The notes below the pieces were generated by a model. It saw only the letters and a list, made by a program, of their open reading frames with translations, had not been told where the DNA came from and ran no database searches. The position numbers and the translations under genes were made by a program. A stretch of 43,831 bases of DNA. Origin: a virus. The stretch lies in the IMG/VR virus record IMGVR_UViG_3300039106_001163, positions 1 through 43,831 of that record, one strand, 5' to 3'. The first letter of the stretch is position 1, and each line of letters begins with the position of its first letter. Of this stretch, positions 1 to 43,831 are shown one piece after another.

Positions 1-192
1 TCACGCTTCATCCTTGTCAGAAATATAAACTTCCGGCACATCCGTCCACTCAGTCCAACTACCAAACATGTTTACGCCAATGCCGCCCACTTCTGGATTT
101 GCACTGCGAAACTGACGATATTGCAATGTAATCGTTGCATCAATAAACGGTGCTGACCGAGACTTTGCCCATCTTAATTCGATGTTATTCAT
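1..192 (-). CDS. Hypothetical phage protein, 63 aa
   Basis: This is the last gene visible in the minus-strand chain headed by the promoter at 1479-1507. Its TGA stop is the first three bases of the window, so the frame is complete. The start overlaps the stop of the upstream gene by 4 bp (ATGA type), which supports translational coupling. The product is soluble-looking, with no signal peptide, membrane segment or recognisable motif. It has a Gly/Trp-containing middle (about residues 36-50) and an acidic C-terminus. I do not recognise the family. Confidence 0.7.
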   Translation of the reverse strand: MNNIELRWAKSRSAPFIDATITLQYRQFRSANPEVGGIGVNMFGSWTEWTDVPEVYISDKDEA

Positions 193-419
193 ACTTCACT
201 CCGTAATACATCAAAAATTGTGCCGTATTGTTTGCGCCATTCGCCATCCATGTAGCCAGCGTTCATCATAAATTCAGCATACACTTCACGCCAATAATAA
301 TTCTCGCGCCATACCCACTTATCATTTACACGTTTTGGAAAATACGCATAAGCTATCTGCCACGGGCGTGGGCTTAATGCATTTTTGTATGGGCTTTTAA
401 ACCCTTCGAAATACAACAT
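189..419 (-). CDS. Hypothetical phage protein, 76 aa, aromatic-rich
   Basis: A small protein rich in Tyr and Trp (runs such as WVWRENYYWREVY near residues 35-47), with no membrane segment or catalytic motif that I recognise. Its ATG shares one base with the TAA stop of the upstream gene (TAATG), and its own stop overlaps the next gene by 4 bp, so it sits inside a coupled operon. It is probably an early accessory protein from its position. Function unknown. Confidence 0.7.
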   Translation of the reverse strand: MLYFEGFKSPYKNALSPRPWQIAYAYFPKRVNDKWVWRENYYWREVYAEFMMNAGYMDGEWRKQYGTIFDVLRSEV

Positions 420-811
420 TATCCTCTCCGCATTTTACTAATATCAACAGCATCTTGTTGACTGAATACAGGGATAGCATTGCTCTTGTGTAATTGACCA
501 ATACCAATCATTGCGTCACCTGTATATACTTTCTCAGGTGGGCGAACACATTGCGCACCAGTTGTTTCTAAAGAGGCAATGCGTGGACCAGTATCACGTC
601 TGTATGGAGCTGGCTTTGCTTGTAGCACAGGTGCTTTTAACCCACGTTGCTTTTTCTTTTCTTCAGCTTCAATACCCCAACGCTTTTGTAACTCTTTCCA
701 ATTTTCTTCGTTCATACGTGCCCTTTGCGCATGTGCGGCTGTGCGAAACTTTGCTTTACCTTTGCTTTTGCCTGTGGTCGAAAACATAGGCGGTAACAGA
801 TGCATTGTCAT
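419..811 (-). CDS. Conserved basic phage protein, 130 aa
   Basis: The N-terminal half is strongly basic and probably helical (SKGKAKFRTAAHAQRAR at about 15-31, then a W-K-E-L-Q-K-R-W-G segment). The C-terminal half carries PYRRDTGPRIASLET and YTGDAMIGIGQLHKSN, ending in DISKMRRG. This two-part pattern recalls a small protein seen repeatedly in marine T4-like and other environmental phages, but its role is not known to me. The ATG at 811 is favoured because it overlaps the upstream TGA (ATGA) and has AGGA upstream. A second Met two codons later is possible. Confidence 0.75.
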   Translation of the reverse strand: MTMHLLPPMFSTTGKSKGKAKFRTAAHAQRARMNEENWKELQKRWGIEAEEKKKQRGLKAPVLQAKPAPYRRDTGPRIASLETTGAQCVRPPEKVYTGDAMIGIGQLHKSNAIPVFSQQDAVDISKMRRG

Positions 812-1065
812 TTTGTTTTTGTCCTGCTGTTAAGTTCTCTGATTAAGCCCATGTATGCCCGTGTGTCTTCTTGCTTGAGTGCTTCTAACATATTCATACA
901 ATTTATAATATGACTAATTTCCATATCTTTCATTTGCAGTATTGATCTGTTTTTAGTTAGCCACGTATCACTATGTGTCATTCTGTAACGTTTGAATTCG
1001 TTGGCAGTAGGCGGTATTTTTAAAATATCCCACATTAAGTCAGCATCGTTGACATCTAACGTCAT
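808..1065 (-). CDS. Hypothetical phage protein, 85 aa
   Basis: A small helical-looking protein. The middle carries W-L-T-K-N-R and ILQMKDMEISHIINCMNML (about 56-74), a pattern (motif 'K-D-M..SH..N.INML') that recurs in short phage proteins and may be a regulatory or adaptor helix. It overlaps both neighbours by 4 bp, placing it in the coupled chain driven from 1479-1507. No enzyme motif is visible. Function unknown. Confidence 0.7.
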   Translation of the reverse strand: MTLDVNDADLMWDILKIPPTANEFKRYRMTHSDTWLTKNRSILQMKDMEISHIINCMNMLEALKQEDTRAYMGLIRELNSRTKTK

Positions 1066-1253
1066 TCTTCTACCATCTCGTCATTACAAGTAAATTGCCC
1101 AACCATATCACACATTGAGCTAAAGCAGAATGGACAAAACGCTACAGGTAGCATACCAAAATGCCCTAACACTCCGCCCTCATCATCTGTGAAATCACAC
1201 GAACAAATGTTACACTTATGGTCTTCGCCTACGTGATCAAAGCCAACTATCAT
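1062..1253 (-). CDS. Small Cys-rich zinc-ribbon-like protein, 63 aa
   Basis: Two Cys pairs, C14-x2-C17 and C40-x2-C43 (CNIC and CPFC), are spaced as in a zinc ribbon, with extra Cys at 19, 48 and 56. The linker is acidic and glycine-rich (DDEGG). Such mini-ribbons are common among early phage proteins and may bind protein or nucleic acid. Metal binding is inferred from spacing only. It overlaps its neighbours by 4 bp in the same operon. Confidence 0.7.
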   Translation of the reverse strand: MIVGFDHVGEDHKCNICSCDFTDDEGGVLGHFGMLPVAFCPFCFSSMCDMVGQFTCNDEMVEE

Positions 1254-1450
1254 ATGTCAGTCATCCCTGTACCTTTTAATAAATCCTTCTTTAACATAGT
1301 GCATGCAGTACGCTCTTGTCTATCCAAGTCGTCCCAACAATCTTCCATGTCTCGAAGTATTGCAAATAAGCCACGTATACCTTGTATGATACCATACCCA
1401 GTAACAATTCTATACGCATCTTCTAAATCCATGTAAACTGGAACGCCCAT
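1250..1450 (-). CDS. Hypothetical protein, 66 aa, first gene of operon
   Basis: This is the first gene after the promoter at 1479-1507. A good ribosome-binding site (AGGAAAG) lies about 8 bases before the ATG. The protein is predicted mostly helical, with an acidic middle (RDMEDCWDDLDRQER at about 33-47) and no membrane segment. I do not recognise a family. The stop overlaps the next start by 4 bp. Confidence 0.7.
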   Translation of the reverse strand: MGVPVYMDLEDAYRIVTGYGIIQGIRGLFAILRDMEDCWDDLDRQERTACTMLKKDLLKGTGMTDI

Positions 1451-1478
1451 GTTATTACTTTCCTAATTGTATACAAAT

Positions 1479-1507
1479 AATATACAGTAAATTTAATGTG
1501 TTGTCAA
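1479..1507 (-). promoter_or_regulatory. Sigma70-type promoter
   Basis: Read on the minus strand: TTGACA (1507-1502), a 17-bp spacer ending in CTG, and TATATT (1484-1479). Five of six bases match at -10 and all six at -35. It lies just upstream of the six-gene chain 1450 to 1 and just downstream of the toxin-like gene. Confidence 0.75.
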
Positions 1508-1513
1508 GAGATT

Positions 1514-1876
1514 TTATTGGTCGAATGTTTGTTGAGCAAAACGCTTAGACATAGCTTTTTGCGTGTTTTGTTTTGATGGGTTGCCTGTACCAAGTTCTTC
1601 ATGTGAGAATAAACCGTACAAGTCAACTAGCATTGGATTCTTACTGTGTACTTTGTAGACAATGCTAATGTCGGGTGATAAATGAGCATGGCGCAAATTT
1701 GGAATTGCAGTATTGTACAAACCGTTTGATGTAAATTTCTTATCCGACCCACCAAACGGGGCAAGAGGATTGCTTATTTTGAAATTAATGAAATCTTTTA
1801 ATTTCTGTTTTAATTCTCTATATTTTAGAACAGATTCTGTATGGAGGGGACAGTCTCTAAATTGCACAGACTCCAT
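1514..1876 (-). CDS. YafQ/RelE-like toxin, 120 aa
   Basis: Resembles the YafQ branch of the RelE/ParE superfamily, ribosome-dependent mRNA endonucleases of type II toxin-antitoxin modules. The core LRHAHLSPDISIVYKV (61-76) lines up with YafQ's Y-R-D-A-H-V-E-P-D-W-I-L-I-Y-K-L, and LYGLFSHEELGTG (86-98) supplies a histidine near the place of YafQ's catalytic C-terminal His. At 120 residues it is longer than E. coli YafQ (about 92), with an N-terminal helix and a charged tail. The ATG at 1876 is chosen because it shares a base with the TAA of the upstream gene (TAATG); an upstream TTG at 1891 is less likely. Toxicity is not shown by the sequence, and the protein could serve against host translation. 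Confidence 0.6.
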   Translation of the reverse strand: MESVQFRDCPLHTESVLKYRELKQKLKDFINFKISNPLAPFGGSDKKFTSNGLYNTAIPNLRHAHLSPDISIVYKVHSKNPMLVDLYGLFSHEELGTGNPSKQNTQKAMSKRFAQQTFDQ

Positions 1877-2076
1877 TATACAGTTCCGCAAAGTTTGTCA
1901 ATACGTGCAAGCATTTCATCTGCTGTATAAGTAGTCCACGCAGAATCCGGAAGTTGTGCAGTTTTTACAATGTTAAACAAATCATCATTGCTATAACCTG
2001 TATCATTTTCAGCAACAATAGACTCCATTAATGCTTCGTCATTTGTTTTTGCAACTTCAGTAATCTTCATATCCAA
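1876..2076 (-). CDS. Small acidic protein, putative antitoxin, 66 aa
   Basis: An acidic 66-residue protein directly upstream of the YafQ-like gene with a TAATG junction, preceded by GGAG and the consensus promoter at 2103-2131. Size, charge, order (antitoxin first) and coupling fit a type II antitoxin. I do not recognise a ribbon-helix-helix, AbrB or Xre motif, so the assignment rests on position. Met1 and Met3 are alternative starts. It could instead be an unrelated early phage protein. Confidence 0.5.
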   Translation of the reverse strand: MDMKITEVAKTNDEALMESIVAENDTGYSNDDLFNIVKTAQLPDSAWTTYTADEMLARIDKLCGTV

Positions 2077-2102
2077 CTCCTTATTAACTATTTATGTATA
2101 AC

Positions 2103-2131
2103 ATTATACAGCCATTCGGGTCAGATGTCAA
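2103..2131 (-). promoter_or_regulatory. Consensus sigma70 promoter of the toxin/antitoxin-like pair
   Basis: Minus strand: TTGACA (2131-2126), a 17-bp spacer ending AATGGCTG, and TATAAT (2108-2103), a perfect match to both hexamers. The stretch around the -10 is nearly the same as at 7788-7816. GGAG precedes the ATG at 2076. A T4-late-like CATAAATA also occurs at 2096-2089, possibly by chance. Confidence 0.8.
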
Positions 2132-2134
2132 GTG

Positions 2135-2443
2135 TTATTTTTGCAGTAATTCCTTGCTTGGGAATAGATCTTTAGCAAGTGCCCACAATTCTTCTTCTGT
2201 GGCGGCTTGGCAGATAAATGCATGGTTAATAGCATCATACATTATAACACGGTCATTAACAACCTCAACGCTGACTAACTTAACTGTTTTAAGTACATCA
2301 TCGATTACTTTATCTTTGCGCACTTTATCTAATGCTGGCTTAATACCAGTTAAGAATTTAACCATAAAGAACGTGGTAATGAACAAGCAGAATATACTAT
2401 ATGCATTCCATAGTATGTGTAGTATTGACATTACTAAGTCCAT
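2135..2443 (-). CDS. Small membrane-anchored phage protein, 102 aa
   Basis: Residues about 5-33 are strongly hydrophobic (ILHILWNAYSIFCLFITTFFM), one long or two short membrane helices. A basic segment follows (KVRKDK), then a soluble C-terminal domain of about 60 residues with VNDRVIMYDAINHAF and LWALAKDLFP. It is expected in the inner membrane with the C-terminal domain probably cytoplasmic (positive-inside rule). It overlaps the upstream gene by 10 bp. I know no function; similar anchored small proteins are frequent in T4-like phages. Confidence 0.7.
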   Translation of the reverse strand: MDLVMSILHILWNAYSIFCLFITTFFMVKFLTGIKPALDKVRKDKVIDDVLKTVKLVSVEVVNDRVIMYDAINHAFICQAATEEELWALAKDLFPSKELLQK

Positions 2444-3285
2444 AAATTCTCCCGTATTTTAACTAAACGAATTAACATTTCTTCATCTTCATCTGAGTAT
2501 TGCTTTTCAAGTGCAATGCTTGCATCAAGTACGCGATGTGTTTCTGCTCGTTCTTCATCAGTTTTATCACCCATTGACAATGACCAAAAATCCGCATCGC
2601 CGCCATTCTCTGCAATATCTCTTAGTCGACGTCGCTCACATAGCGCACTCCAACCACTTGCGTCACTTGCATCTACACGATGTGGGCGAACACATTTCCA
2701 CCAATAATACAATGCAAACTTCTCATAAGCGGCTTTGGCTTGATGTGTGGGTTTACCGTACTCTGGGTCAGTTGGTTCAGCCCACTCTGTATTTTTTAAA
2801 GTCATTTCCCACTCTAAGTGAGCAACTGCGGCTTCGGGACAGCGCCATTCCATAAACCAACGAGTGTACCATTGTCCTCTCCACCATGGGAGATTATATT
2901 TTGCACGTTCTTCTTTATCTGCCCAACACAAATGACTCCATGCAGTTTCAATTTCAATAAAGTCAACAAAGCTATCAAATGAGCAATGTAGTAATCGAGT
3001 AGGAAACTCCTGCCATTGTCCACGTTTAAGTGTGCTAGTAAGAGCATGTGTCTTGCTTACAAAGCGATTGTTTAGATAGTAACGTACATCATTAATACGT
3101 TCTGGAATATAGCACCAAATATCCTGTGCTCGGCTTAATGCTGTTTCAGTTAGCCAATAGCGAAATGGGTGGGTAGTTTTTGCCAATTTAGTCCATGCAT
3201 TCCATTCTTCACTTGTACCACTTGGGATACATTTTGTGCCGCGAAGCCAGTCCGCAAACTTCCCAATAGTCCAATAGTTTCTCAT
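2434..3285 (-). CDS. Conserved Trp-rich phage protein, 283 aa
   Basis: A soluble protein unusually rich in Trp, Tyr and charged residues. Its layout matches a hypothetical protein I associate with large environmental T4-like phages: N-terminal TIGKFADWLRGT, then HPFRYWL, INDVRYYLNNRFVSKTHAL, a central acidic helix (FIEIETAW), W-R-x-P-E-A-x-x-A-H-L-E-W, DASGWSALC, and a C-terminus MLIRLVKIRENLWT. I cannot assign a catalytic activity. AAGGAAT lies about 6 bases before the ATG. No convincing separate promoter is visible, so it is probably read through from upstream genes. Confidence 0.75.
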   Translation of the reverse strand: MRNYWTIGKFADWLRGTKCIPSGTSEEWNAWTKLAKTTHPFRYWLTETALSRAQDIWCYIPERINDVRYYLNNRFVSKTHALTSTLKRGQWQEFPTRLLHCSFDSFVDFIEIETAWSHLCWADKEERAKYNLPWWRGQWYTRWFMEWRCPEAAVAHLEWEMTLKNTEWAEPTDPEYGKPTHQAKAAYEKFALYYWWKCVRPHRVDASDASGWSALCERRRLRDIAENGGDADFWSLSMGDKTDEERAETHRVLDASIALEKQYSDEDEEMLIRLVKIRENLWT

Positions 3286-3321
3286 TTTATTCCTTGTGAT
3301 TATATTTCAATAATGTTAATT

Positions 3322-3822
3322 CTATACATATACCGTTGCATTCTGCAATGCAGGTGATAATTTATCAAGATTTCCTTTATGTGATGCACATGCACCCAAT
3401 AACCAATTTTTATTTGTAGTCCAAAATATTGCAAATGTATTATCGTGTATTTCTAAAATATCAGTATCGGTAAATTTCTCCCACTCGGCATGAGTATAAC
3501 GATACCATCCTATTGTCATATAATTATCTGTGATTAAGATATCCCAAGATAAATTTAAAATTGAAATAGGAGTTTGTTCAATAATTTCTTCTCGAAGATC
3601 ATCTCCATCTAATATAGCATGATGTAAACTAACACCATCTAATATAGCATATCGTAAGTCAACTCCACGCAAATTAGTATCATCTAATTTAGCCCACGCA
3701 AAGCCAGTGCCACGTACAGTGCATTTACTTAAATTAGCGCGACGTAAATCGGCACCTCGTAAATTAGCATCACATAAGTTAGCGCCACTTAAATTAGCAT
3801 CACATAAGTCGGCACCTCGCAT
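3322..3822 (-). CDS. Pentapeptide-repeat protein, 166 aa from first ATG
   Basis: From residue 1 to about 76 the sequence follows the pentapeptide pattern A(D/N)LxG (for example GADLCDANLSGANLCDANL), which folds as a right-handed quadrilateral beta-helix. A C-terminal domain (about 84-166; W-D-I-L-I-T-D, YTHAEWEKF, LLGACASHKGN) resembles the one fused to pentapeptide repeats in other phages. Pentapeptide proteins can mimic DNA or bind gyrase, but most phage members have no known role. The same frame stays open, and clearly pentapeptide-like, for about 65 codons upstream (to 4017), so the true N-terminus is probably longer than this ATG-initiated call; see the entry at 3823-4017. Confidence 0.75.
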   Translation of the reverse strand: MRGADLCDANLSGANLCDANLRGADLRRANLSKCTVRGTGFAWAKLDDTNLRGVDLRYAILDGVSLHHAILDGDDLREEIIEQTPISILNLSWDILITDNYMTIGWYRYTHAEWEKFTDTDILEIHDNTFAIFWTTNKNWLLGACASHKGNLDKLSPALQNATVYV

Positions 3823-4017
3823 TATTGCACCACTTAAATTAGCATTACTTAAATCAACGCCGACTAAATTAATTCCAGCTAGATCAGTAAAACTTAAATC
3901 AACACCGACTAAATTAATTCCATTAGTAACTGCTTTCTCTATACATTCTAAGATACTTAATGCATTACATTCAAATAGTAGTTTATTTGAATATCTTGAA
4001 TGAATTTGTTTGATTAT
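3823..4017 (-). other. Upstream coding-like extension of the pentapeptide gene without an ATG
   Basis: In the frame of the pentapeptide gene these 65 codons read as more pentapeptide repeats (INLVGVDLSFTDLAG, then INLVGVDLSNANLSG). Before them comes a segment like the usual N-terminal cap of phage pentapeptide proteins (LLFECNALSILECIEKAV). No ATG, GTG or TTG opens this frame before the TAG at 4020-4018. An ATG with GGAG-like context at 4027 lies in another frame that ends after 14 codons. Either initiation is non-canonical (ATA or ATC after GGAGATAG), or a one-base indel separates the ATG at 4027 from the repeats. Confidence 0.55.
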
Positions 4018-4277
4018 CTATCTCCATCTGGGTAATTGGTGCGTCTAGAATCTTGCCAGCCGGCAACCTTATATTCTTCATCATGCAACTTAATTAAGTC
4101 AAAGATAGCTTTAGTTATTTCCATTGGAAAGCCTTGTCTTTTACCATCGCGAGTATCCATTAGCAATTTGTTTACTAACTCATTAAAGTCCGATTCTCTC
4201 CAAGCGGCTTCAATTAATCCAGATACCTTAGGATATTTCATTGAAATAAGATTTAACAATTCTTGCTTATTACTCAT
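4014..4277 (-). CDS. Conserved small phage protein, 87 aa
   Basis: A helical, soluble protein. The central L-L-M-D-T-R-D-G-K-R-Q-G-F-P-M-E (about 38-53), followed by ITKAIFDLIKLHDEEY, is a pattern I associate with short phage proteins of unknown role. The start overlaps the upstream stop by 4 bp (ATGA). It ends at 4014, where the pentapeptide frame takes over. No catalytic motif seen. Confidence 0.7.
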   Translation of the reverse strand: MSNKQELLNLISMKYPKVSGLIEAAWRESDFNELVNKLLMDTRDGKRQGFPMEITKAIFDLIKLHDEEYKVAGWQDSRRTNYPDGDR

Positions 4278-4483
4278 TCTTCAACTCCGAAATGTTTTTC
4301 TATATTATTCACTGCCGCAGTTGTTCCAAGATCGACATAATCAGCACGAATTACATTGATACATTCTTGAATAATTAACTCAGCAAACTTTATATGGTCG
4401 ACTTGGTTATACATGGCACCCACATCATAGTCTATTAGTTGTGTAGTACATTGTTTAGCTAGTTCTAAGATTCTTTTATTCAT
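4274..4483 (-). CDS. Conserved small phage protein, 69 aa
   Basis: The start at 4483 is preferred over the upstream Met at 4522 because it overlaps the TGA of the preceding gene by 4 bp and has AGGA seven bases upstream. The sequence has the layout seen in many short T4-like phage proteins: N-terminal NKRILELAKQ, central FAELIIQECINVI (residues about 34-46) and a C-terminus ending HFGVEE. It is soluble and helical. Function unknown. Confidence 0.75.
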   Translation of the reverse strand: MNKRILELAKQCTTQLIDYDVGAMYNQVDHIKFAELIIQECINVIRADYVDLGTTAAVNNIEKHFGVEE

Positions 4484-4656
4484 AGACCCATCCTGTGAAT
4501 TGAATTTTGATCTTGTTCCCAACCAATTGAAGTTTTCAATGATTCATAATCGTTATTCAACTTTTCTATTTGTTTATCTTTTAACATTATTACCTCTAGC
4601 GCCATAGCATAGCGTTCTTCTAAAGAGTATGATGAGTCTTTAAGTAGCTCGTTCAT
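4480..4656 (-). CDS. Small helical protein, 58 aa
   Basis: Reads MNELLKDSSYSLEERYAM at the N-terminus, then a charged helix (MLKDKQIEKLNNDYESLK) with heptad-like spacing that may form a short coiled coil. It shares one base with the stop of the upstream ArfA-like gene (TAATG) and overlaps the next start by 4 bp, so it is an intact member of the coupled operon. No family recognised. Confidence 0.65.
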   Translation of the reverse strand: MNELLKDSSYSLEERYAMALEVIMLKDKQIEKLNNDYESLKTSIGWEQDQNSIHRMGL

Positions 4657-4796
4657 TATAGATCCTTTCCACGATGTTTAGCCTTGCGTGAATACTTTGT
4701 GCGATCTTTTTCTACCTTTGCACGAAATGGTAAATCCTTGTTGAATAATGCGTAGTGTGAACGTGTCTTCATTTTCATCTGCTTTCTAAGTTTCAT
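4656..4796 (-). CDS. ArfA-like small basic protein, 46 aa (tentative)
   Basis: A 46-residue, very basic protein. Residues 16-41 (ALFNKDLPFRAKVEKD, then TKYSRKAKHRG) follow the core of bacterial ArfA (E. coli: ALLHDPLFRQRVEKN, then KGKGSYMRKGKHGN). ArfA rescues stalled ribosomes by recruiting release factor 2. The match covers both the F-R-x-[KR]-V-E-K element and the basic tail that lies in the empty mRNA channel, though the alignment is short and by eye. It is first in its operon: the perfect promoter at 4806-4834 puts the expected transcript start only a few bases before this ATG, so the mRNA may be almost leaderless. Met7 (4778) is an alternative start. It could also be an unrelated basic phage peptide. 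Confidence 0.55.
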   Translation of the reverse strand: MKLRKQMKMKTRSHYALFNKDLPFRAKVEKDRTKYSRKAKHRGKDL

Positions 4797-4805
4797 AATA
4801 CAAGT

Positions 4806-4834
4806 ATTATACACTAATTTTAACCAGATGTCAA
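4806..4834 (-). promoter_or_regulatory. Consensus sigma70 promoter
   Basis: Minus strand: TTGACA (4834-4829), 17 bp ending GTG, TATAAT (4811-4806), followed by ACTTGTATT and then the ATG at 4796. The expected start point (about 4799-4800) leaves only a few bases of leader. The TGA inside TTGACA is also the stop codon of the frameshifted frame upstream. Confidence 0.8.
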
Positions 4835-5024
4835 TCTATATTTCCACTAGTTACCTCAATCATGTCTATTTCGTGATATACTACTTTTAATTTATCTAAT
4901 TTATAAGCATGAACTAGTGCAACCTCATGAGCATTTTCATATGAATTAAAAGGCCCAACTGATAATTACCTTCGTTTATCAGCCTTGGAATTATTTCTAC
5001 AACATAATATAGTCTTATTTTCAT
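4831..5024 (-). pseudogene. Small gene interrupted by a -1 frameshift
   Basis: An ATG at 5024, six bases after the previous stop, opens a frame reading MKIRLYYVVEIIPRLINEGNY, then Q-L-G up to about 4956. There the coding character moves to the -1 frame at a GGGCC run (4956-4952): GPFNSYENAHEVALVHAYK and onward, to a TGA at 4831-4833. Joined, the two halves give about 64 residues with normal composition, whereas the zero frame soon degenerates and stops. This is either a disrupted gene, a one-base sequence error, or less likely a programmed frameshift. Family unknown. Confidence 0.5.
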
Positions 5025-5029
5025 CTAAT

Positions 5030-5302
5030 TTATTTTGCTTTTCTAAATTCTTCAACATCATTAATAGCTGACTTTAATGTTTCTGCATAGTTAAATGCTT
5101 GTTGTCTTGTCATGAGCGTAGTTGATTGAGTTTTAATATAACCTTTAGTTAGCAATGTCCAAATATGTTGCCAACGTCGCATGGTCCACCAATTAGTCTT
5201 TTGTGTATTATAAATGTGTACAGCAATACCGTAATCATCTGCTTCAATGTCAATCATTTGTATGCCGTCATCGCACCCACATTCGCAAGCAACAGTATAC
5301 AT
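5030..5302 (-). CDS. Conserved phage protein with N-terminal Cys cluster, 90 aa
   Basis: Starts MYTVACECGCDDG, giving Cys at 6, 8 and 10. The middle has W-W-T-M-R-R-W-Q-H-I-W-T-L-L-T-K-G-Y (about 38-55) and the C-terminus is a charged helix. The order 'Cys cluster, beta region, W-rich basic helix' recalls a small protein in other phages whose role is unknown. Metal binding by the cluster is possible but not established. It lies in the chain running from 7754 down to about 4831. Confidence 0.65.
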   Translation of the reverse strand: MYTVACECGCDDGIQMIDIEADDYGIAVHIYNTQKTNWWTMRRWQHIWTLLTKGYIKTQSTTLMTRQQAFNYAETLKSAINDVEEFRKAK

Positions 5303-5314
5303 TTTACTATTGCC

Positions 5315-5362
5315 CTAATTCTTGTGTAACATAATTCCTTCTGCTGGTGTTTGTGCTTCCAT
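5315..5362 (-). CDS. Possible 15-residue micro-ORF
   Basis: An ATG with AAGGA five bases upstream opens a 15-codon frame (MEAQTPAEGIMLHKN) ending in TAG. It fills the gap between two better supported genes in the same direction. A ribosome-binding site alone cannot prove translation; it may be a real micropeptide, a remnant or chance. Confidence 0.25.
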   Translation of the reverse strand: MEAQTPAEGIMLHKN

Positions 5363-5371
5363 GTTAGTTCC

Positions 5372-5548
5372 TTAGTGTGCTAATACTGCCATTAAATGTA
5401 TCTGTGGGTCATTAAATTCAAACTTGTAATGCAATGGGCTCATTGACATTATGTTTAATTTCCACTCATTGTTATTTAAGTTCGTGTGACACCACGCGAC
5501 ACATTTATTGACACGGGCAACATCACTGTAGATATCAATCCTGTGCAT
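5372..5548 (-). CDS. Small phage protein, 58 aa
   Basis: Reads MHRIDIYSDVARVNKCVAW at the start; the centre W-K-L-N-I-M-S-M-S-P-L-H-Y-K-F-E-F (about 29-45) looks like paired beta strands. AAGGA lies a few bases before the ATG at 5548, and it overlaps the preceding gene's end by 14 bp. Composition and spacing support a real gene, but the family is unknown to me. Confidence 0.6.
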   Translation of the reverse strand: MHRIDIYSDVARVNKCVAWCHTNLNNNEWKLNIMSMSPLHYKFEFNDPQIHLMAVLAH

Positions 5549-5864
5549 AGTGGTCCTTGCATAGTTGTACCGTCATTTGATATTGTTCCCACGCTGTACG
5601 TACTGTAATGTTACGCTTACGTAAGTTTTCTTCTGCTGTCTTTTCTGCATCTAACTTCATTAATGCCAACAATGAATCTTCGTAAATTGCCAATTCATAT
5701 CTGTGATGTACTTCGATTGCAAGTTCTTCAAATACAGATGATGAATTAACATATTTCGCATAGTTTATCGCCGCATTTGCATATTTACGTTCATTACTAA
5801 TGTTATATTTGATGTTATACTTTTTGCAAAATATCTGCCATTGTAGCATTTCATTTATTGTCAT
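5535..5864 (-). CDS. Hypothetical phage protein, 109 aa
   Basis: The start at 5864 (MTINEMLQWQIFCKKY) is favoured because it overlaps the upstream gene by only 14 bp; the longer open frame to 5933 would overlap it by 83 bp and begins with poorly coding sequence. The protein is helical and charged throughout, with several Tyr/Asn-rich segments (YNIKYNISNERKYANAAIN) and no membrane segment. No family recognised. Confidence 0.65.
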   Translation of the reverse strand: MTINEMLQWQIFCKKYNIKYNISNERKYANAAINYAKYVNSSSVFEELAIEVHHRYELAIYEDSLLALMKLDAEKTAEENLRKRNITVRTAWEQYQMTVQLCKDHYAQD

Positions 5865-6282
5865 CGTCTTCTGTTCCGTGTAGCAATGCTTCGAGTGTTT
5901 TGTAGTGATCAAATGCCTGTTGTAATGCTTCATACTTTGCTAACAACTGTGGCTTGGGTTCGAGTATACTAAGACGTTGCTCTACTTTTTGCATCCACGA
6001 TACCATACTTTTACCGCCAATTGTAATGTCTGGTTTTTCACCTTCGAGCGTTAATTGCCCTTGCATTGATAATTTTGCATTAGTGTTGGTCCAATTAGTA
6101 CCAGCACCGCCAGCCATTAATACACTGCCAGTTCCTCCGCCACCTGCGCCCGATATGGAAATAGTCGATGGTATTGTTCCAGTGCCAAACGTATTAGTAC
6201 CACTTGCACTTGTACCAGCTCCTGGTGGTGATACACCCAATACTCCACCTATAGTAACTGTATGTGGTCTATTAGTTGCCAT
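5851..6282 (-). CDS. Gly/Ser/Thr-rich structural-type protein, 143 aa
   Basis: Residues 8-65 are low-complexity Gly/Thr/Ser (GTNTFGTGT, ISGAGGGGTGS), giving beta-rich, flexible sequence like that of fibre or head-decoration segments. A short conserved block follows (LSMQGQLTLEGEKPDITIGG, 71-90), then a coiled-coil-like C-terminus (MQKVEQRLSILEPKPQLLAKYEAL, broken by prolines). The 'GEKPDI.I.G.S....MQK...RL.IL.P' layout is familiar from a phage protein of unknown function found near structural genes. Here it is on the early strand. It shares one base with the preceding gene's stop. Confidence 0.7.
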   Translation of the reverse strand: MATNRPHTVTIGGVLGVSPPGAGTSASGTNTFGTGTIPSTISISGAGGGGTGSVLMAGGAGTNWTNTNAKLSMQGQLTLEGEKPDITIGGKSMVSWMQKVEQRLSILEPKPQLLAKYEALQQAFDHYKTLEALLHGTEDDDNK

Positions 6283-6686
6283 TATTCTTTGCCTTTTAAT
6301 ATAGCAATCATGTGACCTTGTTCTCTTTTAAATGCTTTGTAAGCGGCACATATTACAGCAAAGACATAGTATGTAGCAACAACTTTAATGTATGGTAGGT
6401 AAAGGTCAACTATAGCTATCCTATCACCAGTTGGTAATGTAATAAGATATTTGTAATCTGTGGCCGTAAGCCCAAGCATTATTAGCAAAAATCCCATAGT
6501 AGCGAGCATTATATAAAAAACCGTAGTCTGACCCGGGCATTCAAGTAACCCATCGGTTAGAATGTTGTGGTATTTCCTAACATTAAATATTCCTCTATTT
6601 CCAACAAAAAAGTTAAAAATACTTGCTAACTTTGAGCTAACCTTTTTAACTAACCACGGAATGAAGTACTTGAAAAATGTAGTCAT
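6282..6686 (-). CDS. Phage membrane protein, 134 aa, two membrane helices
   Basis: The start at 6686 is preferred to 6704: it shares a base with the TAA of the upstream gene (TAATG) and has AAAGGA eight bases upstream. Two strong hydrophobic stretches lie at about 56-76 (VFYIMLATMGFLLIMLGL) and 97-113 (IKVVATYYVFAVICAAY), with basic N- and C-termini, suggesting an inner-membrane hairpin with both ends inside. The basic amphipathic N-terminus (FKYFIPWLVKKVSSKL) may lie along the membrane. Function unknown. Confidence 0.7.
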   Translation of the reverse strand: MTTFFKYFIPWLVKKVSSKLASIFNFFVGNRGIFNVRKYHNILTDGLLECPGQTTVFYIMLATMGFLLIMLGLTATDYKYLITLPTGDRIAIVDLYLPYIKVVATYYVFAVICAAYKAFKREQGHMIAILKGKE

Positions 6687-6841
6687 TATTTCTTTCCTTT
6701 GCAATCACAGTTGCGACCTTGATTACAATTTCCCGAACAGTTAGTGTCGTCGTCACAACACCCATTTGGTCCAAATATCTTATAAACCAACCCCAATCCA
6801 ATTACTGCAAGTACAGCCAATGCTAATATTACGTAGTCCAT
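6686..6841 (-). CDS. Small single-pass Cys-rich membrane protein, 51 aa
   Basis: Residues 3-23 form one membrane helix (YVILALAVLAVIGLGLVY). The tail has Cys at 28, 29, 35, 39, 45 and 47 in the arrangement C-S-G-N-C-N-Q-G-R-N-C-D-C. The CxGNCxQGRxCxC tail on a short anchor is a pattern I have seen in small phage and prophage proteins; its role is unknown. The ATG overlaps the TGA of the upstream gene (TGATG) and its stop overlaps the next ATG (TAATG), so coupling on both sides supports it. Confidence 0.7.
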   Translation of the reverse strand: MDYVILALAVLAVIGLGLVYKIFGPNGCCDDDTNCSGNCNQGRNCDCKGKK

Positions 6842-7524
6842 CATTCATCATCTCCGCGATCTACACCTTCATAAACTTCTTCTGTGTTGCCAGCAATAAC
6901 CCACTTAGCTTCACTCCACTTACCGGACGTATCATAGTCATCGGTATCGATGTCTACTCCATCATACTGTATACCACTTGTAAGTTCCCAACCATTCATG
7001 TCTTCGTATAGCACACGTAGTTTGCTAGGGTCAAACGGCGAATTAATCTCAAAATCACTACTAAAGAATGTACCTTTCTCCCCTTCTGCACCCCAGAACA
7101 CTGATGTACCTGCTGGATAGTCGTTTATGTAATGTTCATCTATACAATCAAACGTGGCACCGTTTGCTGTTAATATCGTCCCTAACGGACTTCTCCAAAC
7201 TTCATTGTTCTTTTCATCATACACTACAATGACACTAGCATCATCAAATGTTGCACCGGCTGTATGCCCACCATGATCACAATCATATGGGGTACCCGGT
7301 TCAAATGGTCGCATAGCTTGCGGAATATCATTCCAGAGGTCTTCGTCTCCGCCACTAGCATACTGCTCAATATTAATGGCTTTTTCTTTGAAGTAATCAT
7401 AAATTTTACGGTCAACATCGCCCCAATAGACTTCACCGCCATAGCCCCAAATTTCAACACGATAGTTACGTGCAGTAAATTTAAGCGTTGCTATTAGCTC
7501 TTCTTTTTGTTTCTTGGTCGCCAT
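6841..7524 (-). CDS. Conserved acidic phage protein, 227 aa
   Basis: A soluble, acidic protein with no membrane segment. The N-terminus has FTARNYRVEIWGYGGEVYWGDVDRKIYDYF (about 16-45), then an acidic D-E-D-L-W-N-D-I-P segment, YDCDHGGH, and beta-rich segments (IVVYDEKNNEVW, VLYEDMNGWEL). The R-x-W-G-Y-G-G-E with V-D-R-x-I-Y-D-Y opening recalls a conserved hypothetical protein of T4-like phages. I cannot assign a function. It is joined to both neighbours by one-base stop/start overlaps. Confidence 0.75.
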   Translation of the reverse strand: MATKKQKEELIATLKFTARNYRVEIWGYGGEVYWGDVDRKIYDYFKEKAINIEQYASGGDEDLWNDIPQAMRPFEPGTPYDCDHGGHTAGATFDDASVIVVYDEKNNEVWRSPLGTILTANGATFDCIDEHYINDYPAGTSVFWGAEGEKGTFFSSDFEINSPFDPSKLRVLYEDMNGWELTSGIQYDGVDIDTDDYDTSGKWSEAKWVIAGNTEEVYEGVDRGDDE

Positions 7525-7754
7525 TAAACAATTCTTCCAATGGAATCAAAAATTAATTGATTAAGCAATGCTTCGTAATTTTTGCCCGATGCCTTAGCAT
7601 CGTAGATTTTACGCACTGCATCTATTAGATGCGATGAACTATCTGACGAGGACGATTCATTTAACCCACGCTCATTGTATTCATCTGCAATTTCATCATC
7701 ACTGAAGTCATCTAAATTAACATCAATTTCAATTTCTTTATAGATAGTTGCCAT
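7524..7754 (-). CDS. Conserved small acidic phage protein, 76 aa
   Basis: Begins Y-K-E-I-E-I-D-V-N-L-D-D-F-S-D-D-E-I (about 5-22), has a Ser-rich linker (ESSSSDSSSH, 33-42) and ends with a helix IRKIYDAK-like segment and LNQLIFDSIGRIV. The same beginning and end occur in small phage proteins of unknown role. It is the first gene after the consensus promoter at 7788-7816. GGAGAAAT precedes the ATG. Confidence 0.7.
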   Translation of the reverse strand: MATIYKEIEIDVNLDDFSDDEIADEYNERGLNESSSSDSSSHLIDAVRKIYDAKASGKNYEALLNQLIFDSIGRIV

Positions 7755-7783
7755 TTTATTTCTCCGTTGCGCTAGTTTATGTA

Positions 7784-8236
7784 TTACATTATACAGCCAT
7801 TTGAGTCATTTGTCAATCGATAATTAACAGACACACGGTCGATAGCATCATTGATTTGATCTAAACTAATGTCGTGATCTTCATATCCATCTGCTACTAA
7901 GTTGTAATAGTTATCACTTGGCATACCCAATACTTCTTCTGGGTACATGAAGTATGTCATTGCTGTTACAAGTTTGTTATCGTGAATAACTTTCACGTTG
8001 GTTTTATCATAGTAGTAAGGATAGCCCTCTAATCTATCAAGTGATTCTTCATCTTCTGAACCAATCTCCCAAAGCACCCCATGTACAATATTACCTGGTG
8101 ATTGCTCGACAGTTGCAAACCCTTTAAACTCAAACGCATAGTTTGGTAGTACGGCCGCACCTAAACTTACCGCTGATGGGCAACGTAGAGCCATTTGCAC
8201 TAAGTTAGTGTTCATGCCATAGCTGAAGTATTTCAT
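7784..8236 (-). CDS. Gamma-glutamylcyclotransferase-like protein (GGCT/AIG2 fold), 150 aa
   Basis: Matches the GGCT/AIG2-like superfamily: the substrate loop YFSYGMNTN (3-11), the strand FKGFATVEQSPGNIVHGVLWEI (37-58) and L-D-R-L-E-G-Y-P-Y-Y-Y (66-76), where E70 is the expected catalytic acid. Family enzymes cyclise gamma-glutamyl amines to release 5-oxoproline, acting on gamma-glutamyl amino acids, glutathione or protein-linked isopeptides. The substrate here is unknown. It overlaps the SleB-like gene upstream by 4 bp. The promoter for the next operon lies inside its 3' end. Confidence 0.8.
   Translation of the reverse strand: MKYFSYGMNTNLVQMALRCPSAVSLGAAVLPNYAFEFKGFATVEQSPGNIVHGVLWEIGSEDEESLDRLEGYPYYYDKTNVKVIHDNKLVTAMTYFMYPEEVLGMPSDNYYNLVADGYEDHDISLDQINDAIDRVSVNYRLTNDSNGCIM
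7788..7816 (-). promoter_or_regulatory. Consensus sigma70 promoter inside the GGCT gene end
   Basis: Minus strand: TTGACA (7816-7811), 17 bp ending AAATGGCTG, TATAAT (7793-7788). Perfect hexamers. The stretch AATGGCTGTATAATGT is shared with the promoter at 2103-2131, suggesting a duplicated or selected module. It heads the chain 7754 to about 4831. Confidence 0.8.
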
Positions 8237-8802
8237 AGTTTAATTGAATGTCCTTTTGCTTGTGTATAAAAAATGTGTTGCCCAATCTGCATAATTTTAC
8301 GTTTATTATCACGCCATCCCGGTGATACATATTCCGCATGATAAAATAATGCTTTCTTCAATGGCTTAACTCTAACTCCATTGGTTAATACCTGTGTTGC
8401 AATTTCTCTACTGCGTTCCCAAGTTGCGTCTTTGGGGTGAGACCAAGCACGTTCTTTAACCTTAGTCCAACTAAACTGTGCTTTTGAATATACAACATTG
8501 CATATATTCTTACCCCAATAACCCGACTTCTTACGGTTAAGTGTTACTTGTGCAACTGCATACTTACCCAAGTCACTTTCAACACCTGCTTCGTAGTATA
8601 TGTTACGTACCAAACACTCATACTCTTTTGGTGTAAACTTAGCATGTACACTACTACGTTCAAGTACAGCTTCTTTAATTATTTCAATGTCACTGTGTAT
8701 TCCAGTAACCTGTTCTTCCATCCTATCTATGCGTTGATCCTGCATAAACAAAACATATATAGCACCTGCAATAACAAAGTAAATTAAGCCACGTTTAATC
8801 AT
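8233..8802 (-). CDS. Membrane-anchored SleB-like cell wall hydrolase, 189 aa
   Basis: Residues 4-20 form one N-terminal membrane helix or uncleaved signal anchor, then a short coiled-coil-like linker (about 22-52). The rest is a Hydrolase_2 (SleB/CwlJ) domain: YECLVRNIYYEAGVESDLGKYAV begins the domain, with E71 in Y-Y-E-A-G as the likely catalytic Glu, then VTLNRKKSG, AQFSW and FYHAEYVSPGW. Such enzymes are lytic transglycosylases or glucosaminidases acting on peptidoglycan in the periplasm. It is on the early strand with its own promoter, away from the lysis cassette at 32908-34769, so it may serve wall remodelling, superinfection control or entry rather than final lysis. Confidence 0.8.
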   Translation of the reverse strand: MIKRGLIYFVIAGAIYVLFMQDQRIDRMEEQVTGIHSDIEIIKEAVLERSSVHAKFTPKEYECLVRNIYYEAGVESDLGKYAVAQVTLNRKKSGYWGKNICNVVYSKAQFSWTKVKERAWSHPKDATWERSREIATQVLTNGVRVKPLKKALFYHAEYVSPGWRDNKRKIMQIGQHIFYTQAKGHSIKL

Positions 8803-8833
8803 ATGTGCTTTCTCTAATGTTTAAAACAAGTGT

Positions 8834-8862
8834 ATTATACTATAGTTTAATTCAAAAGTCAA
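8834..8862 (-). promoter_or_regulatory. Sigma70 promoter of the SleB/GGCT pair
   Basis: Minus strand: TTGACT (8862-8857), 17 bp, TATAAT (8839-8834), then ACACTTG, a downstream sequence also seen after the promoters at 12018 and 24085. It lies between the terminator at 8877-8903 and the SleB-like gene. Confidence 0.75.
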
Positions 8863-8876
8863 GTGAAAGATCAATA

Positions 8877-8903
8877 AAAAAGCCCGTATTGCACGGGCTT
8901 TTT
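8877..8903 (-). terminator. Rho-independent terminator
   Basis: A perfect 11-bp stem, AAAAAGCCCGT (8877-8887) with ACGGGCTTTTT (8893-8903), around a 5-base loop. Read on the minus strand it ends in a T run just past the winged-helix gene; the symmetry would allow termination in both directions. It insulates a probably highly expressed gene. Confidence 0.9.
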
Positions 8904-8921
8904 CTAATTACATTTTGCTAA

Positions 8922-9251
8922 TTAAGCAATAAATGCGCGAGCACGTGAACCTTTAGAATCACGAGCAGAAACTGCATATACAGTTTTACCTGTAGTGTTA
9001 ACATCAGTTCTAACATTTAAACCGCATTTACGGAACTCTGACATACGAGCTGGTAAATTTAAAATACCATAGTTTGCCGCCGCTTGTGCCGCTGACAAGG
9101 TTTTACCTGTACCACGTAAATATGTTTCTAAAAATGCCGCTTGGTTTGTTACTTTAGTTAAATTAGCCACCGGTGCTTTTTTAGCTACAGTTTTAACAGA
9201 CTTAGTAGTTGTTTTAGATTTAGTTGCAGTTGTTTTAGTTGTCTTAACCAT
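8922..9251 (-). CDS. Basic winged-helix DNA-binding protein, 109 aa
   Basis: Residues 1-34 are a Lys/Thr/Ala-rich flexible tail (KTTKTTATKSKTTTKSVK), like histone-type or nucleoid-protein tails. Residues about 36-95 form a winged-helix/HTH domain: AFLETYLRGTGKTLSAAQAAANYG, then LNLPARMSEFRKCGLNVRTD and a V-Y-A-V wing. Phage members of this family are small DNA-binding proteins, possibly transcription or packing factors. The gene has its own promoter (9310-9338) and a strong terminator, so it forms a single-gene unit and may be made in quantity. The target is unknown. Confidence 0.75.
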   Translation of the reverse strand: MVKTTKTTATKSKTTTKSVKTVAKKAPVANLTKVTNQAAFLETYLRGTGKTLSAAQAAANYGILNLPARMSEFRKCGLNVRTDVNTTGKTVYAVSARDSKGSRARAFIA

Positions 9252-9309
9252 TGTTGTATTTCTCCATTAATTTAAAATATTTGCTAACGAATTTTGTCAG
9301 CATCATACT

Positions 9310-9338
9310 ATAGTATACAAAAATTAAGCAGTTGTCAA
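9310..9338 (-). promoter_or_regulatory. Probable sigma70 promoter of the winged-helix gene
   Basis: Minus strand: TTGACA (9338-9333), whose TGA is the stop codon of the AbrB-like gene. The -10 is less certain: TATACT with a 15-bp spacer (9317-9312) or TACTAT with 17 bp (9315-9310). The -35 is perfect and the position fits. Confidence 0.55.
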
Positions 9339-9502
9339 CTCTTTTTGGTTAAACTAATTTGTTTAGTGGATTCGTCGACTACCCAAACTAAAGTATCATC
9401 ATCTTTCCAGCCTAGTTGTTCTATTAGGTCAGTTGGAAGTGGGAGGATTAGCTCACCTGTTGCAATATCTTCCTCTAGCACCGCAGTCCATGTCTTAGAC
9501 AT
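9335..9502 (-). CDS. AbrB/SpoVT-like small protein, 55 aa
   Basis: Reads MSKTWTAVLEEDIATGELIL at the start, then PLPTDLIEQLGWKDDDTLVW and a short beta tail ending LTKKS. The order (beta strand, LPLP, helix D-L-I-E-Q-L-G-W, D-D-x-L-x-W) is that of the swapped-hairpin AbrB/MazE fold, and very similar 50-60-residue proteins occur in T4-like phages. AbrB-fold proteins bind DNA as dimers and often act as antitoxins or repressors. No toxin lies next to it. It overlaps the WYL_2-like gene by 8 bp. Confidence 0.7.
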   Translation of the reverse strand: MSKTWTAVLEEDIATGELILPLPTDLIEQLGWKDDDTLVWVVDESTKQISLTKKS

Positions 9503-9746
9503 TGATTTCTACCTTTGACACACTATCAAAGCGGAAACTGCGCCACGCATTGGCATCAATACACCAAACGCTTACTGTAGCTTTTTCTTTGTCTGTGGCT
9601 TCTTTAAGCGGTGTTTTACGCTTGTACGCAGGTACAATGTCTGTTCTAAGGGTACATGGCATAACACGTACTTCGCCGTTTACTTTGGTGAATGTAATGG
9701 TGCATACGTTGTTTCTTAATGTTTCTAACAATTCTTCACGTTGCAT
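9495..9746 (-). CDS. WYL_2 (DUF2693)-like small protein, 83 aa
   Basis: TITFTKVNGEVRVMPCTLRTDIVPAY (about 16-41), followed by VSVWCIDANAWRSFRFDSVSKVEI (59-82), matches the pattern of the phage WYL_2/DUF2693 family (T-F-T-K-x-D-G-x-x-R-x-M-x-C-T-L with W-D-x-x-x-x-x-W-R-S-F). This is a small SH3/Sm-like barrel of unknown role, found widely in T4-like phages. It follows the Cys-rich genes with a short gap. Confidence 0.75.
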   Translation of the reverse strand: MQREELLETLRNNVCTITFTKVNGEVRVMPCTLRTDIVPAYKRKTPLKEATDKEKATVSVWCIDANAWRSFRFDSVSKVEINV

Positions 9747-9747
9747 A

Positions 9748-10050
9748 TTATATTCTCTTAATTAATTTAAATAAATCTTTATTATTTTTGGGCAACCAAT
9801 GTTTACCATCTGCACCACAATAATCACCATGCGAAAACTTACGCTGGATTGAGCAATACTCCATACTAGTCACCGTATCAGTTTTACCAGTTACAGGATC
9901 GAAACTAGTTGTTGTGGTTTTGCTACGTTTACATTTAGCAAATGCTGGATTAAATCTAACAAGAATTTCTATTAAAGACCTGTAACTATGCTTACAACTC
10001 AAACAGGTAACCTGCGTTTGTTCATTTCGTATGCCATCTTCTGTTATCAT
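9748..10050 (-). CDS. Cys-rich, probably zinc-binding phage protein, 100 aa (paralogue 1)
   Basis: The start at 10050 is chosen for GAGAGGCAAT before it and because the longer frame (to 10131) would overlap the upstream gene. Cys pairs appear in CLSCKHSYRS, with further Cys in FAKCKRS, EYCSIQR and DYCGADGKHW. It shares the plan C-x2-C-x-H, P-A-x-x-C-K, D-P-V-T-G-K, C-G-x-x-G-x-H-W with the next upstream gene, so the two are tandem paralogues. Four conserved Cys suggest a zinc site. Role unknown. Confidence 0.7.
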   Translation of the reverse strand: MITEDGIRNEQTQVTCLSCKHSYRSLIEILVRFNPAFAKCKRSKTTTTSFDPVTGKTDTVTSMEYCSIQRKFSHGDYCGADGKHWLPKNNKDLFKLIKRI

Positions 10051-10066
10051 ATTGCCTCTCTTTTCA

Positions 10067-10327
10067 TTATAAATAACCAACACAGTCAAGTCGTTCTTCC
10101 CAATGCCGACCTTCTGGGCCACATCTACCACTTCCGTAATTTAAATCATCGCGTTCGTCTCTACAAGTTAACAACCTAAGATAGTGTATCTTCTGAACCT
10201 TACCCGTTACTAAATCAACTATCTGATTATGGCTGTGTTTACAACGTGCAGGCTCACTATTAAACTTCATAAGCCAGCTTCGATGATAGTGCATACAATC
10301 TACACACGCTAAAATAGTTTCTGTCAT
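10067..10327 (-). CDS. Cys-rich, probably zinc-binding phage protein, 86 aa (paralogue 2)
   Basis: CVDCMHYHRS (8-17), EPARCKHS (25-32), D-L-V-T-G-K, LTCRDERDD and GRCGPEGRHWEE (about 67-78) repeat the plan of the neighbouring gene at 9748-10050. The family (C-x2-C, P-A-R-C, V-T-G-K, C-G-x-x-G-x-H-W) is common in phages but uncharacterised. The start shares one base with the stop of the upstream gene (TAATG). Confidence 0.7.
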   Translation of the reverse strand: MTETILACVDCMHYHRSWLMKFNSEPARCKHSHNQIVDLVTGKVQKIHYLRLLTCRDERDDLNYGSGRCGPEGRHWEERLDCVGYL

Positions 10328-10626
10328 TATGATTTCTCTTTTAAAATGTTAAATGTAAGTTCTTTAGCACGTTGTTCCATTGCCTTATGATCTAATATAT
10401 CCATAGTCTGCAAGATGTCCTGTATTAGATCTACAATGACTTCACGTCCGTCAGCTGTTAAGTAACAATACTCGCGCCCGATATCACTATGTCGCCATAA
10501 TTTTGGATTTTTAGTAATTTCAAGCATAGCACCGTAGACTACACTTTTGTTTGCTTCTTGTGCTAAGTTATAGTTTTTAGTCAAAGATAATATCCTTAAG
10601 AGCCAGTTTATTAATTTTACTATCAT
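10327..10626 (-). CDS. Conserved phage protein, 99 aa
   Basis: Residues 1-16 are hydrophobic or amphipathic (MIVKLINWLLRILSL) and may associate with the membrane. The rest is soluble: VVYGAMLEITKNPKLWRHS, then IGREYCYLTADGREVIVDLI and a charged helical end. I do not recognise a function. It is coupled to DNA ligase by a 4-bp overlap (ATGA), so co-expression with ligase is expected. Confidence 0.7.
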   Translation of the reverse strand: MIVKLINWLLRILSLTKNYNLAQEANKSVVYGAMLEITKNPKLWRHSDIGREYCYLTADGREVIVDLIQDILQTMDILDHKAMEQRAKELTFNILKEKS

Positions 10627-11987
10627 TTAACAGCATTGTCAAATTGTTCAATAACTCGAGCTAAATCATCTGCTACTGTTTTGTCTGTTCTAAATTCAGC
10701 AAAACGTGGAAGGAACAATGAGTATTTTGTATTATTACCACTTGGTGGCATAATGCTGTTACCTTTAACTGTAACAATTGTACCAAGTAGTCGATCACGT
10801 GTGTTATGCACTTCCAAACGTACTTCATCTGTAAAGCCACTAATGTTTACTTCGAGTAAACCATCACTTGATTGACAAACAATAGAACCAAACGTTGCTT
10901 CGTTTTTACCATTGCCAGCATTAAAACCCATTATAACTAAATCAACGTCGATATCAAGTTTCATCTTAACTTGGTGTTTACTTGTGCCATCTTTCCATTC
11001 ACCATTACCATGTTTAATAATAGTGCCTTCTAACCCTTCTGCAAGCATTTCACGATAGTGTACCAATGCTTCTTCCATGTTATGTATGATGACAGTTGGG
11101 ATTAATTTAATAAAGTTTGAACCAAATACTTGTGATTTGAGTGTTTCAAAACGTGTTTTGTATGGTACAGCGTAAACACCTTTAGCAACTACTGCTGATA
11201 ATGCAATTTGATCCCACACTAAGTAAACTGGTTTGCAATTTGCTAAAAATGCGCCACCTTGTGCTACTTTGTTTAGCATACCATTACCAATTTGGCGTGG
11301 TAATACAACACCATCTTGTTCAACTAATAGCTCACCGTGTGATTGTGTACCAAGTGGAAATGTATCTTTTACATCCATTACTAAGTATTCAAATTGCTCT
11401 AATGGAAACTGTGTGCCAGAACGGCTTAGGATAGTAACGTTACCATCTGCATCGTGATTTACGTTAGCATACATGCCATCTGCTTTAAGTTGACTGTAAA
11501 CACCTTCTGCCCAGCTAAATTGATCTAACTTAACTGCTTTTGGAAGTGAACAGCGCATATATGGAAATTCTGGAATTAAGTTCTTCCATACTTTGTTTGC
11601 AGTGCTTTCGCCAAAGCCCGCACGTAAGTCACGGTCGATTACTTTAGCAAGTACTTTAGCATCTTCTGCGCACAGTCTTTCTAACTGTGACTTCAAGTAT
11701 TCAATTGCATTGCTACCAGTGCGCTTACGTGATGCAATGTCATTTAAAATATTAAATAATGCGTATTCAAGTGCGGATTCACCGGCACTTTCGGAGTCGC
11801 CTGCGCTAACTGCGCCAGGAGCAGGAGTATAAGCTGGAATTTTCTTAATGTAAAAGTTAACAGTTGGGTCGTAAGCAAGACGAATAACTTCTTGCAATAC
11901 ATCGTTGTCTTTATGTTTAGTAAGGATTGCAATTTTTGCATTCTTACTTGGTTCATTTGCAACTTCTTCTAAAATAGCGTTTATCAT
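10623..11987 (-). CDS. 30: ATP-dependent DNA ligase, T4 gp30-like, 454 aa
   Basis: Seals nicks in duplex DNA using ATP. Motif I Y-S-Q-L-K-A-D-G (164-171) has the adenylated Lys at 168. Later nucleotidyltransferase elements include ILSRSGTQFP, S-H-G-E-L-L-V, EGLEGTIIKHGNGEW (motif IV region) and KHQVKMKLDIDVDLVIMG (motif V). The N-terminal half (1-150) is the helical DNA-binding domain, and the C-terminus (about 360-454) is the OB fold. Length is close to T4 gp30 (487). It heads the leftward operon from the consensus promoter at 12018-12046. Confidence 0.9.
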   Translation of the reverse strand: MINAILEEVANEPSKNAKIAILTKHKDNDVLQEVIRLAYDPTVNFYIKKIPAYTPAPGAVSAGDSESAGESALEYALFNILNDIASRKRTGSNAIEYLKSQLERLCAEDAKVLAKVIDRDLRAGFGESTANKVWKNLIPEFPYMRCSLPKAVKLDQFSWAEGVYSQLKADGMYANVNHDADGNVTILSRSGTQFPLEQFEYLVMDVKDTFPLGTQSHGELLVEQDGVVLPRQIGNGMLNKVAQGGAFLANCKPVYLVWDQIALSAVVAKGVYAVPYKTRFETLKSQVFGSNFIKLIPTVIIHNMEEALVHYREMLAEGLEGTIIKHGNGEWKDGTSKHQVKMKLDIDVDLVIMGFNAGNGKNEATFGSIVCQSSDGLLEVNISGFTDEVRLEVHNTRDRLLGTIVTVKGNSIMPPSGNNTKYSLFLPRFAEFRTDKTVADDLARVIEQFDNAVK

Positions 11988-12017
11988 TTATACACCTAGT
12001 TATTAATTTATAAGTGT

Positions 12018-12046
12018 ATTATACAGCCAATTTGCTACCTTGTCAA
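12018..12046 (-). promoter_or_regulatory. Consensus sigma70 promoter of the ligase operon
   Basis: Minus strand: TTGACA (12046-12041), 17 bp ending TTGGCTG, TATAAT (12023-12018), then ACACTTA. Perfect hexamers. It lies in the 119-bp divergent gap between ligase and the first virion gene. Confidence 0.8.
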
Positions 12047-12072
12047 TCAATATTTTATATAACCCAATGAAT

Positions 12073-12080
12073 CATAAATA
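12073..12080 (+). promoter_or_regulatory. T4-late-like promoter box CATAAATA
   Basis: Seven of eight bases match T4 late TATAAATA and it fits the NATAAATA form described for cyanophages. It ends 26 bases before the ATG of the first virion gene, leaving a leader of about 20 bases. In this AT-rich sequence chance matches are common. Confidence 0.4.
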
Positions 12081-12106
12081 TTAGAATACTAATAGAGTGA
12101 TAATAC

Positions 12107-13357
12107 ATGGCACTAACCAGACCAAAATACAGTCAGATTTACGATACCGATTATAAACAAAGTGTTCTAGTAGCCACTACAGCCGATGTGGGTAATTTGT
12201 TAGCAACTGGTAATATGACTAATTCAATTGACGGAGTCTCTCTTACAGTTGATGATCGAATTTTAGTTAAAGATCAAACAGATACTAAACAAAATGGTAT
12301 ATATCGTGTAAGCGTAGTAGGAACCGGAGTAAATGGTACTTGGATTCGCGCACTTGATGCAGATGCTAGCGATAAGGTTACATCAGGGTTATCGACTGTA
12401 GTATCATTAGGTAGCGTTAATGCTGCAAAAACATTTAGATTAACTACTAGTGATCCTATAACACTTGGGGTTTCACCATTAACATTTATAAATCCTTACG
12501 CAGCTGGAGCAGCCGCTGGTAGTAATCTTCAAATTCAGTTTAATTCACTAGGGACCTTAGGAGCTAGTGCAAATTTAACATTTAATACAAGTTCGAATAC
12601 ATTACTAATCACAGGCAATGTAACTGCTAATAATGTAACAGGTAATATAATCGGTAATGTAACAGGTAATTTAACTGGTAATGTAACCGGTAATATTTTA
12701 ACTGCTAGCCAACCAAATATAACAACATTAGGTGGTGTTACAAGTATTGGTGCAAGTGGAAGTACAACACTCACAGGTATATTACAAACTGCGGCACAAA
12801 CCAATGTTACTTCACTTGGTACTTTAACTACATTAACTATATCAGGTGCACTTAGTTCTGGAGCACATACCATTACTGGTAGCGGAGTTACTGCTATTAT
12901 TAATGGTGGTACAACCGGTGTAGGCAATATTGGTGCTTCGGGTGCCATATTCAACACAGTATTTGCTAAGGCAACATCTGCAGTATATGCCGACTTAGCA
13001 GAAAACTATTTAAGTGATAGTAATTATGTCGCTGGTACGGTAGTGGTATTTGGCGGCACAAAAGAAATTACAACTACTACAATGTTTGCTGATGTTGCGG
13101 TTGCTGGCGTTATTTCAACTAATCCAGCATACTTAATGAATGATACGTTAGATGGCCAACCAGTTGCATTACGCGGACGAGTTCCGGTCCGAGTACAAGG
13201 AATTACTAGAAAAGGTGATTTATTAGTTACAAGTAGTATAGCAGGAGTAGCAGTAAGTGTAGGGCGTGATATCAGCTATGGAATAGCTGTGTTTGCCAAA
13301 GCACTAGAAAACAAAACTACAACAGAAGTTGGCATTATCGAAGCAGTGATTATTTAA
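12107..13357 (+). CDS. Tail-fibre-like virion protein, 416 aa
   Basis: The N-terminal part (about 20-130) has the phage-fibre pattern D-D-R-I-L-V-K-D-Q-T-D-T-K-Q-N-G-I-Y and then W-I-R-A-x-D-A-D. The middle is a G-N-V-T repeat region and Ser/Thr/Gly-rich beta sequence (about 165-280) typical of trimeric fibres. The C-terminal 130 residues (YADLAENYLSDSNYVAGTVV, then GRVPVRVQG) match a tip domain common at the ends of phage fibres. It probably acts in host adsorption or as a baseplate spike. It starts the rightward virion block. Confidence 0.75.
   Translation: MALTRPKYSQIYDTDYKQSVLVATTADVGNLLATGNMTNSIDGVSLTVDDRILVKDQTDTKQNGIYRVSVVGTGVNGTWIRALDADASDKVTSGLSTVVSLGSVNAAKTFRLTTSDPITLGVSPLTFINPYAAGAAAGSNLQIQFNSLGTLGASANLTFNTSSNTLLITGNVTANNVTGNIIGNVTGNLTGNVTGNILTASQPNITTLGGVTSIGASGSTTLTGILQTAAQTNVTSLGTLTTLTISGALSSGAHTITGSGVTAIINGGTTGVGNIGASGAIFNTVFAKATSAVYADLAENYLSDSNYVAGTVVVFGGTKEITTTTMFADVAVAGVISTNPAYLMNDTLDGQPVALRGRVPVRVQGITRKGDLLVTSSIAGVAVSVGRDISYGIAVFAKALENKTTTEVGIIEAVII
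12611..12697 (+). repeat. In-frame short repeats encoding G-N-(V/L/I)-T
   Basis: About seven copies of a 12-base unit of the type GGTAAT-GTAACA or GGTAAT-TTAACT encode G-N-V-T/G-N-L-T. They form a low-complexity beta stretch in the fibre protein and are a likely slippage or recombination site. Confidence 0.7.
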
Positions 13358-13365
13358 GGTATAAT

Positions 13366-16300
13366 ATGGCATTACCACAATGGATTACTCCAGCAGGACA
13401 ATTAGGAATAGTACCAGAACTTGAGTACTATGAATATGAGCTGGATGCATACGATGCATCCAATGGCACATTAGTTTATAGTCATATTTCAGGAAAATTG
13501 CCATTAGGGATACAGTTAATATCAACAGGTAAATTACAAGGAATTCCAGTAAGTGAATTAGGTGGAGACCAAAATGTTACTTATACATTTACTATCAGAG
13601 TAAAAAATGCTATTACTCACAGTGTAGCTGACCGAACATTTATTATTACGATATCAAACGTTGCACCACCTATTATTGTACCACGTGACGTCAATCTTGG
13701 TCAATATTTTGATGGTACAATAATTAACATACAATTAGAAGCAATCGAAGCAACTCCGGGCGCAACATTAATATGGCGCAAGAAGGATGGAGATCTTCCT
13801 AGTGGAGTAACTGTATCCCCGGCTGGATTAATTTATGGATACTTACCCACGATTGTCAATCCTGGACCGGGTAGTAGTCCAGGATGGGACGAAACCCCGT
13901 GGAACGAACTTGGATGGGATTTCCCAATACTTTCTACCAGTAAGATATTTAATTTTACTATAGAGGTCTTTGATGGCGTAAATTATGATGTGACTCCATA
14001 CAAGTTAACAGTTGTACCACAAAATGCACTCGCAGCAGATTCTACATTAGTTAGTGCCGATGCAACATTAAGTGGTGGCGAACCACTTACTATTGATATA
14101 GGTGCACGGCACGAACCAATTATAGTAACTACACAAGTTGAGCTCGAAACACAACGACAAGGTAGTTATTTTTCTTTTCAAATTACTGGATTAGATTTAA
14201 ATGGCGATGTATTACAATATACCCTTCCGTCGGCAGTAACAAGTTCATTCGACGAGCAAGTTATAATCGGCAATAGTAATCCATATATTGCATCAACATT
14301 AACAGGTGGTAATTTGTTTGTTGGAGTGAACTCGAGTTCCGATACCACTAGGGCAGCACTATTGCCAGGTGATGATATTAAAGTATTGAGTTTAACAAGC
14401 CCAGATGAATTAAATTGGTATGATGCCACTGTTAATAGTTATATCAATCTAAGAGTAACAGGCAATAAAATTATATCAGGCTCGCCGGGCAATTTTATTA
14501 CTCAGGGAATAAGTTCTGCTAATGCTACTATAGCTACTATAAGTAACACAACAGGTAGTATAGAAGTTTCGGGTAATATTGTTACCGGAAGTTTCACTGT
14601 ACATGGTAATACCAACATCGGCACATTAACCGTATCAAATCAAGCAATTACTGCTAATGTTGGTGATTTTATTACCCAGCTTGCAAGCACAGCTAATGCC
14701 ACTGTACGTGCTAATGTAGTGAATTCAATATCAGTGCCGATTCAAATAACCACTGGTGAATTTATTATTAGTGGTAGTAATGTAAAAATTAATGGTAGTT
14801 TCATTGATGCATATCCTACAGCTACCTTGTTTAATGATAAACTAATTACAGCCAATATTGGTGACCTTATTACACAACCGAGTACGGGCGCAACTGCAAC
14901 AATAACTGCAAATGTAGTTTCAGCAATTAATATACCAGTAAGATATACCGGTGGAACATTTACTATTGGTTACGGAAATCTTTCAATTAATGCTGTAACT
15001 ACCGATGTATACCCAACTGTATCTACCACAACAATAACTCCAGTGGCGATCACTGCAAATATTGGTGATATTATTACACAGTCAATTACAGGTGCTACTG
15101 CAACCATAACATCTAATATTGTAACTAATACTATTATTCCTGTTACATTTACCTCAGGCATATTTTCTACAACATCCGGTAATCTTACATTAGGCGCAAC
15201 TAGTATTGATGTGAAACCACTTAATGTTATTGCACATGCCGATATCGGAATGATGTATAATAATGCAAATACGTTTACATTTAATTCAGCAGCCGAATCT
15301 GCATTGGTACATATAGCAGATGGCCAGGCTTCTGATATTATAATAGTATTTGGCCATATTAATAGTGACGGGGGGACAATTACTGCACCTGCTGGGTATG
15401 CACTTGCTACTTCAAGAACTAACCATCAATCTGTAACATACTCAACTACAATGTCTGCATATAAAAACAGTAGTGTAGCAAATCCTGAGAATCCACCGGT
15501 ATTTATAGGCTCCGGTAGTACCCCAACTGATTGGAATGCATATTCAGTGAGAATTTCTCCAAGTGCATCTACAACTGGACTATATATCGGATCAACCGTT
15601 GATAATAATATTGATGGATTTGCTACTGGAAATAGTTTCACTATCTCTCTTCCTGCAGGGACACAACTTGGCGATTTAGCAATTATTGCTATAACTGCAA
15701 CTGCTAACCTTATTGGTGGTATGACCGCTACAGGTTGGACTCAAATAAGTGTTGATACCGGCATAATTAATAGCTGTTTACTTTATAAGATAATCACTAA
15801 TTTATCTGCCGTTACATTTACACACTCAGGTCTTATATCTGCTGCGGTAACTGCTACATTATCAGTATTCCGTGGGGCAACTTATAATTCGTATACATTT
15901 GCTAATAGTACAACTGGCTATCCTAATCCACCATCTATTGCAACTTCTGGAGTAATCGCAATTGATACAGTTACTAATGCAACTCCCACAACTGTAAATA
16001 GCGTTGGCGTAACACTTGGATTAATATCAACTGAAGGTACCATTGGATATAATGAATCTAAATTTGATCAAACTCCATTGTTTATATCTAATAATATAAC
16101 TATAGATATAAACTCGGGTTGGATGACAGGACGATTACCAAATCAAACAGTTAACGAAATTAACTATCCATTCGAAGTTATAGTTTATAAACGAGATTAT
16201 CCAGCATATTTAACAAGTGGATTATTTACATTAACAGTACTCGGTGATTTAAATAATAAAATTAATTGGGTAACACCAAGTGCATTAGGTACCATTGAAA

Positions 16301-18021
16301 ATGGACGTATAAGTGATCTATCTATTGTTGCTTTATCTACCAGAGATAAAGCTCTCTGGTATAAACTAACGCCAGGTTTGCTACAACATCTACCACAAGG
16401 GCTAATGCTTACGCCAAATGGGTTGCTATCTGGCAGAGTTAGTTTCGAATTGTTTAGTTTAGATCACAGAACTACATTTTTAGATGGCGATTTTTTTGGA
16501 AATGCAACTACTACATTTGATAATACATATACCTTTACAGTTACAGCAAGCGATTTTGCTCAAACTGTTGAATCTAGTCGTACTTTTACAATTCGCGTAC
16601 TTAATAGAAATATTACACCATACGAAGATTTGTATCTTAAAGCATTACCATCAAAAGAACAACGTGCGCAATTTTTATCAATCTTGCATAATACTTCAGT
16701 TTTTCCGCCAGCATTGATTTATCGCAATGAAGATCCATTTTTTGGTCTTGCCACTGATATTAAAACATTATTTTTACCAGGATTAAATCCTAGTCTATTA
16801 TCAGAATATGCTGCAGCAGTTGCAACTAATCATTATGAAAAAAGAATTACATTAGGCAATATAAAAACTGCGGTAGCACGTGATAGCAATTTTAATATTA
16901 AATACGAAGTTGTATACTTAGAAGTAACCGATGATAATACCAATGCATCAAGTGAAGGCCCGGCAAATATACAATATCCACATATTGCTACTCCTTATTA
17001 TGATGCCAATGGCAATAACTATACTATAGCATACCCTAATGCATTTAGTAATATGAAAGATGTTACTATTGCAGCTCTGGGTTATGCAAATAAAGGAGCC
17101 TTGCCAGATTGGATGACTAGTAGACAAGCAAATGGGTTCGTACTTGGATTTACTCGTGCCGTTGTGCTTGCATATACTATACCAGGTGCAAGTAGTTTAA
17201 TTGCTTATAGATACCAACAACAAAACTTTAACATGAATGATATTGATTTTACAGTCGATCGTTATCAACTTGATAATAATTATACTGCTAACTATGATAT
17301 TGCTGCTGGTGCATTTATTACTAGTAGAGAAACAACATTTGACCGTTACCCAGGTTTATCAAGTATTTTCACTTCATCTGGAACAGTTGACTATGCTGTA
17401 GTTATACCATTTGAAGATATTAATAATCGTTCAAAATCATTCCTAAATAATCTCGGCGGATTAGATGGTATAAAATATTTCAAAAACGGAGAAACATTAG
17501 TATTTGCTCAACAGGAATTTAATCAAGATCAAAATGATATCGGTGAATATAACCAAGGTTGGGGCAGAGTTGATACACTATGGGGTGGTGATTCTTGGGA
17601 TTATGACAATTCAACAGTCACAACCATAGATGATTTAGGTTGGGATTCTACAAATTTTGTTCCTGGATTTATTGAACATAACCTCAATCCACTTGTAGCA
17701 AATGAACGTATTGGTATCTGGCGTATTAATATCGATTCTGAGAATATAATTACATTGACCTATATACAAGAAATAACAATATATAATAAATTATATGTAA
17801 GAAATGGATATACTTATGGTGGTACTAATATCTATTTTGACCCAATAGTCAAACCTGGTAAATTAATACCAAATTATAGTATTATACCAGAAGAAATACA
17901 AATAATATCTACACAGTTTGATGGTAATGGTACACGATTCTATAATTATCGAGATAGTTATACACTACCCGAATCTGGAGATAAATACATTAAATTTGCT
18001 AAACTCGGAGTATTTAATTAA
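13366..18021 (+). CDS. Giant Ig-like/repeat virion protein, 1551 aa
   Basis: Opens with an Ig-like domain of the He_PIG type: GKLPLGIQLISTGKLQGIP (43-61), a second copy with DGDLPSGVTVSPAGLIYG (about 144-161), and another late in the protein (LPQGLMLTPNGLLSGRV). A tandem block of four roughly 60-68-residue repeats follows at about 367-621 (T-A-N-x-G-D-x-I-T-Q in each). The C-terminal third is Asn/Tyr/Asp-rich with no known domain. Size, repeats and position between two fibre-like genes point to a long tail fibre, adhesin or baseplate-associated protein, as in marine T4-like phages. No signal peptide. Confidence 0.75.
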   Translation: MALPQWITPAGQLGIVPELEYYEYELDAYDASNGTLVYSHISGKLPLGIQLISTGKLQGIPVSELGGDQNVTYTFTIRVKNAITHSVADRTFIITISNVAPPIIVPRDVNLGQYFDGTIINIQLEAIEATPGATLIWRKKDGDLPSGVTVSPAGLIYGYLPTIVNPGPGSSPGWDETPWNELGWDFPILSTSKIFNFTIEVFDGVNYDVTPYKLTVVPQNALAADSTLVSADATLSGGEPLTIDIGARHEPIIVTTQVELETQRQGSYFSFQITGLDLNGDVLQYTLPSAVTSSFDEQVIIGNSNPYIASTLTGGNLFVGVNSSSDTTRAALLPGDDIKVLSLTSPDELNWYDATVNSYINLRVTGNKIISGSPGNFITQGISSANATIATISNTTGSIEVSGNIVTGSFTVHGNTNIGTLTVSNQAITANVGDFITQLASTANATVRANVVNSISVPIQITTGEFIISGSNVKINGSFIDAYPTATLFNDKLITANIGDLITQPSTGATATITANVVSAINIPVRYTGGTFTIGYGNLSINAVTTDVYPTVSTTTITPVAITANIGDIITQSITGATATITSNIVTNTIIPVTFTSGIFSTTSGNLTLGATSIDVKPLNVIAHADIGMMYNNANTFTFNSAAESALVHIADGQASDIIIVFGHINSDGGTITAPAGYALATSRTNHQSVTYSTTMSAYKNSSVANPENPPVFIGSGSTPTDWNAYSVRISPSASTTGLYIGSTVDNNIDGFATGNSFTISLPAGTQLGDLAIIAITATANLIGGMTATGWTQISVDTGIINSCLLYKIITNLSAVTFTHSGLISAAVTATLSVFRGATYNSYTFANSTTGYPNPPSIATSGVIAIDTVTNATPTTVNSVGVTLGLISTEGTIGYNESKFDQTPLFISNNITIDINSGWMTGRLPNQTVNEINYPFEVIVYKRDYPAYLTSGLFTLTVLGDLNNKINWVTPSALGTIENGRISDLSIVALSTRDKALWYKLTPGLLQHLPQGLMLTPNGLLSGRVSFELFSLDHRTTFLDGDFFGNATTTFDNTYTFTVTASDFAQTVESSRTFTIRVLNRNITPYEDLYLKALPSKEQRAQFLSILHNTSVFPPALIYRNEDPFFGLATDIKTLFLPGLNPSLLSEYAAAVATNHYEKRITLGNIKTAVARDSNFNIKYEVVYLEVTDDNTNASSEGPANIQYPHIATPYYDANGNNYTIAYPNAFSNMKDVTIAALGYANKGALPDWMTSRQANGFVLGFTRAVVLAYTIPGASSLIAYRYQQQNFNMNDIDFTVDRYQLDNNYTANYDIAAGAFITSRETTFDRYPGLSSIFTSSGTVDYAVVIPFEDINNRSKSFLNNLGGLDGIKYFKNGETLVFAQQEFNQDQNDIGEYNQGWGRVDTLWGGDSWDYDNSTVTTIDDLGWDSTNFVPGFIEHNLNPLVANERIGIWRINIDSENIITLTYIQEITIYNKLYVRNGYTYGGTNIYFDPIVKPGKLIPNYSIIPEEIQIISTQFDGNGTRFYNYRDSYTLPESGDKYIKFAKLGVFN
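14464..15228 (+). repeat. Four tandem in-frame repeats (about 60-68 residues each)
   Basis: Copies begin near 14464, 14641, 14839 and 15041. Each encodes T-A-N-(V/I)-G-D-(F/L/I)-I-T-Q (first copy diverged: S-G-S-P-G-N-F-I-T-Q), then A-T-x-x-x-N-V, x-x-P-V-x-x-T-x-G-x-F and G-x-(L/V)-x-I-x-x-x-x-x-D. They suggest repeated beta-sandwich or beta-helix modules grown by duplication. Confidence 0.75.
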
Positions 18022-18954
18022 ATGTCATCAATTAACCCAAATAATATAAACGGAAGTTACCCAATCGCCGGTCAAGATAATGATTCGCAAGGATTTCGTG
18101 ATAACTTCACAAACGTTAAAAACAATCTAACCTTTGCTAAGACAGAGATAGAAGATATACAAACTAATGCTATTTTAAAGACGGCGTTAGCCGGTACTAC
18201 CTTAAACAACGAAATGAACAATGCACAACTAAAAGGTGCGCAGTTAATTAAGACTGTTGAAACTATTAAAGATTGGTCATCGCAAACTTCAGTTGAAATT
18301 AGTTTCGCAGATGGTCACTACCAGAAAGTAACAACTGGTGGTCCGTTTACTATTAGTGCATTTACAAATTGGCCAACAAGTGGATTGTATGCTAAATTAA
18401 GACTTGAAATTGTTATTACTACACCAGCAACAGATACAGTAACATTACCAAGTGCTGTTTCAGTTGGACTTACTAATATTCTAGGTGCAGTTGGGCAAAC
18501 TATTACATTTGTTTCTGCCGGTTCGTATGTATTTGAATTTACAACTTACAATGCAGGTACTACAATTACTATTGAAGATTTATCACGCAATTATAATAAT
18601 ATTGCTGGTAGTTTCACAATTACAGGTAATTTAACACATAGTGGAGCAACAATCAATACAGGTTATCAATACAGTGCTGCAACTGCTAACTTCAATGATA
18701 CTGTGGGTACTAGTATTTCACGTGTAATTTATGATCCAGCAGGCACATTAGCCACTGGTACACTAACATTGCCAGCAGGTAATGTCGAAGCTAAGATTGT
18801 TACAGTTTCAAGTACACAAATTATTACAGCATTTAAAGTTAATCCAAGTGTAGGAACAACATTGGTACCAAGTGCTAATATTACATTAGCGGCAGGTACA
18901 AGTGTTTCATACTTCTACCACGCTGTAGAAACTAAATGGTATAAAATAGCTTAA
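18022..18954 (+). CDS. Fibre-like virion protein, 310 aa
   Basis: The N-terminus INPNNINGSYPIAGQDNDSQG, followed by FRDNFTNVKNNLTFAKTEIEDIQ (about 24-46), is a conserved attachment-type segment that I associate with structural proteins of marine T4-like phages. The rest is Thr/Ser/Gly-rich beta sequence with no membrane segment, ending in YFYHAVETKWYKIA, a typical fibre end. Its ATG follows directly on the stop of the giant protein. It is probably part of the same fibre or baseplate assembly. Confidence 0.7.
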   Translation: MSSINPNNINGSYPIAGQDNDSQGFRDNFTNVKNNLTFAKTEIEDIQTNAILKTALAGTTLNNEMNNAQLKGAQLIKTVETIKDWSSQTSVEISFADGHYQKVTTGGPFTISAFTNWPTSGLYAKLRLEIVITTPATDTVTLPSAVSVGLTNILGAVGQTITFVSAGSYVFEFTTYNAGTTITIEDLSRNYNNIAGSFTITGNLTHSGATINTGYQYSAATANFNDTVGTSISRVIYDPAGTLATGTLTLPAGNVEAKIVTVSSTQIITAFKVNPSVGTTLVPSANITLAAGTSVSYFYHAVETKWYKIA

Positions 18955-18972
18955 TTCTACCAAACCACTTGA

Positions 18973-19015
18973 CTCCTTAGCGATATTACTGTAAATTAGT
19001 AATATAACTAAGGAG
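18973..19015 (+). promoter_or_regulatory. Hairpin hiding the MazG ribosome-binding site
   Basis: CTCCTTAG (18973-18980) pairs with CTAAGGAG (19008-19015), and ATATTAC (18983-18989) with GTAATAT (18999-19005), separated by a 2x2 internal loop (CG/AA) and closed by the loop TGTAAATTA. The 3' arm contains the Shine-Dalgarno AAGGAG (19010-19015), ten bases before the ATG at 19026. Transcripts coming through from upstream would fold and block it. A start inside the loop would leave it free. TTGACT (18969-18974) with TAAATT 17 bp on, or a late-type TGTAAATT in the loop, could supply such a start. Confidence 0.65.
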
Positions 19016-19025
19016 TTTCTCATTT

Positions 19026-19460
19026 ATGCAAATCGATTTAAACAAATATTCCAGCTTCGTAAAAGAAGTAACTAGCCAACCTAGCAATGACTTAACTACT
19101 TTTATGAATCGTTTAGATGATTTGGATAGTAATTACGATTCTGCTACTGATACACATGGCCCAGATGTTAATGTTCCGTTACTAATTACGGCATGCTTGG
19201 GCTTAGCCGCAGAATCTGGCGAGTTTTGTGAAATTCCAAAGAAAATGTTATTCCAAGGTAAACCACTTAACGATGAGAATGTATTCCACATGAAGCGTGA
19301 ACTTGGTGATATCATGTGGTATTGGGTAAATGCATGTCGTGCGTTAAATCTAAATCCTAATGATGTAATACAAGAAAACGTAAATAAACTACAATCACGC
19401 TATCCAGGCGGAAGTTTCGATGCCTACTATAGTGAGAATAGACAAGACGGAGATTTATAA
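19026..19460 (+). CDS. mazG: MazG-like nucleotide pyrophosphohydrolase, 144 aa
   Basis: An all-alpha NTP-PPase of the MazG type. L-G-L-A-A-E-S-G-E-F-C-E (58-69) with E63 and E66, and K-R-E-L-G-D-I-M-W-Y (90-99) with E92 and D95, give the ExxE...ExxD magnesium site. The final segment DVIQENVNKLQSRYPGGSFD is typical. It probably hydrolyses non-canonical or (d)NTPs to monophosphates, and in phages may tune nucleotide or (p)ppGpp pools. One domain only, as in other phages. Expression may be controlled by the hairpin at 18973-19015. Confidence 0.85.
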   Translation: MQIDLNKYSSFVKEVTSQPSNDLTTFMNRLDDLDSNYDSATDTHGPDVNVPLLITACLGLAAESGEFCEIPKKMLFQGKPLNDENVFHMKRELGDIMWYWVNACRALNLNPNDVIQENVNKLQSRYPGGSFDAYYSENRQDGDL

Positions 19461-19696
19461 TGCATCCATTAACCCCAGACCTAACCGGTTTATCAGATGA
19501 TGAATTACATAAAAAGCGTGCCGAGTTAAGTAATCGTATGATGTTTGCATATCGTATGGGGCATGGCGATATGATTGGCCAGATACAGTTAGTCATGGGC
19601 GATTATGATATGGAAGTTCAACGTCGTAATCAAAAAATGCTAGATGATTTAGAAAAGAATAGCAAAACATTCAAAGACAAGATTGATATCAAATAA
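19460..19696 (+). CDS. Conserved small helical phage protein, 78 aa
   Basis: Helical and charged. L-S-D-D-E-L-H-K-K-R-A-E-L-S-N-R-M (about 11-27), then G-D-M-I-G-Q-I-Q-L-V-M-G-D-Y-D-M-E-V-Q-R-R, is the layout of short coiled-coil-like phage proteins found near replication or nucleotide genes. Start and stop share one base with neighbours at each end, so it is coupled to MazG and to the DnaE-like gene. Function unknown. Confidence 0.7.
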   Translation: MHPLTPDLTGLSDDELHKKRAELSNRMMFAYRMGHGDMIGQIQLVMGDYDMEVQRRNQKMLDDLEKNSKTFKDKIDIK

Positions 19697-20208
19697 TGAA
19701 GTATGATGAATACGGACAAGGTTACACAGACACAAAAGAACTGTGTGACCTATTGTATGCTAAACCTGATTTAAATATTAATTTATTTCAAGTCGAGGAT
19801 CCTGATGAGTTCAATAGTAGTGTTGATGCACTGCATGCCGAAATAAACAAACTAGGATTGTATACTAGTAAACGTATGCCCGTAGACAAGTATGATGATG
19901 CTATGCAGTCACAGTGGCACATGCCCGATGATTATAAAGAATTAGATATCGCAGAATACATTCTAAGTTTATGTCGAGAAGACTACGAATTACAGCGTGT
20001 AGCACAAGAGTTGTTGTTATATCAAGAGCGTGATTTGTTTAACCTATTACGTTATTTAAAATATCTTGTTGATACATTACGTAAGAATAAATTAGTTTGG
20101 GGAGTTGGTCGTGGTAGTAGTGTAGCAAGTTATGTGTTATACTTATTAGGTGTACATAAAATTAACTCATTGCACTATCAGCTTGATATCACCGAATTCC
20201 TGAAGTAA
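19696..20208 (+). CDS. DnaE/PolIII-alpha-like fragment protein, 170 aa
   Basis: The C-terminal 45 residues (LVWGVGRGSSVASYVLYLLG, then VHKINSLHYQLDITEFLK) match the bacterial DnaE/PolC palm segment (G-P-G-R-G-S-x-x-G-S-L-V-A-Y-x-L-x-I-T-x-x-D-P-L-x-x-x-L-x-F-E-R-F-L). The protein stops just before the place where DnaE has its catalytic P-D-F-D motif, so it cannot be a polymerase alone. The N-terminal 120 residues are not recognised. It may bind nucleotide or DNA, or compete with host polymerase III; these are guesses. It is coupled to the preceding gene by a one-base overlap. Confidence 0.7.
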   Translation: MKYDEYGQGYTDTKELCDLLYAKPDLNINLFQVEDPDEFNSSVDALHAEINKLGLYTSKRMPVDKYDDAMQSQWHMPDDYKELDIAEYILSLCREDYELQRVAQELLLYQERDLFNLLRYLKYLVDTLRKNKLVWGVGRGSSVASYVLYLLGVHKINSLHYQLDITEFLK

Positions 20209-20211
20209 ATA
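20204..20211 (+). promoter_or_regulatory. Late-like box AGTAAATA
   Basis: Six of eight matches to TATAAATA, overlapping the stop of the DnaE-like gene and ending 26 bases before the ATG at 20238, the same spacing as at 12073-12080. The identical AGTAAATA recurs at 34454 and 34788. Confidence 0.3.
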
Positions 20212-20237
20212 AGTACACATATAATAGGAGAAATAAC

Positions 20238-20624
20238 ATGGCAACATATAAAACAGCAATGGGTAAATCAATCGATATCGATTCGCTTCGCGTTGCAAAT
20301 GAAAATGTAATTGCAGTAGGTAATATGAAAACCAATGGACGTGGAGACGAACTTGGTGCAGGTGGCAAGATTGCAAAAACTCGTGCTCAACTTATGCAAG
20401 AATATCATAAATTGAATACTCCAGTTGCATCACATGATGATATTATCGAATCATCAACAGCAGTAATACAAAAACCAGTAACCAAACTTGCTCAACCACT
20501 GGCAGAAGATATACCAGTTAGTGCATCGACACCACCCGAATATACCAAGCCACGTGGCAGTTTGGCTAGTGCAGTTGCTAGCGAAACTGAAATTGTGACA
20601 ACTTCTGGTGTTAAACGAATTTAA
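20238..20624 (+). CDS. Conserved phage protein, 128 aa, possibly virion-associated
   Basis: The N-terminus MATYKTAMGKSIDIDSL, then V-G-N-M-K-T-N-G-R-G-D-E-L-G-A-G-G (about 28-44), follows a pattern I associate with an uncharacterised protein of marine T4-like phages. The C-terminal half is Pro/Ala/Thr-rich and probably disordered. ATAGGAG lies seven bases before the ATG. No enzymatic motif. Confidence 0.65.
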   Translation: MATYKTAMGKSIDIDSLRVANENVIAVGNMKTNGRGDELGAGGKIAKTRAQLMQEYHKLNTPVASHDDIIESSTAVIQKPVTKLAQPLAEDIPVSASTPPEYTKPRGSLASAVASETEIVTTSGVKRI

Positions 20625-20632
20625 GGAATAAC

Positions 20633-20986
20633 ATGGCCGCATTTGAAGCACACAAAATAAACAAGATTAGAGCATTACAAGATCATGTGTTAGTAACTGA
20701 TATGAACTTTGATCAACGAGTTACTAGCAGTGGTATTATTATACAAAATACAGACGGCAAGTTAGAAGGCATACATGCACGTTGGGGCAAAGTATATGCA
20801 ATTGGTAATAAACAGAAAGACGTTAAAGTCGGGCAATATGTTTTAGTTAAACACGGTCGTTGGACACGTGGTATTGAAATCGAAGATGCCACCGGCGAGC
20901 ATACGTTACGCAGAATTGACCACAATGATATCTTGTTGGTTCGAGACACACCAACATCAGATGAAATTATTGGAAGAGGCCTGTAG
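20633..20986 (+). CDS. GroES-like co-chaperonin, 117 aa
   Basis: The 10-kDa chaperonin fold: R-A-L-Q-D-H-V-L-V-T-D (13-23), a mobile-loop region with a T-S-S-G-I-I-I core (31-37), G-K-V-Y-A-I-G (52-58), V-K-V-G-Q-Y-V-L-V (65-73) and D-I-L-L-V-R-D (99-105). It probably caps host GroEL in place of GroES to fold phage proteins, as T4 gp31 does for the capsid protein. At 117 residues it is nearer to gp31 (111) than to GroES (97). It is short-spaced behind the preceding gene. Confidence 0.8.
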   Translation: MAAFEAHKINKIRALQDHVLVTDMNFDQRVTSSGIIIQNTDGKLEGIHARWGKVYAIGNKQKDVKVGQYVLVKHGRWTRGIEIEDATGEHTLRRIDHNDILLVRDTPTSDEIIGRGL

Positions 20987-20991
20987 TTAGC

Positions 20992-21558
20992 ATGCAAGTG
21001 GTGATTTTAGGACAGCAAGGCAGTCTTGCTGTCGCTTTATCTAATCATTTAACAAATACTCATTCTGTTAAATCTATTGGTAAAGAAGAATCTGATTTTT
21101 TATCAAAGCAGTCAGTTATTGCACTTGCAAATAAAATATACAATAATGATGTAATTATTTCTTGTGCAGGTTCTTATAATGCATTAGATTCATGGGATAC
21201 TATTACTATTAATGCAGTTGCTCCTATGTTATTAATAGAACATTTAATTAAATTAAAATCTACAGCTCATTTAATTTTAATCGGAAGTCATGGAGCGATG
21301 TGGACTAGTTGGCCCGGAATCTCGTTTGAAAGATTAACGTATAATGTTAGTAAAAAGACGTTGCAGGAATTTGGTACAGGTATAACTCATAGCCGTTGTT
21401 CTACTTTAAAAATATCAATCATAAATCTTAGTAAATTTGAAAGCCAATTGAATAATTTTTCTGGTGCTGCAATAACCGATATTGTCGATGTGGTTAATAA
21501 TATCATTAATAGTCCGTTGCCAGTTTTATTGTACGAACTTGACACTATACATGATTAA
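20992..21558 (+). CDS. Short-chain dehydrogenase/reductase (SDR)-like protein, 188 aa
   Basis: The Rossmann start V-V-I-L-G-Q-Q-G-S-L-A (3-13) replaces the usual TGxxxGxG with GxxG. S-C-A-G (57-60) stands for NNAG; I-L-I-G-S (95-99) carries a likely catalytic Ser99, and Y117-x3-K121 (YNVSK) completes the active site. At 188 residues it is short for the family (about 250), lacking the C-terminal substrate region. It would be an NAD(P)-dependent oxidoreductase of unknown substrate. Its stop lies inside the start of the radical SAM gene, so the two are coupled. Confidence 0.75.
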   Translation: MQVVILGQQGSLAVALSNHLTNTHSVKSIGKEESDFLSKQSVIALANKIYNNDVIISCAGSYNALDSWDTITINAVAPMLLIEHLIKLKSTAHLILIGSHGAMWTSWPGISFERLTYNVSKKTLQEFGTGITHSRCSTLKISIINLSKFESQLNNFSGAAITDIVDVVNNIINSPLPVLLYELDTIHD

Positions 21559-22639
21559 CCTATCAGAAATTCAACTTGAAATTACAACAAAATGTAATGC
21601 ACGTTGCCCACAATGTGTGAGAAATTATTTTGGATCGTATACATGGCCAACTATTCCTATCATCGATATGGATTTAGAATGGTTCAAAACTAGTCTATCG
21701 CTTGAGACCTGGAAAAACCTAAAACATATTAGATTTTGTGGTACATACGGAGAGCCTTGTATGCATCCTGATCTAATTAATTTAATTAAATGGATTAAAA
21801 CTGTTTCAAATGCTCGTATAACTATAAACACAAATGGCGGAATACGAACAAAATCTTGGTGGGCTGAACTAGCAACAGTTTTGTCACCCGAATGCGATAG
21901 AGTATATTTTGGTATCGATGGATTAGAAGATACTAATCATTTACATAGAATTGGAGTAAAATTCTCAAAAGTAATTAATAATGTAACTGCATTTAACAAG
22001 GCAGGTGGTATTTCAATTTGGGCATTTTTAGTATTTCGACACAACGAACACCAAATTGATGAAGCACGTAATATGTCGATAGACATCGGATGTAATTCGT
22101 TTGGAGTTAAATCTACTTCTAGGTTTGTTGATAAACAACATAAATTAGTCGATAACACTCCGGTAGTAGATGCAAACCAACATATCTTATATTTTCTCAA
22201 ACCAACTACATTATCTAATTATAAAAATAATGGATATGTCGATATTAAATCAAATACAGATTATGCGCAAGCATTAAAAACAACTAAAATTTCATGTGTA
22301 GCAAAAGCAGAAAATGCTATATATATTTCAGCCGAAGGTGATGTTTTTCCATGTGGCTGGTTAGCTGATAGATTATACGGAGCAGAAGCAGAAGGACATA
22401 AAGATCATTTTACTATTATGTCAATGATTTCTAGTATCGGCGGTAAGGAAAAAATTAATCTTCATTATACAGCAATTGATGATATAGTTTCTGGTATTTG
22501 GTTTCAAAAAATAGCAGAATCTTGGAAAAATAATTCAATTGAACGATGCGCACATCAATGCGGTGGAATTAATTCACTTAATATTGAATCTGTGGCTAAA
22601 TTATCTGCAACCTGGAAAAACTTAAATAAGGAGTATTAA
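21551..22639 (+). CDS. Radical SAM protein with SPASM-like C-terminus, 362 aa
   Basis: C15-x3-C19-x2-C22 (CNARCPQC) binds the 4Fe-4S cluster that cleaves S-adenosylmethionine; the core continues with G-T-Y-G-E-P and INTNGG. C249, C268 (G-D-V-F-P-C-G-W), C333 and C337 form a SPASM-like set for an extra cluster. Relatives act in peptide or sugar modification and cofactor synthesis; the substrate here is unknown. The start at 21551 is chosen because it directly precedes the conserved domain and overlaps the SDR stop; the longer frame would run far into that gene. Confidence 0.8.
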   Translation: MINLSEIQLEITTKCNARCPQCVRNYFGSYTWPTIPIIDMDLEWFKTSLSLETWKNLKHIRFCGTYGEPCMHPDLINLIKWIKTVSNARITINTNGGIRTKSWWAELATVLSPECDRVYFGIDGLEDTNHLHRIGVKFSKVINNVTAFNKAGGISIWAFLVFRHNEHQIDEARNMSIDIGCNSFGVKSTSRFVDKQHKLVDNTPVVDANQHILYFLKPTTLSNYKNNGYVDIKSNTDYAQALKTTKISCVAKAENAIYISAEGDVFPCGWLADRLYGAEAEGHKDHFTIMSMISSIGGKEKINLHYTAIDDIVSGIWFQKIAESWKNNSIERCAHQCGGINSLNIESVAKLSATWKNLNKEY

Positions 22640-22642
22640 ATA

Positions 22643-22807
22643 ATGACAACAAAACACCCAGATCCAAAATTACATCAATATATCAGTTTTGCCAAAAGTA
22701 CGTTACGCATCTTGGCAGGTTGGTTTTTATGTGCTAATATATTAATAAGTGCCGGAGTATTGTTTATTGTAGCGGAATTATTAGGTATTTTAGAAGAATT
22801 AGTATGA
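22643..22807 (+). CDS. Small membrane protein, 54 aa
   Basis: AAGGAG lies about 10 bases before the ATG. The first 22 residues are soluble (K-H-P-D-P-K-L-H-Q-Y), then a hydrophobic helix at about 23-46 (ILAGWFLCANILISAGVLFI) and a short acidic end. The pattern 'K-H-P...Y..F.KS..RI.AG...L..G...I.AE.LGI.EE' is familiar from small phage membrane proteins without known role. Confidence 0.65.
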   Translation: MTTKHPDPKLHQYISFAKSTLRILAGWFLCANILISAGVLFIVAELLGILEELV

Positions 22808-22836
22808 GTATTAGTGTTAAACGAAAAGGAAATTAA

Positions 22837-23766
22837 ATGGCAATAACGCAACTTTGGGTAGAGAAATTTCGCCCAGCAGACATCGAGGGATATGTATTCC
22901 GCGACGAAGCACAACGTGAACAAGTTAAGCAATGGATTAAGGAAGGTGCAATACCTCACTTACTATTCTCTGGTTCAGCAGGCATCGGTAAAACAACATT
23001 AGCCAAGATTCTTATTACTGCGTTAAATGTTGATGAGTATGATATTTTACAAATCAATGCGTCACGTGATAATGGTGTGGACTTTATTAGAACACGTATC
23101 GAAGGCTTTGTAAGCACAATGCCGTTTGGTAAGTTTAAAATTGTTCTATTGGACGAAGCTGATTACTTGAGTCCGGGTGCGCAGGCAGTGTTACGTGGGC
23201 TAATGGAAACATACAGTGATACAGCACGTTTTATTATGACCTGTAACTATCCACACAAAATTATCCCAGCGTTACATTCACGTTGTCAGGGTTTTCATAT
23301 TGAGAAAGTTGACCATACAGAGTTTACTGCACGTGCGGCAACTGTGTTAGTGACAGAAGGTGTGGACTTTGACTTAGATACATTAGATTCTTACGTAAAG
23401 GCCACTTACCCGGATCTACGTAAGTGTTTAAACTTACTGCAAATGAACAGTACCGATAATAAACTTAAGGCGCCAAGCGAAACTGGTACAGGTACAAGTG
23501 ATTACAAACTTGCAATGATTGATTTGTTTAAACATGGCAAGATTCGCGAAGCACGTAAACTGCTTTGCGAGCAGGCTCGTCCAGAAGAAATGGATGAAAT
23601 TATCTCTTGGGCATATAACAATTTGAGTCTATGGAGCAAAACCGACGAAGGACAAGACGAAGCAATCTTAGTTATTCGTAAAGCCGCAGTTAATGCGCCA
23701 CTTGTTGCAGATCATGAAATTAACCTTAGCGCAATGATGATTGAACTTTCACAGGTGACACAATAA
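22837..23766 (+). CDS. 44: Sliding-clamp loader ATPase, T4 gp44-like, 309 aa
   Basis: Loads the polymerase clamp onto primed DNA. L-W-V-E-K-F-R-P (6-13) is the RFC-box start, Walker A G-S-A-G-I-G-K-T is at 46-53, the Walker B DEAD box at 106-109, and the S-R-C arginine finger at 148-150. The C-terminal helical collar follows (about 235-309). Length and motifs fit T4 gp44 (319). The small partner gp62 is not visible nearby. AAAAGGAAA precedes the ATG. Confidence 0.9.
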   Translation: MAITQLWVEKFRPADIEGYVFRDEAQREQVKQWIKEGAIPHLLFSGSAGIGKTTLAKILITALNVDEYDILQINASRDNGVDFIRTRIEGFVSTMPFGKFKIVLLDEADYLSPGAQAVLRGLMETYSDTARFIMTCNYPHKIIPALHSRCQGFHIEKVDHTEFTARAATVLVTEGVDFDLDTLDSYVKATYPDLRKCLNLLQMNSTDNKLKAPSETGTGTSDYKLAMIDLFKHGKIREARKLLCEQARPEEMDEIISWAYNNLSLWSKTDEGQDEAILVIRKAAVNAPLVADHEINLSAMMIELSQVTQ

Positions 23767-24065
23767 TGGCAGATAAAAGCATTTACTTAATTGCAAAGTA
23801 CACAGGGCAACCTAAAGACCCTTCACAAACTAAAATAGCGGGTTATATGAAAAATCCTGCTAATATCGAATATGAAGAGCAAGTGTACATCACCCGTGGA
23901 TTGCATAATAAACAGCTCACAAATCAAGTGATTTTGAACCTAACTGAAGCCAAAATCATCAAAAACACCTTCAAAAATGCCAATAATTTTGAAGAGCTAT
24001 TCACACACTATTATGATGGCTATGCTGAATATATCGATGATGCTGTTACTTCACTAAACACTTGA
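23766..24065 (+). CDS. Conserved phage protein next to the clamp loader, 99 aa
   Basis: Shares one base with the clamp-loader stop (TAATG). Y-L-I-A-K-Y-T-G-Q-P-K-D (7-18), G-Y-M-K-N-P-A-N-I-E-Y-E-E-Q-V (26-40) and V-I-L-N-L-T-E-A-K-I-I-K-N (54-66) are conserved-looking blocks seen in other phages. It is in the place where gp62 lies in T4 but is about half the length of gp62 and shows no clear likeness. Function unknown. Confidence 0.7.
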   Translation: MADKSIYLIAKYTGQPKDPSQTKIAGYMKNPANIEYEEQVYITRGLHNKQLTNQVILNLTEAKIIKNTFKNANNFEELFTHYYDGYAEYIDDAVTSLNT

Positions 24066-24090
24066 CAAACACTAATAATGAATGTATAAT
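24062..24090 (+). promoter_or_regulatory. Consensus sigma70 promoter
   Basis: TTGACA (24062-24067), 17 bp ending ATG, TATAAT (24085-24090), then ACACTTA, the same downstream sequence as at 12018. The TGA inside TTGACA is the stop of the preceding gene. It drives the three genes 24116-25051. Confidence 0.8.
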
Positions 24091-24115
24091 ACACTTAATT
24101 AATAAGGAGTATGAT

Positions 24116-24292
24116 ATGAAAACATTATTAAATTGGTTGTTTAAAAAGAAAGAAACCTACAAGATAGACGAAGGACTTGAGTTTATTGTGCATATCTATA
24201 ACACAGATGGCTCAGTTGCAAGAACATTAACTTTCGAATCACGTGCAGAACAGTTAGCATGTACAAATCAGCTTGATGAGATGGGTGTATGA
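24116..24292 (+). CDS. Small phage protein, 58 aa
   Basis: The start at 24116 is set by AAGGAG five or so bases upstream and by the promoter at 24062-24090; the longer in-frame ATG at 24062 lies inside the -35. The basic hydrophobic N-terminus (MKTLLNWLFKKK) may be an amphipathic membrane-binding helix; the rest has beta-strand character (EFIVHIYNTDGSVARTLTF). Overlaps the next gene by 4 bp. Function unknown. Confidence 0.65.
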   Translation: MKTLLNWLFKKKETYKIDEGLEFIVHIYNTDGSVARTLTFESRAEQLACTNQLDEMGV

Positions 24293-24462
24293 AAAAACTA
24301 ATAGCATGGATTCGCAACTTGTTTGATACTAGAACAGAGTATGAAAAACAAGAAAGAGCGAAATCACTTGAAAGTATCAGAAAACTAGAAAAAACACATC
24401 ACATCTACGTTGGTAGACGCGGCAGTGTATCAATCATCAAAAAAGGCAAAGATGAGTTATAA
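24289..24462 (+). CDS. Small basic phage protein, 57 aa
   Basis: Starts within the previous stop (ATGA). MKKLIAWIRNLFDTR resembles the amphipathic N-terminus of the gene before it. A charged helix (EYEKQERAKSLESIRKLEK) and a beta-like end (IYVGRRGSVSIIKKG) follow. Its end overlaps the HAD gene start by 11 bp. No family recognised. Confidence 0.6.
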   Translation: MKKLIAWIRNLFDTRTEYEKQERAKSLESIRKLEKTHHIYVGRRGSVSIIKKGKDEL

Positions 24463-25051
24463 AGATAAAAAAATTATTTTAACAGATTGCGACGGCGTCT
24501 GTCTTGACTGGGAGTATGCGTTTGCAGTATGGATGCAAGAACGTGGATATGTGCTTAAAGAAGATGCAAAGCTCACATACTACATTCACTTAATGTATAA
24601 TAACCTTGAACATGACGAAAGTAAGAAGTTAGTACGCTTGTTTAATGAAAGTGCAGCTATGGGCTTTGTACCAGCTCTACGTGACGCTGTGTACTATGTT
24701 AAACGTCTACACGAAGAATATGGCTATGTGTTTCACTGTATTACAAGCATAAGCAAAGATGTTAATGCGCAAAAGTTACGTACAATGAATCTTCATAAAT
24801 TGTTTGGTGCTAATGCATTTGAAGAAATTGTTTGCTTAGATACAGGTGCAGATAAAGATGAAGCACTTGAGAAGTATAGAGATAGTGGTCTCTTTTGGAT
24901 TGAAGACAAAATTTCAAATGCAGACTTGGGTCATGCAATTGGGTTAAAATCGATATTGTTTGAACATGGGCACAACATGCATCATAAGTGCCCATATCCT
25001 GTAGTTAAGAACTGGAAAGAAATCTTTAGGTTAATTACCCATTCGGATTAG
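24452..25051 (+). CDS. HAD-superfamily phosphatase-like protein, 199 aa
   Basis: Motif I I-I-L-T-D-C-D-G-V (8-16) gives nucleophile D12 and acid D14; motif II T98/S99 in C-I-T-S-I-S; motif III probably K135; motif IV W-I-E-D (149-152). The order and the short cap recall 5'(3')-deoxyribonucleotidases, so nucleotide dephosphorylation is a reasonable guess. The start MSYKDKK at 24452 is chosen over 24410, where the frame is poorly coding. The 3' end overlaps the convergent PhoH gene by 17 bp. Confidence 0.75.
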   Translation: MSYKDKKIILTDCDGVCLDWEYAFAVWMQERGYVLKEDAKLTYYIHLMYNNLEHDESKKLVRLFNESAAMGFVPALRDAVYYVKRLHEEYGYVFHCITSISKDVNAQKLRTMNLHKLFGANAFEEIVCLDTGADKDEALEKYRDSGLFWIEDKISNADLGHAIGLKSILFEHGHNMHHKCPYPVVKNWKEIFRLITHSD

Positions 25052-25814
25052 CATCGTTCCACATTTCTTCAGCAATAATAAATTCACGAACAAAACCACT
25101 GCGTACAATATCATCGTGGTTAAAGTACACACTACGGAATGATGGTATCATAGCCGCAATCTTTACAAACTTAGCAAAGCCACTGATATCATTCTTTTTA
25201 CGATGTAAATCGTTTTGTGCAATATCGCCACAGTAGATAAGTTTAGAATGTTGCCCAACACGTGTTGCTACGGTAGCTAGTTCTTCATAGTTTGCATTTT
25301 GAAATTCATCAAAGATAACAATACTGTTATCCCATGTTACACCACGAATGTTACCTGTAGTGTGAAATTCTACAATGCCTGCTTCTTTTAAGAATCTATA
25401 CTGATTTGTTTTTTTGAATAAATCATTAAACAGTTGTGTATAAGGCAATTCGTAAATCGCATTCTTTTCTTCTTGCGTACCAGGCACATATCCTTGCTCT
25501 CGAGCTTGTACCGCACTACGTACAATAATTATTTTCTCATATCCATTAACTTTGTCGAGTACATCACACAATGAAAGATATAATGCAATAAAACTTTTGC
25601 CCGACCCAGCCGACCCAGCTAATATCATAGAATAGTCATCATTCCACATATCAAAGACTCTTTGTTGGTTTATTGTTTTTGGGCTTACACTTACTAAATC
25701 ATGACTTGAAAATTTCTTTTGGTTGTATGCTGTTGGTATTGGTATTGGGTTGGTATCTATAAATCTTACAAATTCACGTGCTTTTGTACTGGTATTGCTT
25801 CTGCGTTTTGTCAT
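25035..25814 (-). CDS. phoH: PhoH-like ATPase, 259 aa
   Basis: Walker A G-S-A-G-S-G-K-S at 67-74 and Walker B I-V-I-F-D-E at 165-170; RSAVQAREQGYVPGTQEEK (99-117) is a hallmark of the PhoH/RhlB-type NTPase family. PhoH is common in marine phages; its exact job, possibly RNA-related, is unsettled. The N-terminal 45 residues are basic and not part of the core. It lies alone on the minus strand, converging with the HAD gene. Confidence 0.9.
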   Translation of the reverse strand: MTKRRSNTSTKAREFVRFIDTNPIPIPTAYNQKKFSSHDLVSVSPKTINQQRVFDMWNDDYSMILAGSAGSGKSFIALYLSLCDVLDKVNGYEKIIIVRSAVQAREQGYVPGTQEEKNAIYELPYTQLFNDLFKKTNQYRFLKEAGIVEFHTTGNIRGVTWDNSIVIFDEFQNANYEELATVATRVGQHSKLIYCGDIAQNDLHRKKNDISGFAKFVKIAAMIPSFRSVYFNHDDIVRSGFVREFIIAEEMWNDANPNG

Positions 25815-26123
25815 AGTTCACCATTGTTAGTTAAGTAGTTATTAATCGTGCGGTGTGGTAAATGTTACGCCACTGTTAATTAAAGGTCGTTGGATAATTA
25901 ATATGTGTTTGCGAATACAGTATAGTGCATAGTGTAATTGAGACTGTCTGAATATGCCTTCTTGTAGTGTCAGTGTATTTTAACCATTGTCGTCTGAGTA
26001 TACAATTTATTAAACTTATGCTTGTTTCTGTATTACTTGTTCTCCTATATTAAATTTATTTAAGCATAAGAAAATGGTTGAAAGTACACAGTTATGTCTG
26101 AGATTTAATTACTAAATACTGAG
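25815..26123. other. 309-bp intergenic stretch without a recognised gene
   Basis: No open frame of useful length, tRNA-like fold or convincing promoter was seen on either strand. It contains an inverted repeat, CTTATGCTT (26015-26023) and AAGCATAAG (26062-26070), 38 bases apart, and on the minus strand a GGAGAACAAG not followed by an ATG. It may hold a small RNA, the PhoH control region or a decayed gene. Confidence 0.5.
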
Positions 26124-26639
26124 CTAAGTTGTCCACTCGGCATAAATTCGATTACCAGTATCCCACCGTACCTCGACTAATTTATATCCAAACTGATCAG
26201 CAAGCTCTACATGTTTTTCTATAGTCCACGGATAGAAGTTAATGTCTTTACATTGTTCATTATTGTGGTCGGCAATACCAGGATTACAGCGCCAATATAT
26301 TCTACTTTTAGGTTTAAGACAATTAACTACACATGTAATTTGATTTAATATAGTTTCTTCCGAGCCAAAGTTAATACTACCCAAGCAAAATGCTACATCA
26401 AATTTGATATCATTTCTAAAATGTTCTATCGATACTTTAAAATCTGCATTATCATTTGCTGGATCTATACCAACTAAAAACGGAATCCGTTGTTTAAATT
26501 CATTAAATCCACAACCTACATCTAATACTAATTCCTTATGGTTGACTTTATCTACTAATGCCCACCCCGAGTATTTGTATTGATTTATGTTGCTTTTCCA
26601 TACGGTACTAAAATAATTATTAAGTGCTGTTATATTCAT
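26124..26639 (-). CDS. Class I SAM-dependent methyltransferase, 171 aa
   Basis: Motif I V-L-D-V-G-C-G (38-44) and G-I-D-P (57-60) give the SAM site; F-D-V-A-F-C-L-G-S-I-N (about 80-90) is motif IV-like, followed by a helix and beta strands to the end. It is short for the fold with no extra domain, so the target (small molecule, sugar, protein or nucleic acid) cannot be told. It starts 12 bp from the divergent gene at 26652, so any promoters overlap the two gene starts. Confidence 0.75.
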   Translation of the reverse strand: MNITALNNYFSTVWKSNINQYKYSGWALVDKVNHKELVLDVGCGFNEFKQRIPFLVGIDPANDNADFKVSIEHFRNDIKFDVAFCLGSINFGSEETILNQITCVVNCLKPKSRIYWRCNPGIADHNNEQCKDINFYPWTIEKHVELADQFGYKLVEVRWDTGNRIYAEWTT

Positions 26640-26651
26640 ATAATTACTTAT

Positions 26652-27533
26652 ATGAAGAACATTTGTGTAATATATAATGGTGGAAATTATGGTACATTTA
26701 TTGAATGGTGTTTAAATTATTTCAGTGATTTAACATTTGATGAAACCTTGCCATTTACTTCTTCCGGTGATTCTCATAAATTTAAAGGAAATAATTTAGG
26801 CGATTTTGCTGGGTGTGTAAATTATATACAATCATCTAATAATTATTCATTTGTTAGGGTGCATCCAAAAACAAAAATAGATGAGGATATAATCCATAAT
26901 TTACAATATATTAATCGATGGTTTAATAAAATAATTTATATCAATCAGACCAGGAACGATATGGCCTGGAGCATCAATAATAAATTTGAAAAAATTTATC
27001 CCAACAGATGGCTTGCACACAATGAATTAACAATCTTATCCGATATACAGCGATGGAACGTAGATAGCTTAGATAAAATGACAATTTGGGAAAAACGTGA
27101 ATTTATGTCGTTAAATAGCTACCCGCAACATGTATCAGAATCTGAATTAGAAAAATCTCATCAGATTCGACTTGAATTTAACAATTTTCATTTCATTGAT
27201 TTGACAGCACTGCGAGATAATTTTAAAAATGAAATACTTTCATTATTAGAATATTGTCAACTTACTGCGGTACGTGTTGATAAAATGCAATATGTTTATG
27301 ATCATTGGATAAAATGTCAACATCATTGCAACAAAGATCAATTAATTAAAGTAATTGTTAATTCTATTTTAAATAATAATTATTACGATTGGTCAGCTTA
27401 TAATTTAACATTAGTCGATGAAGCCTTGATACAATATTATCTCAGAGAACAACATATAGAAATTAAATGTTATAATTTAAATATATTTCCAACAACTACA
27501 ACCAAATTAAAAGAATACTTATATAATGTCTAA
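26652..27533 (+). CDS. Phage protein, possibly sulfotransferase-related, 293 aa
   Basis: The start MKNICVIYNGGNYGTFIEWCLNYFS at 26652 is chosen because it opens with a beta strand and Gly-rich turn and clears the divergent methyltransferase. G-N-Y-G-T-F-I-E-W (11-19) occupies the place of a nucleotide loop, and S-H-K-F-K-G and R-V-H-P-K-T occur later. The middle (I-Y-I-N-Q-T-R-N) and W-E-K-R-E-F-M-S are helical. It has the plan of long uncharacterised phage proteins near sulfotransferase-like genes. No firm catalytic assignment. Confidence 0.6.
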   Translation: MKNICVIYNGGNYGTFIEWCLNYFSDLTFDETLPFTSSGDSHKFKGNNLGDFAGCVNYIQSSNNYSFVRVHPKTKIDEDIIHNLQYINRWFNKIIYINQTRNDMAWSINNKFEKIYPNRWLAHNELTILSDIQRWNVDSLDKMTIWEKREFMSLNSYPQHVSESELEKSHQIRLEFNNFHFIDLTALRDNFKNEILSLLEYCQLTAVRVDKMQYVYDHWIKCQHHCNKDQLIKVIVNSILNNNYYDWSAYNLTLVDEALIQYYLREQHIEIKCYNLNIFPTTTTKLKEYLYNV

Positions 27534-28110
27534 TTTACCTAATTACATATTCTTCACTGGTGTGCCCGGATCACGGTGGAGTGGTATTGCGCAAGTACTA
27601 GAGTCGATACCAGGCATGAATACAAGTGATCGCACACCAGCACGTACATACAGTCATCATAGTTACACAGGGCATGTCGGTGCATACTTTGGCCGCGACA
27701 TGGAGTTTGATACTATGTTAGATGCAGCGCACATAAACAGTGCATGGACTACAAAGGGTGGTACTAAGTTAGTTAAAAGTCATGATTGGGCATATAAGTT
27801 ACAAGAAATTAAAGATGCATTCCCTGATGCGTGGATTATGCTTGTCTATCGCCCAGATATGAGTAGTTATGCTTGGTGGCACGAAGCCGGAGGATTTCAA
27901 ATTAAGTATCCTTGCTATGATGCATACAAGAACAGCCCGACTATGCTCGGAGAAATAATAGCACAGAATTCTGCTATACTCGAGTTTGGTATGATAAATA
28001 ATTGTAAGTGGGAATACTTTACATCCGGGTGGATTAAAGAAAATTTCAATGCAGATATCAATGTAACTAACATCTGGCCAGATATATTAGTTACATTAAT
28101 TAAATTATAA
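27526..28110 (+). CDS. Sulfotransferase-like P-loop protein, 194 aa
   Basis: I-F-F-T-G-V-P-G-S-R-W-S (8-19) resembles the 5'-phosphosulfate loop of PAPS-dependent sulfotransferases, with K-L-V-K-S-H-D-W near 82-89 and W-I-M-L-V-Y-R-P-D-M-S-S (about 104-115) as the 3'-phosphate-binding strand, Arg and Ser. The family transfers sulfate from PAPS to sugars, small molecules or Tyr. At 194 residues it is short, so it may bind substrate without full activity. It overlaps the preceding gene by 8 bp. Confidence 0.65.
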   Translation: MSNLPNYIFFTGVPGSRWSGIAQVLESIPGMNTSDRTPARTYSHHSYTGHVGAYFGRDMEFDTMLDAAHINSAWTTKGGTKLVKSHDWAYKLQEIKDAFPDAWIMLVYRPDMSSYAWWHEAGGFQIKYPCYDAYKNSPTMLGEIIAQNSAILEFGMINNCKWEYFTSGWIKENFNADINVTNIWPDILVTLIKL

Positions 28111-28127
28111 CGTTATAGGAAAATAAA

Positions 28128-28823
28128 ATGAACTCAAAACAATTTGTTGCTAAAATGGCACAAGACAACGAAGCACTTTTCAAAGCAAGTGAAATGCAAG
28201 TTGAAGCATATTTCAATAGTAACCCGACACAAGAGCAATTAGTAACACACTTTGTTGGCCGTATGGTTAATGAAAGAATGAATATGGTAGAGATTTCTAC
28301 TAAAGTTGCTAATATGCCTGCAGATGCAACAGCAGAATATTGTGCTCTAATCAGTAAACAAGCATTAGATGAAGCTAACCATTTCCGTATGGTGCGTGAT
28401 GTTATCGAACACATGACAGGCGAAACATTAGATGTTGCGGCTGCTATTGCAGATGAAGAAGCAAATCCAACTGCTAAAGGTGCTGTACTTTTAGAAAAAT
28501 ACGAAGCACAAAACGATCCATTGGCTTTAGCTGCGTATCAGTTCATTGCTGAAGGCCGTGCTGAACGTGTTTGGAATAAAATGGCTGATTGTATTCAAGA
28601 CGAATTCATTGCAACAACATACGCTAAAATTGCTAAAGATGAAGGCTTCCACTCTCAGATTGGTGCACGTTCATTAGAACTATTGGCAACAGACGACGCT
28701 ACCCAAGCACGTGTTGAGCAAATTGCTCGTACAATGCGTGTGGATCTGTTTGCTGTATCATGTATGAACACAGTTGCATTACCAGAAGCTGCAAAATTAA
28801 TTGCCGATGCTTACAGCGCATAA
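28128..28823 (+). CDS. Ferritin-like di-iron protein, 231 aa
   Basis: A four-helix-bundle pattern with two E-x2-H pairs: D-E-A-N-H (E82, H85) and D-E-G-F-H (E172, H175), plus E49 or E55 and E142, giving the usual set of di-iron ligands. Relatives include MiaE-type, PaaA-type and other hydroxylase/oxidase di-iron proteins; storage ferritins differ. The oxidised substrate is unknown. It has its own ribosome-binding site (TAGGAAAA) and a strong terminator, so it reads like an independently controlled cargo gene. AT content is somewhat lower than in the neighbouring sulfotransferase-like genes. Confidence 0.75.
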   Translation: MNSKQFVAKMAQDNEALFKASEMQVEAYFNSNPTQEQLVTHFVGRMVNERMNMVEISTKVANMPADATAEYCALISKQALDEANHFRMVRDVIEHMTGETLDVAAAIADEEANPTAKGAVLLEKYEAQNDPLALAAYQFIAEGRAERVWNKMADCIQDEFIATTYAKIAKDEGFHSQIGARSLELLATDDATQARVEQIARTMRVDLFAVSCMNTVALPEAAKLIADAYSA

Positions 28824-28841
28824 TTAATAGTATAGTTTCGC

Positions 28842-28866
28842 AAAAGGGACTTAGGTCCCTTTTTTT
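28842..28866 (+). terminator. Rho-independent terminator after the ferritin-like gene
   Basis: AAAAGGGAC (28842-28850) pairs with GTCCCTTTT (28855-28863) around the loop TTAG, followed by more T. It ends 40 bp after the di-iron gene's stop and just before the next operon. Confidence 0.9.
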
Positions 28867-28881
28867 ATCTCTAGGATTTCG

Positions 28882-29112
28882 ATGAAAGATTATACAGTTA
28901 TAATCAAATGGTTCTCGGCAACAATGATTTTATGTGCTATGCCTTTACATATTTTAGGTATCACACCCTGGAATAGCATATTACAAATTATAGGTGCATG
29001 TGGGTGGGTTTATGTAGGTTTCAAATGGAAAGAAAAATCTCTTATTACTAACTTCTTACCACAGATTTTTATGATTATTGCTGGATTAATTTACTTTGCG
29101 TACTTCAAATGA
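28882..29112 (+). CDS. Small membrane protein (DUF6552-like), 76 aa
   Basis: Two or three hydrophobic segments (about 7-27, 32-47 and 57-74), with the conserved-looking G-I-T-P-W-N at 26-31 and V-G-F-K-W-K-E-K at 45-52. This resembles the small phage inner-membrane family DUF6552. The topology suggests both ends near the membrane faces. It is coupled to the amidotransferase gene by a 4-bp overlap. Function unknown. Confidence 0.6.
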   Translation: MKDYTVIIKWFSATMILCAMPLHILGITPWNSILQIIGACGWVYVGFKWKEKSLITNFLPQIFMIIAGLIYFAYFK

Positions 29113-29645
29113 AAATAGCTATTTCTCAAACACAAACTAGTATCAATGGTATCATTTATGATTGTTTAGATCCACAGTGGTATACTTTCTTATATGATCA
29201 TGATTTAATTCCTATTCCTAATATTATAGATGTAAATTTTAATGCAGACATGTTAATATTAACCGGAGGCAAAGATACCCCAGCTAGGTTAGCAACAGAA
29301 ACAACTCTCTTTAATATAGCATTGGCAAAAAATATACCTATACTTGGTATATGTAGGGGTGCATTTATTTTAAATGGTTATTATAATGGTATGAATAGAG
29401 TAATCGACGGGCATAGTAAAACAGAACATGCCATAGAAATGGAAGAACAGACATTTATCGTCAATAGTTTTCATAATTCTGGCATTTATCTTATTGGCGA
29501 TGATATTGAAATTATTGCTACCGCCGATGATTGTATTGAGGCATATAAACATAGATATTTGCCAATTTGGGGTCTTTCGTGGCACCCGGAACGTATGGAA
29601 GAACCTGTGTTACCAAAGGAGTTAGAGGAGTTATTGTTTGGCTAA
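29109..29645 (+). CDS. Class I glutamine amidotransferase-like (C26) protein, 178 aa
   Basis: L-G-I-C-R-G-A-F (79-86) has the nucleophile C82, and L-S-W-H-P-E-R-M (156-163) has H159 and E161, a complete catalytic triad. L-T-G-G-K-D-T-P (51-58) is the oxyanion-side motif of PuuD-type gamma-glutamyl hydrolases. It would release ammonia from glutamine for a partner enzyme or hydrolyse a gamma-glutamyl amide. No synthetase partner is apparent beside it. It is coupled upstream (4 bp) and downstream (8 bp). Confidence 0.8.
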   Translation: MKIAISQTQTSINGIIYDCLDPQWYTFLYDHDLIPIPNIIDVNFNADMLILTGGKDTPARLATETTLFNIALAKNIPILGICRGAFILNGYYNGMNRVIDGHSKTEHAIEMEEQTFIVNSFHNSGIYLIGDDIEIIATADDCIEAYKHRYLPIWGLSWHPERMEEPVLPKELEELLFG

Positions 29646-30273
29646 AATGTTGATTTTAACTGGTCCGCAAGGCGCAGGTAATCATCTATGGAGTAAAATA
29701 TTCAGTTTACATCCTGAGGTATATGGATGGAAAAGTCTATTAGACAATTATTGGGAAGCACATAGATTTGCAGAACCTTTTTGTGAACACTGGCGTGACC
29801 ACAAACGATTAGAATCATTTAACTGGAATCAAAACGAATATTTCTTTACCAGTATTAGTTTACCGTTGGGTATTATAGGCAGTGATATAAATCCTGTATG
29901 GCTACCCGATGTAAGTGGATTTGCTGCTACTGTGCTAGGTCAAGGGGTAGAAGTACAAATTGTTGTCTGTGGGCGTGACCAAACTATATTATCTAATCAG
30001 CAAACAAGAATCAGAACACAAAGTACATTGCCTATGTTTATGGAACAATTACCTAAACTATGGAATCCTACGTTTTTAAGTTATGAATTATTGTATCTAT
30101 ATAAACAAGATTACTTAAAAAGTTTAAATCTCAATATACCAATAGCGTGGGATAATCCTACAATTAACCAAATACTAGATGATGATGCTAATGTCAAATA
30201 TATACACGATATTAATTATAATGAATTAGACAATGGCAATAAATTTGGCAAAACATTTAAAACAAAACCATGA
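29638..30273 (+). CDS. Sulfotransferase-like P-loop protein, 211 aa (paralogue A)
   Basis: L-I-L-T-G-P-Q-G-A-G-N-H-L-W-S-K (5-20) is a P-loop in which the usual Lys-Ser is replaced by N-H, as in sulfotransferase-like rather than kinase loops. It shares this loop, the H-P-x-V-x-G-W-K-x-L-L-x-x-Y-W segment and E-P-F with the gene at 31097. TTG at 29638 has GAGGAG seven bases upstream and is preferred to the ATG at 29647. PAPS use is not proven. Confidence 0.65.
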   Translation: MAKMLILTGPQGAGNHLWSKIFSLHPEVYGWKSLLDNYWEAHRFAEPFCEHWRDHKRLESFNWNQNEYFFTSISLPLGIIGSDINPVWLPDVSGFAATVLGQGVEVQIVVCGRDQTILSNQQTRIRTQSTLPMFMEQLPKLWNPTFLSYELLYLYKQDYLKSLNLNIPIAWDNPTINQILDDDANVKYIHDINYNELDNGNKFGKTFKTKP

Positions 30274-31100
30274 ATAATTCTATAAATTTCAATACAGCTA
30301 ATTTAATTATTGTTTGCTATCCAGATGATGCCGGCGGCAAATTTTTAATAAATTGCTTAGGACTAAGCGACGATGCTGTATTTTTATCAAATACCATGGC
30401 TGCTAAACAACTTAATCTAACTTTTTCTCAATCCGACAAGATAGGATATTTAAATACTGCGATAGGAAAAATAACTAATACATGGAATGATTTAGGATTA
30501 GGCGAAAAGGAATTCTTTGGTGTAGGTAATACTGAATATTATCTACGGCCTCAATTAGTAAAACAAGCACCATTTGATCCTGTTATATCTAAGTTATCAC
30601 ATAGTGATAAGAAGTTTTTTACCGTTGCGCACGGCGAATGGGAATTAGGGCCGATATTAAATGTTTGGCCAAATGCCAAGGTTATAATATTTAAAAATTG
30701 TAAACAATTTATGAACTATAGAACAAAAAGTAACCTTCAACGATTATGGGACGCACTTAAAGGTGCCGATTGGCCAGATGTTGCTCCGCTTAGTGCATCT
30801 GAATTTGCTACGCTTCCACAATTCATTAAATCTGAATTAGCGTTAGCCGGCGATATAGGTACTATTATACACAAAATGGCATATGATGAATTGGTATTAA
30901 ATGATTATTACAATGCTATGGAGAAATACGTAGATCACGCGATATATTGGGATACTAATCATTATTTCTCAGAAGATGAAACAATAGGTGAAATAAAAAA
31001 ATTATATGAGCTATATAATTTAAATAATTTTAATGTTGAATTAATAAAACAATATTATCGTTTGTGGATTAGTAAATTAGTTGAGCTTACACAAAAATGA
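30270..31100 (+). CDS. Phage protein with G-G-K-F loop, 276 aa
   Basis: I-I-V-C-Y-P-D-D-A-G-G-K-F-L-I-N-C-L (13-30) looks like a nucleotide-binding or sulfotransferase-like loop after a first beta strand. The later parts are helical (W-P-N-A-K-V-I-I-F, residues about 131-139, may be the second strand). It has the same coupled place in the chain as its neighbours, with 4-bp overlaps on both sides, and shares no close identity with the paralogues A and B. Family not certain; I treat it as sulfotransferase-related by context. Confidence 0.6.
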   Translation: MNNSINFNTANLIIVCYPDDAGGKFLINCLGLSDDAVFLSNTMAAKQLNLTFSQSDKIGYLNTAIGKITNTWNDLGLGEKEFFGVGNTEYYLRPQLVKQAPFDPVISKLSHSDKKFFTVAHGEWELGPILNVWPNAKVIIFKNCKQFMNYRTKSNLQRLWDALKGADWPDVAPLSASEFATLPQFIKSELALAGDIGTIIHKMAYDELVLNDYYNAMEKYVDHAIYWDTNHYFSEDETIGEIKKLYELYNLNNFNVELIKQYYRLWISKLVELTQK

Positions 31101-31747
31101 AAAAACTATTAATTATTACAGGGCCGCAAGGTTCGGGCAATCATTTATTCAGTAGGGTGTTAAGCACACATCCACACGTAGGTGGATGGAAAGACCTATT
31201 AAAACAATATTGGATACCTAGCGACGAAGAACCTTTTGCTAAGTTTTGGATTAAGCCCGACGAACTAACATCGGCGCAGTTCGAAGGATACGATTATTGG
31301 CTTGCTAATGTAAGCTGTCCATTCTTTTATGATGGAGTCCGACATGTACCTAAAATACTCGAAGTAGCTAAACAAGCACGTGGACTTGGGATAGATGTTA
31401 AGATTGCCATAATCACTCGTGACAAAAATATTAATGCAGAACAACAATTACGAGTACGAAAAGAAATTACCACTCCGATTGCGCAGGATTATTACTATAA
31501 TCATCTCTTATCCAGTGATTTTCCTGTACATTTTCTATCAAATGAGGCCTTATTTTTATATCACGAGCAATACCTTAAATGGATTAGCAAACTCTTAAGT
31601 TTTCCAGTGGATTACACCAATCCTGAGATATTTAAATTCTTAACAGAAGATCCAAATGCAAAATATGTTAAATATGTTGACAAATACTGGTTAGATGAAC
31701 AGGTATGGCATGGTGTACAATCGAAGCAAGCTCGCGGAATTGAATAA
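31097..31747 (+). CDS. Sulfotransferase-like P-loop protein, 216 aa (paralogue B)
   Basis: L-I-I-T-G-P-Q-G-S-G-N-H-L-F-S-R (5-20) lines up exactly with paralogue A at 29638, followed by H-P-H-V-G-G-W-K-D-L-L-K-Q-Y-W and E-E-P-F-A-K-F-W. Later segments (Y-Y-Y-N-H-L-L, L-F-L-Y-H-E-Q-Y-L-K) also match A in order, so the two arose by duplication and were separated by the gene at 30270. It ends the coupled chain. Substrate unknown. Confidence 0.65.
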   Translation: MKKLLIITGPQGSGNHLFSRVLSTHPHVGGWKDLLKQYWIPSDEEPFAKFWIKPDELTSAQFEGYDYWLANVSCPFFYDGVRHVPKILEVAKQARGLGIDVKIAIITRDKNINAEQQLRVRKEITTPIAQDYYYNHLLSSDFPVHFLSNEALFLYHEQYLKWISKLLSFPVDYTNPEIFKFLTEDPNAKYVKYVDKYWLDEQVWHGVQSKQARGIE

Positions 31748-31750
31748 ATA
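31743..31750 (+). promoter_or_regulatory. Late-like box AATAAATA
   Basis: Seven of eight matches to TATAAATA, overlapping the stop of paralogue B and ending 19 bases before the ATG at 31770, where no good Shine-Dalgarno is seen. Confidence 0.35.
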
Positions 31751-31769
31751 ACATAAAGAACCTAAAACT

Positions 31770-32333
31770 ATGACCCACGCAATTAAAGATGTTATACAGA
31801 ATACAAAAAATATATTCATGACTGACAGCAGTTTGAATACGTTATTGGACTTTGAGCGAGTATTAGACGAACTTGACCTTTATGTGTTTGCACACTGGAA
31901 AGAGGGTGAGTTAGTACAAGGTCCGGCATACGAAAAGTATTTTGTAACTTGTACATTTATGTGGCCGTTTAAACGTATGCCGGACCCACGTGGCGGCGAA
32001 CGTTTACTAAGTTACGACTGTGAAGTTTATTATAGCAAAGATATGTTATCATATCCAGTTAAAGTTAAGGAGCCAGATGACTTTGAACCGGGTGGCAAAA
32101 TGCCTAAGATGAAAAAAGTTCCGGTTTGGCTTGTTAAAATTGTTATGCCTAAAAAGCTAATGCAAGAAATACAACAAGGTAGTTTAGAATTAGAAAGTGA
32201 AACATTAGACCTCGAAGATGTAAACCAAGCATACGAAGAAGGTGATGACGCAGCGGAAAATATAGAAGGTGAAGAAGGACAAGGTAACGAAGCATTAGGC
32301 ACTGAGCAAGGTATAGATCAAAATGTACAATAA
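31770..32333 (+). CDS. Conserved phage protein, 187 aa
   Basis: L-D-E-L-D-L-Y-V-F-A-H-W-K-E-G-E-L (about 32-48), K-Y-F-V-T-C-T-F-M-W-P (56-66) and M-P-D-P-R-G-G-E-R-L-L (70-80) are followed by P-V-W-L-V-K-I-V-M-P-K-K-L-M. The final 45 residues are acidic and low-complexity (EEGDDAAENIEGEEG). This is a conserved hypothetical protein I associate with large environmental T4-like phages. Its place before the lysis genes suggests a virion or assembly role, unproven. Overlaps the next gene by 11 bp. Confidence 0.7.
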   Translation: MTHAIKDVIQNTKNIFMTDSSLNTLLDFERVLDELDLYVFAHWKEGELVQGPAYEKYFVTCTFMWPFKRMPDPRGGERLLSYDCEVYYSKDMLSYPVKVKEPDDFEPGGKMPKMKKVPVWLVKIVMPKKLMQEIQQGSLELESETLDLEDVNQAYEEGDDAAENIEGEEGQGNEALGTEQGIDQNVQ

Positions 32334-32895
32334 ACAACTTAATGAGAACTTAGAAGGTGGTGACTTAAAGCGTCTTATTCACGATGAACTACATATTGAT
32401 GAATATAAAAGTAAAATGGGCGATGATGCAGATGTTTGCGTTATTAGTTTTAAAGTAGCAGGTAAAGAACCATCGATTGACTTAGTTAGTTTTATCGAAA
32501 AGGGTTACGATTGGGTACTTGATGCCGATGTTAGCTCGGGCGAGAAAGACGGTGGCGATTACCTAGTGTTTATCGAAATTGATCGCACACCAAAAATGCC
32601 CGAACAAATTTATCAATTAATATCAGATCTTGTAAACTTAACAGAGCAAGATATAAATGATTGGCGAGTACAATATTTTAAATCAAATAAAGAACACCAA
32701 TTGACTGTTGAGGCACTAAGTCAAATTATGCCATTAACTCCAGATAAGTATCGTGCTAAGTATGAAAAAGACGTAGATGTAGAGCCAGATAGAGAACTTG
32801 ATGCATTAAAAACAGCGGCAGGTGTCGATGTAACTACAACAGCCCCGGTTAATGATTTTACAGAAAGTTTAAGACGGGCAGCAGGAATAAAATAG
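32323..32895 (+). CDS. Conserved phage protein, 190 aa
   Basis: K-R-L-I-H-D-E-L-H-I-D-E-Y-K-S-K-M-G-D-D-A-D (16-37), then V-I-S-F-K-V-A-G-K and G-Y-D-W-V-L-D-A-D-V-S (61-71) and F-I-E-I-D-R-T (83-89). The layout matches a hypothetical protein paired with the previous gene in other phages. The C-terminus is charged and probably disordered. Coupled by an 11-bp overlap. It may be structural; unknown. Confidence 0.7.
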   Translation: MYNKQLNENLEGGDLKRLIHDELHIDEYKSKMGDDADVCVISFKVAGKEPSIDLVSFIEKGYDWVLDADVSSGEKDGGDYLVFIEIDRTPKMPEQIYQLISDLVNLTEQDINDWRVQYFKSNKEHQLTVEALSQIMPLTPDKYRAKYEKDVDVEPDRELDALKTAAGVDVTTTAPVNDFTESLRRAAGIK

Positions 32896-32907
32896 GATTT
32901 TTCAATT

Positions 32908-33744
32908 ATGCAAATTACAGCAGATTTAATCAAAGCAATATATCCACAATATAACCACCCAGATGATTTAGCAGTGGTACTAACTAAGCAATTTGAAAAG
33001 TATGAGATTAATACTATTAATCGTGCCGCTGGTTTCCTAGCACAATGTGGCCACGAATCAAATGGCTTCACGGTACTTAAAGAAAACTTAAACTATTCAG
33101 CAGAAGGACTTAACAAAATATTTCATAAGTACTTTCCAACTGTAGAATCGGCGATACCGTATGCACGTAATCCACAAAAGATTGCAAACAAAGTATACGG
33201 TAGCCGCATGGGTAATGGTGACGAAGCAAGTGGCGATGGCTTTAAGTTTTGCGGACGTGGTGCTATTCAACTTACAGGGCATGATAATTACAGCAAGTTT
33301 GCCGCAAGTGTTGGTAAGACTATAGACGAAGCAGTAGCAGACCTAGAAACATTAGATGGTGCTATCGAATCAGCTTGTTGGTTTTGGAAAACAAATGGAT
33401 TAAATGCTATATGTGATAACGATGATATAGTTACTATGACTAAACGTATCAATGGTGGCACTATCGGTTTAGATGATAGAACTGCACACTATAGTAAAGC
33501 TAAACAATTATTAAGTGGCAATGCTATCCCAGGAAGCGTACCAACAACCACAGGATATGTAACGATACGTGTCGGTAGCAACAATGCTACAGTTAAAGCA
33601 GTGCAAACAGCATTAGGATTAACAGCCGATGGTGTGTTTGGACCAGGTACAGAAAAAGCAGTTAAGGCATGGCAAATAGCACACAGCTTAACAGCAGATG
33701 GTATAGTAGGCCCAAACACCATCAAACAGATGCTAGGAGAATAA
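32908..33744 (+). CDS. GH19-type endolysin with peptidoglycan-binding domain, 278 aa
   Basis: Cleaves peptidoglycan at the end of infection. The chitinase-19/lysozyme-like domain spans about 1-200: L-A-Q-C-G-H-E-S-N-G-F has the likely catalytic E50, and C-G-R-G-A-I-Q-L-T-G-H-D-N-Y (114-127) is the family core. A PG_binding_1 repeat lies at about 216-278 (V-R-V-G-S-N-N-A-T-V-K-A-V-Q, ending in G-I-V-G-P-N-T). No signal peptide, so it depends on the holin. First gene of the lysis cassette. Confidence 0.85.
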   Translation: MQITADLIKAIYPQYNHPDDLAVVLTKQFEKYEINTINRAAGFLAQCGHESNGFTVLKENLNYSAEGLNKIFHKYFPTVESAIPYARNPQKIANKVYGSRMGNGDEASGDGFKFCGRGAIQLTGHDNYSKFAASVGKTIDEAVADLETLDGAIESACWFWKTNGLNAICDNDDIVTMTKRINGGTIGLDDRTAHYSKAKQLLSGNAIPGSVPTTTGYVTIRVGSNNATVKAVQTALGLTADGVFGPGTEKAVKAWQIAHSLTADGIVGPNTIKQMLGE

Positions 33745-33745
33745 T

Positions 33746-34189
33746 ATGTTCATTTTAAATTGGCTTCCTGATTTCGTATTTCATTTAATACTAATAACTG
33801 GTATTTTAGCGGTTATTGCGAGTTTAGTATTAAAAATGGTTCCGTTTGTTGATCAATATCGTGTGCCGTTGCAAATAATTGGAATTATTTTAACATGCGT
33901 TGGAATATGGTACGAAGGAGGCATTGCTAAAGACAATGAATATCGTAAAGCGATACTAGAAATGAAGCTACAGGTTGCAGAATCTGATAAGAAAGCGGCC
34001 GAAGCTACAGGTCGGGTTGAAATTGTTATTCGTGATAAAGTTAAAGTTGTTCACGATACTAAAGTTGTAATACAAGAAAAAATTATCAATATGGCCGATT
34101 ATATAGATGCAAAATGCAAAATCACACCAGAAGCAGCAGGAATACATAACCAGTCTGCCAAACGACCAGTGGTAGGAGTAGATAAATGA
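33746..34189 (+). CDS. Inner-membrane spanin (i-spanin) candidate, 147 aa
   Basis: Two hydrophobic segments at about 10-31 and 41-56, then a charged alpha-helical region (61-120; E-M-K-L-Q-V-A-E-S-D-K-K-A-A-E-A) of coiled-coil type and a Pro/Lys tail. That is the plan of an Rz-type inner spanin with an extra membrane segment. It follows the endolysin by 1 bp and overlaps the lipoprotein gene by 4 bp, the usual Rz/Rz1 order. Confidence 0.7.
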   Translation: MFILNWLPDFVFHLILITGILAVIASLVLKMVPFVDQYRVPLQIIGIILTCVGIWYEGGIAKDNEYRKAILEMKLQVAESDKKAAEATGRVEIVIRDKVKVVHDTKVVIQEKIINMADYIDAKCKITPEAAGIHNQSAKRPVVGVDK

Positions 34190-34458
34190 AAAGATTATTG
34201 ATTATTATATTGTTATTCAGTTTATCGAGCTGTGCATGGATGACTGTATCAGTTAAGCGTACCTTTCCAGAAATGCCAGTAAGTTTAACTACAACCTGCC
34301 CGGACTTAAAAGAAGTTAAAGAAAACACAGAAAAGTTAAGCGAACTTCTATTTGTAGTAAACGACAATTATAGCCTATATCATGAATGTCAAATTAAATC
34401 AGAATCATGGGTTAAATGGTATGATGAACAGAAGAAAATATTTGAGGATATAAAGTAA
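34186..34458 (+). CDS. Outer-membrane spanin lipoprotein (o-spanin), 90 aa
   Basis: MKRLLIIILLFSLSSC is a lipoprotein signal peptide with the lipobox L-S-S-C and C16 as the lipidated residue, followed by A-W. The mature part carries F-P-E-M-P-V-S-L, then E-K-L-S-E-L-L-F-V-V and Y-H-E-C, an Rz1-like outer-membrane spanin. It would fuse inner and outer membranes with the i-spanin during lysis. A Gram-negative host follows from this. Confidence 0.75.
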   Translation: MKRLLIIILLFSLSSCAWMTVSVKRTFPEMPVSLTTTCPDLKEVKENTEKLSELLFVVNDNYSLYHECQIKSESWVKWYDEQKKIFEDIK

Positions 34459-34461
34459 ATA
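34454..34461 (+). promoter_or_regulatory. Late-like box AGTAAATA
   Basis: Overlaps the o-spanin stop and ends 23 bases before the holin ATG at 34485. Six of eight matches to TATAAATA, identical to the boxes at 20204 and 34788. TAGGAG follows before the ATG. Confidence 0.3.
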
Positions 34462-34484
34462 ATAACAATAACTAGGAGCAAGCA

Positions 34485-34769
34485 ATGGCAACAGCAGATG
34501 AAAAGAAAACAGAACATTGGATGACGTCAACTTGGCGACCAATGATGGCAATGACATATATGGCTATTAATATTTTTGATTTTATTGCAGGACCAATATT
34601 ATTCAATTTTTTACAATATCAACACCCAGGCCAGGCAATTATTATGTGGACTCCATTGACCCTTCAAGGTGGTGGTTTAGTACACCTTGCATTTGGTGCT
34701 ATCCTAGGTGTTGCGGCATGGACACGTGGCCAAGAAAAAATTGAAACGATTAAAAATCCAGAATCATAA
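34485..34769 (+). CDS. Holin-like 3TM protein, 94 aa
   Basis: W-R-P-M-M-A-M-T-Y-M-A-I-N-I-F-D-F-I (17-34) and W-T-P-L-T-L-Q-G-G-G-L-V-H-L-A-F-G-A-I (55-73), ending W-T-R-G-Q-E-K, match the GTA-type 3TM holin family. It has two or three hydrophobic segments, with charged ends and no signal peptide. It probably makes the inner-membrane holes that release the endolysin. It follows the spanins with TAGGAG upstream, completing an endolysin, i-spanin, o-spanin, holin order. Confidence 0.75.
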   Translation: MATADEKKTEHWMTSTWRPMMAMTYMAINIFDFIAGPILFNFLQYQHPGQAIIMWTPLTLQGGGLVHLAFGAILGVAAWTRGQEKIETIKNPES

Positions 34770-34794
34770 TATCTACAATAATTAAATAGTAAAT

Positions 34795-34824
34795 AAAAAG
34801 GAGAGCTTGACAAATCTCCTTTTT
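34795..34824 (+). terminator. Terminator overlapping the dnaJ promoter
   Basis: AAAAAGGAGA (34795-34804) pairs with TCTCCTTTTT (34815-34824) around a 10-base loop, followed by one further T and C. It ends the lysis operon. The loop contains the TTGACA of the next promoter. Confidence 0.75.
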
Positions 34825-34835
34825 TCACATATAAT
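34807..34835 (+). promoter_or_regulatory. Consensus sigma70 promoter of dnaJ/clpA
   Basis: TTGACA (34807-34812), 17 bp, TATAAT (34830-34835), perfect hexamers. The expected start at about 34841-34843 coincides with the ATG at 34843, so the message may be leaderless. A late-like AGTAAATA lies just upstream at 34788. Confidence 0.8.
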
Positions 34836-34842
34836 AACTACT

Positions 34843-35676
34843 ATGACAGATGCATATTCAACATTAGGCGTACAACGTGACGCCACAGACGAAGAAATTA
34901 AACGAGCGTATCGTAAACTTGCGGCTAAACATCACCCAGACAAAGAGGGCGGTAATACAGCTAAGTTTCAAGAGATACAGGGTGCGTACGAAACACTAAC
35001 CGACCCACAGAAACGACAAGAACACGATAATCCAAATCCATTCCATAGGCATGGTGCTCAATCAGCCGCAGATCATTTTGAATTCCATTTTGGCGGTGGG
35101 GGAGCACAAGATATATTCAGTCAATTCTTTAGGCAAGGCGGCAATCCATTCCAGCAACAGCAAACTAGACGTAATAAAGATTTACGTATTAATATAACTG
35201 TTACATTAGCAAGTACATTAAGTGAACAGCAAAAAACAGTAATTGTTCAAACTACTAAGAACGACAAATTCAATGTCGATGTTAAAATACCGCGCGGTGT
35301 AAGCAATGGAACAACAATAAAATATACACAACTAGGCGATAATTTCTTCGAGTCATTGACAAGAGGGGACTTGTATGTTATAATTAATGTTATAGCGGAT
35401 AGTAGATTTGAGATACACGGAGTTAGTTTAGTTACTAATTTAGAAATTTCATCAATTGAAGCAATGACTGGTACCGAAAAAGAAATAGTAGGACTCGATG
35501 ACACTACATTTTTAATTAAAATTCCAGTAGGTTGCCAATTTGGTACTAAGTTTGGGTTACAAGGTAAGGGCTTATATCAGATGAATACAGAATATAGAGG
35601 TGATTTAATTGTTAATACAATAATTAAAACACCAACATTAACAGAAGCACAGATACAAATACTTAAAACAATTTAA
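34843..35676 (+). CDS. DnaJ/CbpA-like J-domain protein, 277 aa
   Basis: J domain at 4-62 with the H-P-D at 31-33, followed by a Gly/Phe-rich region (H-F-G-G-G-G-A near 82-88). No CxxCxGxG zinc finger, so it is a type II (CbpA-like) protein with the two C-terminal beta domains at about 110-277. It would stimulate host DnaK ATPase and may bring phage clients. Start at 34843 is chosen because J domains begin here and the -10 ends 8 bp upstream; no Shine-Dalgarno is seen. ClpA follows 15 bp on. Confidence 0.85.
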
Positions 35677-35691
35677 TAAAGGGCTACACAC

Positions 35692-38001
35692 ATGGCAATA
35701 AATTCTAATCCTGAAATTGAAGAAATCATTGCATCTGCAACTGAACTTGCACGTGACTACAGGCACGAGTATGTAACACTTGAGCATTTATTAATTGCAC
35801 TAGTTGAATTTAGATCATTTAAGAAATTGCTAACTGAATACGGAATTGATACTACTCCATTGTTAGCAGATTTGTATGAATATACAGCACAACAACATCA
35901 CCTTGTTGATTTAACAGATAAGGAAATTGTACCGCAACGTACACACAGTTTAGAACGTGTATTCAATCGTGCGTTTACGCAAGTATTGTTTACAGCACGT
36001 GAGCAAATGGAACCAGTCGATTTGTTCTTAAGTATCAGCCAAGAAACTAATAGTCATGCCGCTTACTTTATGCTTAAATGGGGTATTAACCGTAAAGACT
36101 TAGTAAAATATTATTCAGAAAAATATATCAATAGCAAAACAACTAAAACCAAAGATCCAAAAGTTAAACAAGATTACTCCGATGCAATCTTAGAAGAGTA
36201 TTGCACAAATCTTAATATAGTTGCAACAGATGGCAAAATCGATCCAGTTATCGGCCGTGAGTTTGAATTAGAAGAAATTGCACAAGTACTTGCACGTCGA
36301 CATAAATCAAACGTGTTAATGATTGGTGACCCAGGTGTAGGTAAAACTGCAATTGCAGAAGGACTTGCACACAAAATCGTTAATGGTAATGTACCAGAGT
36401 ATTTGAAACCATACACAGTCTATAACTTAGAGATTGGTAGCTTACTTGCAGGTAGTAAATACCGCGGTGAGTTCGAAGAAAAACTTAAAGATGTATTGGG
36501 TGCATTAAATGAAAAAGGTAATACAATTCTATTCATCGATGAAGCACATCAAATGCAAGGTGCAGGTTCAGGTAGTTCAAGTTCAGTAGACTTTGCTAAT
36601 ATGCTTAAACCAGCATTAGCTAAAGGTGGCATTAAAGTTATTGCAAGTACTACATACGAAGAATACACACAGTCATTTGAAAAAGATCGTGCGTTAATGC
36701 GTCGTTTTTATAAACTAAACATCGATGAACCAAGCCCAGAAGTAGCTAAAGATATTTTACTCGGACTTAAAGGTCACTTTGAGAAGTTCCATAATGGTGT
36801 AATTTTAGATGAAGCAATTGAACTTGCTGTTGATTTAAGTGTACGTTATCAAACAGACAAACGTTTACCAGATAAAGCAATTGACTTAATTGATATGAGT
36901 TGCGCCCGTCTTAAAATTAACAATCCAACTTGGACTGTTAGTGGCGAATCAATTATTGATACTCTTTCTAAAGCAACTAAGATTCCAAAAGAGAACTTTG
37001 ATAGCAAACATGCATCAACTTCGTTACCAAGTTTAGAAGGCAATATTAAAGACAAACTATATGGACAAGATACCGCAGTTGATGCAGTACTTGAGAAAAT
37101 TTATATTGCCAAAGCTGGATTAAAGGCACATAACAAACCAATCGGTAACTTCTTATTCTTAGGACCAACCGGTACTGGTAAAACAGAACTTGCTAAATTG
37201 CTTAGTGAAAACTTAGGCATGAAGTTACTACGTTTTGATATGAGTGAATATCAAGAGAAACATGCTATGGCTAAACTCATTGGTGCTCCTCCAGGCTATG
37301 TTGGTTACGAAGATGGTAATTTAGGCGGCGGCTTGTTAATTAGTGAAGTCGAGCGTAATCCACATGCTATTATCTTGCTAGATGAAATTGAAAAAGCTCA
37401 TCCAGACATTAGTAACTTATTACTACAGATCATGGACGAAGGTACTATTACTGGTAGCAATGGTAAGAAAGCAGATTGTCGCAATGCTATGCTAGTACTA
37501 ACAAGTAACTTAGGTTCCGCAGATAACGAGCAAAACAATATTGGCTTTGGTCGCGATTTACAAAAGACAGGCGAAGATGATAGTGCTGTGAAAAAGTTCT
37601 TCAAACCAGAGTTCCGCAATCGTTTAGATGCAGTTGTTAAGTTTAACGGACTCGATAAGATTAGCATGAAGAAGATTGTTGTTAAATTCTTAAACGAACT
37701 TAATGAATTGCTTGCAGAGAAATCAATTAAACTACGTTCAACAGAAGCATTAGTTGATCACTTAGTCGAAGTTGGATTTGATAGAGCAATGGGCGCACGT
37801 CCACTGGCACGTAAGATTAGTGAGTTAATTAAAGTGCCGCTGAGTAAGAAAATATTGTTTGAAAATATTGCTAGTGGTAGTGCAGTTACAGCAGATTATA
37901 TCAATGATGCAGTAGAATTTATCATTGTCGAACCAACTGATGAAATTGCATTATTAGAAAACAAAACAGTTGACGAGCAAGGCTTTATTATCGTAGAATA
38001 A
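35692..38001 (+). CDS. clpA: ClpA-type AAA+ unfoldase, 769 aa
   Basis: N-terminal Clp-N repeats (1-145), AAA+ module 1 with Walker A G-D-P-G-V-G-K-T (212-219) and Walker B I-L-F-I-D-E-A-H (279-286), module 2 with G-P-T-G-T-G-K-T (491-498) and I-I-L-L-D-E-I-E (560-567). There is no ClpB middle coiled coil. I-G-F at 617-619 stands where ClpA has its ClpP-docking I-G-L, so it may work with host ClpP. It would unfold or degrade host or phage proteins; targets are unknown. Confidence 0.85.
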   Translation: MAINSNPEIEEIIASATELARDYRHEYVTLEHLLIALVEFRSFKKLLTEYGIDTTPLLADLYEYTAQQHHLVDLTDKEIVPQRTHSLERVFNRAFTQVLFTAREQMEPVDLFLSISQETNSHAAYFMLKWGINRKDLVKYYSEKYINSKTTKTKDPKVKQDYSDAILEEYCTNLNIVATDGKIDPVIGREFELEEIAQVLARRHKSNVLMIGDPGVGKTAIAEGLAHKIVNGNVPEYLKPYTVYNLEIGSLLAGSKYRGEFEEKLKDVLGALNEKGNTILFIDEAHQMQGAGSGSSSSVDFANMLKPALAKGGIKVIASTTYEEYTQSFEKDRALMRRFYKLNIDEPSPEVAKDILLGLKGHFEKFHNGVILDEAIELAVDLSVRYQTDKRLPDKAIDLIDMSCARLKINNPTWTVSGESIIDTLSKATKIPKENFDSKHASTSLPSLEGNIKDKLYGQDTAVDAVLEKIYIAKAGLKAHNKPIGNFLFLGPTGTGKTELAKLLSENLGMKLLRFDMSEYQEKHAMAKLIGAPPGYVGYEDGNLGGGLLISEVERNPHAIILLDEIEKAHPDISNLLLQIMDEGTITGSNGKKADCRNAMLVLTSNLGSADNEQNNIGFGRDLQKTGEDDSAVKKFFKPEFRNRLDAVVKFNGLDKISMKKIVVKFLNELNELLAEKSIKLRSTEALVDHLVEVGFDRAMGARPLARKISELIKVPLSKKILFENIASGSAVTADYINDAVEFIIVEPTDEIALLENKTVDEQGFIIVE

Positions 38002-38021
38002 TTTGTAGCAACAATTGCCAT

Positions 38022-38029
38022 GATAAATA
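38022..38029 (+). promoter_or_regulatory. Late-like box GATAAATA
   Basis: Seven of eight matches to TATAAATA, ending 29 bases before the ATG at 38059; GAGGAC follows as the ribosome-binding site. Confidence 0.35.
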
Positions 38030-38058
38030 ATTATATACAGCTATTATGAGGACATATC

Positions 38059-38223
38059 ATGGCAAAGTTACACGAAGAAGTGTTAGTTATCAAAATTAGT
38101 AAACTATTAAAAGACAGTGATAGTGCACCAGAAATTATTGACAATGATGTATTAATTAGTCTCGAGGCGGTAATAGAAGAACTTGCAGGCACAGGCACAC
38201 TAGTAGAAATTCAAAGAGCATAA
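38059..38223 (+). CDS. Conserved small phage protein, 54 aa
   Basis: M-A-K-L-H-E-E-V-L-V-I-K-I-S-K-L-L-K-D-S (1-20), then a second helix I-S-L-E-A-V-I-E-E-L-A (33-43) and a beta end L-V-E-I. The pattern is like that of small phage proteins in structural gene blocks. GAGGAC lies seven bases before the ATG. Function unknown. Confidence 0.65.
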   Translation: MAKLHEEVLVIKISKLLKDSDSAPEIIDNDVLISLEAVIEELAGTGTLVEIQRA

Positions 38224-38248
38224 TTCAATTTAAAAAGAGAGATTTTCA

Positions 38249-39052
38249 ATGGCAAAGCGTATTAAACCTAATCAGCCAGCAATGATTGCTGCTGAACAAC
38301 CACAAGCACAACCAGATTTTAGTAAATATCATATTCATTTTGCCATTCCGTGTTATGGTGGACAAATCAATGAACCAACGTTTACAAGTTTCCTACGTTT
38401 CATTTTATTAGCGCAACGTGCAGGCTTACAATGGTCATTGGATACTATGGTTAACGAGTCACTGGTAACACGTGCCCGTAACAACTTAGTTGCTAAGATG
38501 ATGACAAACGATAAAGCGACACACTTCATGTTTATTGATGCCGATATACGTTTCCAGCCAGAATCAATCTTCCAAATGTTGTTATGTGAAAAAGATATTA
38601 TCGGTGGGTTGTATCCTAAGAAAGCATTGCCAATCAGCTATGTAATTAATGTACAACCAGGTACTACAATCGAAAATGATATTTTCAAAGTAGACACAAT
38701 GGGCACAGGCTTTATGATGTTTAAGAAAACAGTTGTTGAGAAAATGATTGAACATTACGGCCCGACTACAAAATATGTAGATGATGTTGGACTTGGTAAA
38801 CAATTCGAACCATTTATGTATTCGCTGTTTGATACAGAGATTGACGAAAAAGGTCACTATCTAAGCGAGGATTGGACATTCTGTAGACGCTGGCAGAAAC
38901 TCGGTGGTGAGATTTATGCGCATAGTAAAGTTTTATTAAATCACTGTGGTCACTATGAGTTTGCAGGTGATTTAAGTGTATTAACCGGCGGTCCAGCAGT
39001 AGATCCAAGTAAACCTACGCCAGCAGATACTACAGCACATCATCCAGTATAA
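38249..39052 (+). CDS. GT-A type glycosyltransferase, 267 aa
   Basis: The GT-A fold: H-I-H-F-A-I-P-C-Y-G-G (28-38), F-I-D-A-D-I-R-F (95-102) with the D-x-D metal site at 97-99, M-G-T-G-F-M-M-F (151-158) and S-E-D-W-T-F-C-R-R (206-214), where E/D is the likely base. It would transfer a sugar from a nucleotide-sugar to DNA, protein or host surface glycan. Acceptor unknown. Residues 1-25 are Pro/Gln-rich linker. Followed without gap by the next gene. Confidence 0.8.
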   Translation: MAKRIKPNQPAMIAAEQPQAQPDFSKYHIHFAIPCYGGQINEPTFTSFLRFILLAQRAGLQWSLDTMVNESLVTRARNNLVAKMMTNDKATHFMFIDADIRFQPESIFQMLLCEKDIIGGLYPKKALPISYVINVQPGTTIENDIFKVDTMGTGFMMFKKTVVEKMIEHYGPTTKYVDDVGLGKQFEPFMYSLFDTEIDEKGHYLSEDWTFCRRWQKLGGEIYAHSKVLLNHCGHYEFAGDLSVLTGGPAVDPSKPTPADTTAHHPV

Positions 39053-39499
39053 ATGGAACAAGAATCACTAGAATTTGCAGTTACAGTCAGTGGAACATAT
39101 TGGGACAAAAAACCACAGTTCTCTATCTGGATCGATAATAAAGTTATTATCCAGACTGAAATTTCTAGTGATGCCCCACAAACTCACAAATTTACTCGTA
39201 ATATCAACGAAGGTGAACATACACTTAGAATTAAATTAGAAAATAAAACAGATAGTGATACTTTAATTGTTGATAATAAAGTAACTAAAGATATGTTACT
39301 TAACATCGATGATATTGTAATTGATGATATAAATTTAGGCCATATTAAGTGGGATGCAGATTATAAGTTAGATAAACCGCATTTATACCAAGGTAAAGAA
39401 ATAACAAATTTAGAACATTGTGTTAATCTCGGATGGAATGGTACTTATATACTTAAATTTTCTAGCCCTTTTTACGTATGGCTATTAGAAAAATTATAA
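39053..39499 (+). CDS. Beta-sandwich, possibly carbohydrate-binding, protein, 148 aa
   Basis: The ATG follows the glycosyltransferase stop directly. F-A-V-T-V-S-G-T-Y-W (8-17), F-S-I-W-I-D-N-K-V-I (23-32) and G-E-H-T-L-R-I-K-L-E-N-K-T (53-65) have the alternation of a jelly-roll or xylan-binding-like domain. C-terminal C-V-N-L-G-W-N-G-T-Y and F-Y-V-W-L-L-E-K-L are conserved-looking. Carbohydrate binding is inference from fold pattern and from the neighbour. Confidence 0.55.
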   Translation: MEQESLEFAVTVSGTYWDKKPQFSIWIDNKVIIQTEISSDAPQTHKFTRNINEGEHTLRIKLENKTDSDTLIVDNKVTKDMLLNIDDIVIDDINLGHIKWDADYKLDKPHLYQGKEITNLEHCVNLGWNGTYILKFSSPFYVWLLEKL

Positions 39500-39507
39500 A
39501 CTAAATA
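39500..39507 (+). promoter_or_regulatory. Late-like box ACTAAATA
   Basis: Six of eight matches to TATAAATA, directly after the preceding stop and 22 bases before the ATG at 39530. ACAGGATT lies between as a ribosome-binding site. Confidence 0.3.
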
Positions 39508-39529
39508 TAGTAATAGCTACAGGATTACT

Positions 39530-40264
39530 ATGTTTTTATCTGAAATTTTTGAATCAACAACTCCTAAACATGCATCATTTTGCTTCGGTAGAATGAACCC
39601 ACCTACACTTGGACACGGGCAATTAATCAACACAGTAGCAAAAGCTGCACGTAGCGGTGATTACTTTATCTTTGTAAGTCAAACACAAGATAAGAAAAAG
39701 AATCCACTTGATTATGCAACAAAAATTAAATTCATTAATGCATTATTTCCAGACCAAGCTAACCACGTTGTATACGACCCTGAATTAAAAACTATTATGA
39801 ATGTTATCCACTGGTTATATGAGCAAGGGTATCGCAGTATAACAATGGTAGCAGGCAGTGACCGTATTAGTAGTTTTCAAGAATTACTTCCTAAGTACAA
39901 TGGCGTAGAAGGTACTAACGGTGCTTATTATAAATTTGATACTATTAACTTTGCAAGCAGTGGCGAGCGTGACCCTGATGCAGATGGTATTGCTGGCATT
40001 AGTGCTAGTTCAGCACGTGAAGCGGCCGTTAATGGTGATATCAATGCATTTGCACAAGCAACAGGTGCTGGTAAACTTACCCAACCATTATACCAAGCAG
40101 TGCGCAAAGGTATGTTATTATCAGATCCAGAGCTAGCAGAGTGTAGTGGCTACATTCCAAAGAATAAACGAGAAGCTAAAGACCCACGCTGGAGTAATTC
40201 TCTTACAGTGGATATCAAACCAGGTGCAATCAATAAAAATCTCAAAGCATTACGCTTAATTTAA
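39530..40264 (+). CDS. Cytidylyltransferase-like nucleotidyltransferase, 244 aa
   Basis: F-G-R-M-N-P-P-T-L-G-H (19-29) is the (H/T)xGH signature, with T26, G28 and H29; V-A-G-S-D-R (107-112) and I-S-A-S-S-A-R (157-163) match the ISSTxxR motif. Family enzymes join a nucleotide to a phosphate, as in NMN adenylyltransferase or phosphopantetheine adenylyltransferase. Phage members may help NAD or sugar-nucleotide supply. Substrate unknown. The C-terminal 65 residues are an extra segment. Confidence 0.8.
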   Translation: MFLSEIFESTTPKHASFCFGRMNPPTLGHGQLINTVAKAARSGDYFIFVSQTQDKKKNPLDYATKIKFINALFPDQANHVVYDPELKTIMNVIHWLYEQGYRSITMVAGSDRISSFQELLPKYNGVEGTNGAYYKFDTINFASSGERDPDADGIAGISASSAREAAVNGDINAFAQATGAGKLTQPLYQAVRKGMLLSDPELAECSGYIPKNKREAKDPRWSNSLTVDIKPGAINKNLKALRLI

Positions 40265-40265
40265 T

Positions 40266-40565
40266 ATGGCTGCAGTAAATCTCACAGTTGAAGTACACTG
40301 CCTAGATCTAATAGACCAAAATAATTATCGATTATATGTAAACAACGATTTGTTAACCGAGCGTACCTGGATTTGGGATTTAAATACATTAATTAATGAA
40401 AATATCTGGTTAGATATACCTAATAATAGTACTAATATTGTTAGAATTGAAATAATTACTCAAACTACTTCTATATCACAATTTGCACTTCGCAATTTAC
40501 AAGTCTTCGATGTTCCGTTTACCTCTACCCAAATCAATGATCTAACTATAAGTTTTACATTATAA
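40266..40565 (+). CDS. Conserved beta-rich phage protein, 99 aa
   Basis: The start follows the previous stop by one base. V-E-V-H-C-L-D-L-I-D-Q-N-N-Y-R-L-Y-V-N (8-26), L-L-T-E-R-T-W-I-W (29-37) and N-I-V-R-I-E-I-I (57-64) are beta strands; the protein is probably a small jelly-roll or tail-accessory domain. I recall related hypothetical phage proteins, with no function. Confidence 0.65.
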   Translation: MAAVNLTVEVHCLDLIDQNNYRLYVNNDLLTERTWIWDLNTLINENIWLDIPNNSTNIVRIEIITQTTSISQFALRNLQVFDVPFTSTQINDLTISFTL

Positions 40566-40571
40566 TAAATA
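40564..40571 (+). promoter_or_regulatory. Late-like box AATAAATA
   Basis: Seven of eight matches to TATAAATA. It lies only 6 bases before the ATG at 40578, with no Shine-Dalgarno; if used, the message would be leaderless. Confidence 0.3.
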
Positions 40572-40577
40572 CATTAT

Positions 40578-40751
40578 ATGAAAATAAATGACATTATCAA
40601 ACGACCAGACTTAACTGAAGATGCAACAGGCGGGGGAACTAGTTCTGGTGCGATTGCTACAACACCGGGGGTTGGCGCAGGCCCTAAAGTGGGCACACTG
40701 TTTGGTGGTACATATAAACAACCTAAAACTAAAAAGAGAAAAACAAAATGA
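40578..40751 (+). CDS. Small Gly/Thr-rich basic protein, 57 aa
   Basis: MKINDIIKRPDLTEDATGGG, then a Gly/Thr/Ala-rich centre and a Lys-rich end K-T-K-K-R-K-T-K. No ribosome-binding site is visible. Its TGA overlaps the next ATG (ATGA), which supports translation with the long gene after it. Function unknown; possibly a small virion or scaffold-associated protein. Confidence 0.6.
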   Translation: MKINDIIKRPDLTEDATGGGTSSGAIATTPGVGAGPKVGTLFGGTYKQPKTKKRKTK

Positions 40752-43700
40752 TGAAAAAACTATTAGAAGCTATGTCCCGTTTTGCTGGCGAACCTGAACA
40801 AAAACCAGGCGAACAGTGGAAGGATACTGACAAGGGTACTCCGGGTAAAAAACTAGTTGGCGATAGTATCATTAAAGATCTAAGCAAAGGTGTAACTCCT
40901 AAAACTAAAGAAGAAGAATTGGCAGAAGCATTTGCTAACTTCAACGAAGATGACTTAGGCGTAGAAGAAAAACGCCCGCATCGCAAAGGTAGCCGCCCAG
41001 CTCGTGAGTATACCAAAAATGGTAAACCAAGTAAACGTTATACACCAGTTAAAGAAGGTTGGAACACAGGGTCTGACAGAGTAAATTTACCAGATGGTCC
41101 AATGACATATTGGAATGGTACGGGTCGCTTACAAAACGAATACAATGAGTTATACGAAAAATTAGTTCCAAGTCAAGGCGCGGCAGAAACAATCGAAGGT
41201 GAAGTATTACGTGCATCAAGCAAAATTGTATACCGTCACTTCAATGATGGCGATTTGTTTAACCAAGCAAGTTTTGATCAACTCGAACAGTACATTGGTC
41301 GAGTTGCAAACTATGATGACTTAGCTGAAAAAGCAATTGAATTTGCACTTAAAGCGCAAGGTAACTATCATCCAAACACAGGTTGGGATAGCTTAGATGT
41401 CATGGATTACGGCCCGGAAGAAGAGGAAGAATACAACGACGAAGAAGATGACGAAGATGATACTAACTGGGACGAGGAAGACGACGAGTTAGAAGAATCA
41501 TCTAATGTAGTTGCTCGTTATGCTGATGATAGATCTAGAGGTACAGGCTTTGTTTATAACATAGATGCTACTGGTCAAATTACTAGTTCTGGAAATATTA
41601 GACATAACAAAAAATTCTCAACTCCAGAAAAAGCAATGGCTTACTTAGATAAATGTGGATTTACAAAGAAAGGCGAGTTAGAAGAAGGTATGGAAGAATT
41701 TGCCAAATCACAAGCTAAGAAACGTGCTGAAAAAAGAAAATCAATTCCTTGGCCTAAAGAAGTTCCAACTGATGCTGAACAAGAGCGTAATCGCACTCGT
41801 GACGAAGAAGAAAACGATCCACATCCTTATGCAGACACTCCGGACTTAGATGAAGCAAAATGGAGAGAAAATCCAGATGCATATTATTCTGAATTAGATG
41901 ATGAAGGTAACGAATATAAAACATCAAAAGGTGATGTTGGCCGAGATTTATTGAAAAAAGATAAACTTGGTTATACAAGACCAGGTAATGCCAATGTTGT
42001 ATCAAAAGGTGCTAGAACTGGAAAAGCAACTCAATCTCATATTAATCAATTAAAAGGTAATATTAAACATTCTTTAGCTAGTCATGGTAAAGCAAATTTA
42101 CCCGAAGGTGAACACGATGCTGAGTTTATTGATCATGAAGATGCATGGTACAACATGGCTGACTGGGCTCGTGCAGAATTTAAAAAGGGGAAAACAGTAG
42201 AGGAAGTTATTAAATATCTACGTGACAACGATTATTTAGGTCCGCAAGATACTAACAACTTTATGAAAACAGTACGTGGCGAAAAGTGGAATGAATCTGT
42301 TGAGCAAGATGTTAACGAAGGTGCTGCTGATATATATTCAGTAACATCAGAAAGAAATGGTAGAGAGCGTAGTAAGTCAGGTACGTTAGCTGAACTTATT
42401 GAATACTATGGCTACACATTAGAAACTGGTAAATCATACGAACATGAACGTGGTAACAGAAAAATCAATCTTAACCCAAAGAGTATTGAATCATTGGTGC
42501 AAAATTTAAACAATGCCAAAAGCAATGCAGCGGCTAACGGACAAAGCAACGAACGCTTTTACGTAGATCATGGTAACATGGTTGATGAAGGTAAATGGTT
42601 TAAAACACAATACGGTTGGGCTGGCGGACGTAATGAAAAGACTGGTAAAATGTACAAACATCCAGATCAAATCAAAGCAGACCGTGAAGCTAAGAAAGCT
42701 GTAGCTAAAGATGCGTTTAATGATATGTTTGGCGGTGATGCAGAAGATTTAACTCAGAACTTAAAAATTAAAGAAGCAGGCATGCCATCATCTGTTATTA
42801 AACATAAACAAGCATTAGCAAGCAAAACACCAGAAGCACTGTACGCTGGATTTAAACAAGTTGCTGATAAACAAGGTAAAAGTGTAGAAAGTCTTGCTAG
42901 ATCGGCGGCATGGAGACATGGTTACGGCAAAGGTAACGGTCAAGGTAGCGCACATTACTGGGATAAAATTAAGCACTTAGGTGAAACAGTAAGCGAAGCT
43001 GATATGTTTAAAGCTGGACAACGTGCTATTAAGAATATAAAATCTACAACGCAACAACGTAAATCAGAAGCAGAAAAAATGGCAATAGCGCAAGCACAGA
43101 TTGATGCAGATAGAGAAAACGAGCGTGATAGATTTAGCCAAGAAGAATTATACCCATCAGATGACTCGCACGATTTAGATGAAGGTGCTGACTTAACATT
43201 GTTTAATTTAGATCGCGCATTATCGAGATACAATATGGAAAAAAAGAGTGAAAATCCAGATCCAATTCGAATTGCGCAATTGAAAAAAATAATTATTAAA
43301 TATAAAGAAGATTTAAATACTAAAAAATATGGTCATCCTGAAGACTTCATTAATCCGAATTATGATTCAAAAACTGGAAAGTGGGCGCACTCTGGCATTA
43401 AAAGACCAGTTACAATGGATGAAGGTTGGGAAGCCGACTTAGCTAAAACAAATCGCGAACGTATGAAAAAAGAACGTGCGGCTGCTAAACCTATGGCACC
43501 TATTGCTAAAGCAAAGCCAAACTATGATAGAGTATTCCAGGATATCAATTCAGCAATCGGTGATACTTTCCCAGATGGTGACCCAATGGATGCGTTAATG
43601 CGCAAGTACAGAGATAGCTACGGTGATTTAAACATTGATTTGTTAAACAAAGCATGTCGTGTAAATGGTGCAAAATCATATCATGATTATGTTGCTAAAG

Positions 43701-43831
43701 TATGGCAACAATACATGCAGGATAATCCAGACTTAGTACAAGGTGGTAATCCTTGGATTGCAGAAAATGGTCATCCTCAACATTATGTAGATCGTTATAA
43801 CAAAGACTTAGAGCGTAAGATTGATAAGGAT
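40748..43831 (+). CDS. Long acidic phage protein, partial, over 1028 aa
   Basis: An uninterrupted frame of 1028 codons from ATG 40748 to the window edge. The N-terminus MMKKLLEAMSRFAGEPEQKP is familiar from large uncharacterised environmental-phage proteins. Later come a Lys/Arg-rich stretch (residues about 77-105), a very acidic tract (about 222-255) and charged, helical, repeat-poor sequence. Seven exact (I/L)-x-E-(A/G) motifs, the T4 prohead protease consensus, lie at residues 5-8, 58-61, 311-314, 367-370, 451-454, 674-677 and 810-813. It could be an internal head or scaffold polyprotein. No membrane segment or enzyme motif seen. Confidence 0.75.
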   Translation, partial: MMKKLLEAMSRFAGEPEQKPGEQWKDTDKGTPGKKLVGDSIIKDLSKGVTPKTKEEELAEAFANFNEDDLGVEEKRPHRKGSRPAREYTKNGKPSKRYTPVKEGWNTGSDRVNLPDGPMTYWNGTGRLQNEYNELYEKLVPSQGAAETIEGEVLRASSKIVYRHFNDGDLFNQASFDQLEQYIGRVANYDDLAEKAIEFALKAQGNYHPNTGWDSLDVMDYGPEEEEEYNDEEDDEDDTNWDEEDDELEESSNVVARYADDRSRGTGFVYNIDATGQITSSGNIRHNKKFSTPEKAMAYLDKCGFTKKGELEEGMEEFAKSQAKKRAEKRKSIPWPKEVPTDAEQERNRTRDEEENDPHPYADTPDLDEAKWRENPDAYYSELDDEGNEYKTSKGDVGRDLLKKDKLGYTRPGNANVVSKGARTGKATQSHINQLKGNIKHSLASHGKANLPEGEHDAEFIDHEDAWYNMADWARAEFKKGKTVEEVIKYLRDNDYLGPQDTNNFMKTVRGEKWNESVEQDVNEGAADIYSVTSERNGRERSKSGTLAELIEYYGYTLETGKSYEHERGNRKINLNPKSIESLVQNLNNAKSNAAANGQSNERFYVDHGNMVDEGKWFKTQYGWAGGRNEKTGKMYKHPDQIKADREAKKAVAKDAFNDMFGGDAEDLTQNLKIKEAGMPSSVIKHKQALASKTPEALYAGFKQVADKQGKSVESLARSAAWRHGYGKGNGQGSAHYWDKIKHLGETVSEADMFKAGQRAIKNIKSTTQQRKSEAEKMAIAQAQIDADRENERDRFSQEELYPSDDSHDLDEGADLTLFNLDRALSRYNMEKKSENPDPIRIAQLKKIIIKYKEDLNTKKYGHPEDFINPNYDSKTGKWAHSGIKRPVTMDEGWEADLAKTNRERMKKERAAAKPMAPIAKAKPNYDRVFQDINSAIGDTFPDGDPMDALMRKYRDSYGDLNIDLLNKACRVNGAKSYHDYVAKVWQQYMQDNPDLVQGGNPWIAENGHPQHYVDRYNKDLERKIDKD

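Follow-up and report, generated by a model that had tools for sequence, protein, structure and literature searches.

A conserved phage gene cluster with predicted sulfotransferase-fold and di-iron proteins, possibly a sulfation-centred tailoring pathway

We analysed a viral stretch of 43,831 nucleotides (IMG/VR record IMGVR_UViG_3300039106_001163, hereafter the window), which carries the accessory gene cluster listed in Table 1. All open reading frames of the original prediction were present at their claimed coordinates, including the SAM methyltransferase gene (MT) that diverges at the left edge, and the cluster was found to be larger than first described. S1 and S2 overlap by 8 bp, S2 and Fer are separated by 17 bp, and Fer and the DUF6552 gene are separated by 58 bp containing a hairpin (stem of 9 pairs, loop of 4 nt, then a T-rich tail). 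The chain DUF6552-GAT-SA-S3-SB (28882–31747) is joined by successive overlaps of 4, 8, 4, and 4 bp, as had been read from the sequence. Because 6 terminator-like hairpin sites were found compared with 3.5 expected from shuffles, a terminator function of the hairpin is suggestive only. S1 could alternatively start at 26580 instead of 26652. The gene at 28882, left unnamed earlier, encodes the DUF6552 membrane protein.

Table 1. Genes and features of the cluster, in positions of the window
Feature	Position	Strand	Description	Basis
MT	26124..26639	-	Small predicted SAM methyltransferase (class I), diverging from the plus-strand chain	LDVGCG-type SAM loop
S1	26652..27533	+	Candidate divergent sulfotransferase-like protein, weak support	Profile P 0.0092
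S2	27526..28110	+	Probable sulfotransferase-like protein, PGSRWS loop and VYRPD strand	Profile P 1.8e-6
Fer	28128..28823	+	Predicted di-iron oxidase with a helical bundle; the cluster's anchor gene	Model and invariant ligands
Hairpin, terminator-like	28842..28863	+	Between S1-S2-Fer and DUF6552-GAT-SA-S3-SB	
DUF6552	28882..29112	+	Small membrane protein	PF20189 E 7.7e-11
GAT	29109..29645	+	Predicted class I glutamine-amidotransferase-fold gamma-glutamyl hydrolase	PF07722 E 9e-16
SA	29638..30273	+	Predicted sulfotransferase-fold protein, SB paralogue	38% to SB, same motifs
S3	30270..31100	+	Fast-evolving, GGKFL loop, possibly a divergent sulfotransferase	Profile P 0.066
SB	31097..31747	+	Predicted sulfotransferase-fold protein, GPQGSGNH 5'-phosphosulfate-type loop	Model and profile P 2.9e-6

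SA and SB had been described as paralogues with a common GPQGxGNH loop, and the comparison confirmed this: they are 38% identical over 199 aa (E 2.5e-35), and the loop is invariant in 103 of 103 unique family members. SA and SB had no Pfam match from sequence, and searching PDB sequences with profiles of SA/SB, Fer, and S2 returned no usable match. The top-ranked structures for the AlphaFold model of SB (pLDDT 94.8) were PAPS sulfotransferases, namely the tyrosylprotein sulfotransferase TPST1 (VIA Z 12.4, rmsd 3.2, 168 aa), OLS-ST (Z 12.3), and TPST2 (Z 12.2). The matches included the olefin synthase and curacin sulfotransferase domains (PAPS sulfotransferases at Z 12.0–12.4), and heparan sulfotransferases ranked just under tyrosylprotein sulfotransferase; all kinases ranked below the PAPS sulfotransferases, with Z below 10. 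SB also matched a home-built Sulfotransfer_3 profile (P 2.9e-6). The residues R108-D109...Q116 are invariant or nearly so in the SA/SB family and lie at the expected place of the 3'-phosphate Arg, as judged without PAP superposition. SB resembles PAPS-dependent sulfotransferases (Pfam Sulfotransfer_1/3; TPST1/2) in fold, loop-strand layout, and the RD...Q/S 3'-phosphate-type motif, but it is shorter than the solved ones, shares only 13–18% identity with them, and has a 5'-loop, GPQGSGNH, that is devoid of Lys/Arg. Since the Lys/Arg of canonical 5'-phosphosulfate loops is missing in all 103 family members, activity or donor could differ. These results support that SA and SB adopt a PAPS sulfotransferase fold; their use of PAPS is inferred.

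For the remaining candidates, the home-built Sulfotransfer_3 profile was compared with the family profiles, with column shuffles as the null; the MT, GAT, and Fer controls did not match it. S2 matched over 111 columns including both PAPS motifs (P 1.8e-6; 0 of 100 column shuffles), and PF13469 was matched by 3 of 15 S2 members (best E 0.0024), which supports a sulfotransferase-like assignment at the sequence level. S1 (profile A9) matched with its C-terminal motif in register (P 0.0092), and S3 at P 0.066, each score being reached by none of at most 100 column shuffles. Neither had a Pfam match, and their assignment as sulfotransferases is only suggestive. Thus, of the five sulfotransferase-like proteins originally predicted, SA and SB stood by fold and S2 by profile, whereas S1 and S3 remained weak. 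Profile-profile comparisons among SA/SB, S2, S3, and S1 gave short local matches only, and thus did not show common descent of all five proteins. A profile match of S3 to a giant-virus inositol phosphate kinase (8t8v, E 3e-5) covers only a short part of the C-terminal half and was rejected. Relatives carry 0–5 tandem copies of S3, a family that occurs in arrays.

Fer had no sequence-family match above the cutoff. Its predicted model (pLDDT 94) matched CADD, PqqC, MiaE, HrmI, and ADO with Z 14–16.6, and each of the six ligands of the di-iron site (E49, E82, H85, E142, E172, and H175) was present in 75 of 75 unique homologues. Fer, originally described as a ferritin-like oxygenase-type protein, is accordingly modelled as a helical-bundle di-iron oxidase with six carboxylate/His ligands. 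It shares the bundle and the E/ExxH/E/ExxH ligands with MiaE, CADD, PqqC, HrmI, aldehyde-deformylating oxygenase, and PaaA, but unlike these it belongs to its own, mostly viral family. The class I amidotransferase in the cluster was likewise borne out, with GAT matching PF07722 above the cutoff (E 9e-16) and the Cys-His-Glu triad intact in 58 of 58 members. MT of the window had no Pfam match and its homologue in Massilia matched Methyltransf_11 (PF08241, E 6.7e-6, above the cutoff); MT is a predicted class I SAM methyltransferase.

The carriers of the cluster are large, mostly uncultured phages, and 373 Fer relatives were found in viruses. In 31 non-redundant, well-flanked Fer loci, Fer co-occurred with MT in 29, GAT in 28, S2 in 26, and SA/SB in 23. 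Of the 27 SA/SB and 23 GAT matches in 24 large contigs totalling 4.56 Mb, every one lay within 5 kb of Fer, where about 3 were expected. The gene set is therefore strongly conserved as a neighbourhood, contrary to the outcome that would have refuted the original reading. With dN/dS of 0.02–0.37 in nearly all comparisons with relatives (some with saturated dS), the cluster genes are under purifying selection; DUF6552 was the most constrained (about 0.02 against most relatives), and S1 reached 0.52 against one distant relative. A near-identity search of annotated phages and tblastn of SB and Fer against cultured phages found nothing. Relatives of S2, MT, and DUF6552, and only these, were present in a single-cell marine virus, and DUF6552 had a weak match in Pelagibacter phage Mosig.

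The clusters of other phages additionally contain 2OG hydroxylases, cupins, APS-kinase-like proteins, and the tricarboxylate-transporter parts TctA (E 2.6e-84) and TctC (E 1e-22). S2 was directly followed 35 times by an Asp-hydroxylase-like gene, c0, whose HxD...H...R motif is kept in 40 of 41 members, which suggested a hydroxylate-then-sulfate order. Of the 16 contigs with an APS-kinase-like gene, 8 had it no more than about 5.5 kb from Fer, and no CysD/CysH-type gene was found in the 24 large contigs.

Gene-context analysis of bacteria further linked the set to sulfation, independently of the phages. In a Bdellovibrionales MAG, Fer lies beside CysD (PF01507, 6e-43), CysN-CysC (PF01583, 3e-64), and two canonical sulfotransferases (PF13469); CysD/CysN-type neighbours recurred in a second MAG. 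Among bacteria, Bdellovibrionales were the only order in which this CysD/CysNC link was seen. In Tahibacter, Fer occurs with a canonical PF13469 sulfotransferase (2e-35), a sulfatase-like gene, S2, and MT. Massilia and Janthinobacterium carry MT-S2-Sulfatase-2H phosphoesterase, then Fer-cupin-SB. Such bacterial homologues are rare.

On balance, we slightly favour the interpretation that phages carry this cluster as a tailoring pathway with sulfation at its core. Fer would oxidise the substrate, in many relatives together with 2OG hydroxylases and a cupin; PAPS-type sulfotransferases S2, SA, and SB, perhaps with S1 and S3, would add sulfuryl groups; and MT would methylate it. GAT may hydrolyse a gamma-glutamyl amide, by which an amine is unmasked or ammonia delivered, and the host would supply the activated sulfate, part of which a phage APS-kinase-like protein may provide in some relatives. 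We infer that the steps act in this order on one shared substrate and that the product is a small molecule or a surface group. The original idea that a shared molecule is sulfated, methylated, and oxidised fits all of the context, including the PAPS-synthesis genes beside Fer, and its two proposed targets, small molecule and surface glycan, were not separated.

Modification of a polymer is possible though unlikely. The target, sulfated once it is hydroxylated, could be a glycan or LPS of the host surface, with superinfection exclusion as the effect, or a protein or glycan of the virion. The structural ranking of SB, with tyrosylprotein sulfotransferase first and heparan sulfotransferases just below, would suit this reading, as would the virion structural genes vsp1/vsp2 that often adjoin the cluster, and S1 and S3 evolve fastest among the cluster genes, as surface-targeting genes might. 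However, a glycosyltransferase is not a regular member, and TctA/TctC and the MatE gene adjoining the bacterial cluster fit a small soluble molecule better. It seems improbable that the cluster is a mixture of unrelated auxiliary genes that share no pathway: membership does vary across loci (S1, S3, TctC, and cupin), but the Fer-GAT-SA/SB linkage is strict and the same sets recur in three bacterial genera.

Transfer of a phosphoramidate-type group instead of sulfate, on the model of Campylobacter MeOPN, was considered because the best family of GAT is Cj1417-like; GAT would free CDP-amidate for phosphorylation by the APS-kinase-like protein, transfer by the sulfotransferase-fold proteins, and methylation by MT. 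The nearest NCBIfam entry of GAT, whose triad is intact, is gamma-glutamyl-CDP-amidate hydrolase (Cj1417, NF045546; E 1.7e-25, below cutoff), which is the nearest curated family in 4 of 4 GAT members tested, and related clusters have nucleotidyltransferase and APS-kinase-like neighbours. The scores of 45–90 bits are nevertheless far under the 250-bit cutoff. Since PPDK_N (PF01326), expected in a Cj1418-type glutamine kinase, occurred in 0 of the 24 large contigs, which may be incomplete, and PAPS-synthesis genes lie beside Fer in bacteria, we regard this as a minor and very improbable rival. Phage DNA hypermodification has the least chance: sulfotransferase-based nucleotide modification systems of phages are on record (cited in PMC10829341), but the MT, S2, Fer, and SB clusters of Massilia and Janthinobacterium are located on contigs hundreds of kb long whose genes read as ordinary bacterial ones.

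Returning to the sulfation-centred pathway, parts of the bacterial Fer loci resemble, in gene types only, the sulfamate nucleoside clusters (ascamycin acm; PMC9113183), where a sulfotransferase, APS kinase, sulfatase, and amidino-/deiminase-type enzyme occur together, whereas the acm genes covered in the available part of that paper include no di-iron oxidase, cupin, or GAT. It is a long shot that the phage pathway joins sulfate and glutamine-derived nitrogen, with sulfotransferase plus GAT yielding a sulfamate or N-sulfo compound aimed at rival microbes or superinfecting phages, or used to rewire the host. As in phage auxiliary metabolic genes, among which tctA is already listed (PMC6359870), the clusters contain host-type metabolic genes, tctA included, but they differ from single auxiliary genes in being a recurrent multi-enzyme tailoring set. 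No published description of the cluster was found in the literature searched. If the proposal holds, phages encode a multi-enzyme sulfation pathway across hundreds of viral contigs, with a compact sulfotransferase family missed by sequence libraries. As Massilia, Janthinobacterium, and Tahibacter are among the few bacteria with homologues, they offer a bacterial system for finding the product, and what the phages sulfate becomes testable without the uncultured phage.

The cluster is carried on a 43.8 kb virus record, in a region surrounded by T4-like genes (clamp loader, PhoH, virion proteins and endolysin). All nine genes of the cluster were located where the original prediction had placed them, and the joined chain that it described from the DUF6552 gene to SB (28882 to 31747) was confirmed, with overlaps of 4, 8, 4 and 4 bp. 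A hairpin resembling a terminator lies between the S1, S2 and Fer genes and this chain. Elsewhere in the window, an ORF of 1551 aa that has no PHROG match adjoins a tail-fibre-like gene.

Positions of the cluster genes and of two further features in the window
Feature	Position	Strand	Description
MT	26124..26639	-	SAM methyltransferase
S1	26652..27533	+	candidate sulfotransferase
S2	27526..28110	+	candidate sulfotransferase
Fer	28128..28823	+	di-iron oxidase
Hairpin	28842-28863		terminator-like
DUF6552	28882..29112	+	
GAT	29109..29645	+	class I amidotransferase fold
SA	29638..30273	+	candidate sulfotransferase
S3	30270..31100	+	candidate sulfotransferase
SB	31097..31747	+	candidate sulfotransferase
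ORF	13366-18021		1551 aa

The predicted structure of SB (pLDDT 94.8) was found by Foldseek to have tyrosylprotein sulfotransferases as its top PDB matches. VIA-align comparisons of the model gave Z 12.4 against TPST1 (3.2 A, 168 residues), Z 12.3 and 12.2 against the olefin-synthase and curacin sulfotransferase domains, and Z below 10 against non-sulfotransferase P-loop proteins, including kinases. The GPQGxGNH motif and residues R108, Q116, R119, N187 and K189 were invariant in 103 unique sequences of the SA/SB family. The main doubt about ordinary sulfotransfer by SA and SB concerns their loop, which has no basic residue.

We also compared the candidates with a profile built from 21 bacterial Sulfotransfer_3 proteins. 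S2 matched over 111 columns (P 1.8e-6) and SB at the 5' loop (P 2.9e-6); the match of S1 fell on the C-terminal motif (P 0.009), and S3 gave a weak match, at the loop (P 0.066). None of 100 column shuffles reached the real score for S1, S2, S3 or SB, and for the control proteins MT, GAT and Fer the real score was reached by 33, 19 and 5 shuffles, respectively, all of these counts being approximate. The proposal of five sulfotransferase-like proteins is upheld for SB by fold and profile, for S2 by profile, and for SA by the common loop and by 38% identity to SB (E 2.5e-35), which also bears out the predicted paralogy of the two; S1 and S3 are provisional candidates.

The predicted structure of Fer (pLDDT 94) matched the di-iron helical bundles CADD, PqqC, MiaE, HrmI and ADO with Z 14-16.6, in a type of comparison that is informative only at Z above about 13, and its six di-iron ligands were unchanged across 75 sequences. 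GAT is an intact hydrolase of the class I amidotransferase fold, and its nearest family is gamma-glutamyl-CDP-amidate hydrolase, with a score far under the family cutoff.

Relatives of Fer numbered 373, of which 80 were fetched, and 28 viral loci were retrieved with SB as the query. The neighbourhood expected to be conserved in relatives was recovered, with a recurrent order of divergent MT followed by S2, Fer, DUF6552, GAT, SA and SB, into which S1 and S3 genes were inserted. Among 31 loci that were non-redundant at 90% Fer identity and had at least 6 kb of flank on each side, MT was present in 29, GAT in 28, S2 in 26 and SA/SB in 23; less frequent members were an Asp-hydroxylase-like family (c0, 16/31), DUF6552 (11/31) and a TctC-like family (c16, 10/31). 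Across 24 large contigs (110-354 kb each, 4.56 Mb in total), all 27 SA/SB matches and all 23 GAT matches lay within 5 kb of Fer, where about 3 were expected within 10 kb; because these contigs were selected as Fer carriers, the test covers distance and not presence. All cluster genes were under purifying selection, which was strongest for DUF6552 and weakest for S1 and S3. A weak DUF6552 match (35%, E 2e-3) was observed in Pelagibacter phage Mosig (L032:6908-8749), two genes away from an annotated rubrerythrin.

Fer was rare in bacteria, with 9 loci in 84,980 species genomes; it occurred in 2/294 genomes of the family to which Janthinobacterium sp. UMAB-56 belongs and in 2/141 of the order Bdellovibrionales. 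In the Bdellovibrionales MAG L119, CysD and CysN-CysC, which function in PAPS synthesis, were divergent from Fer, and two Sulfotransfer_3 genes and one for an arginine-deiminase-like protein followed it; the neighbours of Fer in MAG L120 were likewise of the CysD/CysN type. In Tahibacter (L118), the genes after Fer encode a Sulfotransfer_3 protein, then a Sulfatase, S2, MT and a MatE transporter. In Massilia (L114) and Janthinobacterium (L116), MT and S2 lie ahead of Fer-cupin-SB, together with genes for a Sulfatase and a 2H phosphoesterase. Such neighbours connect all four of Fer, S2, MT and SB with sulfate chemistry, on grounds separate from the fold of SB. A Nitrosopumilaceae MAG contig (L115:98-5466) starts with cupin-SA-Fer-GAT-S1, at up to about 90% identity to the phage genes, with archaeal-looking genes beyond, reflecting either integration or a chimeric assembly.

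Several further families were found in relatives. The c0 proteins had no Pfam match and are putative Asp/Asn-hydroxylase-like 2OG enzymes, judging from an HxD...H...R pattern in 40/41 members; in 35 cases the gene was directly 3' of S2. At L053:14153-20596 several c0 and S2 genes follow one another in alternation, an arrangement that suggests amplification of the pair. Other neighbours were cupins (c18), TctC (c16, 1e-22) and TctA (c48, 2.6e-84), and signal-peptide proteins adjoining TctA (c47) were taken as TctC-like by position only. In the phage cluster at L053:11246-14129, a TctA homologue (the Pfam match being on another c48 member) precedes two genes whose products have no Pfam match, one a signal-peptide protein and the other a small membrane protein, possibly TctC and TctB. 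An APS-kinase-like family (c24, 9e-6), which in some cases is fused to, or lies next to, an HxGH nucleotidyltransferase and DUF2061, occurred in 16/24 large contigs, at about 5.5 kb or less from Fer in 8 of these 16. A second small cassette, comprising APS-kinase-like, DUF2061-like membrane protein and HxGH nucleotidyltransferase genes, was observed tens of kb from Fer (L124:337-1746 and L126:673-1746).

From the established gene set, its linkage, the predicted SB and Fer folds and the invariant catalytic residues, we infer a pathway in which all enzymes would act on one common substrate, which would be oxidised, then sulfated with PAPS as the sulfuryl donor, and then methylated, and in which GAT would liberate ammonia or an amine. 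Such a pathway may yield a soluble metabolite, as the transporters and bacterial clusters suggest, or a surface group. No description of such a multi-enzyme cluster was found in the literature searched, in which single phage sulfotransferases and tctA have already been reported. The ascamycin genes resemble the cluster in gene types, a likeness that serves as a lead only.
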